Assembly (NCBI GenBank): GCA_947495975.1
Contig: CANMBE010000018.1
Coordinates: 1-45,173, forward strand
Reading direction: 5' to 3'
Length of the DNA: 45,173 nucleotides
Origin: Ignavibacteria bacterium
GTDB lineage: Bacteria > Bacteroidota > Ignavibacteria > Kapaibacteriales > Kapaibacteriaceae
How positions within the stretch are numbered: position 1 is the stretch's first letter; each line of letters opens with the position of its first letter. Made by a program: the position numbers and the translations under genes. The notes beneath the pieces were generated by a model. The model saw only the letters and a list, made by a program, of their open reading frames with translations, had not been told where the DNA came from and made no database searches. Positions 1 through 45,173 of this stretch are shown here, in pieces.

Positions 1-2130
1 GAAGAGACCAACGAAGTGCGCAGTGGAATCATCGCCCGTTATATTCGCGAACAGTCTAAAGGCCGCGTGCTGTTCGACATTGGTGACGACGATAGAAATG
101 GAGTGATCTCATACTCCACTAATCCAGAGGCGAGCGAAAGACTGATCAATAACATTGATTATTCCTATGCCGTTCGTGCGTACGACGAAGGTGATTACCT
201 TCTACCTACTCAGTCGAAATTGAATAATCGTGCTGTAGGATTGCCGAACGTAGTAACAGCAACTCCTCTAGCTTCGCGTCCAGGTTCTGCGGTTTCATTC
301 TCGTTTACAACAGACGAGCGAACAAAGAAGAAGCTGGGTGGCATTTATAATGTGCGGCTTCTCGTTGATGACCCTCAGCGATTCAACCAGATGTTTGCAG
401 GGCGCACGCTCGAACTGGAATTTTTCCGGCAATGGGCTGGCTTCAATCGCGATCAAAGCTCTACCGATCCTGGAGTAGGGCTGTATGGAGCAGTGTTTGT
501 TCTTAGAGACTCTCTAACGAGAGAAATTCTCAACCAGTGGAGCAACTTCCTTCCTCCTGAACTTTGTCCATCTGCCAATGTTAGAGGTCTACCAGGATAT
601 TTTGCAGAAGACTCATGGGTCTTCGTTGACTCTAACAACGTCTTCTATGACACAACGTTTAATCCAGATGGAAGTGTGAACAAGATTGACATTACCAAAT
701 TCGGACTACCAGACTCAGAATTAAAGGTTGTTCGGTCAGGTACCTATACATCAAACGCAGCTTGTTTTTCTAACAAGTATGCATACGGCGCCCTTGGCAT
801 TGCGTTTGACTATTCAATAGAACAATGGGGCGGATCATACCGACCTGACAGTGCATTTGTTGTGAATGGCCCAGCGAACATGTCAGTCAGCAAAGGGCCT
901 TCTGTTGCTGCTGTCTACAACCAATCAGACAGTTTAACACCAGCCCCAGCGTACGTTCAACTTCCATATCCTGGCTTCAGGTCTCGCTCTCCGTGGGCCG
1001 CTAGCTATAATAACGGACCTGGCATTTACGAAGTAACGTTTAAAGAAGGCGGTACGGAAACACTTACAACCAAGTTCTTGCTCAACAAGACTACAGATGT
1101 TGGCAAAGATTCAACAATGACATTTCCGAACGTGCCATACCTAACGTACGAAATCAAGAATGTGTATACGTTTGATCGTACAGATATTCGTGCCGATGGT
1201 ACTGCTGAAAAGGTGCCAGTTGGGTATGATTTGGCGTATCTGCCGCAGCTAACAAATTATGATGCTCTGCCGCCGAGTAGAAGAAGAGAATTCCCTGCTC
1301 CTACAGAGATACTCGTAGGAAGCTACGGCAGCGCATCATTCGGATGGAGAAATGCCCGCATAGACAGTATTTGGAGTCAGTCTTTGGTGAGCAAGTCCTC
1401 GCTTGCTCCATATGCAGCAGAGCTGAACACGGGCCGCCCACTTGGCCAACAGCTGCGGTATTACAAGTCGCGGAATCTTTCCACAACGGGAAAAGACACA
1501 CTTGACTTCATCAACATTGTTACTCTTGCTGGTGTCCAATTTTCAATTGACTTCGCTGGTAAAGGAAGACGCAATACAAGCATTAATGCGGTGCCCAACC
1601 CACCAACGTTAGCTGTGCATCCTGACGTTTTCCCTACAGAAGATTTCAAGGCTGGAGACAAGGTTCGCTTCACTACGCTCGGCGGTGCATTCGGCTTCCC
1701 ATTCGATAGCGCGAAGGCGTACATACGAGTTGCTCCATACGATTCGTATCTCGCATCGTCGCAGTCACAGTCGTATACCGATGAAAATCTTGAACAAGTG
1801 CAGGTAGTTCCAAATCCGTACTACGTTACACATGAAGGCATGAGCACGCCATTCCAGGGCCTGATCTATTTCACACGTCTACCAAGAGTGTGCACAATTT
1901 CGATCTACACGGTGAATGGTGCGTTGGTTCAGACAATCCAACACAATGAACTAACGAGTCCAGCTCCCGATAAAGTTGCAGCCGATGTATGGAATCTCTT
2001 TTCTAGCAATAGACAGCGCGTGGCTAGCCAGATGCTTGTGGCAAAGATTGAGACACCTGAAGGAGCCAGCGTTATTCGCAAGTTTTCAGTAGTAGTTGGC
2101 CCTGCTCGCATTATTGGAGTAGGGGAATAA
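1..2130 (+). CDS. Large secreted protein, C-terminal part, with T9SS sorting-like domain
   Basis: The reading frame is open from the first base, so this is the 3' end of a longer gene; 709 residues are visible. A GTG at 16 is only an internal codon. The visible part has a fibronectin-like stretch (residues about 30-70, AYDEGDY) and a long central region without a recognised family. The last 110 residues contain VQVVPNPYYV and then ISIYTVNGALVQTI, the pattern of a C-terminal sorting or FlgD-like Ig domain of T9SS cargo (established family knowledge). I infer an extracellular or surface-bound product. The stop at 2128-2130 is one base before the next gene, a PorV/PorQ-like protein, which fits a secretion operon. 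The true start and N-terminal domains lie outside the window. Confidence 0.8.
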   Translation, partial: EETNEVRSGIIARYIREQSKGRVLFDIGDDDRNGVISYSTNPEASERLINNIDYSYAVRAYDEGDYLLPTQSKLNNRAVGLPNVVTATPLASRPGSAVSFSFTTDERTKKKLGGIYNVRLLVDDPQRFNQMFAGRTLELEFFRQWAGFNRDQSSTDPGVGLYGAVFVLRDSLTREILNQWSNFLPPELCPSANVRGLPGYFAEDSWVFVDSNNVFYDTTFNPDGSVNKIDITKFGLPDSELKVVRSGTYTSNAACFSNKYAYGALGIAFDYSIEQWGGSYRPDSAFVVNGPANMSVSKGPSVAAVYNQSDSLTPAPAYVQLPYPGFRSRSPWAASYNNGPGIYEVTFKEGGTETLTTKFLLNKTTDVGKDSTMTFPNVPYLTYEIKNVYTFDRTDIRADGTAEKVPVGYDLAYLPQLTNYDALPPSRRREFPAPTEILVGSYGSASFGWRNARIDSIWSQSLVSKSSLAPYAAELNTGRPLGQQLRYYKSRNLSTTGKDTLDFINIVTLAGVQFSIDFAGKGRRNTSINAVPNPPTLAVHPDVFPTEDFKAGDKVRFTTLGGAFGFPFDSAKAYIRVAPYDSYLASSQSQSYTDENLEQVQVVPNPYYVTHEGMSTPFQGLIYFTRLPRVCTISIYTVNGALVQTIQHNELTSPAPDKVAADVWNLFSSNRQRVASQMLVAKIETPEGASVIRKFSVVVGPARIIGVGE

Positions 2131-2131
2131 T

Positions 2132-3217
2132 ATGGACACTATAAAGACCATGAAAACCATGACTCGACTTGCATTCGCAGCTATTCTTTTGTGCATCTCA
2201 ACATCCGTTGCTTCTTCGCAACTTATTTCCGTGACTGCAGGAAACTTTACGAAGGTAGGCCTCGCAGGTGGGCAGTTCTTGAAGATTGGTGTAGGAGCGC
2301 GGGGTACGGGTATGGCAGGCGCCTACTCAGCTCTTGGCAACGACGTTACATCCATTTTTTGGAACCCCGCCGGTATTGCAGGCGTGGAGCGCTATGCTGC
2401 TGACTTTAGCCAAACGCTGTGGTTCGCAGGTATGACGCATAGCTTCGCTGCTGTTGTTATCCCCGTAGGAGAAAAGTTCCGCCTTGGTGCAAGCTTTACT
2501 GGGTTTAGCAGTGGTGATATCAACGTTACAACCACAGCGCAACAAGAGGGGAATGGCGGTATATACAATGTAAGTGACATCGCTATTGGTGTGACACTGG
2601 CAGGACATCTCACTGAACAATTCTCGTTTGGTGCAACTGCGAAGTACGTGCAACACGCTTTTACAAATATGTCAGCATCTGGCTTTGTGTTTGATGTTGG
2701 TACTCGCTACAACACAGGATTTAATGGACTGGTGCTTGGTTTCTCGATCAACTCGTTAGGTACACAGCAAGCATTCGACGGGCCAGACATTACTCGAACA
2801 AATCCTCCTGTGAACGGAACGAATACGAGCCCCCTAGACATGCAACTTCAAACTGCATCTTTTAGCATGCCACTTTCATTTCGTGCGGGCGTAGGTCTAG
2901 ATTTATGCAAAGGTGTTGTTTTTGAACAAGAAGTTGACGGTGATGGTGTACTTCAACATTCGTGGACAACGGCTTTTGATTTTGAAACGTATAGCGATGT
3001 GCCTGAGCAGTTTGCCATTGGTACTGAGTATACGTGGAAAGAATTTGTAAGTCTTCGTGCCGGTTACCGTTTTGGTTCTGATCAATTTGGACTCGCCGGT
3101 GGTATTGGAATTAGATACAATGGCGGCGGCTTTGATGGGCAGATTGATTATTCAATAAACCCTTCTCAAAATCTTGGTCTGATCAATAGATTTAGCGTTG
3201 CAATGCGCTTCAATTGA
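2132..3217 (+). CDS. PorV/PorQ family outer-membrane protein
   Basis: 361 residues. A signal peptide is visible (positive start, hydrophobic FAAILLCISTSVAS, cleavage near SSQ). The mature N-terminus carries the family signature: GGQFLKIGVGARGTGMAGAY followed by WNPAGIAG. The rest alternates polar and hydrophobic residues as in a beta barrel and ends in RFSVAMRFN, typical of outer-membrane strands. In Bacteroidota PorV shuttles T9SS cargo to the attachment complex; PorQ-like paralogues have related roles. The gene follows a sorting-domain protein by one base, so it is probably co-transcribed with its cargo. ATGs at 2150 and 2159 are alternative starts that still leave a signal peptide. A role as a general FadL/OmpP1-like porin cannot be excluded. 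Confidence 0.85.
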   Translation: MDTIKTMKTMTRLAFAAILLCISTSVASSQLISVTAGNFTKVGLAGGQFLKIGVGARGTGMAGAYSALGNDVTSIFWNPAGIAGVERYAADFSQTLWFAGMTHSFAAVVIPVGEKFRLGASFTGFSSGDINVTTTAQQEGNGGIYNVSDIAIGVTLAGHLTEQFSFGATAKYVQHAFTNMSASGFVFDVGTRYNTGFNGLVLGFSINSLGTQQAFDGPDITRTNPPVNGTNTSPLDMQLQTASFSMPLSFRAGVGLDLCKGVVFEQEVDGDGVLQHSWTTAFDFETYSDVPEQFAIGTEYTWKEFVSLRAGYRFGSDQFGLAGGIGIRYNGGGFDGQIDYSINPSQNLGLINRFSVAMRFN

Positions 3218-3241
3218 TCCACGGCTTATCGATGAACATGT

Positions 3242-3276
3242 ACAATGCCGCCGATCTTATGGGTCTGCGGCATTGT
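3242..3276 (+). terminator. Stem-loop between the PorV-like and GWxTD genes
   Basis: ACAATGCCGC (3242-3251) and its perfect reverse complement GCGGCATTGT (3267-3276) form a 10-bp stem with a 15-base loop. It lies 25 bases after the stop of the PorV-like gene and 18 bases before the next start. There is no T-run after it, so it may be a weak or Rho-assisted terminator, or an mRNA-stabilising hairpin that sets different levels for the two sides. Confidence 0.55.
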
Positions 3277-3293
3277 CATTTGCAAGCACAACC

Positions 3294-4721
3294 ATGAGTA
3301 TCAAGCGATTCTTATTCTGTATTTGCCTCACTATTGTTGTTGGGACAAACACTCCACACCTGTCATCTCAAACGCAACTTGATGTGATAGCAGATGTTGT
3401 GCAGTTTAGAGGGGATGGGGCACAGACACGCTGGGAGTTTCAGTATTCATTCGCAGATACTTCGCTTCGATATGTTTTGTCGCCAACAGGGTTCATTGGT
3501 GAGCTCCTCTGTACGTTGGAGATTGTGTCTGCGTTGAATGACACTACGCACGATGAGTGGATTGCTGCAGCAACAAGCATGCAGTCCGTCCCCGAACACC
3601 AAAAGTTTTTTACGGGAGTGCGCCCCTTGTCACTCACACCGGGCAAATACACGGTGCGGTTTACCGCCACTGATGTGCATCAGCGCTCTTCAACTATTAC
3701 AAGCAATTTTGTATCGACAGTGATGCCGTTTTCATATCGCCTGACGATGAGCGATGTGATGTTCGTGATGCCACGTAAAACTGGTGTGGATGATCGGTTC
3801 AATAGGAATGGTGAACCAGCGGTACCAAATCCGCGACATGAAGTAATCGGTAGAGATCCTTCGATCTGTATTTATGTAGAGATCTATAACGCGCTTCGCA
3901 ATAATGCTGACACGTTTGCTATTGAATTTCAGGTGCTCGATAATGTGCGTGAGGAACAACTCACGAGTTACATTCGTCAGGCAGGAGTGAGCGATGGTCT
4001 CGTCATACGCGACGAGATTCCGGCAGGCGCGTTACGCTCGGGAGTGTATACGTTGCGAATGCGCGTATTGTCCAATGACCTTGCCGTTGTTCATGAAACG
4101 CGCGAGGAACGGTTCTATATCCTTAACCCCGAGTTACCTCCAGAGGGCAGGATTATGCTCACTGAAGATGAAGAGTTTCAGGCCTCTGAGTGGTCGGTCA
4201 TTTCCGGAGAACGCCTTGCACATGAACTCGAACTCTCTGACGTGCTTGCATCCGATGCAGAAAAATCAATTCGTGTTCAATGTACCGATGATAGATCAAG
4301 GCAGCGCTTCCTGTACCGTTTTTGGAGATTGCGAGATCCAGATCCAACAACCCATAACAATGAGCGGCTTGATGAATTTAGAGCTATGTATAAACGCGCG
4401 CAGACGTTCTATGGCAATGCAATCTTTCGCAATGGTTGGAAATCAGATCGAGGCCAGGCTCTTCTACGATGGGGTATTCCCACCCAGGTAGAACAGTTCA
4501 TTGCAACAATTGATACAAAACCGTATGAGATATGGTTTTATCAGCATATTCAAGGTGGGGTTCATTTCTATTTTGTTGACTGGCAACTTTCACAAAATCA
4601 CCGCCTCGTTCACTCAACAATGCTCGGACAGGTTAGACAAACTAATTGGTTCAACCTCTATGCAAAGGCGTTCTCGCCAAATCCTACGCCACCTGAATCA
4701 CTTCAACCAACACAGCGCTGA
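3294..4721 (+). CDS. GWxTD domain-containing protein
   Basis: 475 residues. I chose the ATG at 3294 (MSIKRFLFCICLTIVVG, a clear signal peptide) over an upstream in-frame start at 3198 that would overlap the previous gene and the stem-loop. The C-terminal third contains GWKSDRGQALLRWGIPTQV at about residues 381-399, matching the GWxTD domain (GWxTDRG...YGxPD) with Ser for Thr at the fourth position. A charged region precedes it (DEFRAMYKRAQTFYG). GWxTD proteins are secreted or periplasmic proteins of unknown biochemical function, common in the FCB group. The stop overlaps the next start (TGATG), so translation of the acyltransferase is probably coupled. Confidence 0.8.
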   Translation: MSIKRFLFCICLTIVVGTNTPHLSSQTQLDVIADVVQFRGDGAQTRWEFQYSFADTSLRYVLSPTGFIGELLCTLEIVSALNDTTHDEWIAAATSMQSVPEHQKFFTGVRPLSLTPGKYTVRFTATDVHQRSSTITSNFVSTVMPFSYRLTMSDVMFVMPRKTGVDDRFNRNGEPAVPNPRHEVIGRDPSICIYVEIYNALRNNADTFAIEFQVLDNVREEQLTSYIRQAGVSDGLVIRDEIPAGALRSGVYTLRMRVLSNDLAVVHETREERFYILNPELPPEGRIMLTEDEEFQASEWSVISGERLAHELELSDVLASDAEKSIRVQCTDDRSRQRFLYRFWRLRDPDPTTHNNERLDEFRAMYKRAQTFYGNAIFRNGWKSDRGQALLRWGIPTQVEQFIATIDTKPYEIWFYQHIQGGVHFYFVDWQLSQNHRLVHSTMLGQVRQTNWFNLYAKAFSPNPTPPESLQPTQR

Positions 4722-5593
4722 TGAGCTTTGCTGAGTGGATCACAACCAAAAGTTTGCTGGCACTCGGAAGTGTGGCTCAAGCGCTTTCGCATGTATCACG
4801 TCAGCGCCTTGGTTCGTTTCTAGGCAGACGTATGATGGGGCTTTCTCCGAAACGCAGAGCAATCACAGCCGATAATATTGCACAAGCAATCCCACATCTC
4901 GATTCCAAAGCACAAGCGCATGTCATGCGCAGATCTTACGAGAACCTTGGGATTGTCATGACGGAACTCTTGTGCATCCCTGCGATGAACAAGTCAGAAC
5001 TTACAAGCATGGTGAAGATTCCGGGTTTTGAGCGCGTTCTCGATAGACACCGCCAAGGAAAACCAACCATTTTTCTTTCTGCACACTATGGTAATTGGGA
5101 GTACCTTGCAATCACGGCAGGAATACTTCTCAACGCTCCTGTTACAATCGTTGCTCATCCGCAGTCGAACGCTGCAATAGACCAACGCATCAATAGTTAT
5201 CGCACTCGCTTTGGAAATGAAGTGATCGCAATGGGCGAGGCGGCTCGCCCCCTTGTAAAAACACTTTCTGCAGGCGGCACTGTTGCGTTTCTTGTTGATC
5301 AATACGGTCAACATGATAAAGACCCGTGGATAGAATTTATGGGTAGGCAAACACCAACCTACGAAGCCCCCGCAGCACTTGCTCTGCGATACAACGCCCC
5401 AATATTTTATGCGTTTGCTGAACGACTACCTGATGGAAGCTATCATGCGCCCATCAAGGAGCTGCCAATGGACGACCTAAAGAACGATCATAGCGGAATA
5501 GTTGAACTCACAAAACGTCACGTACGTGTCCTTGAAGATGCAATCCACATCTGCCCCCACTTGTGGTCGTGGCAACATCGTAGATGGAGATGA
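4721..5593 (+). CDS. LpxL/HtrB-type lysophospholipid/lipid A acyltransferase
   Basis: 290 residues, the usual length for the LpxL/LpxM family. The catalytic H-x4-E motif is HYGNWE at residues 122-127, preceded by IFLSA. Downstream are FLVDQYGQHDKDPWIEFMGR, the region after the second conserved block of the family, and a basic C-terminus (WSWQHRRWR) typical of these enzymes. The known reaction is transfer of a secondary acyl chain to a lipid A precursor at the inner membrane. The N-terminus (ITTKSLLALGSVAQALSHVS) could be the membrane anchor. The start overlaps the previous stop by one base. The following glycosyltransferase gene overlaps in ATGA, so both probably serve lipopolysaccharide or another envelope glycolipid. 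Confidence 0.85.
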   Translation: MSFAEWITTKSLLALGSVAQALSHVSRQRLGSFLGRRMMGLSPKRRAITADNIAQAIPHLDSKAQAHVMRRSYENLGIVMTELLCIPAMNKSELTSMVKIPGFERVLDRHRQGKPTIFLSAHYGNWEYLAITAGILLNAPVTIVAHPQSNAAIDQRINSYRTRFGNEVIAMGEAARPLVKTLSAGGTVAFLVDQYGQHDKDPWIEFMGRQTPTYEAPAALALRYNAPIFYAFAERLPDGSYHAPIKELPMDDLKNDHSGIVELTKRHVRVLEDAIHICPHLWSWQHRRWR

Positions 5594-6675
5594 CGAGTAG
5601 AACAATGACAACAAAATACATTGTTGTGCAGACGGCATTTCTTGGCGACGTTCTCTTGACGCTGCCACTGTGCGGAGCTATCAAACGCATGGACCCAACG
5701 GCGCATGTTGTTTTAGTTACCACTCCGGCTGCGTGTGAATTTGTGAAGGGGCTCCCAGTTGTAGATGAAGTTGTGGCGTTCGATAAGCGTGGCCAACACC
5801 GCTCGCGGGCTTCGCGCAAAACCTTTGCATCGTCATTGAACGCTCATGCCAACACGGTTGTAATTGTACCGCATAAAAGTGTGCGAAGCATGCTACTCGT
5901 GCGCTCCATGAAAGCACAACGGATTGTCACATATTCGGATGCTGCCACGAGGTGGATTGCTACCGATGTTGTGCCGTATCCACTACATATGCTCGATGCT
6001 AGGAGGCATCTTGCTCTCCTCAATCCGCTTGGAGCTGAAAAGTATACGCTAGAATCACTGGTGCCCATTTCACTTCAGTCTCATGCAGACGAATCGTGGG
6101 CCAACGTTGAGTTGCGAGCAGATACTGGCCCAATTGTAGCACTTGCGCCAGGGGCTGCGTGGCCTACAAAGCGCTGGCCCATTGCATATTTCCGTGCGTT
6201 GGCTTCAAAGTTGGTTCAGAGCGGCGCGCAGGTGGTTATAGTGGGAGATTCGTCTGTGCAGGGCGCCATGGACGGCATCTCTGGGGTCATTGATCTTGCG
6301 GGAAAAACTACACTTCGGCAGGCTGCCGCTATTATAGCCCGCTCCAATGTCGTAATTTCGAATGATAGTGCTCCGGTGCACCTTGCATCACTTCAGCACG
6401 TGCCTGTTGTGGCATTGTTTGGACCAACGGTACCGGAATTTGGATTTGCCCCATTTGGACCAAATGTACAGGTGATTGAACGCGCCAACCTAGCCTGCAG
6501 ACCCTGCAGCGCACATGGTTCGGAACGTTGTCCACTCGGCACTCATGTATGTATGACAAAAATCTCGGTGGACACTGTATTCGATAGTGTTCATCATTTC
6601 ATTCACGCTCACGATGAGAATCGCAATGCGTCAGCAAAAACCACAACGTCCAGCCAAGAAGACTTCCCGCACTAG
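5590..6675 (+). CDS. Glycosyltransferase family 9 (heptosyltransferase-like)
   Basis: About 361 residues from the ATGA overlap at 5590; in-frame ATGs at 5584 and 5605 are alternatives, and 5605 gives the most family-like N-terminus (MTTKYIVVQTAFLGDVLLTL). Two Rossmann-like halves are visible: the N-terminal GDVLLTLPL loop and, in the C-terminal half, LAPGAAWPTKRWPIAYFRAL, then SNDSAPVHLASLQHVPVVALFGPT, the nucleotide-sugar-binding signature of GT9 (WaaC/WaaF). A late cysteine-rich stretch (CRPCSAHGSERCPLG) is also usual in this family. The known role is adding heptose or a related sugar to the lipopolysaccharide core in the cytoplasm. Its position next to an acyltransferase agrees. The actual sugar cannot be read from sequence. 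Confidence 0.85.
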   Translation: MTSRTMTTKYIVVQTAFLGDVLLTLPLCGAIKRMDPTAHVVLVTTPAACEFVKGLPVVDEVVAFDKRGQHRSRASRKTFASSLNAHANTVVIVPHKSVRSMLLVRSMKAQRIVTYSDAATRWIATDVVPYPLHMLDARRHLALLNPLGAEKYTLESLVPISLQSHADESWANVELRADTGPIVALAPGAAWPTKRWPIAYFRALASKLVQSGAQVVIVGDSSVQGAMDGISGVIDLAGKTTLRQAAAIIARSNVVISNDSAPVHLASLQHVPVVALFGPTVPEFGFAPFGPNVQVIERANLACRPCSAHGSERCPLGTHVCMTKISVDTVFDSVHHFIHAHDENRNASAKTTTSSQEDFPH

Positions 6676-7456
6676 GGAAACCGCAGCCACGCCCAGGCAC
6701 TCCCCGGCGCCTCATGACCAGAATTATGAAGAGCCACAGAAGTCGGTCCGCCTTAACAGGGCCATTGCCGACGCTGGTGTGGCCTCTCGGCGTAAGGCCG
6801 ATGAGTTCATCCGCCAAGGTGTAGTAAAAATCAACGGCAAGGTGGTTACGGAATTGGGAACCAAGGTTGAAGTGGACGATATGGTAACGGTTCATGGCGA
6901 GCCCATCACACGCTACAAGCACCTTACCTACATCCTCCTCAACAAGCCAAAAGATGTTATCTCAACATCAAACGATGAAAAGGGGCGAGCCACAGTGTTC
7001 GACATCGTCCGCCTAAAAACACGATTGTTTACTGTTGGGCGTTTAGATCGCAACACAACTGGTGTGATTCTCTTGACGAATGATGGCGACCTCGCAAATA
7101 AACTCATGCACCCACGATACGGTATTGCACGCGTCTACAAGGCCGTGCTTGATAAGCCCCTTCGTCCAGATATTGCGCGGCAGATCAGCTCGGGCATAGA
7201 GCTTGATGATGGTCCAACTCAACCATGTGAGATTACAATCGATCCTTCTGATCGTACTTCTGTGATGATCGGAATACGAGAAGGTCGCAATCGTGAAGTG
7301 CGTAGAATTTTTGAGCACTTCGAGTACGTTGTAAAGCGTCTCGACCGCAAAGAATATGCGAATATTACAGCGCGCGGACTTGCTCGAGGTGAATACCGCC
7401 ATCTTACAAGAGATGAGGTACATGAACTGCAGCGCCAAGTAAAGATCACTGAATGA
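6626..7456 (+). CDS. rluB: RsuA/RluB/E/F family pseudouridine synthase
   Basis: 276 residues from ATG 6626 (ATG 6614 and GTG 6587 are alternatives). The first 45 residues are basic and low in complexity. An S4 RNA-binding domain follows (VRLNRAIADAGVASRRKADE ... VKINGK), then the catalytic domain with LNKPKDVISTSNDEKGR and VGRLDRNTTGVILLTNDG, whose Asp (about residue 141) is the family's catalytic residue. IREGRNREVRRIFEHF near the end matches the C-terminal motif. Known members convert uridine to pseudouridine in rRNA; RluB acts on 23S rRNA, RsuA on 16S. The choice of rluB rests on overall resemblance and is moderate. The start lies about 50 bases inside the previous gene, and the stop overlaps the next ATG (ATGA). 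Confidence 0.85.
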   Translation: MRQQKPQRPAKKTSRTRETAATPRHSPAPHDQNYEEPQKSVRLNRAIADAGVASRRKADEFIRQGVVKINGKVVTELGTKVEVDDMVTVHGEPITRYKHLTYILLNKPKDVISTSNDEKGRATVFDIVRLKTRLFTVGRLDRNTTGVILLTNDGDLANKLMHPRYGIARVYKAVLDKPLRPDIARQISSGIELDDGPTQPCEITIDPSDRTSVMIGIREGRNREVRRIFEHFEYVVKRLDRKEYANITARGLARGEYRHLTRDEVHELQRQVKITE

Positions 7457-9558
7457 ATTTCCTCAATCCGTTTGCATTGATTGGACTTGCAGCAGCTGGT
7501 ATCCCGGTACTGCTGCACCTGCTCAATCTGCGCAAACTTCGTACTGTTGAGTTTTCTTCATTGCGGTTCCTTATTGAACTTCAACAAACACGTGTGCGCA
7601 AACTGAAGCTTCAACAGTTGTTGCTTCTCATTCTGCGTACGTTGCTTATTGCCTTTGCCGTACTTGCGCTAACTCGGCCAACAATTCCGGGATCACTTCC
7701 ATTGTTGAGCTCTACTTCTCGTTCGAGTGTTGTAATCCTCATCGATAACTCTGGTAGCATGGAAGCGGCGGACGCCCGCGGGTCGCGTTTGCGCCAGGCA
7801 CAAGCGGCAGCACGGCAAATTGTTGCGTCACTGCAAGATGGGGACGAGGTTGCGGTGTTACCAATGACCGGAGTTAATCCAGGCAAAGCAATTAGCTTTT
7901 CGCGCACGTTTAATGTTGCACTCGAGCAGATAGATAACGTAGTGCTTACAGAGGCAGCAGCAAATCTCCCACAAAGTCTCCGCACAATAAGCCCCTTACT
8001 CGAGGACGCATTACATCCACACCGCGAGATATACGTAGTCAGTGATGCTCAACGGTCAATCGCACAACGTGCATCTGATGATTCTGGTATGGTGCTCAAA
8101 AAAGATGCGTCGATATTTCTTGTACGCATTGGCGATGGGCAAACTGGACTTGAACAGAACCTATCAGTGGACTCTATAAACATCGTTACGAAATTGCTAC
8201 AGCCAGACAAACCACTTGAACTGGAAGCGTTCGTACGCAATGGTAGCGAGCGCGATGCAACGGGAGTACTCGTGTCTATGGCTTTTGATGGTACGCGAGT
8301 GGCACAACGCGCAATTGATATTCCGGCAGGTACCACGCGCACGGTTGCGCTTGCAGCACCGCCGCAACGTACCGGGATGATTGCCGCATCTATTGAATTA
8401 GAGAATGATGCAATTGATCGCGATAACGTACGCTGGGCTGGAGTTACGGTGCCTGCACGAGCGCGCGTAGGACTCATCGGTGGAATAGTGGATGCGATAT
8501 TTGTTCGTACTGTCCTGAGTCTTCCTGGTATGGAACGAAGCGCTCCGTATGTCCGTTCGTTTTCAACAGTCTCCGAAGCAGCTCCATCACTCGGTGATCT
8601 CGATGTGATCATTCTCGTAGGCGGCGCTGTTTCGCTAATAGAAACATCGCTAGTCCAGCAATTCATTGAAGGCGGCGGCGGACTATTGTTGTTCGCCTCT
8701 GAACAAGCCGGTATTGAAGCACTTGCTTCAAAGTGTGGACTTGCAATGTCTGACGTGCGGATCGCACCAGATGATGCCTCATTTGCCATCACAACCACAG
8801 ATAGAGCGCATCCGTTGTTGTCAGGCGTGTTTCGTAACGATCAAGAGCGGAACCGTGGCGTAGAATCTCCGCGCATTGCAAAGATTCGTTCAGCACGTGG
8901 TGGCGTAGATATTATGCAGACCGGTGCCGGCGCATTGATTTCAGAACAACGTGTTGGCCGAGGTCGAGTTATATACAGTGCTGTGGCTCCATCTATGGAG
9001 TGGAGCACCTTCCCAAGCACCGGTCTCTTTGCGGCAGTTGTTGTTAGAAGCGTACTCTATTGTGTTGCGCCAAGAGACCAGGGTGTAAACGTAGTCCTTT
9101 GTGAACCAGTTCGAACACCTGTGCCGCCAAAGCTTGCAGGTCGTGAGGCCTTTGTGATTGACGATGTTTTACGAGTGAGAAGTACGGTTGCACCTGTACG
9201 ACTACCAACCTCCACACTTGTTCAGGTACCACCTCAATTCCGAAGTGGAGTAGTAAAGATCTCAACAACAGACTCGCTTCCTGTTGCAACCGTTACGGCA
9301 AATGGCCCAACCAACGAGTCTCGATTATTGTTCCTCAACAAGCAGGGATGGAAGCCGCTTGTTGAGCCCCTTGTTGTTGAGGCCGATCATGTAGTAGAAG
9401 TCTCAGCAGATACATCGATGAGAGAGGTTGTTCAAGCGGCACGCACTGGTTCTGAGTTGTGGCCGTTGTGCATTCTGTTGGCATTAGTTTTTGCAGTTGC
9501 AGAAATGTTGGTGTCTCGCTTCATGGCGCAGGAGTCTGCGACACCCGTCACAGCGTAA
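7453..9558 (+). CDS. BatA/VWA domain membrane protein
   Basis: 701 residues. The N-terminal double-membrane 'BatA' domain is clear: FLNPFALIGLAAAGIPVLLH, then LRKLRTVEFSSLRFL and a second hydrophobic segment at about 54-75. A von Willebrand A domain follows, with VVILIDNSGSM (D98, S100, S102 form a DxSxS metal site). A DUF4159/glutaminase-like region includes VILVGGAVSLIE and EGGGGLLLFAS. The C-terminus has one more hydrophobic segment (about 672-692). Such proteins occur with Bat aerotolerance-like clusters or alone in Bacteroidota; their exact role is unknown. I infer an inner-membrane protein with a large periplasmic part. It is coupled to the pseudouridine synthase (ATGA), with 10 bases before the next gene. 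Confidence 0.85.
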   Translation: MNFLNPFALIGLAAAGIPVLLHLLNLRKLRTVEFSSLRFLIELQQTRVRKLKLQQLLLLILRTLLIAFAVLALTRPTIPGSLPLLSSTSRSSVVILIDNSGSMEAADARGSRLRQAQAAARQIVASLQDGDEVAVLPMTGVNPGKAISFSRTFNVALEQIDNVVLTEAAANLPQSLRTISPLLEDALHPHREIYVVSDAQRSIAQRASDDSGMVLKKDASIFLVRIGDGQTGLEQNLSVDSINIVTKLLQPDKPLELEAFVRNGSERDATGVLVSMAFDGTRVAQRAIDIPAGTTRTVALAAPPQRTGMIAASIELENDAIDRDNVRWAGVTVPARARVGLIGGIVDAIFVRTVLSLPGMERSAPYVRSFSTVSEAAPSLGDLDVIILVGGAVSLIETSLVQQFIEGGGGLLLFASEQAGIEALASKCGLAMSDVRIAPDDASFAITTTDRAHPLLSGVFRNDQERNRGVESPRIAKIRSARGGVDIMQTGAGALISEQRVGRGRVIYSAVAPSMEWSTFPSTGLFAAVVVRSVLYCVAPRDQGVNVVLCEPVRTPVPPKLAGREAFVIDDVLRVRSTVAPVRLPTSTLVQVPPQFRSGVVKISTTDSLPVATVTANGPTNESRLLFLNKQGWKPLVEPLVVEADHVVEVSADTSMREVVQAARTGSELWPLCILLALVFAVAEMLVSRFMAQESATPVTA

Positions 9559-9568
9559 GTTCGTAGCA

Positions 9569-10471
9569 ATGACCACTCCAGTACTCCACCCCGAGATAGA
9601 GCTGCTCAAGAGTCGCTTCCATGAGACGCGAAATGCACTTCGCGATGCAATTGAGCAATGGCATGTGTTGTCGAACGAAGTCCGTCCGCGTCTCAATGCA
9701 ACATATGATCGTTACTTTGGCGAGCTTGAACGAGAATTGCAATTCGCATCTCTTGCAAGCGCAGAAATTTTCAGACGAGTTGAACTCCTTAGTATCAAAG
9801 TGGCGAGGGGCGAGAAACTCACTACCGAGATCATTGATCTCATCAACCACGTAGTTAACAAAGAATACGCGCGGTTCAAACGCAGGCTTCACGAAGCGTT
9901 CAACATGGATACTGAGCAGCGCGAGCGTTCTGCGCAACTTCGTGTTGATGCACACGATGATGAAGAACTCGTAAAGATGTATCGCACGCTTGTTAAAAAA
10001 CTTCATCCAGATGCAGCAGGCGAAAGCGCTCCAGGGACTGAAGCCTGGCACAGAGTGCAGAATGCGTACCGAGATCGTAATGTGAGTCAGCTTCGCTCAC
10101 TTCTTGCCTTCTTTGGCGTGGGAGATGCATCTGATCTTGAAACGAGAACCTGGGGTCAGGACCGCTGGACGAGCGAAGTGCAGTCGTTGGAGCGTCGCCT
10201 GCACGTTGAAGAACGAAAACTAGCGCGGCTAAAGGGTGAGGAGCCATTTGCAATCGAAGGCGCATTGACAGATGAAGTATGGCGCGAACAGCACATTGCA
10301 GCGTTGCAGGCATCGATTCAGACAAAGCTCAAAGAGATTGATGAAAACAATAAACATTATCGCGAACTTACAGGCGGTTGTGTGCCGCTTGGTAGCAACG
10401 CATTAAAGTCAACAGACGAACAAGGATTCGAAGAAGACTTTATGAAGAACACATACTTCGGACAACGCTAA
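9569..10471 (+). CDS. J-domain protein with helical flanks
   Basis: 300 residues from ATG 9569, 10 bases after the previous stop; an upstream in-frame start at 9491 would overlap the BatA gene by 68 bases and adds a cysteine-rich, unlikely N-terminus. Residues 1-130 are charged and helical. A short J-domain core then appears: ELVKMYRTLVKKLHPDAAG with the HPD triad at 146-148, followed by AWHRVQNAYRD. The C-terminal part (about 195-265) is highly charged with coiled-coil character. J domains stimulate Hsp70 (DnaK). The flanks match no named DnaJ class that I recognise, so the client is unknown. The stop overlaps the start of the M61 peptidase (TAATG). Confidence 0.75.
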   Translation: MTTPVLHPEIELLKSRFHETRNALRDAIEQWHVLSNEVRPRLNATYDRYFGELERELQFASLASAEIFRRVELLSIKVARGEKLTTEIIDLINHVVNKEYARFKRRLHEAFNMDTEQRERSAQLRVDAHDDEELVKMYRTLVKKLHPDAAGESAPGTEAWHRVQNAYRDRNVSQLRSLLAFFGVGDASDLETRTWGQDRWTSEVQSLERRLHVEERKLARLKGEEPFAIEGALTDEVWREQHIAALQASIQTKLKEIDENNKHYRELTGGCVPLGSNALKSTDEQGFEEDFMKNTYFGQR

Positions 10472-12312
10472 TGTATTCGATTGAACAACGAGACGAACAA
10501 TTGCTTGGTGGTACGGCCGCTATCTCATACCATATTGGTTTTGAACGGGCGGCACAACACATTGTCTCTGTACGAATGCGTATTGACAATGTGTTAGGCG
10601 AATCTCTCGTAGTAGTTATGCCATCGTGGTCGCCTGGTAGTTATAAGATTCGCGATTATGCAGGATATCAGGGTAATGTATCAACATGGTTGATGGACGG
10701 TGCTCGTCGAAAGCCAGCCCTGGCTGCATGGCGAGACAAAGCATCCCTTGTTATTGAAACGAAGGGCGCAACGTCCATCGAGATCGAGTATCTCATCTAT
10801 GCTCACGAGCGTACCGTGCGCACGAATCACGTCAACCGCAATCATGCATTTCTGGTGCCAACAGCGTTGTGTATGTATGTGGAAGGTCGCACCCAAGAAG
10901 TGCATCACGTCTTGTTTGCGCACAACCGTGCACAGTGGCCAAGTATATCAACAGCACTTTCGCCAGTGAAAGCCCCCTCATCAGAGGGTGTATTACTAGG
11001 TGCATTGAACTATGACGTGCTGGCCGATTCGCCAATTGAGATTGGCGATCATCAGGTGCGAACGTTCGATGAAGCAGGCGCTACACATGAAGTGGCTGTT
11101 GCAACGAATCACACGCTAGACCTTGATTGGCTTGTTACTCAGATTCAACGCATCGTGCACGTAGAAGCCGAGCTGTTTGGTGGAGTACCTTATGATCGAT
11201 ATGTTTTTATCATACAAGTGTATCCTGGGGCAGGCGGCGGTTTAGAACACGCACGCTCCAGCGTCAACGCTGTTGAACCATCATCAATGCTAGATAAATC
11301 AAAGGTTGTTGCGTTGTTGTCGCTTCTGTGTCATGAATATTTTCATACGTGGAACGTAAAACGCATTCGTCCTGTGGAGCTTGGTCCGTTTGACTACACT
11401 CGCGAATCATATACGTCGATGCTCTGGCTTGCGGAAGGTCTCACTTCGTACTATGATGATTTGCTCACGTACCGCTGTGGGTTTACAACAGCAAAAGAAT
11501 ACATTGATAGTCTCTCAAAGGACCATATTGCTAAGCTTGCAATGGTACCAGGTAGATTCGCAATGTCCACGCGCGACAGCTCGTACCTCGCTTGGCTTAA
11601 ACTCTACATGGCTAGTCCAGATGGATCGAATAGATTCCCTTCGTATTACCTCAAGGGAGGCGTAATCTTTTTGCTTCTCGATATCTACATTATTGACCAC
11701 AGCGATGGAAAATATTCTCTTGATGACGCCATGCGTGCCATGTGGAAGAGGTATCAACAAAATCCATCTGTTGGCATGACTGAGGTAGAATGTATCTCGA
11801 TCATCGAACAATCAACAAGCATTCAGATTCGAGACAGACTTCTAGACTGGCTCAATGGAACTACCGAATTACCATACAACGAAATCTTCGATGCAGTTGG
11901 CCTACGCGTAGAGACAACTGCAAAGGTTGCCGATCCCGTGAAGATTGGTGAAAACATTGTTTTTGCAACTGTTCCAAGGGTACCATTTATTGGTTGGTCA
12001 TTAGCGGAAAGTGGTGGTCGAATCAGTGTGAGAGCCGTCGAAGATGGGTCGCCTGCAGCACGCGCTGGGGTTGGAATTGACGACGAAATTGTAGCCGTAG
12101 ATGGTAAACGTGTAAATACGAGTGCTCAGGTTGACCATTATTGCGGTACAATGATCGGTAAAGGGGCTATTCTTACTGCCCATTGCGACGGACGTCTGTA
12201 TACCACAACGATTTCGCCTGTAGAACAACCAAATCTTAGACTTGTTCAAATAGAGAAGCCAAGCTCTCGTCAGAAGCAAATGCATGATCGTTGGCTCCAC
12301 CGCACATTGTGA
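10471..12312 (+). CDS. M61 family metallopeptidase with PDZ domain
   Basis: 613 residues, the normal size for M61 (glycyl aminopeptidase-like) proteins. The N-terminal beta domain contains VVMPSWSPGSYKIRDYAGYQ, a family hallmark. The zinc site is HEYFHTWNVKRIRP with H288, E289 and H292, and a downstream WLAEGLTSYYDDLL that supplies the third ligand Glu. A PDZ domain lies at the C-terminus (about 515-600: AVEDGSPAARAGVGIDDEIV). No signal peptide is visible, so a cytoplasmic aminopeptidase is likely. Known members remove N-terminal Gly or Ala. The last bases (GTGA) overlap the start of the TPR lipoprotein gene. The downstream gene is exported, so the operon is mixed in location. Confidence 0.9.
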   Translation: MYSIEQRDEQLLGGTAAISYHIGFERAAQHIVSVRMRIDNVLGESLVVVMPSWSPGSYKIRDYAGYQGNVSTWLMDGARRKPALAAWRDKASLVIETKGATSIEIEYLIYAHERTVRTNHVNRNHAFLVPTALCMYVEGRTQEVHHVLFAHNRAQWPSISTALSPVKAPSSEGVLLGALNYDVLADSPIEIGDHQVRTFDEAGATHEVAVATNHTLDLDWLVTQIQRIVHVEAELFGGVPYDRYVFIIQVYPGAGGGLEHARSSVNAVEPSSMLDKSKVVALLSLLCHEYFHTWNVKRIRPVELGPFDYTRESYTSMLWLAEGLTSYYDDLLTYRCGFTTAKEYIDSLSKDHIAKLAMVPGRFAMSTRDSSYLAWLKLYMASPDGSNRFPSYYLKGGVIFLLLDIYIIDHSDGKYSLDDAMRAMWKRYQQNPSVGMTEVECISIIEQSTSIQIRDRLLDWLNGTTELPYNEIFDAVGLRVETTAKVADPVKIGENIVFATVPRVPFIGWSLAESGGRISVRAVEDGSPAARAGVGIDDEIVAVDGKRVNTSAQVDHYCGTMIGKGAILTAHCDGRLYTTTISPVEQPNLRLVQIEKPSSRQKQMHDRWLHRTL

Positions 12313-14414
12313 TCCCAAAACGTACCATCTGGCCCCTTTTCATTCTTGCTATCATGTTTGGTGTGCAGGGTTGTTCGTGGTTTGACAATCAGACCACGTA
12401 TTTCAACACATACTACAACATGAAGAGGATCATGACGGAGGTGAAGGATGAATTTGATTTTCAAGATGTGAACAAACGCAACAAGCCTCGAGTGCTTGTG
12501 CCGGCAATGGATAGCATGCGTCTCGTATCAGGGCCGCCAAAGAATACCACATACCAATTCCTGCGTGCATTTGTTATTGAGCGTGCGAAGCTTCAACCCG
12601 TTGCAACAAAAGTTGACTCGATTCTCATAAAGGGATCCAAGGTAGTTGCCAATCATCCAAAGTCGAAGTATATCGAAGGTTCATTATTTCTGATGGCTGA
12701 GGCCTACTTCGTGCGCTCTGAATGGGTGCCATCACAACAGAAGTGCATTGAACTTGCTGAGCGTTTTTCCGATGGCGATTTTTCACCTGATGCACATCTC
12801 TTGTTAGCCAAGAATTTTCTCATGCAGCGGAAGATGACGCAGGGCAAGCAGACATTATCTCGTGCTATCGATGTTGCATGGTACAAGAATCGATATGACA
12901 TTCTTAGTGAAGCATATCGCATTCAGGCAGAGATGGCAATTGAAGATGGCCAGATGGACGAAGCCGTAAACCCATTCAAGCAGGCAATTGAACAATGTGA
13001 GGATAGTGAGCAACGTGCACGCTGGCAGATAGACGTAGCATCAATCTATTACAGACTTGGCCGGTATGCTCTTGCTGAGAAAGCATTCCTAAAGGTGTTT
13101 GACGAATCTCCAGATGCTCTCGCAGAATTCGAAGCTCTACTCTATCGTGGTGCATCACTCGTACAGCTAGAAAAATTTGATGAAGCCGAAGAGATATTCA
13201 ACGATCTTGACGAGAACAAGAATTTTACGGAGTGGAATTCTTTCATCGAAGCGGAGAGACTTGGCCTAGAGCGAGCGCGCTCCACAGACCCAAAGGATGC
13301 TACTCTCATTGCGTTAGAGAGAACTGCCGACACTTCTTTTGTAGGTCGTCCTGAACTTATGGCTCAGTCTTTTCAAAAAGGTATGGGGCTTTTCAAAATA
13401 GGCGACTATCATGAAGCCCTAAAGTATTTCGCAAAGGCAAAAGTTATCCGCACACCAGTGTATGATGTGGCGAATAAATATTTTACGTTGTTGAAACAAT
13501 GGGATGAGCAGCAGAAGAAAATTAGAAGCATTGATCAATCCTTGATGATTGATACAACGTATCGCGATTCACTCATGCGAACAAAGTCTGCTGAGTTGTT
13601 CGCTTTGGGAAGAATTCATGAGCAGTTGGAAAACTCGGATTCTGCGCTTCGATACTTTCAGTACGCTTATGATAGCACGTCTGTACTTGACCCTGCTCGG
13701 GGTAGGTATCTTTTTTCTCAGGCTCGGATCTTACGCGAGAGCGATCCAGATAGGGCAGACTCACTGTTTGAGATAGTTGCTGAACGCTGGCCAAAGTCGG
13801 AGTTCGCTCGTGAAGCTTCAACCAATCTTGGTTTTTCTGCCGATGGTGGCATTGATGACGCCGCAGAGCTGTACCGCTCTGCCAATAGTTTCCGTATCGT
13901 AAGAGATTACTCGTATGCTTCTCGACAATACATGGCCATTGTTGAGAAGTTCCCCGAGAATGATTACGCAGCCAAGTCTCTCTATGCAATGGGTTGGATG
14001 TACGAGCGTGACGTAAAAATGATCGACAGTGCGCTCTACTATTATGGGCAACTACTTGAGCGGTATCCGCGTTCGAAGTATGCAAAAGAAATTCATGCCA
14101 GTGTAGAGTATGCATTGGCCAAGATCAATGGTGTAGAAGTTTCAGATTCTACGTTGCTTAGAGATCTAGACCAAGATCTGATCAATAGAGCCAAGGCGGG
14201 GGAGTTAGACGTATTGCAGCAACTCATCAAGAATAATCAGGATGCTTTACAGATTTCGGGCCCTAACGTGCAATTGCCTAATATCCCCGGACTTACGCCA
14301 AATGGTGGTTCTGTGAATGACCTTTTGCAGCAGCAGCTCAAAAATGCCGCGGGTAGACTTCCAGGGTCAGTTTCAGACAGCCTGCGTGTAGTGCCCCCTC
14401 CCATAAAGCCCTGA
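12309..14414 (+). CDS. TPR-rich lipoprotein (possibly SprE/PorW-like)
   Basis: 701 residues from the GTG at 12309, which overlaps the M61 stop as GTGA and gives a textbook lipoprotein signal: IPKRTIWPLFILAIMFGVQGC with lipobox Cys22. A TTG at 12291 is a less likely alternative. Mature N-terminus WFDNQTTYFNTYYNMKRI is followed by many TPR-like helical pairs (SLFLMAEAYFV, IYYRLGRYALAEKAFLKVF, ALLYRGASLVQLEKFDEAEE, AKSLYAMGWMYERDV). The last 80 residues are Asn/Gln/Pro-rich. In Bacteroidota, SprE/PorW is a TPR lipoprotein of T9SS with a similar 'FNxxYN' start; the likeness is suggestive only. A BamD-like role is another option. It ends the + strand run, 17 bases from convergent clpS. Confidence 0.75.
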   Translation: MIPKRTIWPLFILAIMFGVQGCSWFDNQTTYFNTYYNMKRIMTEVKDEFDFQDVNKRNKPRVLVPAMDSMRLVSGPPKNTTYQFLRAFVIERAKLQPVATKVDSILIKGSKVVANHPKSKYIEGSLFLMAEAYFVRSEWVPSQQKCIELAERFSDGDFSPDAHLLLAKNFLMQRKMTQGKQTLSRAIDVAWYKNRYDILSEAYRIQAEMAIEDGQMDEAVNPFKQAIEQCEDSEQRARWQIDVASIYYRLGRYALAEKAFLKVFDESPDALAEFEALLYRGASLVQLEKFDEAEEIFNDLDENKNFTEWNSFIEAERLGLERARSTDPKDATLIALERTADTSFVGRPELMAQSFQKGMGLFKIGDYHEALKYFAKAKVIRTPVYDVANKYFTLLKQWDEQQKKIRSIDQSLMIDTTYRDSLMRTKSAELFALGRIHEQLENSDSALRYFQYAYDSTSVLDPARGRYLFSQARILRESDPDRADSLFEIVAERWPKSEFAREASTNLGFSADGGIDDAAELYRSANSFRIVRDYSYASRQYMAIVEKFPENDYAAKSLYAMGWMYERDVKMIDSALYYYGQLLERYPRSKYAKEIHASVEYALAKINGVEVSDSTLLRDLDQDLINRAKAGELDVLQQLIKNNQDALQISGPNVQLPNIPGLTPNGGSVNDLLQQQLKNAAGRLPGSVSDSLRVVPPPIKP

Positions 14415-14431
14415 CGTGGCTTTGTGGATGC

Positions 14432-14737
14432 CTAAAACGCAACCTGCGTAAAGAGGGAGATTTCTTCGAGTTTGGATGACACGCGCAGGCATTCCTGCAT
14501 TTGACCCTCAAAAACGAGTGCTTTTCCCGTGGCATGAACCTCGTAGGTGAGCCCTTCTGCATGGTTATACGAGCAGCCCGTGGCCACGACTATCTGGTTG
14601 ATGACTTCTTCGAACGTATGATCCTCGTCATTATAGAGAATAACACGTGCGGCCATCCCCACGTCCACCAAGGTGTCGTCGTCCGGATTGGCCCATTCCA
14701 TCGGGCCGGCACTATAAACAGAATTTGTTGTTCGCAT
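14432..14737 (-). CDS. clpS: ATP-dependent Clp protease adaptor ClpS
   Basis: 101 residues, the normal length. An unstructured acidic N-terminus is followed by the ClpS fold: ARVILYNDEDHTFEEVINQI, which holds the N-degron pocket motif (N-D-x-x-H/T-F), then ATGCSYNHAEGLTYEVHATG, matching the 'A..L...VH..G' helix, and a final helix SSKLEEISL. ClpS delivers N-end-rule substrates to ClpA(P) in the cytoplasm. clpA is not in the window. The gene is convergent to the TPR gene and divergent from the CADD-like gene, with about 60 bases between the divergent starts holding a -7 element for each direction. Confidence 0.92.
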   Translation of the reverse strand: MRTTNSVYSAGPMEWANPDDDTLVDVGMAARVILYNDEDHTFEEVINQIVVATGCSYNHAEGLTYEVHATGKALVFEGQMQECLRVSSKLEEISLFTQVAF

Positions 14738-14747
14738 AGGTACAGGG

Positions 14748-14755
14748 CAAATCTA
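14748..14755 (-). promoter_or_regulatory. -7 promoter element (TAGATTTG) for clpS
   Basis: On the - strand the bases read TAGATTTG, an exact match to the Bacteroidota -7 consensus TAnnTTTG. It ends 11 bases before the clpS start codon, so the 5' leader would be very short. No good -33 TTTG box is seen at the usual distance. Confidence 0.4.
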
Positions 14756-14765
14756 CGAAAAGACC

Positions 14766-14773
14766 TATCTTTG
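14766..14773 (+). promoter_or_regulatory. -7 promoter element (TATCTTTG) for the CADD-like operon
   Basis: TATCTTTG matches TAnnTTTG exactly and lies 23 bases before the ATG at 14797. Its position places transcription start near 14780, which argues against a GTG start at 14773. No clear -33 box was found. Confidence 0.5.
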
Positions 14774-14796
14774 TGCCTCATTCAAAGCAATTCATC

Positions 14797-15507
14797 ATGT
14801 TCGAGGACGACCTCATGACGACCCAAGAATTTCTGATCAAGCTCGACGAAACCGTTGCCGAACGCCATATGCTTCAGCATCCGTTCTACATCATGTGGAA
14901 CGAAGGCACTCTCACAAAGGAGATGCTTCGTGAATATGCGGCAGAATATTACCATCAGGTGCATGCGTTCCCAACGTATGTGAGCGCCACGCATTCAAAT
15001 ACTGAAGACATGGTAGTTCGCCAGATGTTGCTTGAGAACCTTATTGAAGAAGAGCACGGCCCGGACAATCACCCAGAGCTTTGGCTTCGTTTTGTTGAAG
15101 AGCTTGGTATGAGCCGCGAACAAATCAAGGAGCGCAGATTCCTGCCGCACACACGTGCGTCAGTGCGCATCCTCAAAGAACTTGCCGGACGCAACAACCC
15201 TTCTGAAGGTCTTGCTGCTTTGTATGCATACGAGTCTCAGATTCCTGAGATCTCAACAACGAAGATTGCCGGCCTCAAGAAGTGGTACAATCTAGACACA
15301 ACAAATGCGCTTGAATTTTTTGCAGTGCATGAGCACGCAGACGAGATTCACCGTGTTGTTACTCGCGAAGCGCTAGAGCGCTTGTGTATCACAGATGAGC
15401 AAAAGCAGGCCGCGCTAGATTCTGCTCGTGAAGCTGCTGATGCCTTTAATCTTTTGCTCGACGGCGTGTATAACACGTGGTGCACGGAGAAAGCGGCTCT
15501 TAACTGA
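14797..15507 (+). CDS. CADD/PqqC-fold protein, putative self-sacrificing 4-aminobenzoate synthase
   Basis: 236 residues from ATG 14797 (ATG 14815 possible). The heme-oxygenase-like helical fold of the PqqC/TenA/CADD group is indicated by HPFYIMWNEGTLTKEMLREY and YYHQVHAFPTYVSATHSN. Metal ligands fit the CADD pattern by spacing: E80 and H87 (LENLIEEEHG), E146 (YAYESQ), then H178, D182 and H185 (VHEHADEIH). Lys156 lies ten residues after E146, and Tyr31 is in HPFY; these match the Tyr and Lys that chlamydial CADD is reported to consume to make 4-aminobenzoate. I therefore infer a single-turnover pABA enzyme feeding folate. A TenA- or PqqC-like oxidase is less likely. It leads a + strand operon from a TAnnTTTG promoter. 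Confidence 0.75.
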   Translation: MFEDDLMTTQEFLIKLDETVAERHMLQHPFYIMWNEGTLTKEMLREYAAEYYHQVHAFPTYVSATHSNTEDMVVRQMLLENLIEEEHGPDNHPELWLRFVEELGMSREQIKERRFLPHTRASVRILKELAGRNNPSEGLAALYAYESQIPEISTTKIAGLKKWYNLDTTNALEFFAVHEHADEIHRVVTREALERLCITDEQKQAALDSAREAADAFNLLLDGVYNTWCTEKAALN

Positions 15508-15522
15508 GCTCCCTAGACTAGC

Positions 15523-16431
15523 ATGTGCCGTTTCATCGCCTATATAGGACCATCCATACTGGCAGATGATCTGCTGTATAAACCCAAATTCTCGCTCGTT
15601 ACAGCACAAACGATGAATGCGGGAGAGATGTCTGTATCTGTAAACGGTGATGGCTTTGGAATTGGTTTCTATGCACCTGAGCTTGATAACGAACCTTGCG
15701 TGTTCCGCAGTATCAAGCCGGCATGGAGCGATCACAATCTTAAAAGTCTTGCAAAAAAGATCAACTCACCTTGTATGTTCGCACATGTTCGTGCGGCCTC
15801 ACCAGGCATGCCTGTTGAGGAGATGAACTCGCATCCGTTTTCATGCGGACAGCTGATGTTCATGCACAATGGGGTTGTTGGGGGTTTTAAGCAGATCCGC
15901 CGTAGGCTATTGCGCACACTCAATGATACAGCCTATGATGCCATTCTTGGCAGCACAGATTCGGAACATTTGTTTGGCCTTTTTCTCAATCACATTGCAG
16001 ACCCCAGCGGTACCGTAACGTGCGAGGAGATGGTTAGCGCAATGAACGGTATGTTTGCAGACCTCAACACCTTGTTGATGGAATCATCTATTCGCCAGCA
16101 CTCATATCTGAACCTAGCCGTAACAAATGGAACGTGCCTTCTTGCTATTCGTTATACAACCAACCCAAATGTTCAGCCGGCCTCACTGTATTACATGCAC
16201 GGCCGTGAGTACCGTTGTGTTGGAGATCAATGTATGATGGAGGCTGCCTATGGCAAGCCAAGCGCTATTGTTGTAGCGTCTGAGCCATTCACCGCTCGTA
16301 GGTCCGATTGGATGAAGGTTGAACGTAATTCGATGATGATAGTAGATGAAACAATGCGCATTCATTTCCATCACTTGGAAATGGATGTAGAGAAACTGGA
16401 CTTTGAGACAATAGCCCCGGAATTTGGATGA
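15523..16431 (+). CDS. Class II glutamine amidotransferase (YafJ/EgtC-like)
   Basis: 302 residues. The sequence starts MCRFIAYIG; Cys2 becomes the N-terminal nucleophile after Met removal, as in all class II (Ntn-type) amidotransferases. Other family motifs are NGDGFGIGFY, MFAHVRAASPG (substrate Arg and glutamine pocket), MFMHNGVVGGF and LGSTDSEHLFGLFL. The length is close to YafJ and EgtC. The known chemistry is glutamine hydrolysis; in EgtC it is hydrolysis of a gamma-glutamyl bond in ergothioneine synthesis. No other ergothioneine gene is visible, so the substrate is open. It lies 15 bases after the CADD-like gene and overlaps nuoL by ATGA. Confidence 0.88.
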   Translation: MCRFIAYIGPSILADDLLYKPKFSLVTAQTMNAGEMSVSVNGDGFGIGFYAPELDNEPCVFRSIKPAWSDHNLKSLAKKINSPCMFAHVRAASPGMPVEEMNSHPFSCGQLMFMHNGVVGGFKQIRRRLLRTLNDTAYDAILGSTDSEHLFGLFLNHIADPSGTVTCEEMVSAMNGMFADLNTLLMESSIRQHSYLNLAVTNGTCLLAIRYTTNPNVQPASLYYMHGREYRCVGDQCMMEAAYGKPSAIVVASEPFTARRSDWMKVERNSMMIVDETMRIHFHHLEMDVEKLDFETIAPEFG

Positions 16432-18389
16432 ACTACGCTGCGCTCATACCTCTGTTTCCCCTCATTGGTTTTGTGATTGTTGCCTTTTTTGGCAAACGTC
16501 TCAAAAACGAAAAATTGATAGGGGGCATTGCAAGTACCGCAATTCTTGCCAGCTTCGTAACGGCTGTGATGGTCTTTGTGGGCCTCACAAATAGACCGGA
16601 AGACGATCGCTCGGTGATTGTCCATGTCTATTCGTGGATTGCCACTGGTTCGTTCTCAGTTGATGTTGCATATCAGTTTGACCAACTGTCAATCCTGTTT
16701 ACGCTCATCATTACAGGCATAGGATTTCTCATCCACGTCTATTCCATCGGATACATGCACGGCGATGCGGGCTTCCCACGGTTCTTCGCCTACCTGAACC
16801 TCTTTGTGTTCATGATGTTGAACCTTGTATTGGCAAGTAACTTCCTCTTAACATTCCTTGGGTGGGAAGGCGTTGGTCTCGCCTCGTATTTGCTCATTGG
16901 TTTTTGGTATGACCGCAAGTTTGAAGGTACACGTATAACGTGGACTGGTGATGCAGCGATGAAGGCCTTTGTTGTGAATCGAATTGGTGACTTTGGTGTG
17001 CTCCTCGCAATGTTCATGCTTTTCAATCAGTTTGGAACGCTAGACTACGCCACAATCAACGCACAGGCACCTGGAGTCTTGACGGCAGGGGGCACTGCAG
17101 TAACGCTCATCACTCTGTTGCTATTCTTGGGCTGCGCTGGTAAGAGCGCACAGATACCACTTGGTGTGTGGCTCCCCGATGCAATGGCTGGTCCTACTCC
17201 AGTTTCTGCACTTATCCATGCAGCTACAATGGTAACGTCAGGCATATTCCTCATTGCTCGCACTAACGTACTCTTTGCAATGTCGCCAACAACCATGGCC
17301 GTTGTAACGGGGGTTGGAATTACAACTGCGCTCATCGCAGGTACAATTGGGATTGCTCAGCGAGATATAAAAAAGGTGCTGGCGTATTCTACGGTGTCGC
17401 AACTTGGTTTCATGTTTGCAGCACTCGGCGTTGGAGCATTTACTGCCGGTGTCTTCCACGTTATGACGCATGCATTCTTTAAGGCGCTTTTGTTTCTTGG
17501 AGCGGGATCTGTCATCCACGGTATGCACCATGAGCAGGACATCATGAAGATGGGTGGACTCAGGAAGTATATGCCCATTACATATCGCACATTCTTTATC
17601 GGTACGCTGGCAATTTCTGGTATTCCATTCCTGTCGGGTTTCTTCTCAAAGGATGAGATTCTTTGGTTCGCATTTTTGAATGGTAGCCCCGTGCTCTGGG
17701 GTATTGGTGCCGTAGCTGCGTTTACCACTGCGTTCTATATGTGGCGCGTATTGTCATTAACATTTAACGGCACGGAGCGGTTTGACCATCATCACCTGCA
17801 TCCGCACGAATCACCGGCTACAATGACCATTCCACTCATTGTTCTTGCTGTGTTATCAGTCTTTGGTGGGTTGTTGGGTGTGCCACACGTCATTGGCCAC
17901 GCTCTGCATTTTCCGAACCTCCTTGAACACTGGCTAGAGCCTGTGTTTGCAACCGGCATGTCAATGTTGACGGCGCATGGCGGCGATCACACCTCAACCG
18001 AAGTAATACTCATGACGGCGTCAACCGTTCTTGCTATCTTGGGTATCTTGCTTGCACGACGAATCTATGCAAACGGTCTCGAGACTGCATCTGGCATTGC
18101 TGCACGGTTTACGGGCGTCTATCAATTGCTTCTGAACAAGTATTACGTAGATGAAGTGTACCAGATGTTTATTGCTGGCCCAATACTTGCTTTATCTCGT
18201 GATGCTATGTGGAAGATCGTGGATGTGATCGTTATTGACGGCGCCGTTAATGGATCTGCGCGTATTGTGGGGGCTTCGGCCACTGCATTGAGAAAGATTC
18301 AGTCTGGTGTTGCTCAGAATTACGCTCTGATCATGATGGCAGGCATCGTAGTTCTCGTGGCAATGGTTGTGATTCCGATGTTACGTTGA
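16428..18389 (+). CDS. nuoL: NADH-quinone oxidoreductase subunit L
   Basis: 653 residues with about 15 or 16 hydrophobic helices. Complex I subunit L motifs are present: GWEGVGLASYLLIGFWY, KAFVVNRIGDFGVLLAMFML, WLPDAMAGPTPVSALIHAAT with the conserved loop Lys and His residues, AYSTVSQLGFMFAALGVG and THAFFKALLFLGAGSVIHG. The C-terminus (NKYYVDEVY, then a last helix after about 600) fits the lateral helix region. NuoL is an antiporter-like proton-pumping subunit of complex I in the inner membrane. It is unusual that no nuoA-N neighbour is present on either side; the gene is embedded between an amidotransferase (ATGA overlap) and an SRAP gene (1 base). The sequence resembles true NuoL more than a DabB or Mrp subunit. 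Confidence 0.92.
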   Translation: MNYAALIPLFPLIGFVIVAFFGKRLKNEKLIGGIASTAILASFVTAVMVFVGLTNRPEDDRSVIVHVYSWIATGSFSVDVAYQFDQLSILFTLIITGIGFLIHVYSIGYMHGDAGFPRFFAYLNLFVFMMLNLVLASNFLLTFLGWEGVGLASYLLIGFWYDRKFEGTRITWTGDAAMKAFVVNRIGDFGVLLAMFMLFNQFGTLDYATINAQAPGVLTAGGTAVTLITLLLFLGCAGKSAQIPLGVWLPDAMAGPTPVSALIHAATMVTSGIFLIARTNVLFAMSPTTMAVVTGVGITTALIAGTIGIAQRDIKKVLAYSTVSQLGFMFAALGVGAFTAGVFHVMTHAFFKALLFLGAGSVIHGMHHEQDIMKMGGLRKYMPITYRTFFIGTLAISGIPFLSGFFSKDEILWFAFLNGSPVLWGIGAVAAFTTAFYMWRVLSLTFNGTERFDHHHLHPHESPATMTIPLIVLAVLSVFGGLLGVPHVIGHALHFPNLLEHWLEPVFATGMSMLTAHGGDHTSTEVILMTASTVLAILGILLARRIYANGLETASGIAARFTGVYQLLLNKYYVDEVYQMFIAGPILALSRDAMWKIVDVIVIDGAVNGSARIVGASATALRKIQSGVAQNYALIMMAGIVVLVAMVVIPMLR

Positions 18390-18390
18390 A

Positions 18391-19101
18391 GTGTGTTTTA
18401 CAGTCTCTATCTTTGCCTCTACGCATGTCATTGAGACAGATACGGGCTCAATATTTGACCATCCTGAAGACTATACGCCGTTCTTTCACGTCTCTGCATT
18501 TACTCACGCCTCGCTGCCATTTATCACCGGTGCTCAGCCGGAACACATAGGCTTGTTGCAATGGGGGCTTATCCCAAGGTGGACAAAGGACGAAGCAGCG
18601 GCGAAGGAACTGCGTCAAATGACGCTCAATGCTCGTAGAGAGACGGTGTACGATAAACCGTCATTCCGCGATGCAATAGTAAAACGGAGAGGGCTCCTCC
18701 CTGTTAATGCATTTGTTGAGTGGCGGCAGGACGGAAAGATCAAACAACCTCACCTTGTGCGTTTGCGTGGATCTGAGCTCTTCACACTTGGCTGTATTTG
18801 GGAAGAATGGACAAATAAAATAAGTGGAGAACAACAGCAGACGTTCTCTATCGTAACAACGGACGCAAACAACCTGATGTCGTACGTCCACAATGCCAAA
18901 CAACGGATGCCAGTAATCATTCCACGCGATATGCGCCAAGCATGGCTTCATGCTGAGGATCGCGAGATTGTGGAACCACTTATGAGACCACTCGAAGACG
19001 GACTTCTTGAGGCCTATCCCATTACACGCGAAGTCTCACGGATTAAAATGAATACCACGGAAAGTGAACTGTTAGAACCTGTTGGCGACGTACGAACATG
19101 A
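18391..19101 (+). CDS. SRAP domain protein (YedK/HMCES family)
   Basis: 236 residues beginning at a GTG one base after the nuoL stop. This start makes Cys the second residue (MCFTVSIF), and SRAP proteins need Cys2 to form a thiazolidine link with abasic sites in single-stranded DNA. Other motifs are LLQWGLIPRWTKDEA, TLNARRETVYDKPSFRDA (Asn and Glu of the active site), RGLLPVNAFVEWRQ and the late HNAKQRMPVIIP with its catalytic His. The role is protection of abasic sites during replication. It overlaps the next gene by ATGA. A promoter-like TATCTTTG at 18408 lies inside the gene but no in-frame start follows it closely. Confidence 0.9.
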   Translation: MCFTVSIFASTHVIETDTGSIFDHPEDYTPFFHVSAFTHASLPFITGAQPEHIGLLQWGLIPRWTKDEAAAKELRQMTLNARRETVYDKPSFRDAIVKRRGLLPVNAFVEWRQDGKIKQPHLVRLRGSELFTLGCIWEEWTNKISGEQQQTFSIVTTDANNLMSYVHNAKQRMPVIIPRDMRQAWLHAEDREIVEPLMRPLEDGLLEAYPITREVSRIKMNTTESELLEPVGDVRT

Positions 19102-19562
19102 TGGTATTCGCAATCGCTTGTTCTTGGTTCGGTTTGACAATTGCAGAAGTTTCTGTAGCCGATCTAGAAAAGCGATTTGCGGCCGGCCGTGATACTGTGT
19201 ACGTAGTGAATTTTTGGGCAACGTGGTGTAAACCATGTGTTGAGGAACTCCCAGCCTTTGACAAATTGTCGCGTGCTGAAGCAAACAACCCAGTTGTGGT
19301 TCTTCTCGTAAGCGTAGACTCACCGAATGACCGGAACGCGAAGGTTGAAACGTTCTTGCGGAAAAAGGGGTTTTCGTGTGAGACAGCAATGCTGAATGAG
19401 AGCAATCCACACATCTGGATTGATAAGGTTGACCCAAGCTGGAGCGGTGCAATACCGGCTACGTTGTTTGTCTCTCAAGGCAAACGACTTTTTAAAGAAC
19501 AAGAATTCACATATAGAATCCTCGACTCGACATTCAATACATTTCGAGAACAAAGCAAATGA
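19098..19562 (+). CDS. TlpA-like thioredoxin-fold protein
   Basis: 154 residues. The redox site is FWATWCKPCVEELPAF (CxxC about residues 40-43), with the cis-proline loop at SGAIPATLFV. The first 16 residues (MMVFAIACSWFGLTIA) are a weak signal peptide or anchor, so a periplasmic location is likely. TlpA/ResA-type proteins reduce cytochrome c apoproteins or copper-site cysteines; the exact partner is unknown. The ATG overlaps the SRAP stop, and its stop overlaps the next ATG, so two thioredoxin-like proteins are translated in series. Confidence 0.85.
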   Translation: MMVFAIACSWFGLTIAEVSVADLEKRFAAGRDTVYVVNFWATWCKPCVEELPAFDKLSRAEANNPVVVLLVSVDSPNDRNAKVETFLRKKGFSCETAMLNESNPHIWIDKVDPSWSGAIPATLFVSQGKRLFKEQEFTYRILDSTFNTFREQSK

Positions 19563-20209
19563 ATCAAAATTCCACACGCGCTTGTGTAGCCAAATTCTGC
19601 GTGCTTCTTGCAATCGTATTGCAAATGGTTAGCCCCGTACAAGCACAAAATCCTCTGGCACCAGACGGTATAAAAATTGGGGATCAAGCTCCAGACTTTA
19701 CTCTCAAAAGTGTTGATGGAAAACTTGTAGGTCTGCGCAGTTTTGTTGAATCAAAAGGTGTGATCCTGGTCTTTACGTGCAACCATTGTCCATACAGTGT
19801 GAAGTACGAAGACAGAATCATTGAGCTGCATAACAAGTACGCATCAAAAGGATTTCCAGTCCTGGCGGTAAATCCAAACGACTCAACTGTAGAACCAAAA
19901 GATTCTTATACCATGATGCAAGAGCGTGCAGCAGAAAAGAAATTTCTGTTTCCATATCTCGTAGATGAAACACAGGCAATCGCTCGCAAGTATGGGGCGA
20001 GGCGTACCCCGCAAGTCTTTGTGTTGTTGAGAACACGAACGGGCTGGACCGTTGAATACATTGGCGCAATAGATGACAATCCGGATGACGCCGGAAAAGC
20101 AGAATCGAAGTTTGTTGAGGATGCAGTTGATGCACTCCTTAACGGAGCCAAGCCCGAAACGGCCACCACAAAGGCCATCGGGTGTACCATCAAGTGGAAG
20201 AAGGGATAA
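19559..20209 (+). CDS. Exported thioredoxin/peroxiredoxin-like protein
   Basis: 216 residues with a signal peptide (hydrophobic FCVLLAIVLQMVSPVQAQ). The mature part is an AhpC/TSA-type thioredoxin fold: IKIGDQAPDFTLKSVDGK, then ILVFTCNHCPYSVKYEDRI with a CNHC active site, and RTPQVFVLL as the cis-proline loop. This CNHCP subfamily is common in Bacteroidota and is annotated as thioredoxin family; its reductase partner is not known. A final C-x15 tail (GCTIKWKKG) carries one more Cys that might take part in resolving. It is coupled to the TlpA-like gene (ATGA) and stops eight bases before the repeat-rich gene. Confidence 0.85.
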   Translation: MNQNSTRACVAKFCVLLAIVLQMVSPVQAQNPLAPDGIKIGDQAPDFTLKSVDGKLVGLRSFVESKGVILVFTCNHCPYSVKYEDRIIELHNKYASKGFPVLAVNPNDSTVEPKDSYTMMQERAAEKKFLFPYLVDETQAIARKYGARRTPQVFVLLRTRTGWTVEYIGAIDDNPDDAGKAESKFVEDAVDALLNGAKPETATTKAIGCTIKWKKG

Positions 20210-20217
20210 CGAGGAAA

Positions 20218-21240
20218 ATGGAGAATAGAGATAGAGACGACCGCGACCCCGAACGTCAGCCTCTGACGAATGAGTCGGCAATGGGCCGTCAGCCGTCACG
20301 TGGCGGCAGGAAACCACGCCCAGGCAGTGGAGGTTTTTCACGGCCGTACGGCGGACAGCAATCACAGTCACGGCGACCAAACCCGCAATACGGTGATGAT
20401 CGCCAGCCACCATCAAGCGATAATCCATATACAGCTCCGCAACGCGCTGATGGACCTCCGCGCGATGATAGACGCGGACCTCCACGCGATGACAGACGCG
20501 GACCGCCACGCGATGACAGACGCGGACCTCCTCGTGACGCTCGTAGCGGTCCTCCTCGTGATGATAGACGTGGACCTCCTCGTGATGACAGGCGCGGACC
20601 TCCTCGTGATGACCGTAGCGGACCTCCACGCGATGATAGACGCGGACCGCCACGCGATGACAGACGTGGACCTCCTCGTGACGCTCGCGATGACAGGCGC
20701 GGACCTCCACGCGATGATAGACGCGGACCGCCACGTGATGACAGACGTGGACCTCCTCGTGACGCTCGCGATGACAGGCGCGGACCTCCTCGCGATGACA
20801 GGCGCGGACCTCCTCGCGATGACAGGCGCGGACCTCCTCGCGATGACAGGCGCGGACCGCCACGTGATGACAGGCGCGGACCTCCTCAAGGCCGACCAAG
20901 ACCTCAAGGCTCTGGAGGACGCCCATTTGACGACGAACGACAGCCCCTTACCAGTGAAAACCCAGCAAACAGAAGCCCACGCGGACGCACGGGCGGCGGA
21001 GGATTCGGTGGAAGACCTCGTTCCGGCGCCGGCGGCAGACCGCAGCGCGGTGGCGGCGGTGGGTTTGGTGGTGGGCAAGGTGGACCAGCCAGACGCAACA
21101 CGAGAGACGAAGGCAGAAGCAAAGTCTACACATCGGATAGGCTCGTCTTCAAAGAAAATCTTGATGAAAAGAAACCAACTGAGCGGACGATGCGTAGCAG
21201 ACGTACTCGGCCATCGGACGATTCTGGGAAGAAGGACTAG
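20218..21240 (+). CDS. Arg/Gly/Pro/Asp-rich disordered repeat protein
   Basis: 340 residues from ATG 20218, eight bases after the previous stop. No folded domain is seen. The N-terminus has DPERQPLTNESAMGRQPSRG; the core (about 79-223) is some 18 copies of GPPRD(D/A)R; a glycine-rich part follows (GGGGFGGRPRSGAGGRPQRG), and a charged tail contains KVYTSDRLVFKENLDEKK. The phrase (D/E)RQP-(L/P) recurs three times. RGG-like and charged repeats often bind RNA or form condensates in other organisms; that is inference only. The repeats keep several other frames open, but this frame has the in-operon spacing and the non-repeat ends. The final stop is followed by a T-run (21248-21255). Confidence 0.7.
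   Translation: MENRDRDDRDPERQPLTNESAMGRQPSRGGRKPRPGSGGFSRPYGGQQSQSRRPNPQYGDDRQPPSSDNPYTAPQRADGPPRDDRRGPPRDDRRGPPRDDRRGPPRDARSGPPRDDRRGPPRDDRRGPPRDDRSGPPRDDRRGPPRDDRRGPPRDARDDRRGPPRDDRRGPPRDDRRGPPRDARDDRRGPPRDDRRGPPRDDRRGPPRDDRRGPPRDDRRGPPQGRPRPQGSGGRPFDDERQPLTSENPANRSPRGRTGGGGFGGRPRSGAGGRPQRGGGGGFGGGQGGPARRNTRDEGRSKVYTSDRLVFKENLDEKKPTERTMRSRRTRPSDDSGKKD
20452..20887 (+). repeat. 24-bp tandem repeat array inside a coding region
   Basis: About 18 imperfect copies of a 24-base unit encode GPPRDDRR. Some copies carry small changes (Ala or Ser) and two include an extra nine bases coding for ARD-type inserts. Third-position changes between GGACCTCCTCGTGATGAC and GGACCTCCACGCGATGAT types run in blocks, which suggests spread by slippage or unequal recombination. 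Confidence 0.9.
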
Positions 21241-21258
21241 ACTTTCATTTTTTTTGGA

Positions 21259-22140
21259 ATGAATATGCGATTGATTGTTTTGACGTTCCTAAGTCTGCTC
21301 ACCATGGCAGTTGTTGTAACCTCGCAAAACGCTCCACAGAATAACATTCTAAAAAAGTCGGATTCAACTGATGATCTCATTGCTGACATGGACTTTGCTT
21401 CGCGCAAGCCGATTGTTTCTTTTTTGTACGGATCAGCTACACTCTCGCGTGAGAGTATTGCTGGTACGGTTGAGTATGCAACTACGTTTGGTGGCTCACT
21501 GGGTATAGCGAAAGAAAAAACGTGGGCCCGCGATAACGGGATTGTGCAGTACCGTGCAAATAATCTTTACATATGGATTGGTAAGGGGGCTAATGCTCAC
21601 GGTTACACAACCACATCAATGGATATGTTTCGTATCGGACTCATGGATGAATCAGGATTTGGATACAAGTTTAGTGAGACGTCGAACCTCACGTTTCTTG
21701 TTGCAAGTGCGCCGCTCTCTTGGACGTCCGTAACGCCGTTGGCTTTTGCGTCAGACACGGCATCGGCTCAATCTCTTCGCGATTTTGAAGGCGGTATTCG
21801 ATTTGGAGAGTCAATGCGCCCAGCGATTTCCTGGCGCATCGCAGAACCCGTCAGCCTTCGTGTTGGATACGAATGGTCGCAGATATATCCTCGCCATATG
21901 TTCTGGTACTGGATGCTGAGCCAAACAATTGAGGGTATCGCAGATGGCACAGCAACATGGTTCGCACGAGAAATTGGCAAGTCATCGCCGGGCGCTATGC
22001 CAATAGTGTATTTTCTTCTGAAGAACGGTGTTGCTGCTGGCTTTAAGGCACTCCGCACGAATCAAATGAACTGGCCGTTTACAACAGAAGCCCCATTAAA
22101 CTCACATATGTGGAATGTGGGTGTGGCTGTACACTTCTAG
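21259..22140 (+). CDS. Predicted outer-membrane or surface protein, unknown family
   Basis: 293 residues from ATG 21259 (ATG 21265 possible). A signal peptide is clear (MRLIVLTFLSLLTMAVVVTSQ). The mature part has alternating polar and aromatic or hydrophobic residues, many Gly and Trp (WRIAEPVSLRVGYEWSQIY), and ends MWNVGVAVHF, a terminal Phe typical of outer-membrane beta barrels. I do not recognise a named family. It lies 18 bases after the repeat protein, with a T-run in between, so it may have a partly separate transcript. Its stop shares the CTAG palindrome 22137-22140 with the convergent lysA stop. Confidence 0.65.
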   Translation: MNMRLIVLTFLSLLTMAVVVTSQNAPQNNILKKSDSTDDLIADMDFASRKPIVSFLYGSATLSRESIAGTVEYATTFGGSLGIAKEKTWARDNGIVQYRANNLYIWIGKGANAHGYTTTSMDMFRIGLMDESGFGYKFSETSNLTFLVASAPLSWTSVTPLAFASDTASAQSLRDFEGGIRFGESMRPAISWRIAEPVSLRVGYEWSQIYPRHMFWYWMLSQTIEGIADGTATWFAREIGKSSPGAMPIVYFLLKNGVAAGFKALRTNQMNWPFTTEAPLNSHMWNVGVAVHF

Positions 22141-23369
22141 AGTGTAGCTTCAATCTGTCCACGCAAGAGATCGTCCATTGTCTCGCGTCTGCGAATTAAC
22201 TGTGCCGTGCCATTGTGCACAAGGATCTCTGCTGGACGGTATCTGCTGTTGTAATTGCTAGACATCATATATCCATATGCACCAGCATTCAAGAATGCTA
22301 GGATATCGCCTTCGCGCACTTCGTGAAGTTTACGATCCCATCCAAAGGTATCTGTTTCACAGATGTAGCCTACAACTGTGTAGATGCGCGGCGTGCCCGT
22401 TGGATTGGTAGCGTTAATAATATGATGATACGCATTATACAGCATAGGGCGAATCAGATGATTCAACCCTGAATCTATGCCTGCAAAAACAGTGGCGGTT
22501 GTTTGCTTTATGACGTTCACGCGAGTGAGGAACGTGCCTGATTCACTCACAAGGAATTTGCCGGGCTCAAACCACACTTCGATAGGAGTAGACCTACTTG
22601 CATTGAACTCTGCAATACGTGCTGATAGTTTTGCGCCAAGCTCTTCAATGTCTGTTGAAATGTCATCCGGTTTGTAGGGCACTTTGAAGCCACTGCCAAA
22701 ATCAACAAACGTTAACTCAGGGAACATCGCTGCAGTTTCAAAGAGAATCTCAGCCCCTTGAAGAAAAACCTCTGCATCCACAATGTCGCTGCCAGTGTGC
22801 ATGTGCAATCCATTTACATGAATGCCATGTGTTGCAACAATGCGTTGCACATGTCTCATCTGATGGATAGAGATTCCAAACTTCGAATCGATATGCCCCG
22901 TGCTGATTCGTTCGTTGCCACCAGCCATGATGTGTGGATTTACGCGAACACATACCGGCACGCGCGAACCAAATTCATGACCGAATCTTTCGAGCACTGA
23001 TATGGTGTCGATGTTAATGTGTACACCAAGGTTTACGGCCGTGCGCAGTTCTTCGAAGGACACCATGTTCGGAGTAAAGAGTATCTCATCCGGCGTATAG
23101 CCGGCGTGGAGGCCCAACTCAACCTCTTGTAGCGAGACCGTATCGAGGCCAGTGCCAAGCCCCTTCATTACGCGAAGAACGCTGACGTTTGAGAGCGCCT
23201 TGCATGCATACATGATGCGCAATGGAATACCCGCAAATGCACGGCGCAAGCGACGAACTTGGCGCGCCATGATGTCTGTATCGTATACGTAGACAGGTGC
23301 TCCGGCGATTTTGCACAGATCATCTACTAGCATACCGCCTATTTCATATCTACCGTTGTTCAATTCCAT
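22137..23369 (-). CDS. lysA: Diaminopimelate decarboxylase
   Basis: 410 residues, the usual size. The alanine-racemase-fold barrel begins with APVYVYDTDIM and has the PLP lysine K57 in MYACKAL. Other motifs are GTGLDTVSLQEVELGLHAG, then HMHTGSDIVDAEVF, VDFGSGFKVPY (phosphate-binding Gly-rich loop), WFEPGKFLVSESG, and in the C-terminal domain GYICETDTFGWDRKL and FLNAGAYGYMMSSNYN. It converts meso-diaminopimelate to lysine, the last step of lysine synthesis, in the cytoplasm. It appears as a single gene. A strong Shine-Dalgarno AGGAG lies six bases before the ATG. Arginine/ornithine decarboxylases of this fold are less likely given CETDTF. Confidence 0.92.
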   Translation of the reverse strand: MELNNGRYEIGGMLVDDLCKIAGAPVYVYDTDIMARQVRRLRRAFAGIPLRIMYACKALSNVSVLRVMKGLGTGLDTVSLQEVELGLHAGYTPDEILFTPNMVSFEELRTAVNLGVHINIDTISVLERFGHEFGSRVPVCVRVNPHIMAGGNERISTGHIDSKFGISIHQMRHVQRIVATHGIHVNGLHMHTGSDIVDAEVFLQGAEILFETAAMFPELTFVDFGSGFKVPYKPDDISTDIEELGAKLSARIAEFNASRSTPIEVWFEPGKFLVSESGTFLTRVNVIKQTTATVFAGIDSGLNHLIRPMLYNAYHHIINATNPTGTPRIYTVVGYICETDTFGWDRKLHEVREGDILAFLNAGAYGYMMSSNYNSRYRPAEILVHNGTAQLIRRRETMDDLLRGQIEATL

Positions 23370-23375
23370 GAAGTG

Positions 23376-23380
23376 CTCCT
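23376..23380 (-). promoter_or_regulatory. Shine-Dalgarno AGGAG of lysA
   Basis: On the - strand AGGAG is followed by CACTTC and the lysA ATG (spacing six). The copA-like gene has the same GGAGCACTTC before its own start (39579-39588 region). A near-match to the -7 box (TATACTTG, 23389-23396, one base off) lies just upstream. Confidence 0.6.
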
Positions 23381-23487
23381 AAGAGCCGCAAGTATACGAC
23401 ACGAAAGTCGCTACTACCAGTCTCATCGGTGAATACCTATGAGAACCACACCCTTGCCGCTACAAAACCGTAATGGTAGCTATTTGG

Positions 23488-23805
23488 CTATCCACGAACG
23501 AAGCTGCGGTAGCGATCTATCTCACTTGAAAGACGCTTGATAATCACACCGATGATGATTGTGTCATCAACATATCCAAGGATTGGAATGTAGTCTGGTG
23601 TAGCGTCTAACGGCAAAAGGAAATAAACGAGCCCGCCTACTATCAAAGCTCGTGACGCGAGCTCCATTTTAAAGTTGCCGTCTCGCAGCATGCGAAAGAG
23701 TACGCGGATGTTGTGTAGCAGCGTGCTGGCAGCGTGCAGGTTCTTATCTGTATGCAGCCGCTTTTCGGTTTGAGCGATAATGTCTTCCTCATTACGCTCT
23801 TGCAT
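23488..23805 (-). CDS. DUF1232 (YkvA-like) membrane protein
   Basis: 105 residues from ATG 23805; a longer frame to 24018 runs through the upstream gene and is not needed. Residues 1-30 are charged. The DUF1232 core is RALIVGGLVYFLLPLDATPD followed by YIPILGYVDD, the hallmark 'Y.l.P.D..PD..p..G..DD'. One or two membrane segments are likely (about 53-66 and 82-92). The function of the family is unknown. It starts two bases after the stop of the DUF3098-like gene, so the two are one transcript. Confidence 0.85.
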   Translation of the reverse strand: MQERNEEDIIAQTEKRLHTDKNLHAASTLLHNIRVLFRMLRDGNFKMELASRALIVGGLVYFLLPLDATPDYIPILGYVDDTIIIGVIIKRLSSEIDRYRSFVRG

Positions 23806-23807
23806 AA

Positions 23808-24068
23808 TCAGGCGTCTGACTTCTGCTTGCCTGACCACATGATGGCAGCAGGAATGGCTACACAATAACCAAGGACAAGCACTACCGGGGCAACATCTAC
23901 TGCAAGCGGGTTGTCCCAATTGGACATGCCAGTAGAGAGAAGCACAAATCCGACTACGATAACACCAATGCCAGCAGCAAGATAGATATAGTGGCTGCCC
24001 GACCATGGGTTTGTCCACGCTGTCTTGGGTTTTTTACCCAATGTTGGGCGTTCTACATTCTTTGCCAT
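23808..24068 (-). CDS. DUF3098-like two-helix membrane protein
   Basis: 86 residues from ATG 24068. A TAnnTTTG box at 24122-24129 supports this start over an in-frame one at 24158. After a basic N-terminus (TLGKKPKTAW) there are two hydrophobic segments, about 28-46 (IYLAAGIGVIVVGFVLLSTG) and 58-78 (VAPVVLVLGYCVAIPAAIMW), separated by a short loop with WDNPLAVD. This layout matches DUF3098, a small Bacteroidota membrane family often found near cell-division genes; here no ftsX is nearby. Function is unknown. It is followed by the DUF1232 gene after two bases. Confidence 0.65.
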   Translation of the reverse strand: MAKNVERPTLGKKPKTAWTNPWSGSHYIYLAAGIGVIVVGFVLLSTGMSNWDNPLAVDVAPVVLVLGYCVAIPAAIMWSGKQKSDA

Positions 24069-24121
24069 ATCGATTGATCCTTTTGCGAAAATCACAACGT
24101 TTGATGCGCTATCCAGACACA

Positions 24122-24129
24122 CAAAGGTA
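24122..24129 (-). promoter_or_regulatory. -7 promoter element (TACCTTTG) for the DUF3098-DUF1232 pair
   Basis: The - strand reads TACCTTTG, an exact TAnnTTTG. Transcription would start near 24115, about 47 bases before the ATG at 24068. The stretch from here to 24287 (about 160 bases) shows no other gene or structure that I can support. Confidence 0.45.
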
Positions 24130-24287
24130 CGAAAAAGTGCATGTGGGGAAGGAAGCAATCAATTGCTCAACGATTTACCATGCGCACTCAAACGTTCAGC
24201 AAGTGTGGAGATATGCATGCTTGGGTATGAGCAGCGCGCAAAAAGTTGAGCCTTGTCTGGCTGAGGAATGTAGATAGCAACCGAGAA

Positions 24288-24572
24288 TTATCGAACAAAA
24301 AACCACCACATAGCGATGAGTGGCATACCGTTCGTGCCATCAATCGTGCGTGCTACGTCCTTCATTTCTCCAACGCGGTTGCCGTTTGGGTCGCGGATGA
24401 TGAGTCCATCAAACGAGGCTACGCGTATTCCTCGAGCATTCTTGATCATCTCACCATCCAGGATACCGATTTTAGCTCCGCCTTCGTCCTTGATTGCATT
24501 GTTTGTGAACTCTCCAATGCACATACCGGAGCTGGTTTTGAGGAAGCGGCCGTCGAATTTATATTTTGACAT
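24288..24572 (-). CDS. Beta-flower-like small protein
   Basis: 94 residues from ATG 24572. The protein is made of short repeats of one pattern: a polar turn 'DG' or 'N', a hydrophobic strand and a G-x-x-(I/V)-G step, for example GGAKIGILDGEMIKNARGIR and FDGLIIRDPNGNRVGEM. It ends in LIAMWWFFVR. This agrees with the 4-fold beta-flower fold (bFlower), whose members are small and of unknown function; the match is by eye only. A longer start at 24599 exists. A TAnnTTTG box at 24576-24583 is so close to the ATG that the mRNA might be leaderless. It is separated from the FN3 gene by 65 bases. Confidence 0.6.
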   Translation of the reverse strand: MSKYKFDGRFLKTSSGMCIGEFTNNAIKDEGGAKIGILDGEMIKNARGIRVASFDGLIIRDPNGNRVGEMKDVARTIDGTNGMPLIAMWWFFVR

Positions 24573-24575
24573 ACC

Positions 24576-24583
24576 CAAATGTA
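24576..24583 (-). promoter_or_regulatory. Possible -7 element (TACATTTG) abutting the beta-flower gene
   Basis: The - strand reads TACATTTG, an exact TAnnTTTG, ending three bases before the ATG at 24572. If used, transcription starts at or next to the A of the start codon. It may equally be a chance match. Confidence 0.25.
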
Positions 24584-24637
24584 ACTCCCACGCCCACATC
24601 TACACCAGGCATGATGGAAGCCCGGCATCACCGAGCA

Positions 24638-26812
24638 CTACCTCGCAGTGACGCTTTCGCTCATCTTTGACTCAGCCCCCTGATTACACAGCACCTTAAT
24701 AGCGTAGACGATTCCCCGAGCAGCGTCCTTAACGTCAATAAACTCGCGCTGGCGTTGGTCCTTGATAATTGCGAACGACTCTAGAGTATTGGGAGTAGAA
24801 GAGGTGCGCGAGTTTGCTGTGTTTTTGTAGATCATAAAACTGAACGGCTCGCCAATGTCACTGTACGTCCACTGAAGACGAACGGTCTTCGCTACAGAAT
24901 CATACTCAGCGCGCAATCCACGCACGGGCGGCCTTTTGCCATTGTCATATCGAATCAAGGTTACAATGTTGGAAAGGGGCGAATGGTTGCCTGCACTATC
25001 AACAGCCACGATTGTATACTGATAGGTAGCCGCCAATGCGCCCGATGTATCAACAACAACGCTGTCCAAATTGCCACCACGCATGAGTGAATCCCATGGC
25101 ATGCTGAGTTCATCATTGTTGATGTAGGCACGACGCTGGATGATATGGTGCCGCACGTCCTTGCTACTGCTGCGATTGTATTGGAGAACTACGCTGGAAT
25201 CTGTGACCACATAGTCTGTGATCACCGGGGCAACAGGCGCGATGATGTCTGGACGGGGAACTGCTACGATGTTGCTTAACTCCGATTCGTTGAAATGATA
25301 GTCGAGAGAAACAACGCGGTAGTACACATATTTCGTTAAGGTGCGAATCTCTACGGTGTCTGTGATAATGGTGTCGCCTCGCACCAGTGCTGAATCCTCG
25401 TTAAACAATTCACGCTTGACAGAGAACTCATGCGTTGTGTCATTAGCAATCAATAACCGATACCCCATCACGTCGGATTCATACGGATGACGAATCACAA
25501 CACGTACCACACCAGCAGAATCCATCGTCCCATTTACAAGCACTGCAGCACTGGGCGCAATGCTATCTGCAAATGCCACGTAAACGGAATACGATACACT
25601 GCCGTTCTTTGCAGTGTCCACAGCCACTACTTGATAGTAGAGCGTATCGCCGAGCGTAGCTGACGTATCCACGTATTTGCGGGATTGAGGGGCAAGGGGC
25701 TGGGTGTTCAACAACTGAAACGTGCCCTCTTCTGAGTTTGATCGCTGAATGTAGAATCCAACAAGATCACGAGGTAAAGATTCTGGCATGTCCCACGTTA
25801 TTGCTACATCTGCCTCTTGAACATGCTCAGTGCGCACACCTGTTGGAGTTGGCGGTGGTGTAAGATCACGTGGCATTGCTTTCATCATGCTGATCTCGTC
25901 AACCTCTGCAAAGGAGTTGTTGCCCATTATCCGATAGTGGTACGTTGTATAGTTGACAAGATTTGAATCAATCCAACCATTGGATTCAGAATCAATTGTT
26001 CCTTGACGCAGAGTTAGTATCGGTGATACATTGCGTTTCGCAAAATTCTTTCCGTCTGTCGATCGATACACATCAAACGTGGAATGGCCCGTGGTGTTAT
26101 CCCACGTCAGCACGACACGTGTATCCAACTCTAGTGCGGTAAGTCCCGCATCGTTCTTCTTTGTGTCAATGGGGCGGGCGGCTACGTTAGTTTGGGCAGG
26201 TGCAACAATGTAGGGCGCAGTAGAGCCGGCCACCGAGATTCGGTATTGATAGGGCGTGCCAAGTACTGCGGTCTTATCAACGTATCGCATCCCAAGTCCA
26301 TTTGCAGCAACTCTACTTCGCTCGGCCACAATCAAAGCAAATGAGTACGCCATTTCCGACTTATTTCTGCTCCCTCGCAGCGCCGCAAGGTCTCCAGGGT
26401 CAGAAGCCGTAGAGTTTGCAGGTGCTTCATCTTGCTCCGTTAGCATACTTGCAACAGCAATCAATTGTTCTTCTGTACTATCGGCATATGCATATGCCTG
26501 TAAAAATGTAGACCACTGTTGTGGCGACCAGGGCTTTACCACATCTGCAGATATTGCACTGAATGCACCAACAGTGCCGTTGACAATCTCCGCTCGCTCA
26601 ATGCGAAACCCTTGTGCCTTTGCAATGCGCCACATTGCAGCGTTGTTCGGCGCCCAACGCAATACAACACTATCAGCATATCGTTTGGCAATCCCCTTCA
26701 TCTGAAGACGAAGTGCACTGTTGAGATCTTCGTCTGATTGCGATAATGTATGATGTGATGCCACAACAAATAGGAGTGTTGTGAGCAGCGAGACACGCCA
26801 GAGCTTGCCCAT
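24638..26812 (-). CDS. Secreted fibronectin type III repeat protein
   Basis: 724 residues from ATG 26812, with a signal peptide (WRVSLLTTLLFVVASHHTLSQ) and a purine-rich AAAGGACG site upstream; an in-frame start at 26875 would run into the neighbour. Residues 25-210 are a helical region (MKGIAKRYADSVVLRWAPNN). Four or five FN3-like modules follow, with recognisable 'P..P..l........v.l.W' starts (PPTPTGVRTEHVQEADVAIT, APVAPVITDYVVTDSS, KRPPVRGLRAEYD) and 'Y.Y.i.avD..gn.S' ends. No T9SS sorting domain is seen at the C-terminus. FN3 modules act in binding at cell surfaces. The gene is 25 bases after the TANFOR-like gene, so they are co-expressed. Confidence 0.8.
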   Translation of the reverse strand: MGKLWRVSLLTTLLFVVASHHTLSQSDEDLNSALRLQMKGIAKRYADSVVLRWAPNNAAMWRIAKAQGFRIERAEIVNGTVGAFSAISADVVKPWSPQQWSTFLQAYAYADSTEEQLIAVASMLTEQDEAPANSTASDPGDLAALRGSRNKSEMAYSFALIVAERSRVAANGLGMRYVDKTAVLGTPYQYRISVAGSTAPYIVAPAQTNVAARPIDTKKNDAGLTALELDTRVVLTWDNTTGHSTFDVYRSTDGKNFAKRNVSPILTLRQGTIDSESNGWIDSNLVNYTTYHYRIMGNNSFAEVDEISMMKAMPRDLTPPPTPTGVRTEHVQEADVAITWDMPESLPRDLVGFYIQRSNSEEGTFQLLNTQPLAPQSRKYVDTSATLGDTLYYQVVAVDTAKNGSVSYSVYVAFADSIAPSAAVLVNGTMDSAGVVRVVIRHPYESDVMGYRLLIANDTTHEFSVKRELFNEDSALVRGDTIITDTVEIRTLTKYVYYRVVSLDYHFNESELSNIVAVPRPDIIAPVAPVITDYVVTDSSVVLQYNRSSSKDVRHHIIQRRAYINNDELSMPWDSLMRGGNLDSVVVDTSGALAATYQYTIVAVDSAGNHSPLSNIVTLIRYDNGKRPPVRGLRAEYDSVAKTVRLQWTYSDIGEPFSFMIYKNTANSRTSSTPNTLESFAIIKDQRQREFIDVKDAARGIVYAIKVLCNQGAESKMSESVTAR

Positions 26813-26837
26813 GATGTTCGTCCTTTGGTTGCGGTAC

Positions 26838-29800
26838 TTATTTAACACTGTTATTCGGAGCATTGTTGTTCGCAATCACTAGCGGTTTTGGCGTAAAGAA
26901 AACACCAGAAACTGTCTGCACGATGTTCTGGTTTGTAATCTTAGATTTAGCAATTGCCCATTGATTACCCGGCATGAGCTCCCATAGCGTACCAACCACA
27001 ACTACGCGATATCGCTTATCAAGCTCCCAATCCAGGGTGGACGTTCTAAAAATGTCTACACTAGAGTTGTCATAACTGAATGAGTCGTTTTCCGTTGGTG
27101 GCGGAGTGGGCTCGTTTGGGTTGGTAAATTTATCCTTCAGTTTGGCAAGCGCTAAGCCGGAAGGCCGTGGCTTTGCAACAGTAACCTTTACCGGATTGAA
27201 TTGTGGCGGTGCGTGGTTAACATTGGCCATAACGGGCTCAGCTGCAATGATTGTCTGCGCGTTGATTACGGTGCTTGATTTACGTCTAAAAAGATATGCG
27301 CCCAGTGCATCCTTCGTACTCTGCATTGCAAGGGGCGCCCACGTCTCTGCATTATATCCTTCAACAGTGACGGTATATTTTACTTGGAAGGTACGATTGA
27401 CAGTATTGCCCGACGCTCCACCCTGTTGCTCGGTTAACTCAAATGCGGTATTTGGCTTAAACGAATAGTTAACTGTTACAGGCTCGGCGAGTGCAACATT
27501 CATTGAGTTATGTGTTGGTGTGACTGAGTGAATCAATTTTGTTGATTGCTCAGCTCCTACATCTTCAGCGGCTACGGTGACTGCGACCGGAGGCGCCGGT
27601 TCGCAACGCGTACCCACGTTAAACTCTGCGCTGAAGGAGCCTGTGAATGCTCCATCAAGCACGTCATAGCTTCCTGCACCCTCACCCACAATCCATGAAT
27701 GATTTGGGAAGCCAGCTTCGGCCCATGCACCAAATTTTATGGTCGCAATATTAAACGTACATCCATCTGGATGCTTCAGTGTGCAACAAACCAAACATCC
27801 ATCGCTGATTTTCTTTGGAGTGATATAGACACTCGCACTTGCCGTGGCATATGCTGCAACGTTCGCTTGCACGTACCACCAGTTCATTCCATCGCCACCG
27901 CAAAGTGAGCCATTGGGATAACGCAACAACGAAGCGTTAAACTCAAAGCCCCCTGCAAATCGCCACTTTGCCTTGAGTCTCCAAACGATATCTCTTAGAC
28001 GTTCACCAGAGTCGAAGCCCACATCAAGCCCACCCGCAAAACCATTGCCTGATATGGCTCCCGTAGTGCCAGATGATGATGGCGTCATACTAGAACATCC
28101 AACACTTGCCAACCCGTCGTACGTGCGCTGTGTAAATCCGGTAGGGGGCGTAATGTTCTTCCCAAACATGAAGTACGAGCTTGCTGCGATTGATGTACCA
28201 AGAAAGTTGACAGCAAGAGTACACCTCTCAGCAGGCGGAGGACTTCCAAGCTTTACGTACCAGACTCCTGTTTTACCTTCGAGATGGACCTTAAGGTCTG
28301 CGTATCCCGTGACTGGAGGTTTGTTTACGGTCATCGTTGCATTGAGATCAAAGATCTGCGTTGTAAAGTCATATCCAATCTGAAGCATCCCCTTAACAGG
28401 AGCTGTTGCGCGCTCCAACAACTTGGCCTGCATCCATAGATCACCAAGGAATGCAATTGTTGTCATACCTCCAGACTCTGAGAACTGACCCGTTAGCGCA
28501 ACGTCTGCATTCAACTTTGCCGGATCGGGACTAGTGCCCAATACAGCAAGCACTTTGAATCCAAAGCCAATCGTGCGGTCGGGCGTCATTGCCGCACCAC
28601 TTCCGGCAGCCGATGTTGCTGTTGTTGCTCCTGCAACTGCATTTGCGTTTGGTTTTGCACCCATCATATCAACTGAAACTCGTCGCCACGCACTTGCGCC
28701 AAAACCATAGAATGCATATCCCGGAAGAAAGCCAATGCCAGGTGGAGGCAACATGGCCTTGGCATCCACGTACCAATACCTATAGCGAGTATTCGTATTG
28801 TCAACCTTTGAACCAAATCGCGCTGCCGCATCTATCTGCAATTCCATGGCCTTAAACTTTGCCTTGATCGCTGCAGCAAATCCCGTACCCCATGTTGGAT
28901 CTTCATTGTAGATATTGAGCGTGCCAGTCATCTGCACAGCCGGTAGCGTTGCGTGCAGAGTAATCTTGGAAACGTTGAAATCAATAAACTTTGGACGGAA
29001 TTTGAAAGCGGCCCCTGGCGTGCTCTTTTCAACAGCGCCCGTAAGGTCAAACGAGCCCTTTCCTCCAATACGATTTGAATCTAAACTGACAATCACATCA
29101 AAACTTAGTTTGCCCCTAAATAGCTCTTCTCCCTGCGGAGTAAGCGTTGCAAATTTTATCTTGTCGATGGTCACAGGGAATTTCGCAATCTTCTTCTGCG
29201 GACTCGCAAATGACCATTCGCCAATAGAATAGTCAAACACATGTTTTGCAGAATCATCATACGACGCTCTCATGTTTTCAAAGTCGGGCGAGAGATCTAG
29301 TGCAATCTTTTTCGGACCTACCTGAATATCAACTGCATTCCATCCGGCAGAACCGTTTAGCACCAGTGCAAATTTCTTGCGATTTTTAGCAATGCTCATC
29401 GTTAGTGAAGAAGATGGAAGCAATGTGAGCTTTGCTCCTGCAAACAATCGCATGTCAATGGGACCTACCGGACTCAGCGAGAAATCAAAAACCTTGAGCG
29501 TGCCGTTGAACAGAGCCTTGTAGGCAATTGCGTTCTGAGGTGTTGAGTCGGTAATCGGCAATAGTAGCCTTCCGCGTATGTACGCAGATGTTAACCCCGA
29601 GTTTATCATCTCAACTTTTACTGTATCAACGCTTGCACTCAACCGATTCAAACTCGCATTCGGAAATTGAATGATGTTTACACCAAGAAGTGTTCCTGTG
29701 AAGCCATTCTTATTGATAATCAATTTGTTGGCGATGAACTCCGGTGCAGAAACAGTGTCGGCAAAAGTCTTCCATCCATCAGGCATCCACATTCTGATTG

Positions 29801-31814
29801 TCTTTGCATAGAAGCCATTAAATGTTGCGTCTGTTGTGCCAGTATAGTTAGTAGGAAATACAATACCAGGTGGGTTCTCAACATCGCTATGATCATACAC
29901 GAGTGTATCTATGCGAAGCCCCATACCATTCGTACCAACAAACGTACTTGCAGGCAGCGTGCCAATGAGCAACCATTCTTTCCACTTCGTAACCTTGCCT
30001 CGCAGGGTTGCGATGGTTTGTTTTGTAGAATCTGGATCAGGTCTCGGCGTCATCCACGCCCGAGGAAAGGCTACATCAAGATCAATAGACATCGTATCGC
30101 TGTTGTTATCGCACCCAAATGCCACGTAGCAACCCGGACGCAACGTAGATGGCGCACGAGCGGTGACAGCAAACGTTGGTTGGTTTGAGGTAAGCCCCTT
30201 TACATCGATATCGGCAAGGAGTTCAAGGCGAGAAGACTTGCCAATTCCTTCAGGGCATATCGGTATTTGATTTAAGCCGAAACTTAACGTGTCATCAAGT
30301 TTTGGAAGGGGCACCGTGGCTATCATCGCCATGAGTGCGTTGTCCTTCATAAAGAGGAACTCAGAAATGCAGATCGTATAACCGCTGATGTTGTTGAAAC
30401 CGAGTGGAACCTTAAGGGGCGTACTCATGCTATTGACCGACTTCACAAGGCTTCCCTTCAGCTTTATAAAGTCATCAACCCAACTCACCATCTTTTTTGT
30501 CCAGTTCCAGCTCGTTGCCTGATTGATTGCCCACTGTTGAGGATACTGTGGGGCGGATGCATCAACTTCCGATGATACGTCACCCTTATAAACTTGTTTA
30601 GCAGCGTTCACTTTAAGAGAATCAAACGTAACAAGCACTCGTGCAAGTAGCCACGGAATTGTGATCTCGCCTTTACCAGAAAGGCGTGCATATGGAGCGC
30701 TTGTGAGTGATATGATCTTCAGTGTAAACCGTCCGATGGAAACAGAATCACCCGGCGCGGCGTTACCAGCAGCGGCTGTTGTATCTGAGATAACAACAGG
30801 ATAGCTGCACTGCCCGCAAGGTAGACCTGGTGGTGTTACATACACAGAATTTGAAGATGCCTCTTCGCTGGTGGTAGTGTCGCCAGCAACAGCTATTACA
30901 TCAGAGCTTTTTCGTTGGGATCCTGTATCGCGTGAGCGAGTGACAACATTTCCTCCGTCCGTTGTATTGACATCGGTGATTGAGACACGTGGAGTTGCAG
31001 TATGAAGCACAAAAGGAGTTGCGTAGCCATTGGGTTCACCAATACTTTTGCCCGCGTCATCAAACGCACGAACTGACCACACGAATCGATTTTGTTGGCT
31101 AGCAAGATCAATATCAGGAGGCCACAAAAATTGAGTTACGAGAATATCTGGTGCATCAATAATTGGTCTGTTTACCCGGAAAGCAGTGATAGGTGTTTGG
31201 CCTGGCATCACTTCAAACAATTGAAAACGATAGCGCACCGGTGTGACGGGAGCAGGGGAGACTGCCGTCCAACGAAAGAGCGGCCGTTGTGCGGCACGCA
31301 TACTATCGCCATCAGCAGGATACATCAGCACCGGCGATTGATAGCTCTGAATAGTAAAGCTTTTGCACACAGGTGCGGTAAGCACGCCTCCAGTATTGGG
31401 TTCAATGAGACCTACGCAGAACTCATAGATTCCTGCCGGAAGCATACCAGTTTTTAATGCAGTCTGTTCAGCATTACCAATAATGCGAACTGCTTCAAGT
31501 GGTATAAGATCTTCGCCATAAAACATCGTCACACCTGGTTGTAGTGTGAGCAGCGCCATGCTCTCGCGTTTTGTATTAGCAAGGAGAGTCCCATTCTTGT
31601 TCACCTTGCAATCAAATTTTGCGTTGACCGCACTTTTAGACGTGTTGGTAACAGTCACAAAGACAATGTCTTTTCGCTGCGACCAATTCGATAGATATGG
31701 ATCTGGCCGCGAAGAAAGATTGAGCGACACTCTCAACTGTCCAAAACCTGCGGTTGCACTGAGCAGGAACAATACGCAAAACATCAGTAACGAGTAAGGG
31801 GCTTTCTTCTTCAT
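26838..31814 (-). CDS. Giant TANFOR-domain-like secreted protein
   Basis: 1658 residues. The signal peptide is clear (KKKAPYSLLMFCVLFLLSAT) with a GAGGT site before the ATG. Residues about 25-280 resemble the TANFOR N-terminal region: SSRPDPYLSNWSQRKDIVFV, then MLPAGIYEFCVGLIEPNTGG and LMYPADGDSMRAAQRPLFRW. The middle (about 330-1250) is a long beta-rich stretch of repeated 'fgg'-like strands with many Gly, Thr and Ser. A cysteine-rich part (SDGCLVCCTLKHPDGC) lies near residue 1380. The end has two Ig-like 'PxxNSMNVALAEPVTVNYSF' type modules. No known enzyme motif is visible. TANFOR proteins are large Bacteroidota surface proteins of unknown function. It sits between a barrel gene and an FN3 gene. 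Confidence 0.7.
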   Translation of the reverse strand: MKKKAPYSLLMFCVLFLLSATAGFGQLRVSLNLSSRPDPYLSNWSQRKDIVFVTVTNTSKSAVNAKFDCKVNKNGTLLANTKRESMALLTLQPGVTMFYGEDLIPLEAVRIIGNAEQTALKTGMLPAGIYEFCVGLIEPNTGGVLTAPVCKSFTIQSYQSPVLMYPADGDSMRAAQRPLFRWTAVSPAPVTPVRYRFQLFEVMPGQTPITAFRVNRPIIDAPDILVTQFLWPPDIDLASQQNRFVWSVRAFDDAGKSIGEPNGYATPFVLHTATPRVSITDVNTTDGGNVVTRSRDTGSQRKSSDVIAVAGDTTTSEEASSNSVYVTPPGLPCGQCSYPVVISDTTAAAGNAAPGDSVSIGRFTLKIISLTSAPYARLSGKGEITIPWLLARVLVTFDSLKVNAAKQVYKGDVSSEVDASAPQYPQQWAINQATSWNWTKKMVSWVDDFIKLKGSLVKSVNSMSTPLKVPLGFNNISGYTICISEFLFMKDNALMAMIATVPLPKLDDTLSFGLNQIPICPEGIGKSSRLELLADIDVKGLTSNQPTFAVTARAPSTLRPGCYVAFGCDNNSDTMSIDLDVAFPRAWMTPRPDPDSTKQTIATLRGKVTKWKEWLLIGTLPASTFVGTNGMGLRIDTLVYDHSDVENPPGIVFPTNYTGTTDATFNGFYAKTIRMWMPDGWKTFADTVSAPEFIANKLIINKNGFTGTLLGVNIIQFPNASLNRLSASVDTVKVEMINSGLTSAYIRGRLLLPITDSTPQNAIAYKALFNGTLKVFDFSLSPVGPIDMRLFAGAKLTLLPSSSLTMSIAKNRKKFALVLNGSAGWNAVDIQVGPKKIALDLSPDFENMRASYDDSAKHVFDYSIGEWSFASPQKKIAKFPVTIDKIKFATLTPQGEELFRGKLSFDVIVSLDSNRIGGKGSFDLTGAVEKSTPGAAFKFRPKFIDFNVSKITLHATLPAVQMTGTLNIYNEDPTWGTGFAAAIKAKFKAMELQIDAAARFGSKVDNTNTRYRYWYVDAKAMLPPPGIGFLPGYAFYGFGASAWRRVSVDMMGAKPNANAVAGATTATSAAGSGAAMTPDRTIGFGFKVLAVLGTSPDPAKLNADVALTGQFSESGGMTTIAFLGDLWMQAKLLERATAPVKGMLQIGYDFTTQIFDLNATMTVNKPPVTGYADLKVHLEGKTGVWYVKLGSPPPAERCTLAVNFLGTSIAASSYFMFGKNITPPTGFTQRTYDGLASVGCSSMTPSSSGTTGAISGNGFAGGLDVGFDSGERLRDIVWRLKAKWRFAGGFEFNASLLRYPNGSLCGGDGMNWWYVQANVAAYATASASVYITPKKISDGCLVCCTLKHPDGCTFNIATIKFGAWAEAGFPNHSWIVGEGAGSYDVLDGAFTGSFSAEFNVGTRCEPAPPVAVTVAAEDVGAEQSTKLIHSVTPTHNSMNVALAEPVTVNYSFKPNTAFELTEQQGGASGNTVNRTFQVKYTVTVEGYNAETWAPLAMQSTKDALGAYLFRRKSSTVINAQTIIAAEPVMANVNHAPPQFNPVKVTVAKPRPSGLALAKLKDKFTNPNEPTPPPTENDSFSYDNSSVDIFRTSTLDWELDKRYRVVVVGTLWELMPGNQWAIAKSKITNQNIVQTVSGVFFTPKPLVIANNNAPNNSVK

Positions 31815-31835
31815 AGTTGACCTCAGGAAGCGTGA

Positions 31836-33623
31836 TCAGAACGAGGTTGTAAGAGCGAGCTGCAGCAGACGTTCAGAGAATGATGAACCGCGAGATGCAG
31901 GATTACCGTATATATATTGATTGTTGCCGTAGCTGACATTGAAATTTGTGGTTTTTGTAATGCGCCACCGCACTGCTGCCTTAAAGAACATTTGTGCATC
32001 GGTGGCAACGGCACCAAGAGAGCTGCTGCCAATTGTAACAGAGAGCGAGGGCACAACATCGCCATTGAGAAAGCGATACGAAGCCATCGCTCCCAGGGAG
32101 CGCACAATGAACATACCCGTAAAGAGAACGTTCTCCAGATAGGATCCGTTAATACCAATGCTTATTGGAATTGACTTTAGAGAGCCAAGGTAATTGAGCG
32201 TTGCGCTTCGTATGTCGTTAGAGCTTTCTACACCAGAGACTACATTGTAATCTTCGTATGTGTCTAGACTAACACTTGCATTTACCGCATGCATTGCACT
32301 TTCGCCATCAATCATGAGAGCCGGCTCGATGCCCATGGACTGGCTCACATTCTGAATGCGAAGCGTGTCGAGATCGCGACTATTTCGCACACCGTAATTG
32401 GAGTATCGTAAGAGCGTTGTGAATTCTTCAGTGATTTGTGCGTTGATGTTTCCACTAAGGAGCATCATCGACATTGTCTCGCCCTTTGTTTCAGAGAGGT
32501 TATTTATGCGATAGCCAACGGTGCCGTTGAATGTAAGGTTGCCTTCAAAGAGTCTCAATGACGGAGCTACGCGAAACTCAAGTCTGTCAGACTGTTGATA
32601 TGGTTGTGTGATGGGCGCATAACCTGCGCCAAGAAAAAGTGCATTGAGTGTGATGCCCCATACGTCAGCGTTTACGATAAGTGCAGCGCTTCCTGCATAG
32701 TCAACACGTGTAGACGTGCGTGTGGTCATGACGAAGTCTATCGGATTACCGTCGATACGTGTAACATTAGCTGTTGCGTCTCGTGTGAAGCTCGAGATCG
32801 CACCTTCTGCCGTGAACTTTACTCCCTTTGCAATGCCAAAGAGCACATCTGCTGTGGCCATGAATCCTTCTTCGGGGCGCAGGCGAATTGTATCGGCGGG
32901 CAGTACGGTGGTTGAATCTCCATCAATCACGCGTGGCGGGATAATGGAGACGATATTATTTTGAAGAGAGGAGGCGTCATCTTTTGAGTACGCAACATTC
33001 ACACCAACCGTAATCTCGTCATTATCTGCAGTGCCCACGCGGCCCATGTACATGTCTCGTCGGTACGTTGCATTGGACCCACCCGATGAATCCGGTTCAA
33101 CAGCACGTTGCACAATGCCCCCTGAAGCAGCGAGTCTCATGCCCAGAGGTTGCAGATCGAATCCTGCACCGAACAGCGGCAGATCTGAATTTGAAAGCGG
33201 AGAATATTGAGGTGTGTGAGAGCCGAGGTAGAACTGAGCCCATCCGATGCGCGGCGCAATGCTTGAGAAACCAAAAGCATTTGCGGGATTTAGAATGTAT
33301 TCGCCCAAGGACGGGTTTTGAATGATTGGTGTGGTTACGTTCGTTTCTGGAAGCGTAAGCATGATGTTAAATGGAATCGCGAAAAGTCCACCAAACGTAA
33401 TCGTTGGATTAAAGACAAGACGATATAATTGCGTAGGTCGGCGACCTTTTTGTGCTGCCAACGGATCTGACGTATAGTCGTAAAAATCAGCAGTCAGAGA
33501 CGCGTTCCCCGAAACGCTCACCCACGGCGTATTCTGCGTTGAATCTGCCGGACGCTCCTCTTGCGCCACAGCCCACGCCGTGGTTAGAATAAGCATAAGG
33601 AATATTGATGTACGGAGTCCCAA
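31836..33623 (-). CDS. Outer-membrane beta-barrel protein, first gene of the TANFOR block
   Basis: 595 residues. The only possible start is the TTG at 33623, because an in-frame stop lies five codons upstream; it gives a good signal peptide (MGLRTSIFLMLILTTAWAVAQ). The mature protein begins with VSVSGNASLTADFYDY and is a run of alternating strands with turns rich in Asn, Asp and Gly. It ends RLLQLALTTSF, the aromatic-terminal signature used by the BAM machinery. I do not recognise a specific family, but size and pattern fit a large barrel. It is 21 bases upstream of the TANFOR-like gene, so it is the likely membrane partner of that protein. Confidence 0.75.
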   Translation of the reverse strand: MGLRTSIFLMLILTTAWAVAQEERPADSTQNTPWVSVSGNASLTADFYDYTSDPLAAQKGRRPTQLYRLVFNPTITFGGLFAIPFNIMLTLPETNVTTPIIQNPSLGEYILNPANAFGFSSIAPRIGWAQFYLGSHTPQYSPLSNSDLPLFGAGFDLQPLGMRLAASGGIVQRAVEPDSSGGSNATYRRDMYMGRVGTADNDEITVGVNVAYSKDDASSLQNNIVSIIPPRVIDGDSTTVLPADTIRLRPEEGFMATADVLFGIAKGVKFTAEGAISSFTRDATANVTRIDGNPIDFVMTTRTSTRVDYAGSAALIVNADVWGITLNALFLGAGYAPITQPYQQSDRLEFRVAPSLRLFEGNLTFNGTVGYRINNLSETKGETMSMMLLSGNINAQITEEFTTLLRYSNYGVRNSRDLDTLRIQNVSQSMGIEPALMIDGESAMHAVNASVSLDTYEDYNVVSGVESSNDIRSATLNYLGSLKSIPISIGINGSYLENVLFTGMFIVRSLGAMASYRFLNGDVVPSLSVTIGSSSLGAVATDAQMFFKAAVRWRITKTTNFNVSYGNNQYIYGNPASRGSSFSERLLQLALTTSF

Positions 33624-33982
33624 TTGGTAAGTAACTTAAAGAGATAGTAGACTCGTTGGTTGATTAATAAAAAAAAGCTGAACATGGGTGCTTTTGGCGT
33701 ACTCGATTGGATGCTTCTCTGAGGTGCCCTTCGGATTCTTGTTGTATCTGACGATCGGACGGGGGAAGAGGGTTGGGGGGTGTAATGCTACCGGGAGACA
33801 GCCGCCACACACTGCGTAGCGAAGCTTTTTCTGTTCGTGATTCACGATCGCGTTCACATTCAACTACAGGGGCCCGCCGCTCTGGAGGCGTTGAAGAAAT
33901 CGCTGCTGCACCAGGCTTCACCGGAGAACTTTAGGAGCGTGCCTTGGGTTATGGCCAGGACAGAAGATGAAAGGATTGATTT
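33624..33982. other. 359-base gap at the edge of a G+C-rich segment
   Basis: The left part is A+T-rich (an A-run at 33669-33676) and should hold the promoter of the barrel gene on the - strand, though no exact TAnnTTTG is seen. From about 33750 the composition becomes G+C-rich with a G-run (33772-33780). A + strand frame is open from 33786 to 33989 and its last 40 codons (ALEALKKSLLHQASPENFRS, then VPWVMARTEDERIDLC) read like the end of a real protein; it may be a remnant of a gene that travelled with the DUF3050 gene. No RNA gene or repeat was found. Confidence 0.4.
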
Positions 33983-34801
33983 ATGCTGAACTCGAACAAA
34001 ACTGAAACAAATGGCTTTCAAGAGAGCCTGACTGCGGCCATCGCCGCTGAACGCCGGGCACTGCTGGAGCATCGGCTTTACGGACGATTGCAGACGCTGG
34101 AACATCTGGCGGTGTTCATGGAGCACCATGTGTTTGCGGTGTGGGATTTTATGTCGCTCCTGAAGGCGCTACAGGTACACCAGACGTGTGTAAGCGTGCC
34201 CTGGCAGCCGCAGGGCAATGCGCAGGTGCGCCGCCTGGTGAATGAGATTGTGCTGGGTGAGGAAAGTGATCTGCTGCCAGAAGGCGGGGTGGCGAGCCAC
34301 TTTGAGCTGTATCTCCGTGCCATGCGCCAGGCCGGGGCAGACACGGCGCAGGTGGAACACTTTATCGCGTTGCTCCAATCCGGGCAGCCGGTGGCTGCGG
34401 CGCTGGAGCAAGCCGGTGTGCCGGCTGCAGTGGGGGCGTTCGTGCGGCATACGTTTGAGGTTATAGGGCGCGGGCGGGCGCATGAAATCGCCTCAGCCTT
34501 TACCTACGGGCGGGAGGATTTGATTCCGGAGATGTTTACGCAACTAGTGAATGGGCTAGAACGGCAATTCCCCGGCAAGCTGGCAACGCTGCGTTACTAC
34601 CTGGACCGGCACATTGAACTGGACGGTGAGGAGCATGGCGAAATGGGTCGCCAAATGGTGAGTCTGCTGTGCGAGGGAGACCCGCGCCGCGAGCAGGAGT
34701 CCACGCAGGCGGCGGTTGCAGCGCTGCAGTCACGAATATTGCTCTGGGATGGGATTGTCCTGGCGGTGGAACACGTGGATGAATCGGAGCTCATTGGTTG
34801 A
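33983..34801 (+). CDS. DUF3050 protein (heme-oxygenase-like fold), probably acquired
   Basis: 272 residues. DUF3050 motifs are clear: HLAVFMEHHVFAVWDFMSLL, then VNEIVLGEESDLLP and SHFELYLRAM, SAFTYGREDLIPEMF and RHIELDGEEHGEMG. The Glu/His and H-x3-D-x3-H pattern looks like the metal ligands of heme-oxygenase-like dimetal oxidases, so an iron oxidase or oxygenase role is inferred; no substrate is known. Base use is unlike the neighbours: by hand count 46 of 60 bases at 34381-34440 are G or C, against 26 of 60 at 35101-35160, and Leu is mostly CTG. I take it as horizontally transferred. It stands alone between two unrelated genes. Confidence 0.85.
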   Translation: MLNSNKTETNGFQESLTAAIAAERRALLEHRLYGRLQTLEHLAVFMEHHVFAVWDFMSLLKALQVHQTCVSVPWQPQGNAQVRRLVNEIVLGEESDLLPEGGVASHFELYLRAMRQAGADTAQVEHFIALLQSGQPVAAALEQAGVPAAVGAFVRHTFEVIGRGRAHEIASAFTYGREDLIPEMFTQLVNGLERQFPGKLATLRYYLDRHIELDGEEHGEMGRQMVSLLCEGDPRREQESTQAAVAALQSRILLWDGIVLAVEHVDESELIG

Positions 34802-34859
34802 ATCGCTGTATCTCCGTATCTCTCTATCTTGCGCCCTCACAATAGCATAAGAGGCAGTC

Positions 34860-35714
34860 ATGATGGACGCGAGAAACTTCAATCTCAATATCAATCCGCC
34901 GGCAAACCCAAAAAATATACTTCGGTATATCGTGATTGGATGTGTTGGCCTTTTCGTTCTCGTCGTAATCTTTAATATGTCAGTAACGATAAGTGGTGGA
35001 CAAGCCGGTGTGTTATTCCGCACCTTTAGTGGCGGTATTGACCGCGAGACAACATATGGTGAGGGCTTTCATATTGTTGCGCCGTGGAATGATATGATCG
35101 TCTATGAAGTACGTCAGCAAGAAGCAAAAGAGACAATGGCGGTGTTGTCATCTAATGGACTTGAGATATCTATAGATATTTCTGGATGGTTTCAGCCCCT
35201 TTACAGTAGACTTCCACAACTCCATCAAGAGAAGGGTCAAGAATATCTCGATCGAGTTGTTCGCCCATCACTGCGTTCTGCCACTCGAAGCGTGATCGGA
35301 CGTTATACACCAGAAGAAATCTATTCGTCAAAGCGTGATGCTATTCAGAACGAGATTTTCATTGAGACAAAGAAGATTCTCGATAAGCAATACGTGCAGC
35401 TTAATGAAGTTCTTGTGCGCGATATCACACTGCCGTCAACACTGAAGACAGCTATCGAGAACAAGCTTAAGCAAGAACAAGAATCACTTGAGTATGAGTT
35501 CAAACTTTCAAAAGCACAAAAGGAAGCTGAACGTCAACTCATTGATGCAGAAGGCAAAGCCCGAGCTAACCGCATCCTGAGTGCTTCGCTCACAGATATG
35601 ATCCTTCGCGAGAAAGGCATCGAAGCAACACTCGAACTTGCACGCTCTCCAAATGCCAAGATTGTTGTTGTGGGGAACAAGGATGGCATGCCGTTGATTT
35701 TGGGGAACCAGTGA
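34860..35714 (+). CDS. Prohibitin-family SPFH membrane protein
   Basis: 284 residues, typical for prohibitins. A single membrane helix lies at about 22-42 (RYIVIGCVGLFVLVVIF). The SPFH/Band 7 domain follows: TISGGQAGVLFRTFSGGIDR, then GEGFHIVAPWNDMIVYEVRQ, a region with VVRPSLRSATRSVIGRYTPE and a long C-terminal coiled coil (KLKQEQESLEYEFKLSKAQK). Known SPFH proteins form large ring-shaped membrane cages that control membrane proteases such as FtsH. FtsH is not in the window. ATG 34863 is an alternative start. The stop is 18 bases from the convergent BNR-protein stop. Confidence 0.9.
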   Translation: MMDARNFNLNINPPANPKNILRYIVIGCVGLFVLVVIFNMSVTISGGQAGVLFRTFSGGIDRETTYGEGFHIVAPWNDMIVYEVRQQEAKETMAVLSSNGLEISIDISGWFQPLYSRLPQLHQEKGQEYLDRVVRPSLRSATRSVIGRYTPEEIYSSKRDAIQNEIFIETKKILDKQYVQLNEVLVRDITLPSTLKTAIENKLKQEQESLEYEFKLSKAQKEAERQLIDAEGKARANRILSASLTDMILREKGIEATLELARSPNAKIVVVGNKDGMPLILGNQ

Positions 35715-35732
35715 TGGTAGTTAGTTGCGGAC

Positions 35733-37067
35733 CTAATGCGTATGTCTTATTGTGCACACGCCAAAGACATATCCACGCGCCAGGGGCAACGTGGATATTC
35801 GGCCGAGGTAGTCGTAAAACTGGGTGTATTGACACGGTTCGCGAGTGATGCTGTCCGCTTGAACATCTGAAGTGATATCAGTTCTGAATGAAACGATGTC
35901 ATTTGCACCTGATACATGCTCTTGCCACACTGCAAGGAATCCTGATCCATGCCATACAACACTCACACATGGGTTCATGAGATCTTGTGATGAAAGCATG
36001 GTGGGCATTGGCAACATTGAACGTTGCGCAAAGAAAACGCCGTTCGTACCATGCCACACAATGCCAACACTATCTCCGCTGGTGCTGGTTGCTACGATTG
36101 GATATTCGCCGTCCGCACCAATAGGCGAGTTGATGAGCATGTTCATTGGGGTATTCATCGAGCCCGATGGAAGCGCTGCATAGAAACAGCTTCCAGGTGA
36201 CGATGCATTACGAGCATCGCGCCATGTGATATGTAGGGTGCTTCGTGAATCGCACGCGATAGATGGACCCGTACCTGGACATCCGCCAATCATCCACGAT
36301 TCTGACTGAATGAGCACGGGTGTTGAAAATGTAACACCGTTATTGGTTGAGCGTGCAATGTGCACGTCTCTGCGATTCGCAATGTTTGATCGAAATGCTA
36401 CAACAACATCTCCGTTGTTAGCAATGATAACGTTCTGATTGCAACACTCACAACAACCGCCAAGCGTAAATCTGTCTACTCGCTCTTCCTTTGACCACGT
36501 TAGCCCACCATCTGTTGAGCGCACAAGAAAAATGTGTGTGTATGAATCAGGCATGGTGGCCAACACGGATATGAAGCTCACATAGAGATTGTTTTGTTTG
36601 TCGATTGCAATAGTGGCAAAGTCCTGCGGTCTTGCAGGGGGCTCTGCAGAAATGCGAACCGGCATGCTCCACGTTGCACCGAGGTCTGTAGATGACTGAT
36701 GATGAAGTGCATTGCCCCCTCCAACTATCATCTTCTCTACAAGCACGTGCATTACGCCATTGCCATCCATCACAACATACGGCTGACGTTGTAGGATGGC
36801 AGCACCAAAATCAGCCAGCACAACTTGTTTGGGTGTAGAGAATGTGATGCCTTTGTTATCAGAAACCGATACAAAATATTTTGCCTTTGTGCCTTCACGT
36901 TCGGCAAAAGTCAGAACAATGCGCCCATCAGGAGCAGTGGTCAACTTTGGAAGAACCCTACCAAGAGCTGCAACCTGTGAGAACACCGGAGTGCCTGCAT
37001 TTGCAATGAATGAGCTCTGCACGAGCATAAGGAGCAGAGCTAACGAGAGTAGGAGATATGTCTTCAT
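35733..37067 (-). CDS. Exported BNR/sialidase-fold protein with CCECC motif
   Basis: 444 residues with a signal peptide (KTYLLLSLALLLMLVQSSF). At least four Asp-box/BNR repeats are visible: SDNKGITF (69-76), STDLGATW (126-133), STDGGLTW (184-191) and STNNGVTF, which build a beta-propeller as in sialidases. The Arg triad and Tyr/Glu pair of true sialidases are not evident, so catalysis is doubtful. A cluster of cysteines, GGCCECCNQ (C205, C206, C208, C209), is in the middle of the propeller; related exported propellers carry a CDCC-type motif. I infer metal binding, probably copper, because the next genes upstream are a cupredoxin and a copper-type ATPase. Confidence 0.75.
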   Translation of the reverse strand: MKTYLLLSLALLLMLVQSSFIANAGTPVFSQVAALGRVLPKLTTAPDGRIVLTFAEREGTKAKYFVSVSDNKGITFSTPKQVVLADFGAAILQRQPYVVMDGNGVMHVLVEKMIVGGGNALHHQSSTDLGATWSMPVRISAEPPARPQDFATIAIDKQNNLYVSFISVLATMPDSYTHIFLVRSTDGGLTWSKEERVDRFTLGGCCECCNQNVIIANNGDVVVAFRSNIANRRDVHIARSTNNGVTFSTPVLIQSESWMIGGCPGTGPSIACDSRSTLHITWRDARNASSPGSCFYAALPSGSMNTPMNMLINSPIGADGEYPIVATSTSGDSVGIVWHGTNGVFFAQRSMLPMPTMLSSQDLMNPCVSVVWHGSGFLAVWQEHVSGANDIVSFRTDITSDVQADSITREPCQYTQFYDYLGRISTLPLARGYVFGVCTIRHTH

Positions 37068-37122
37068 TTTTCAAGATACTTTATTCGTGAAGAGCATGAC
37101 AAGCATTGTCTCGCTCAAGGCC

Positions 37123-37500
37123 TCATTCCACTATAATTGAGCCATGAAGCATATTCATTCCACACGCGAATTCAAACGTGCCAGCTGATGCAGGGGTGAA
37201 TTCGATAGAAGTCTTCTCATTCGGCGGCAACCCACGGCGAATACCATATTCGGGTATCACAATCTCTTCGCTACACGAGGATGTTTCACGTCGATCAAAG
37301 ATCAGTCGGACAGGTGTGCCGCGTTGAACTGTTACAACCGACGGACTATAGCCACCCTTTACAATGATGCTGAGTTCTTGCACACCACGTATGGTACGAG
37401 CCTGCATCGCAACGTCCTCTGATTTGAAAAGGAAGTAGACGGCAATAGCAACAATCATCCCTATGCCTGCAACGGTTACAATCCATTGTACAGTATCCAT
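37123..37500 (-). CDS. Membrane-anchored cupredoxin
   Basis: 125 residues from ATG 37500, four bases after the ATPase stop. One membrane helix is at about 6-26 (WIVTVAGIGMIVAIAVYFLF). The rest is a cupredoxin fold: GGYSPSVVTVQRGTPVRLIF, then FDRRETSSCSEEIVIPEYGI with C76 and EFTPASAGTFEFACGMNMLHG with C113, M117 and H119. This matches the 'SCSEEVVFP... CGMNM' cupredoxins found beside copper ATPases in many bacteria. I infer periplasmic copper binding, either as a chaperone for CopA-exported copper or as a sensor. A start at 37545 would overlap the ATPase and is less likely. Confidence 0.85.
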   Translation of the reverse strand: MDTVQWIVTVAGIGMIVAIAVYFLFKSEDVAMQARTIRGVQELSIIVKGGYSPSVVTVQRGTPVRLIFDRRETSSCSEEIVIPEYGIRRGLPPNEKTSIEFTPASAGTFEFACGMNMLHGSIIVE

Positions 37501-37504
37501 AACG

Positions 37505-39577
37505 CTATGCCTGATGAAAAGTAAAAGAGCGAAGACGAAGCGCATTTATCAAAACGCTGATTGAACTCAGGGCCATTGCTGCTGCGGCAAAACTGGGATT
37601 GAGAGACAAACCATAAGACGAATACAGTACGCCGGCCGCAAGAGGAATGCCGAGTAGGTTGTAGATGAAGGCAAAAAATAGATTCTGCTTGATGTTGCGC
37701 ATGGTTGCACGAGAAAGTTGCAGTGCGTGAGGTACACTTTGCAGATCACTGTTCATCAACGTGATGTCCGCGGCCTCCATTGCAACATCAGTGCCAGACC
37801 CCACGGCAATGCCAACATCGGCCTTCGCTAGCGCAGGCGCATCGTTAATACCGTCTCCCACCATTGCAACACGATTGCCGCTTTCTTGAAGGCGAGAAAT
37901 TATGTCAACCTTGTTATGAGGGAGTACATGAGCATATACCTCTTCAATGCCAACCGCCGCGGCAACTGCATCGGCCGTAGCCTGGGTATCACCTGTAAGG
38001 AGTGCTACACGAAGCCCCATATCCTTCAATAACTGTATTGCATGCTTCGACGTTGCGCGAAGTGTATCTGCAAGTGCAAAGGCAGCTACATGTTTATTGT
38101 TGAAGGCAACAAACAGCACTGTCTGAGCCGACTTCTGCCACTGATCTATACGTATCTGAAAGGGGGCTTCCACGGCTATGCTGTTAGTGTTAAGAAGTGC
38201 TTTGCTACCAATAAGAATACGATCTCCATTTACACTCGCTTCAATTCCAGCGCCAGGGTGCACAAGAATATTTGATACGTCAACAAGCGATGCGCCATTG
38301 GCCTGTGTATACATCGCTATTGCTTCTGCAAGTGGATGCTCGCTCTTTGACTCAATCGAGTGAATCGCAGAATACAGTGCAGCGCCGTCTACAGCATCGC
38401 TCACAATACTGTCTGTAACAGAGGGATTGCCAACAGTGATGGTGCCTGTTTTGTCGAGCACAACCATTGTTACCGTATGCGCTATCTCTAGAGCTTCTGC
38501 ATTGCGAATGAGAAGCCCTCTCTCAGTGCCTTTGCCAGTACCCACCATAATGGCGGTTGGTGTTGCAAGGCCAAGCGCGCAAGGACATGCAATGATGAGA
38601 ACAGAAACGAGATTGATAATCGCAGTGCTCAGCCGCGTTTCAACGGGTGAGACATCAAACCAAACAACGAACGTAGCAATTGCAATGATCATAACTGCGG
38701 GCACAAACCAGGAGCTGATTTTATCTGCGAGCTTCTGGATGGGCGCCTTACTAACCTGAGCTTGTTCTACCATGCGCACGATTTGTTGCAAGGTAGTATC
38801 CTTCCCCACGCGAATAGCAACAGCTGTGGCAGAACCAGTTCGATTTACGGTCCCTCCGATAAGTGTATCGCCATCTCTTTTTGCAACTGGAATACTTTCG
38901 CCAGTGATCATTGACTCGTCAACTATTGCAGTGCCACGTACAATACGTGCGTCTGTTGGAATACGCTCTCCCGGCCTCACTATAATTGTGTCTCCGAGTA
39001 CAACGTTGTTGATAGGAATGTCAACTTCCACTCCAACCCGCAGGACTCGAGCAGTTGTTGACTGCAGCCCAAGTAGCTTTCTCATTGCATCAGATGTCTG
39101 TCTCTTTGCACGTCCTTCAAGAACTTTTCCCAATGTGATCAGCGCAAGGATTGTAACCGTGGTATCAAAGTAGACGTGTGGGTGCTGACCAGCATCATGA
39201 AACAATCCAGGAAAGAGCGTTGCGGTGGCACTATAGATAAAGGCCGTTGATGTACCTACTGCAACAAGTGTATCCATCGTAGCAAGTCTGTGTTGTGCAG
39301 CACTCCACGCATCTACGATAAAGCCCCATCCAGCAAACCAGAATACTGGTAGGGTCAGGATGAGCTGCACGTAGTTCACAGAGTGTTCTGGAATGTATGC
39401 AAAAATGACAGGGAAAAACATTGCCATCCCTAGCACCATTGTTAATACCGCGAATGGTGCGATAATCCAAAGACGACGAACGAGATCTCTTTGGCCCGTT
39501 TCTCGGAAGTCTTCAGGCGTGTGACCCATATCTAGTGGCGTGCATGAGGAACAAACCGGTTCTACCGCAAATGACAT
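37505..39577 (-). CDS. copA: Cu(I)-translocating P1B-type ATPase
   Basis: 690 residues. All P-type ATPase motifs are present: TGES (225-228), the membrane metal site [12 protein letters not shown] with C331 and C333, the phosphorylated Asp in DKTGT (375-379), SEHPLAEAI and [17 protein letters not shown]. The late helices contain [12 protein letters not shown] and [13 protein letters not shown], the Tyr-Asn and Met-Ser-Ser residues of the P1B-1 copper class. There is no N-terminal HMA domain; instead a short CSSC (9-12) appears, which may take copper from a chaperone. It exports Cu(I) from the cytoplasm. An identical GGAGCACTTC leader to that of lysA precedes the ATG. The cupredoxin and BNR genes follow it. 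Confidence 0.92.
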
Positions 39578-39701
39578 TGAAGTGCTCCATGAATAACAGA
39601 TGTAATCTATCTAGGAGTCTGTAATGAAGCATTGCGAATCAACTTTTGGTGGTCACTTTGCGCGGAATGAGGTGGTCAGTACACTCATATTCCGGAACGA
39701 T

Positions 39702-40781
39702 TTACAGCGATACATCCACACTCAACACACTCTCCGTCCGCTGCTGTGTGTTGGGGCCGATTTCAATAAACGACCGACCATCAAATGCTGTGAGATACCG
39801 AACATCAGCGCGCACCATTAGCCATGGCAGAGGCTTGTATGATAGGGTAGCCGTGCAACCGCCGGCGGATAATGTGCGATATGGCAGAGGTGCGTTGAAC
39901 CTATCGTCAGCAAAGATTCCATCCGGATCAATGACAAACTCACCTCGGATTCCCATGAGCACAGCCGCAGACACATCTATGTATCCAGCTATAAAGCCAG
40001 ATACCATATGCTGTGCCGTGGCATTTGCGTCGGCCAACACAATGGCATAGTTGAATTCGCCGAGTATATGAACGGTAGACAGATGGAGCGTAGAAGCCAT
40101 GTTGATATACAGCTGTGTTCGGTTGAGTTGCTCAATCGTTTTGCGGCTTACAAACACGTTGCCAGAAATGATGTGCGTTGAGTCACGAAGCCATGTAAGA
40201 CCCGTCGTTAAGGCTGGCACTCCATCCTCGAGAGCATGTCCGTTAAATGCGGTAACAACATCAGCCTGAAACTCAAGTGCAGGTGATATGTTCCAGAGGT
40301 ACTTTACGCCACCGAAATAGTTGGGATCGAAAAAGCCAGGGAGGGATATGATGCCGCTATAGTTTTCCATAAGGATCATCGATTCAATGCCTACGTGCGA
40401 TGAGAACGTCCCGGCTTCGAGACGCATCGCGTCCGTGAGGTAAACGCCGATGTAGGCCTCCTGCAGCCAGTACAAGCTGCTCATCCATGACGCACGTGCG
40501 TAATCGCCTTCCTGCAGCGTAACAGAGCCATAGACAGCATCGTACCTGCCACGCACTGTACCCGAGATGATATTGAGACGCACACCATCCCGGGGCGACG
40601 ATCCAACGAGGTCGTGCATGCCGATGGACGAATTGGAGTTCGAATAGTGCGCTCCATAGACTCCAAGAGTCGCACCAACGTGCACCCACCGGGTGGCTGT
40701 GTCAATGATATCGGCTTTGACCGAAACGATGATTGTGCTGAGCAGACAGAAAACAACGCCTAAGCGAATGAGAGTTGTCAT
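39702..40781 (-). CDS. BBP2-like outer-membrane porin
   Basis: 359 residues with a signal peptide (TLIRLGVVFCLLSTIIVSVK). The mature protein is an alternating-strand barrel with motifs of the 'putative beta-barrel porin-2' family: LQEAYIGVYLTDAMRLEAGT, SSHVGIESMILMENYSGIIS and PGFFDPNYFGGVKYLW. The final strand, TESVLSVDVSL, ends hydrophobic rather than aromatic. Such porins carry solutes of unknown nature across the outer membrane. It lies upstream of copA on the same strand with a 124-base gap, and nine bases after the stop of the glycine-rich gene. A link to copper is by position only. Confidence 0.7.
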   Translation of the reverse strand: MTTLIRLGVVFCLLSTIIVSVKADIIDTATRWVHVGATLGVYGAHYSNSNSSIGMHDLVGSSPRDGVRLNIISGTVRGRYDAVYGSVTLQEGDYARASWMSSLYWLQEAYIGVYLTDAMRLEAGTFSSHVGIESMILMENYSGIISLPGFFDPNYFGGVKYLWNISPALEFQADVVTAFNGHALEDGVPALTTGLTWLRDSTHIISGNVFVSRKTIEQLNRTQLYINMASTLHLSTVHILGEFNYAIVLADANATAQHMVSGFIAGYIDVSAAVLMGIRGEFVIDPDGIFADDRFNAPLPYRTLSAGGCTATLSYKPLPWLMVRADVRYLTAFDGRSFIEIGPNTQQRTESVLSVDVSL

Positions 40782-40790
40782 GGTTCGATA

Positions 40791-42776
40791 CTACTGAGTG
40801 CAACAGATAATGGTTGATGTGATACCCTGCGATGAGCGCGCAATAACAGTATACACGCCTTGGGCAACGTTATGAGGTTGCAGCGTAACAGCGCCTCGCC
40901 ATTGACGATCGGCAAAGCGTTGGAACGTGGAACACTGTGTGGACGCTACGATGCTACCTTGGAGCGTTGCGATCAGAATATCAACAGGTTCATTCGACGC
41001 TGCTTCGACAGCAATATCTATTCCACCCCGTGATGCTACAGCAGACACACGGAGTGGCGTCCACATGCGCACGATGCGCAAGGGAAGTCCACACGCTCGG
41101 GTGACTACAATTCGTTCATCCGTTGGCCATGTGCATGATGGAATGCTATCAGGAAAGTTCACGGTTACCGTATGTCGAATGATGGACGTCGTGTCGTAAT
41201 GCAGCATGCCAAGCAGCGGGATGATTGCCGACGAAGACGAAGCGAGTTCAACTGTGAGCACCGTGGTGTCAGCAGCAGGTCGATCACAACGAATGCTCGT
41301 TAATGAGTCGAAATAGACCGAATCGATAAGCGGTAGCAGACTTGAGCCAATGAGTGTGATCTGGTGCGTGATGCGAAGCGGACAATTGAGAGATGTGTCG
41401 GTGGCCAACACAACGAGCGTGTCGATATCTCCTATACCAAGCTCGCTTGCATGAATGATCCGATGTGGTTGGACGCGGGAACAGAGCGGGAGCAATACTC
41501 CGCGCTCACCAGGCATCGCATTGAACGTTGCTGTTGGTCCGCCGTTGAGTCCGGACCCCCCGCCATCAAGCTCAAAGGTATATCCGCCAAGGCCACGTTG
41601 CAATAGCGAGGGTTCCAGAAGAACACGTCCACCACTACCACCACCGCCCGGACCATGTCCTCCTCCGCAGTTACCACCGCGTCCACCTCGCACTACTGCG
41701 CGCACGGGTACCACGATTTCGCATGCGTCAAGAACGATAGTTCCTCCTGCTCCACCACCACCAGCACCATCATTGTTAGCGACGCGAGCTTGACTCTCAC
41801 CATCAACGATTACACGGATCGTATCACCTTGGATGCGTGGTGCACGTAGCACAATAATGCCACCTCCAGCGACCCCATCAGTGCCAACGCCGTTGTTCTG
41901 ATGTGCACCTCCACCTCCACCGCCTGCGATCAAGCGATCGAACGTTGTATCCCGCACGGCACATCCAGCCATACCGTGCATGCCGAGTGGTAATCCACAA
42001 CTCCATTGGTCTCCACCACGTCCACCGGCGCCTCCGTTGCCCCCTCCACCACCCCCAGCATTGTGTGCATCGCCCCCTCCACCACCGGATGCCCAGGGAA
42101 TATGACCCGATACACATTGCGGATCTCGTATGACAAACGACTCACCCTTCTCGCCCGTGCGTCCACTCAACGCAGGATCACATGCCTGTGTGAGTGAACA
42201 AGTTCCTCCCTCGTCGGTAGATCGGCGCCCACCGCGATATCCGCGAGCGCTCGCATCAATCTGACTGCCATCAATGATGATGCAAGAGGTTGCCTGGAGT
42301 TCGATCACACCGCCACGACGTCCGTCCCACGCCTCACAGGTAAGCGTTGAGTCAACAGTAATCGTATCAGCACGGACAGGCACAACAATCTGATAGACAG
42401 CCGTTGGATCAACAGTGATACGCGTTGTGGGTTGAAGAATGACGGTCGAGTCGTTACGACTTATGACCCGCACGGGAACACGTGTTCCTGCTGCACCTGG
42501 TATGGTAATCGTCGGTTGTTCGGCGCTATCAATCACTGCACGAACCTGCATGCAGTATAACACGGCATCAAGTGTCGAATCAGGAAAGGTTGAGTCTACA
42601 ACAGCGCGGATGTACACGAAGCTCGGCGCATCCACAATACGAACAGGATAGCACTGCACCAGTGTGCCACGTACACGACGATGTGATTCACGACTACCAT
42701 CTTGTGCAAAACTCATGCCCATACTCATGCACATGAGCATCGAGATAATGCCTGTCCGAATATGAAAGATTTGCAT
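40791..42776 (-). CDS. Glycine-rich secreted protein with T9SS-type C-terminus
   Basis: 661 residues from ATG 42776 (MQIFHIRTGIISMLMCMSMG, signal peptide ending SFAQ); an in-frame ATG at 42917 would add 47 residues that do not look like a signal. Residues about 190-460 are very glycine-rich with runs such as SGGGGGDAHNAGGGGGGNGG and AGGGGGGAHQNNGVG, mixed with IELQATSCIIIDGS-type strands, like polymorphic 'glycine-rich adhesin' proteins. The last 85 residues (VDILIATLQGSIVAST, then GVYTVIARSSQGI) resemble a T9SS sorting domain. I infer a surface-exposed adhesin or matrix protein. The promoter box is at 42938-42945. Confidence 0.7.
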   Translation of the reverse strand: MQIFHIRTGIISMLMCMSMGMSFAQDGSRESHRRVRGTLVQCYPVRIVDAPSFVYIRAVVDSTFPDSTLDAVLYCMQVRAVIDSAEQPTITIPGAAGTRVPVRVISRNDSTVILQPTTRITVDPTAVYQIVVPVRADTITVDSTLTCEAWDGRRGGVIELQATSCIIIDGSQIDASARGYRGGRRSTDEGGTCSLTQACDPALSGRTGEKGESFVIRDPQCVSGHIPWASGGGGGDAHNAGGGGGGNGGAGGRGGDQWSCGLPLGMHGMAGCAVRDTTFDRLIAGGGGGGAHQNNGVGTDGVAGGGIIVLRAPRIQGDTIRVIVDGESQARVANNDGAGGGGAGGTIVLDACEIVVPVRAVVRGGRGGNCGGGHGPGGGGSGGRVLLEPSLLQRGLGGYTFELDGGGSGLNGGPTATFNAMPGERGVLLPLCSRVQPHRIIHASELGIGDIDTLVVLATDTSLNCPLRITHQITLIGSSLLPLIDSVYFDSLTSIRCDRPAADTTVLTVELASSSSAIIPLLGMLHYDTTSIIRHTVTVNFPDSIPSCTWPTDERIVVTRACGLPLRIVRMWTPLRVSAVASRGGIDIAVEAASNEPVDILIATLQGSIVASTQCSTFQRFADRQWRGAVTLQPHNVAQGVYTVIARSSQGITSTIICCTQ

Positions 42777-42937
42777 CACGATGGCGTGGATCTCGCGGAA
42801 GTAATGCAACGGTGTGATTCCGCCTGCTGCAACCCAATAACCCCAACAACAACGCAACTCACCAGTGTGATGTGTTGGATCCACATTATCGTCTATCCTG
42901 AAAAAATGACACGGCACCTAACAAAGTACTTACCAAC

Positions 42938-42945
42938 CAAACATA
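42938..42945 (-). promoter_or_regulatory. -7 promoter element (TATGTTTG) for the glycine-rich gene
   Basis: The - strand reads TATGTTTG, an exact TAnnTTTG. It predicts transcription start near 42932 and a leader of about 155 bases to ATG 42776, or only 15 bases to the less likely ATG 42917. Confidence 0.4.
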
Positions 42946-42962
42946 CATGATTAGTATTTATC

Positions 42963-42980
42963 GGGAGCAGGTCAGCTCCC
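42963..42980 (+). repeat. Small inverted repeat GGGAGC/GCTCCC
   Basis: GGGAGC (42963-42968) and GCTCCC (42975-42980) are a perfect 6-bp inverted repeat with a six-base loop. It lies directly before the T9SS-cargo gene that lacks a signal peptide, at a likely rearrangement edge. No T-run follows. Confidence 0.3.
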
Positions 42981-42999
42981 TGGGCAGCCCCCTGTCTAT

Positions 43000-44010
43000 A
43001 TGTCTGACATTCGTGTGCGTCCGATCATTCGTACTGCAAGGGGCTGGCAACTCGGTCTATCAAAGGTTGTGTGGTCGCGTCCGAATGCACGGGATGTCAA
43101 TATCACGTCACTCCCGAATGGATCGTACCTCATTGCGTGCATGTACGACGAGTCGGATGCGCAGCGAGAGACTGTTACGTACTGGGAAGTCTCAGCGACG
43201 TCGACCAAGCCGTGGGAGCGGATGGGCACTGTAGATGAAGCTGCATCCGGCATCGTGAAGTCTGACATCGAACTGATGTCGAATGGTAACAACGTGGTGC
43301 TGATGTACGGTCGTGCACACGCGACTGACTCTGCGAGCTATGTGCGATCGATGAACTATCACCGCTACAACGATGGCGCGTGGAAGGTCATGGGATCACC
43401 AAGCCTTGGTGGATCTACTGGACTCTTCCGACATATCAAGGGCGATGTATCGAATGGTGGAACGCTCTTTACCTTGATTGATGCGTATGACTACGACAAG
43501 ACGGACTGCACACGTCACAAAGTGATTGTAATTGTCGGATCAATTCACACACCACCAGACTCGTGGAAGGTCTTCAGTAATCACGAAGTGTATTCCGAAG
43601 GCGATCGCTCGATCTGGTCGGCAGATGCGTCGGTGGGATACGACGATGTGCCGTACCTCGTCACGCAGGAGCTCGATACTCTCCGCGGCAACCCAACATC
43701 AGTCGAACAGGACCGCCACGAGGATCTCGAAGCATCATTGCGATATCGCGTTCGCTTGATGGATCCTGCACCCAATCCAACGCAGGGCACGTGCACAGTC
43801 CCTGTGTCGGTTCTGCGTACATGCACGATCAATGTTCGACTCGTCGATGCAGTTGGACGCACAATCGAAACTCTGTACGCTGGTCCTGTCGACGAAGGTA
43901 TTCAGGCAATCACATTCGATGTGTCGGCAATCCCTGCCGGCGCATACCACGTGGTAATCTCCGACCACATCGGTCTTGCAGGCAGCGTTCCGTTAGTGGT
44001 GATGCCGTGA
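43000..44010 (+). CDS. T9SS-cargo-like protein without signal peptide, probably 5'-truncated
   Basis: 336 residues from ATG 43000. The C-terminal 85 residues are a clear type A T9SS sorting domain: MDPAPNPTQGTCTVPVSV, INVRLVDAVGRTIETLY and IPAGAYHVVISD. The N-terminal part has propeller-like strands (DVNITSLPNGSYLIACMYDE, GNNVVLMYGRA). T9SS cargo must have an N-terminal signal peptide, but none is present and the frame upstream runs only to a stop at 42952-42954. The coding frame starts abruptly (SDIRVRPIIRTARGW), as if inside a domain. I infer a fragment left by a deletion or rearrangement, though a functional start elsewhere is possible if the assembly is wrong. No promoter box is seen. Confidence 0.6.
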   Translation: MSDIRVRPIIRTARGWQLGLSKVVWSRPNARDVNITSLPNGSYLIACMYDESDAQRETVTYWEVSATSTKPWERMGTVDEAASGIVKSDIELMSNGNNVVLMYGRAHATDSASYVRSMNYHRYNDGAWKVMGSPSLGGSTGLFRHIKGDVSNGGTLFTLIDAYDYDKTDCTRHKVIVIVGSIHTPPDSWKVFSNHEVYSEGDRSIWSADASVGYDDVPYLVTQELDTLRGNPTSVEQDRHEDLEASLRYRVRLMDPAPNPTQGTCTVPVSVLRTCTINVRLVDAVGRTIETLYAGPVDEGIQAITFDVSAIPAGAYHVVISDHIGLAGSVPLVVMP

Positions 44011-44012
44011 TT

Positions 44013-44049
44013 CCGTAGGGGGCGACCCTATGTGGTACGCCCCCTACGG
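44013..44049. terminator. 12-bp inverted repeat between convergent genes
   Basis: CCGTAGGGGGCG (44013-44024) and CGCCCCCTACGG (44038-44049) form a perfect 12-bp stem with a 13-base loop, two bases after the stop of the T9SS-cargo gene and 46 bases from the FISUMP stop. It could end transcription from both sides. The 'GTAGGGGGCGACCCTATGTGG' look (here split by the stem) resembles dispersed REP-like repeats, so it may be a mobile repeat. Confidence 0.6.
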
Positions 44050-44064
44050 CCGAAACAGATCGGG

Positions 44065-44078
44065 AATCCGTACGGATT
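44065..44078. repeat. 14-bp perfect palindrome
   Basis: AATCCGTACGGATT reads the same on both strands. It lies 15 bases after the 12-bp inverted repeat and 17 bases before the FISUMP stop codon. It could belong to the same repeat element or be a protein-binding site. Confidence 0.4.
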
Positions 44079-44095
44079 TCGCTCGTTCGGCGTTG

Positions 44096-44752
44096 TTAGT
44101 CCTTCACACAGCGCACAGAAAAACCGTTGCCCATGTAGAATGCGCCACGGTAGCACTTCTGTGTGTTACGTCCGAGGTAGCGCTTCCATGCAAGGTTGTT
44201 GTTGCTCACTGTTGAGCTCCACCAGTGTCCGAGTTCACCGTAGCTGTAGAACAGACCGTTGAAGTCGACGAAGCCGGAAGGCAAACCGAAAAAACCGCTG
44301 CTGTCATTGCCGTTGCCGTTATTAAGCCAGCCGCTCTTACTCTTCATATTTCCACCAGCGACGGCTGTACCGCCGAGGAAATCAACGAGCGTTGTCCACT
44401 CCTGATCCGTTGGCACATGATATCCTGCTGGCGCGAGTACGCGAGGATCTGTCACAGCATACCAGTTGTAAAGCTTGCCGTGTCGCGCACCATTCGCTGT
44501 ATTATTGTCGTAGTAACACCATGCAGGTGTTCCCTCGTTCGCAGCCTTCTCCCACAATTCATACGTCGATGCATGTGGGATTGAATCCCCATTTCGGAAG
44601 GTGCTCACATTCAGATTCGTTGTCATCCACACTTGCGTGCCGATGCGGATCTCGGATGTAGATGGAACCTCCGGTTCGATGACTGTTGATTCCGTGCACG
44701 ACGACACGATCAATGCAACGCATGCGCAGAGCGCAACAAACACCTTCATCAT
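44096..44752 (-). CDS. FISUMP-domain lipoprotein
   Basis: 218 residues from ATG 44752 (ATG 44749 possible). A lipoprotein signal ends at VSSC (Cys19). The rest is the 'Fibrobacter succinogenes major paralogous domain': IRIGTQVWMTTNLNVSTFRN, then GKLYNWYAVTDPRVLAPAGY, HVPTDQEWTTLVDFLGG and ELGHWWSSTVSN, ending GFSVRCVKD. FISUMP proteins are surface or secreted and frequent in Bacteroidota and Fibrobacteres; the function is unknown and the fold is C-type-lectin-like. A TATCTTTA box (one base off the consensus) lies at 44799-44806 on the - strand. It is convergent with the T9SS-cargo gene and next to an IS element. Confidence 0.9.
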   Translation of the reverse strand: MMKVFVALCACVALIVSSCTESTVIEPEVPSTSEIRIGTQVWMTTNLNVSTFRNGDSIPHASTYELWEKAANEGTPAWCYYDNNTANGARHGKLYNWYAVTDPRVLAPAGYHVPTDQEWTTLVDFLGGTAVAGGNMKSKSGWLNNGNGNDSSGFFGLPSGFVDFNGLFYSYGELGHWWSSTVSNNNLAWKRYLGRNTQKCYRGAFYMGNGFSVRCVKD

Positions 44753-44832
44753 AGCCCCCTATGTGCGCTCAAGTCTCGAGCGCTGTTGAAGAATGCTGTA
44801 AAGATACAATACGGAGTGACTACGTATAATAT

Positions 44833-45173
44833 TGACCTGCTCCCCAAAAATACTACCAACAGAAATGATAGTTTGGTAGTCGAAAGGAGCTCGGTATGGG
44901 ACGGAAACATCACACGGAAGAGCAGATCATCGGCATGTTGCGAGCAGCCGAGGTTGTTGTATCCAAAGGTGGTACCATAGACGCCTTTTGCAGAGATCAA
45001 AAGATCACAGAAGCAACGTACTAACGATGGCGTAAGATCTACGGCGGTGTAGGTCTAGAGCAGGTAAAGAAGCTGAAAGATCTTGAGGCCGAGAACCGAC
45101 GATTGCGAAGAGCCGTATCGGATCTGACGGTAGACAATCAGATTCTGAAAGAGGTAGCCCGGGGAAACTTTTG
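44833..45173 (+). mobile_element. IS3-family insertion sequence, left end
   Basis: The element begins at TGACCTGCTCCCCAAAAA (44833 on), which fits the TG-starting ends of the IS3 family, IS407-like group. An inverted repeat ACTACCAA (44852-44859) / TTGGTAGT (44873-44880) lies before the first gene, a layout that can block read-through from outside. The rest, with orfB and the right end, lies beyond the window, so the target duplication cannot be checked. Confidence 0.75.
44896..45173 (+). pseudogene. IS3-family transposase OrfA with an in-frame stop
   Basis: A good Shine-Dalgarno (AAGGAG, 44884-44889) is six bases before ATG 44896. Translation gives MGRKHHTEEQIIGMLRAAEV, then FCRDQKITEATY, the helix-turn-helix of OrfA. 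Codon 43 (45022-45024) is TAA where family members have TYYRWRK, so a Tyr codon has probably changed. The frame continues openly after the stop: RWRKIYGGVGLEQVKKLKDL and then a leucine-zipper-like LEAENRRLRRAVSDLTVDNQ to the window edge. One point mutation therefore explains the break, unless the stop is a sequencing error. The element is probably inactive unless helped by another copy. Confidence 0.8.

Follow-up and report, generated by a model that had tools for sequence, protein, structure and literature searches.

The window analysed here, a 45,173-nucleotide stretch of DNA from a member of the Ignavibacteria, raises the question of whether three neighbouring genes, for an outer-membrane beta-barrel-like protein, a giant protein and a multi-FN3 protein, work as one unit, and by what route and to what end the giant might reach the cell surface.

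Layout and family searches

Three genes in one direction with gaps of 21 and 25 bases had been described in the initial annotation of this DNA, and we confirm this layout, with all three on the minus strand in the order barrel, giant, FN3 protein. Within the giant we distinguish an N-terminal domain (Ndom), a body and a tail:

31836..33623, minus strand: outer-membrane beta-barrel-like protein, 595 aa, TTG start, C-terminal Phe
26838..31814, minus strand: giant, 1658 aa, ATG start
30990..31745, minus strand: Ndom (giant residues 24-275), distant relative of the TANFOR N-domain, linked to the barrel across the phylum
27600..30812, minus strand: body (giant residues 335-1405), without known family, its length 1043-1093 residues in 17 relatives
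26841..27599, minus strand: tail (giant residues 1406-1658), length varying by lineage, toxin domain not found
24638..26812, minus strand: multi-FN3 protein, 724 aa, counted from ATG
30990..33623, minus strand: barrel and Ndom stretch, apparently exchanged as a cassette in relatives and taken as such in the window by homology only

The mechanical reading frame of the FN3 gene is longer (745 aa from a TTG, overlapping the giant by 38 bases). Putative signal peptides, judged by eye, stand at the N-termini of all three proteins, and the trio is under purifying selection (dN 0.07-0.27; dS 1.0-3.9 or undefined through saturation; 11 pairs). Scans for promoters (13 found, 14.2 expected) and terminators (13 found, 10.2 expected) gave results close to chance.

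A check against profile databases, proposed in the initial annotation, matched neither the barrel nor the giant to any Pfam or NCBIfam family at E up to 1, and gave the FN3 protein a single sub-threshold Pfam fn3 match (22.8 bits; cut-off 25). The profile of the FN3 family matches FN3 chains in PDB, and PDB sequences searched with profiles of the whole giant, the barrel family and Ndom gave no match. In barrel-family reading frames whose 3' end falls inside the fetched stretch, the C-terminal residue is Phe in 48 and Trp in 3 of 68. A PorV-like protein is also encoded in the window. We rejected the barrel as a relative of PorV (barrel family against the window's PorV-like protein, hhalign probability 0.1%), of BamA (0.2% against the E. 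coli protein) and of FadL, for which the comparison gave no support. AlphaFold models of the body and the barrel, built from three-row alignments, reached a mean pLDDT of 26.8 and 28.0 and were discarded as useless, so the fold, topology and docking of the barrel are read from sequence alone.

Conservation of the three genes as a unit

Homologues of the three genes are not scattered in related genomes, which bears out the earlier claim that they form one unit. Across 296 genomes of the phylum, 92 of 114 Ndom matches have a barrel match within 20 kb (both at E<=1e-20), with a median distance of 466 bases between match edges, and a barrel is present in 67 of the 67 genomes with Ndom; 22 of the 114 Ndom matches stand without a barrel inside that distance, and an Ndom is missing for 19 of the 104 barrels. 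These counts cover matches at E<=1e-20 (114 Ndom, 104 barrel), weaker ones having been dropped, and match numbers are lower bounds, with at most eight Ndom, four barrel and two body candidates scored per genome. At 56 loci with more than 2.5 kb on both sides, the barrel lies on the strand of the giant in 46, the FN3 gene in 46 and both in 38, with none on the opposite strand; the FN3 gene stands within 200 bases 3' of the giant in 40 of the 56. Since these loci were hand-picked from match lists, some because both genes were listed, 92/114 is the least selected count. The linkage counts place the association of the trio beyond chance, and it looks like one conserved outer-envelope device across a large phylum.

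The genes also join and split. Ndom and barrel are fused in three loci, with Ndom N-terminal (L089, L090 and L092), and Ndom and body are separate genes within one locus in L099, L101, L102 and L119. A distant barrel paralogue adjoins CHASE2 genes in L103 and L105, the latter with a cyclase domain, as might be expected of a module for sensing or uptake with no part in antagonism. We regard this as very unlikely for the trio, beside which there is no cyclase or regulator in the window; the scanned neighbours match DUF3050, SPFH, DUF1232 and pyridoxal-dependent decarboxylase.

Joint divergence of the barrel and the N-domain

Between L039 and L040, loci of two related species, barrel and Ndom form one divergent island amid conserved genes. 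The two upstream genes are 99% identical in amino acids (differences at 4-fold sites 0.18 and 0.26), and the body (96%; 0.42), tail (88%; 0.46) and FN3 protein (92%; 0.32) are likewise conserved, whereas the barrel falls to 64% and Ndom to 65%, each with 4-fold differences of 0.70. An equivalent jump at barrel and Ndom separates L040 from L041, the two copies within genome G001; this genome is a draft, and its second copy comes from a contig of 7.7 kb. The barrel and Ndom of L041 are 78% and 82% identical to those of L042, from another species, versus 66% and 69% to those of L040; its body is 97% identical to L040 and 87% to L042. In these relatives, barrel and Ndom thus look as if exchanged as one cassette. 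For the window, comparison with L048 gives 65-70% for barrel and Ndom with unrelated bodies, and comparison with L037 shows no cassette-like contrast (Ndom 68%, barrel 66%, FN3 64%, body 79%). The barrel co-varies with FN3 as well: partial correlations are 0.60 between barrel and FN3 given the body, 0.76 between barrel and Ndom, and 0.76 between FN3 and body given the barrel. As the barrel adjoins Ndom, one recombination tract could move both without functional pairing. The exchange and the Ndom-barrel fusions nevertheless lend support to the barrel as partner of the giant, as first suggested.

We therefore favour, with a probability of roughly 0.6, the reading that the trio makes up one outer-envelope complex, an outer-membrane presentation module in which barrel and Ndom are cognate partners. 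The barrel would sit in the outer membrane, Ndom would dock on it, and the body and FN3 protein would provide a more constant scaffold; physical association, the side of the membrane and display at the surface are presumed. The FN3 protein may, as the initial annotation suggested, decorate the giant.

Relation to TANFOR toxins

TANFOR proteins had been introduced in the initial annotation as lacking an assigned function, yet one has been proposed for them: TANFOR (TIGR02542) is the N-domain of a published Bacteroidetes polymorphic toxin class (Jana, Salomon, Bosis 2020, PMC7073777). The description of the giant as TANFOR-like stands through its relatives, the giant itself having no match to the NCBIfam profile TIGR02542 at E up to 1 and nothing at the locus matching it at E<=0.1 (PMC7073777 used RPS-BLAST). 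Ndom relatives within the alignment match TIGR02542 at E 1.5e-13 and 9.8e-12, and relatives of the giant that are 25-28% identical over up to ~1400 residues reach at most 53.2 bits, under the 67-bit cut-off. Judged from these sequence intermediates, Ndom is a distant TANFOR relative. No protein above the cut-off was found in the 296 phylum genomes, and linkage was for this reason tested with the Ndom profile; a search of 219 genomes of one family at E<=1e-10 found none either and, lacking any positive, is not proof of absence. At E<=1e-5, TIGR02542 occurs in 6 phylum genomes, of which 5 also have the body, one (G309) by a weak match.

Two distant relatives carry DNA-cutting toxin domains. The giant of L099 ends in an AHH nuclease and is followed by an Imm11-like neighbour, and that of L118 ends in a colicin/pyocin DNase (PDB E 2.6e-34) beside a 66-aa protein resembling colicin immunity proteins (E 0.002). 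When the last 350 aa of 85 giants were scanned, a nuclease toxin domain was recognised in only 2. We rejected a toxin in the tail of the window's giant, since its C-terminal 350 aa match no Pfam family at E<=0.001 and the tail is conserved in five close relatives (45-58% identity); directly 3' of the giant there is no immunity gene, the FN3 gene following 25 bases on. Because two other Bacteroidota genomes pair nucleases of Ndom giants with immunity-like genes, the class plausibly serves contact-dependent antagonism, to which related loci point at least as much as to the fibre, adhesion or motility apparatus first imagined. The window's copy may be a surface-displayed adhesive or recognition protein without a recognised toxin, or a carrier of unrecognised cargo.

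The toxins also bear on whether the complex leaves the periplasm at all. Barrel termini normally face the periplasm, and in the fusions Ndom precedes the barrel; the barrels of L097, L098, L117 and L119 (815-819 aa) extend some 250 residues past the barrel match, and the trio has no sorting signal. All this would suit a never-exported complex of envelope structure, with Ig-like and FN3 proteins tethering the barrel from inside. We find it improbable, as nuclease toxins with immunity-like genes make little sense in proteins that are never exported, and the divergent imported barrel-Ndom blocks resemble surface-exposed variation.

Export route

As the initial annotation stated, none of the three proteins carries a T9SS sorting domain (TIGR04183; type B PF13585), though the genome has 77 TIGR04183 matches, 66 of them over cut-off and none on this contig. 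A CTD was found in just 1 of 135 giant and FN3 C-termini (85 giant ends and 50 of 60 listed FN3 ends). The giant and the FN3 protein could still be T9SS-exported, the giant as an adhesin, through an unrecognised signal, with the barrel as a PorP/SprF- or PorV-type shuttle or anchor. This route was proposed for TANFOR toxins by Jana et al. (PMC7073777), type B substrates are commonly encoded adjoining their shuttle, according to PMC12618676, and SprB-repeat proteins with Por_Secre_tail lie at L097, L098 and L117. SprA, the T9SS component searched, is encoded in the window's genome (E 4.2e-202) and in every one of the 67 genomes with Ndom at E<=1e-20, but this co-occurrence is confounded because SprA is widespread (229 of 296 genomes) and, among 20 SprA-negative genomes listed, 19 come from a single family (f28), 47 further negatives standing outside that list. 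Given also that the window's barrel has no Pfam match and no likeness to the PorV-like protein, we think T9SS export unlikely.

The presentation module that we favour would export its giant without known T9SS sorting signals, and a dedicated barrel-dependent route may exist. In a bolder and doubtful form, barrel, FN3 protein and body would be an apparatus devoted to exporting and displaying TANFOR-type giants, among them toxins, independently of a CTD, with Ndom as an N-terminal signal read by its cognate barrel and swapped between strains as a specificity cassette. If true, Bacteroidota would have a route of secretion across the outer membrane apart from the T9SS. For the export of TANFOR toxins their discoverers could only suggest the T9SS (PMC7073777), the one paper with TANFOR-specific terms among 5.39 million PMC papers, and the words "barrel" and "porin" are absent from its main text. 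If the set is TANFOR partner machinery, the barrel-Ndom cassette is a natural swap experiment, and export, docking and specificity become testable by single deletions.

Comparison with known systems

In two-partner secretion (TpsA/TpsB), the N-terminal domain of a giant exoprotein is recognised by a barrel encoded alongside. The trio is similar in combining such a domain with a neighbouring barrel that may recognise it, and differs in that the barrel has no similarity to E. coli BamA (hhalign 0.2%) and, lacking a Pfam match, no Omp85/POTRA, unlike TpsB. With T9SS type B substrates and PorP/SprF (PMC12618676), it shares the pairing of a surface-protein gene with the gene of a specific outer-membrane partner; here, however, the giant has no CTD, the pairing element would be N-terminal, and Pfam gives the barrel no match to PorP/SprF. 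Compared with the TANFOR toxins of PMC7073777, the window's giant lacks a TIGR02542 match, a toxin tail and an immunity gene. What it shares with them is a TANFOR-like N-domain at the head of a protein that is very large and apparently secreted, FN3 genes alongside and a T9SS in the genome, and its relatives add a toxin with an immunity-like gene (L099 and L118) and SprB-repeat/CTD genes within the locus.

Organization and conservation of the three-gene block

Three consecutive genes had been proposed by the initial annotation to form a block, and we find them all on the minus strand of the window, separated by gaps of 21 and 25 bases:

within 24638-33623, minus strand: barrel-like protein gene, 595 aa
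within 24638-33623, minus strand: giant gene, 1658 aa
within 24638-33623, minus strand: FN3 protein gene, 724 aa

Searches of Pfam and NCBIfam returned no family name for the barrel or the giant, while the PDB matches of the FN3 family profile are FN3 chains, among them those of titin and receptor phosphatases. The left window edge (2132-4721) holds a PorV-like gene (PF19572) and, after it, a gene whose match to the GWxTD domain is sub-threshold. An alignment of 17 sequences divides the giant into parts:

residues 24-275: N-terminal domain (Ndom), followed by a linker
residues 335-1405: body, 1043-1093 residues long in 17/17 sequences
C-terminal to the body: tail, of variable length among the 17 aligned sequences

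Across the phylum, we surveyed 296 genomes and found the barrel in at least 112 (E<=1e-10), Ndom in at least 78 (E<=1e-5) and the body in at least 34 (E<=1e-6), with G014, G019 and G309 counted among the latter by weak matches only. The giant was matched (E<=1e-3) in 34 of the 40 nearest genomes, many matches covering the N-terminal part alone. Comparing gene order between genomes, we observed that the trio is kept together, as the annotation had supposed: with both at E<=1e-20 in the 296 genomes, a barrel lies within 20 kb of 92 of the 114 Ndom hits, and 85 of the 104 barrels have Ndom nearby. In 40 of 56 fetched loci with enough flank, partly chosen rather than random, no more than 200 bases separate the giant from the FN3 gene on its downstream side; on its upstream side, the barrel lies within 250 bases in 31 of the 56. 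Because the genes flanking the trio vary among fetched loci and are alike in near relatives only, we regard the trio as a conserved unit. It is real, conserved and under-described, and in our judgement, which is not computed, its three products act together (probability about 0.9).

Some of the weaker barrel matches belong to a distantly related paralogous family; four members were fetched (801-922 aa; L103, L105, L104, L106), and hhalign relates the two families with probability 100% (E 9e-39). In L103 and L105, the paralogue is flanked by a CHASE2 gene, accompanied in L105 by a cyclase domain, and by a gene weakly matching Lsa33/LipL45 models (sub-cut-off). Giants broken into separate frames in L038, L031, L044 and L046 (genomes G004, G009 and G020) suggest that in some genomes the gene has decayed or was misassembled. 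Other Ndom giants (L109, L110, L111, L124, L126, L129) reach ~3850 to 4150 residues, with bodies of unknown kind; that of L110 is cut by the fetched stretch, and open frames in the Ndom search reach 6423 aa.

Probable exchange of barrel and Ndom in relatives

Divergence of the trio is uneven along its length in locus L039 (genome G010) versus L040 (genome G001), and also between the two G001 copies.

Identity and 4-fold degenerate site differences, L039 vs L040; 4-fold sites differing, two G001 copies
Two genes upstream of barrel: 99%, 0.18 and 0.26
Barrel: 64%, 0.70; 90/141
Ndom: 65%, 0.70; 63/98
Body: 96%, 0.42; 109/521
Tail: 88%, 0.46; 47/141
FN3: 92%, 0.32; 39/262

The contrast between the G001 copies is strong (Fisher p 2.7e-35), and their divergence changes at ~residue 280-320. 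Such raised synonymous divergence points to a probable import of barrel and Ndom, and not merely to fast protein change. Moreover, barrel and Ndom of the second G001 copy (L041) are 78% and 82% identical to those of L042, which is from another genome, but 66% and 69% identical to those of L040; for its body the order is reversed (97% to L040, 87% to L042). Neither L039 nor L040 showed a synonymous contrast to L042 (0.52-0.73 in every part), as expected near saturation. The window and L048 (G002) share 65-70% identity in barrel and Ndom, with unrelated bodies. Given the body, barrel correlates with Ndom at 0.76 and with FN3 at 0.60 (120 pairs, not independent). We found no divergent barrel-Ndom island in the window's own close pairs; against L037, identities are 68% (Ndom), 66% (barrel), 64% (FN3) and 79% (body).

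Ndom is joined to the barrel N-terminus in one protein in L089, L090 and L092, and Ndom and body are separate genes within one locus in L099, L101, L102 and L119. These fusions and splits suggest joint action of barrel, Ndom and body, and we judge, rather than compute, that barrel and Ndom are probably direct partners. Other arrangements include L108, where an M43 peptidase gene and an OmpA-domain protein accompany the barrel and the Ndom proteins are small (289-690 aa); L130 and L133, with a 675-694 aa gene (TPR-rich in L130) between FN3 and barrel; and L113, where the gene after the FN3 gene (5320-6069) has phage-tail collar and Gp10 C-terminal domains.

Export, toxins and relation to TANFOR proteins

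The trio was said to lack a clear T9SS sorting domain, and indeed none of the genome's 77 sorting-domain matches (66 over cut-off) lies on the window's contig; the genome does encode the T9SS marker SprA. SprA is present in 229 genomes, including every one of the 67 with Ndom at E<=1e-20; this co-occurrence has no power to separate dependence from ancestry, since 19 of the 20 SprA-negative genomes listed (47 more being unlisted) belong to one family.

Two of 85 scanned giants carry a recognised nuclease toxin at the C-terminus. In L099 (barrel, body, FN3, Ndom giant, Imm11-like gene), the Ndom giant ends in an AHH nuclease (5.4e-12) and the following gene weakly matches Imm11 (0.00078, sub-cut-off). 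In L118, the C-terminus of the Ndom giant is a colicin/pyocin DNase (Pfam 5.9e-42, PDB 2.6e-34); next come a 66-aa ORF resembling colicin immunity proteins (E 0.002) and a 336-aa barrel-matching ORF, and the adjoining stretch L096 carries this genome's body and FN3 genes. SprB-repeat proteins with a T9SS C-terminal sorting domain (CTD) occur in L097, L098 and L117, from the same bacterial family as L118. With only two such giants in 85, a cargo can be named for few of them, and not for that of the window. By judgement rather than computation, we hold the odds that antagonism is the class function to be even, and consider it unlikely that the window's own copy delivers a toxin.

The likeness of the giant to TANFOR proteins holds for its relatives (25-28% identity to the window giant over up to ~1400 residues), which match TIGR02542 with at best 53.2 bits, below the 67-bit cut-off, but not for the window giant itself, which has no TIGR02542 match. 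T9SS export of TANFOR proteins is proposed rather than demonstrated in the published account of the class, according to which these are large proteins of Bacteroidetes whose C-terminal toxins are polymorphic and near which FN3, SprB-repeat and CTD domains are enriched (PMC7073777).
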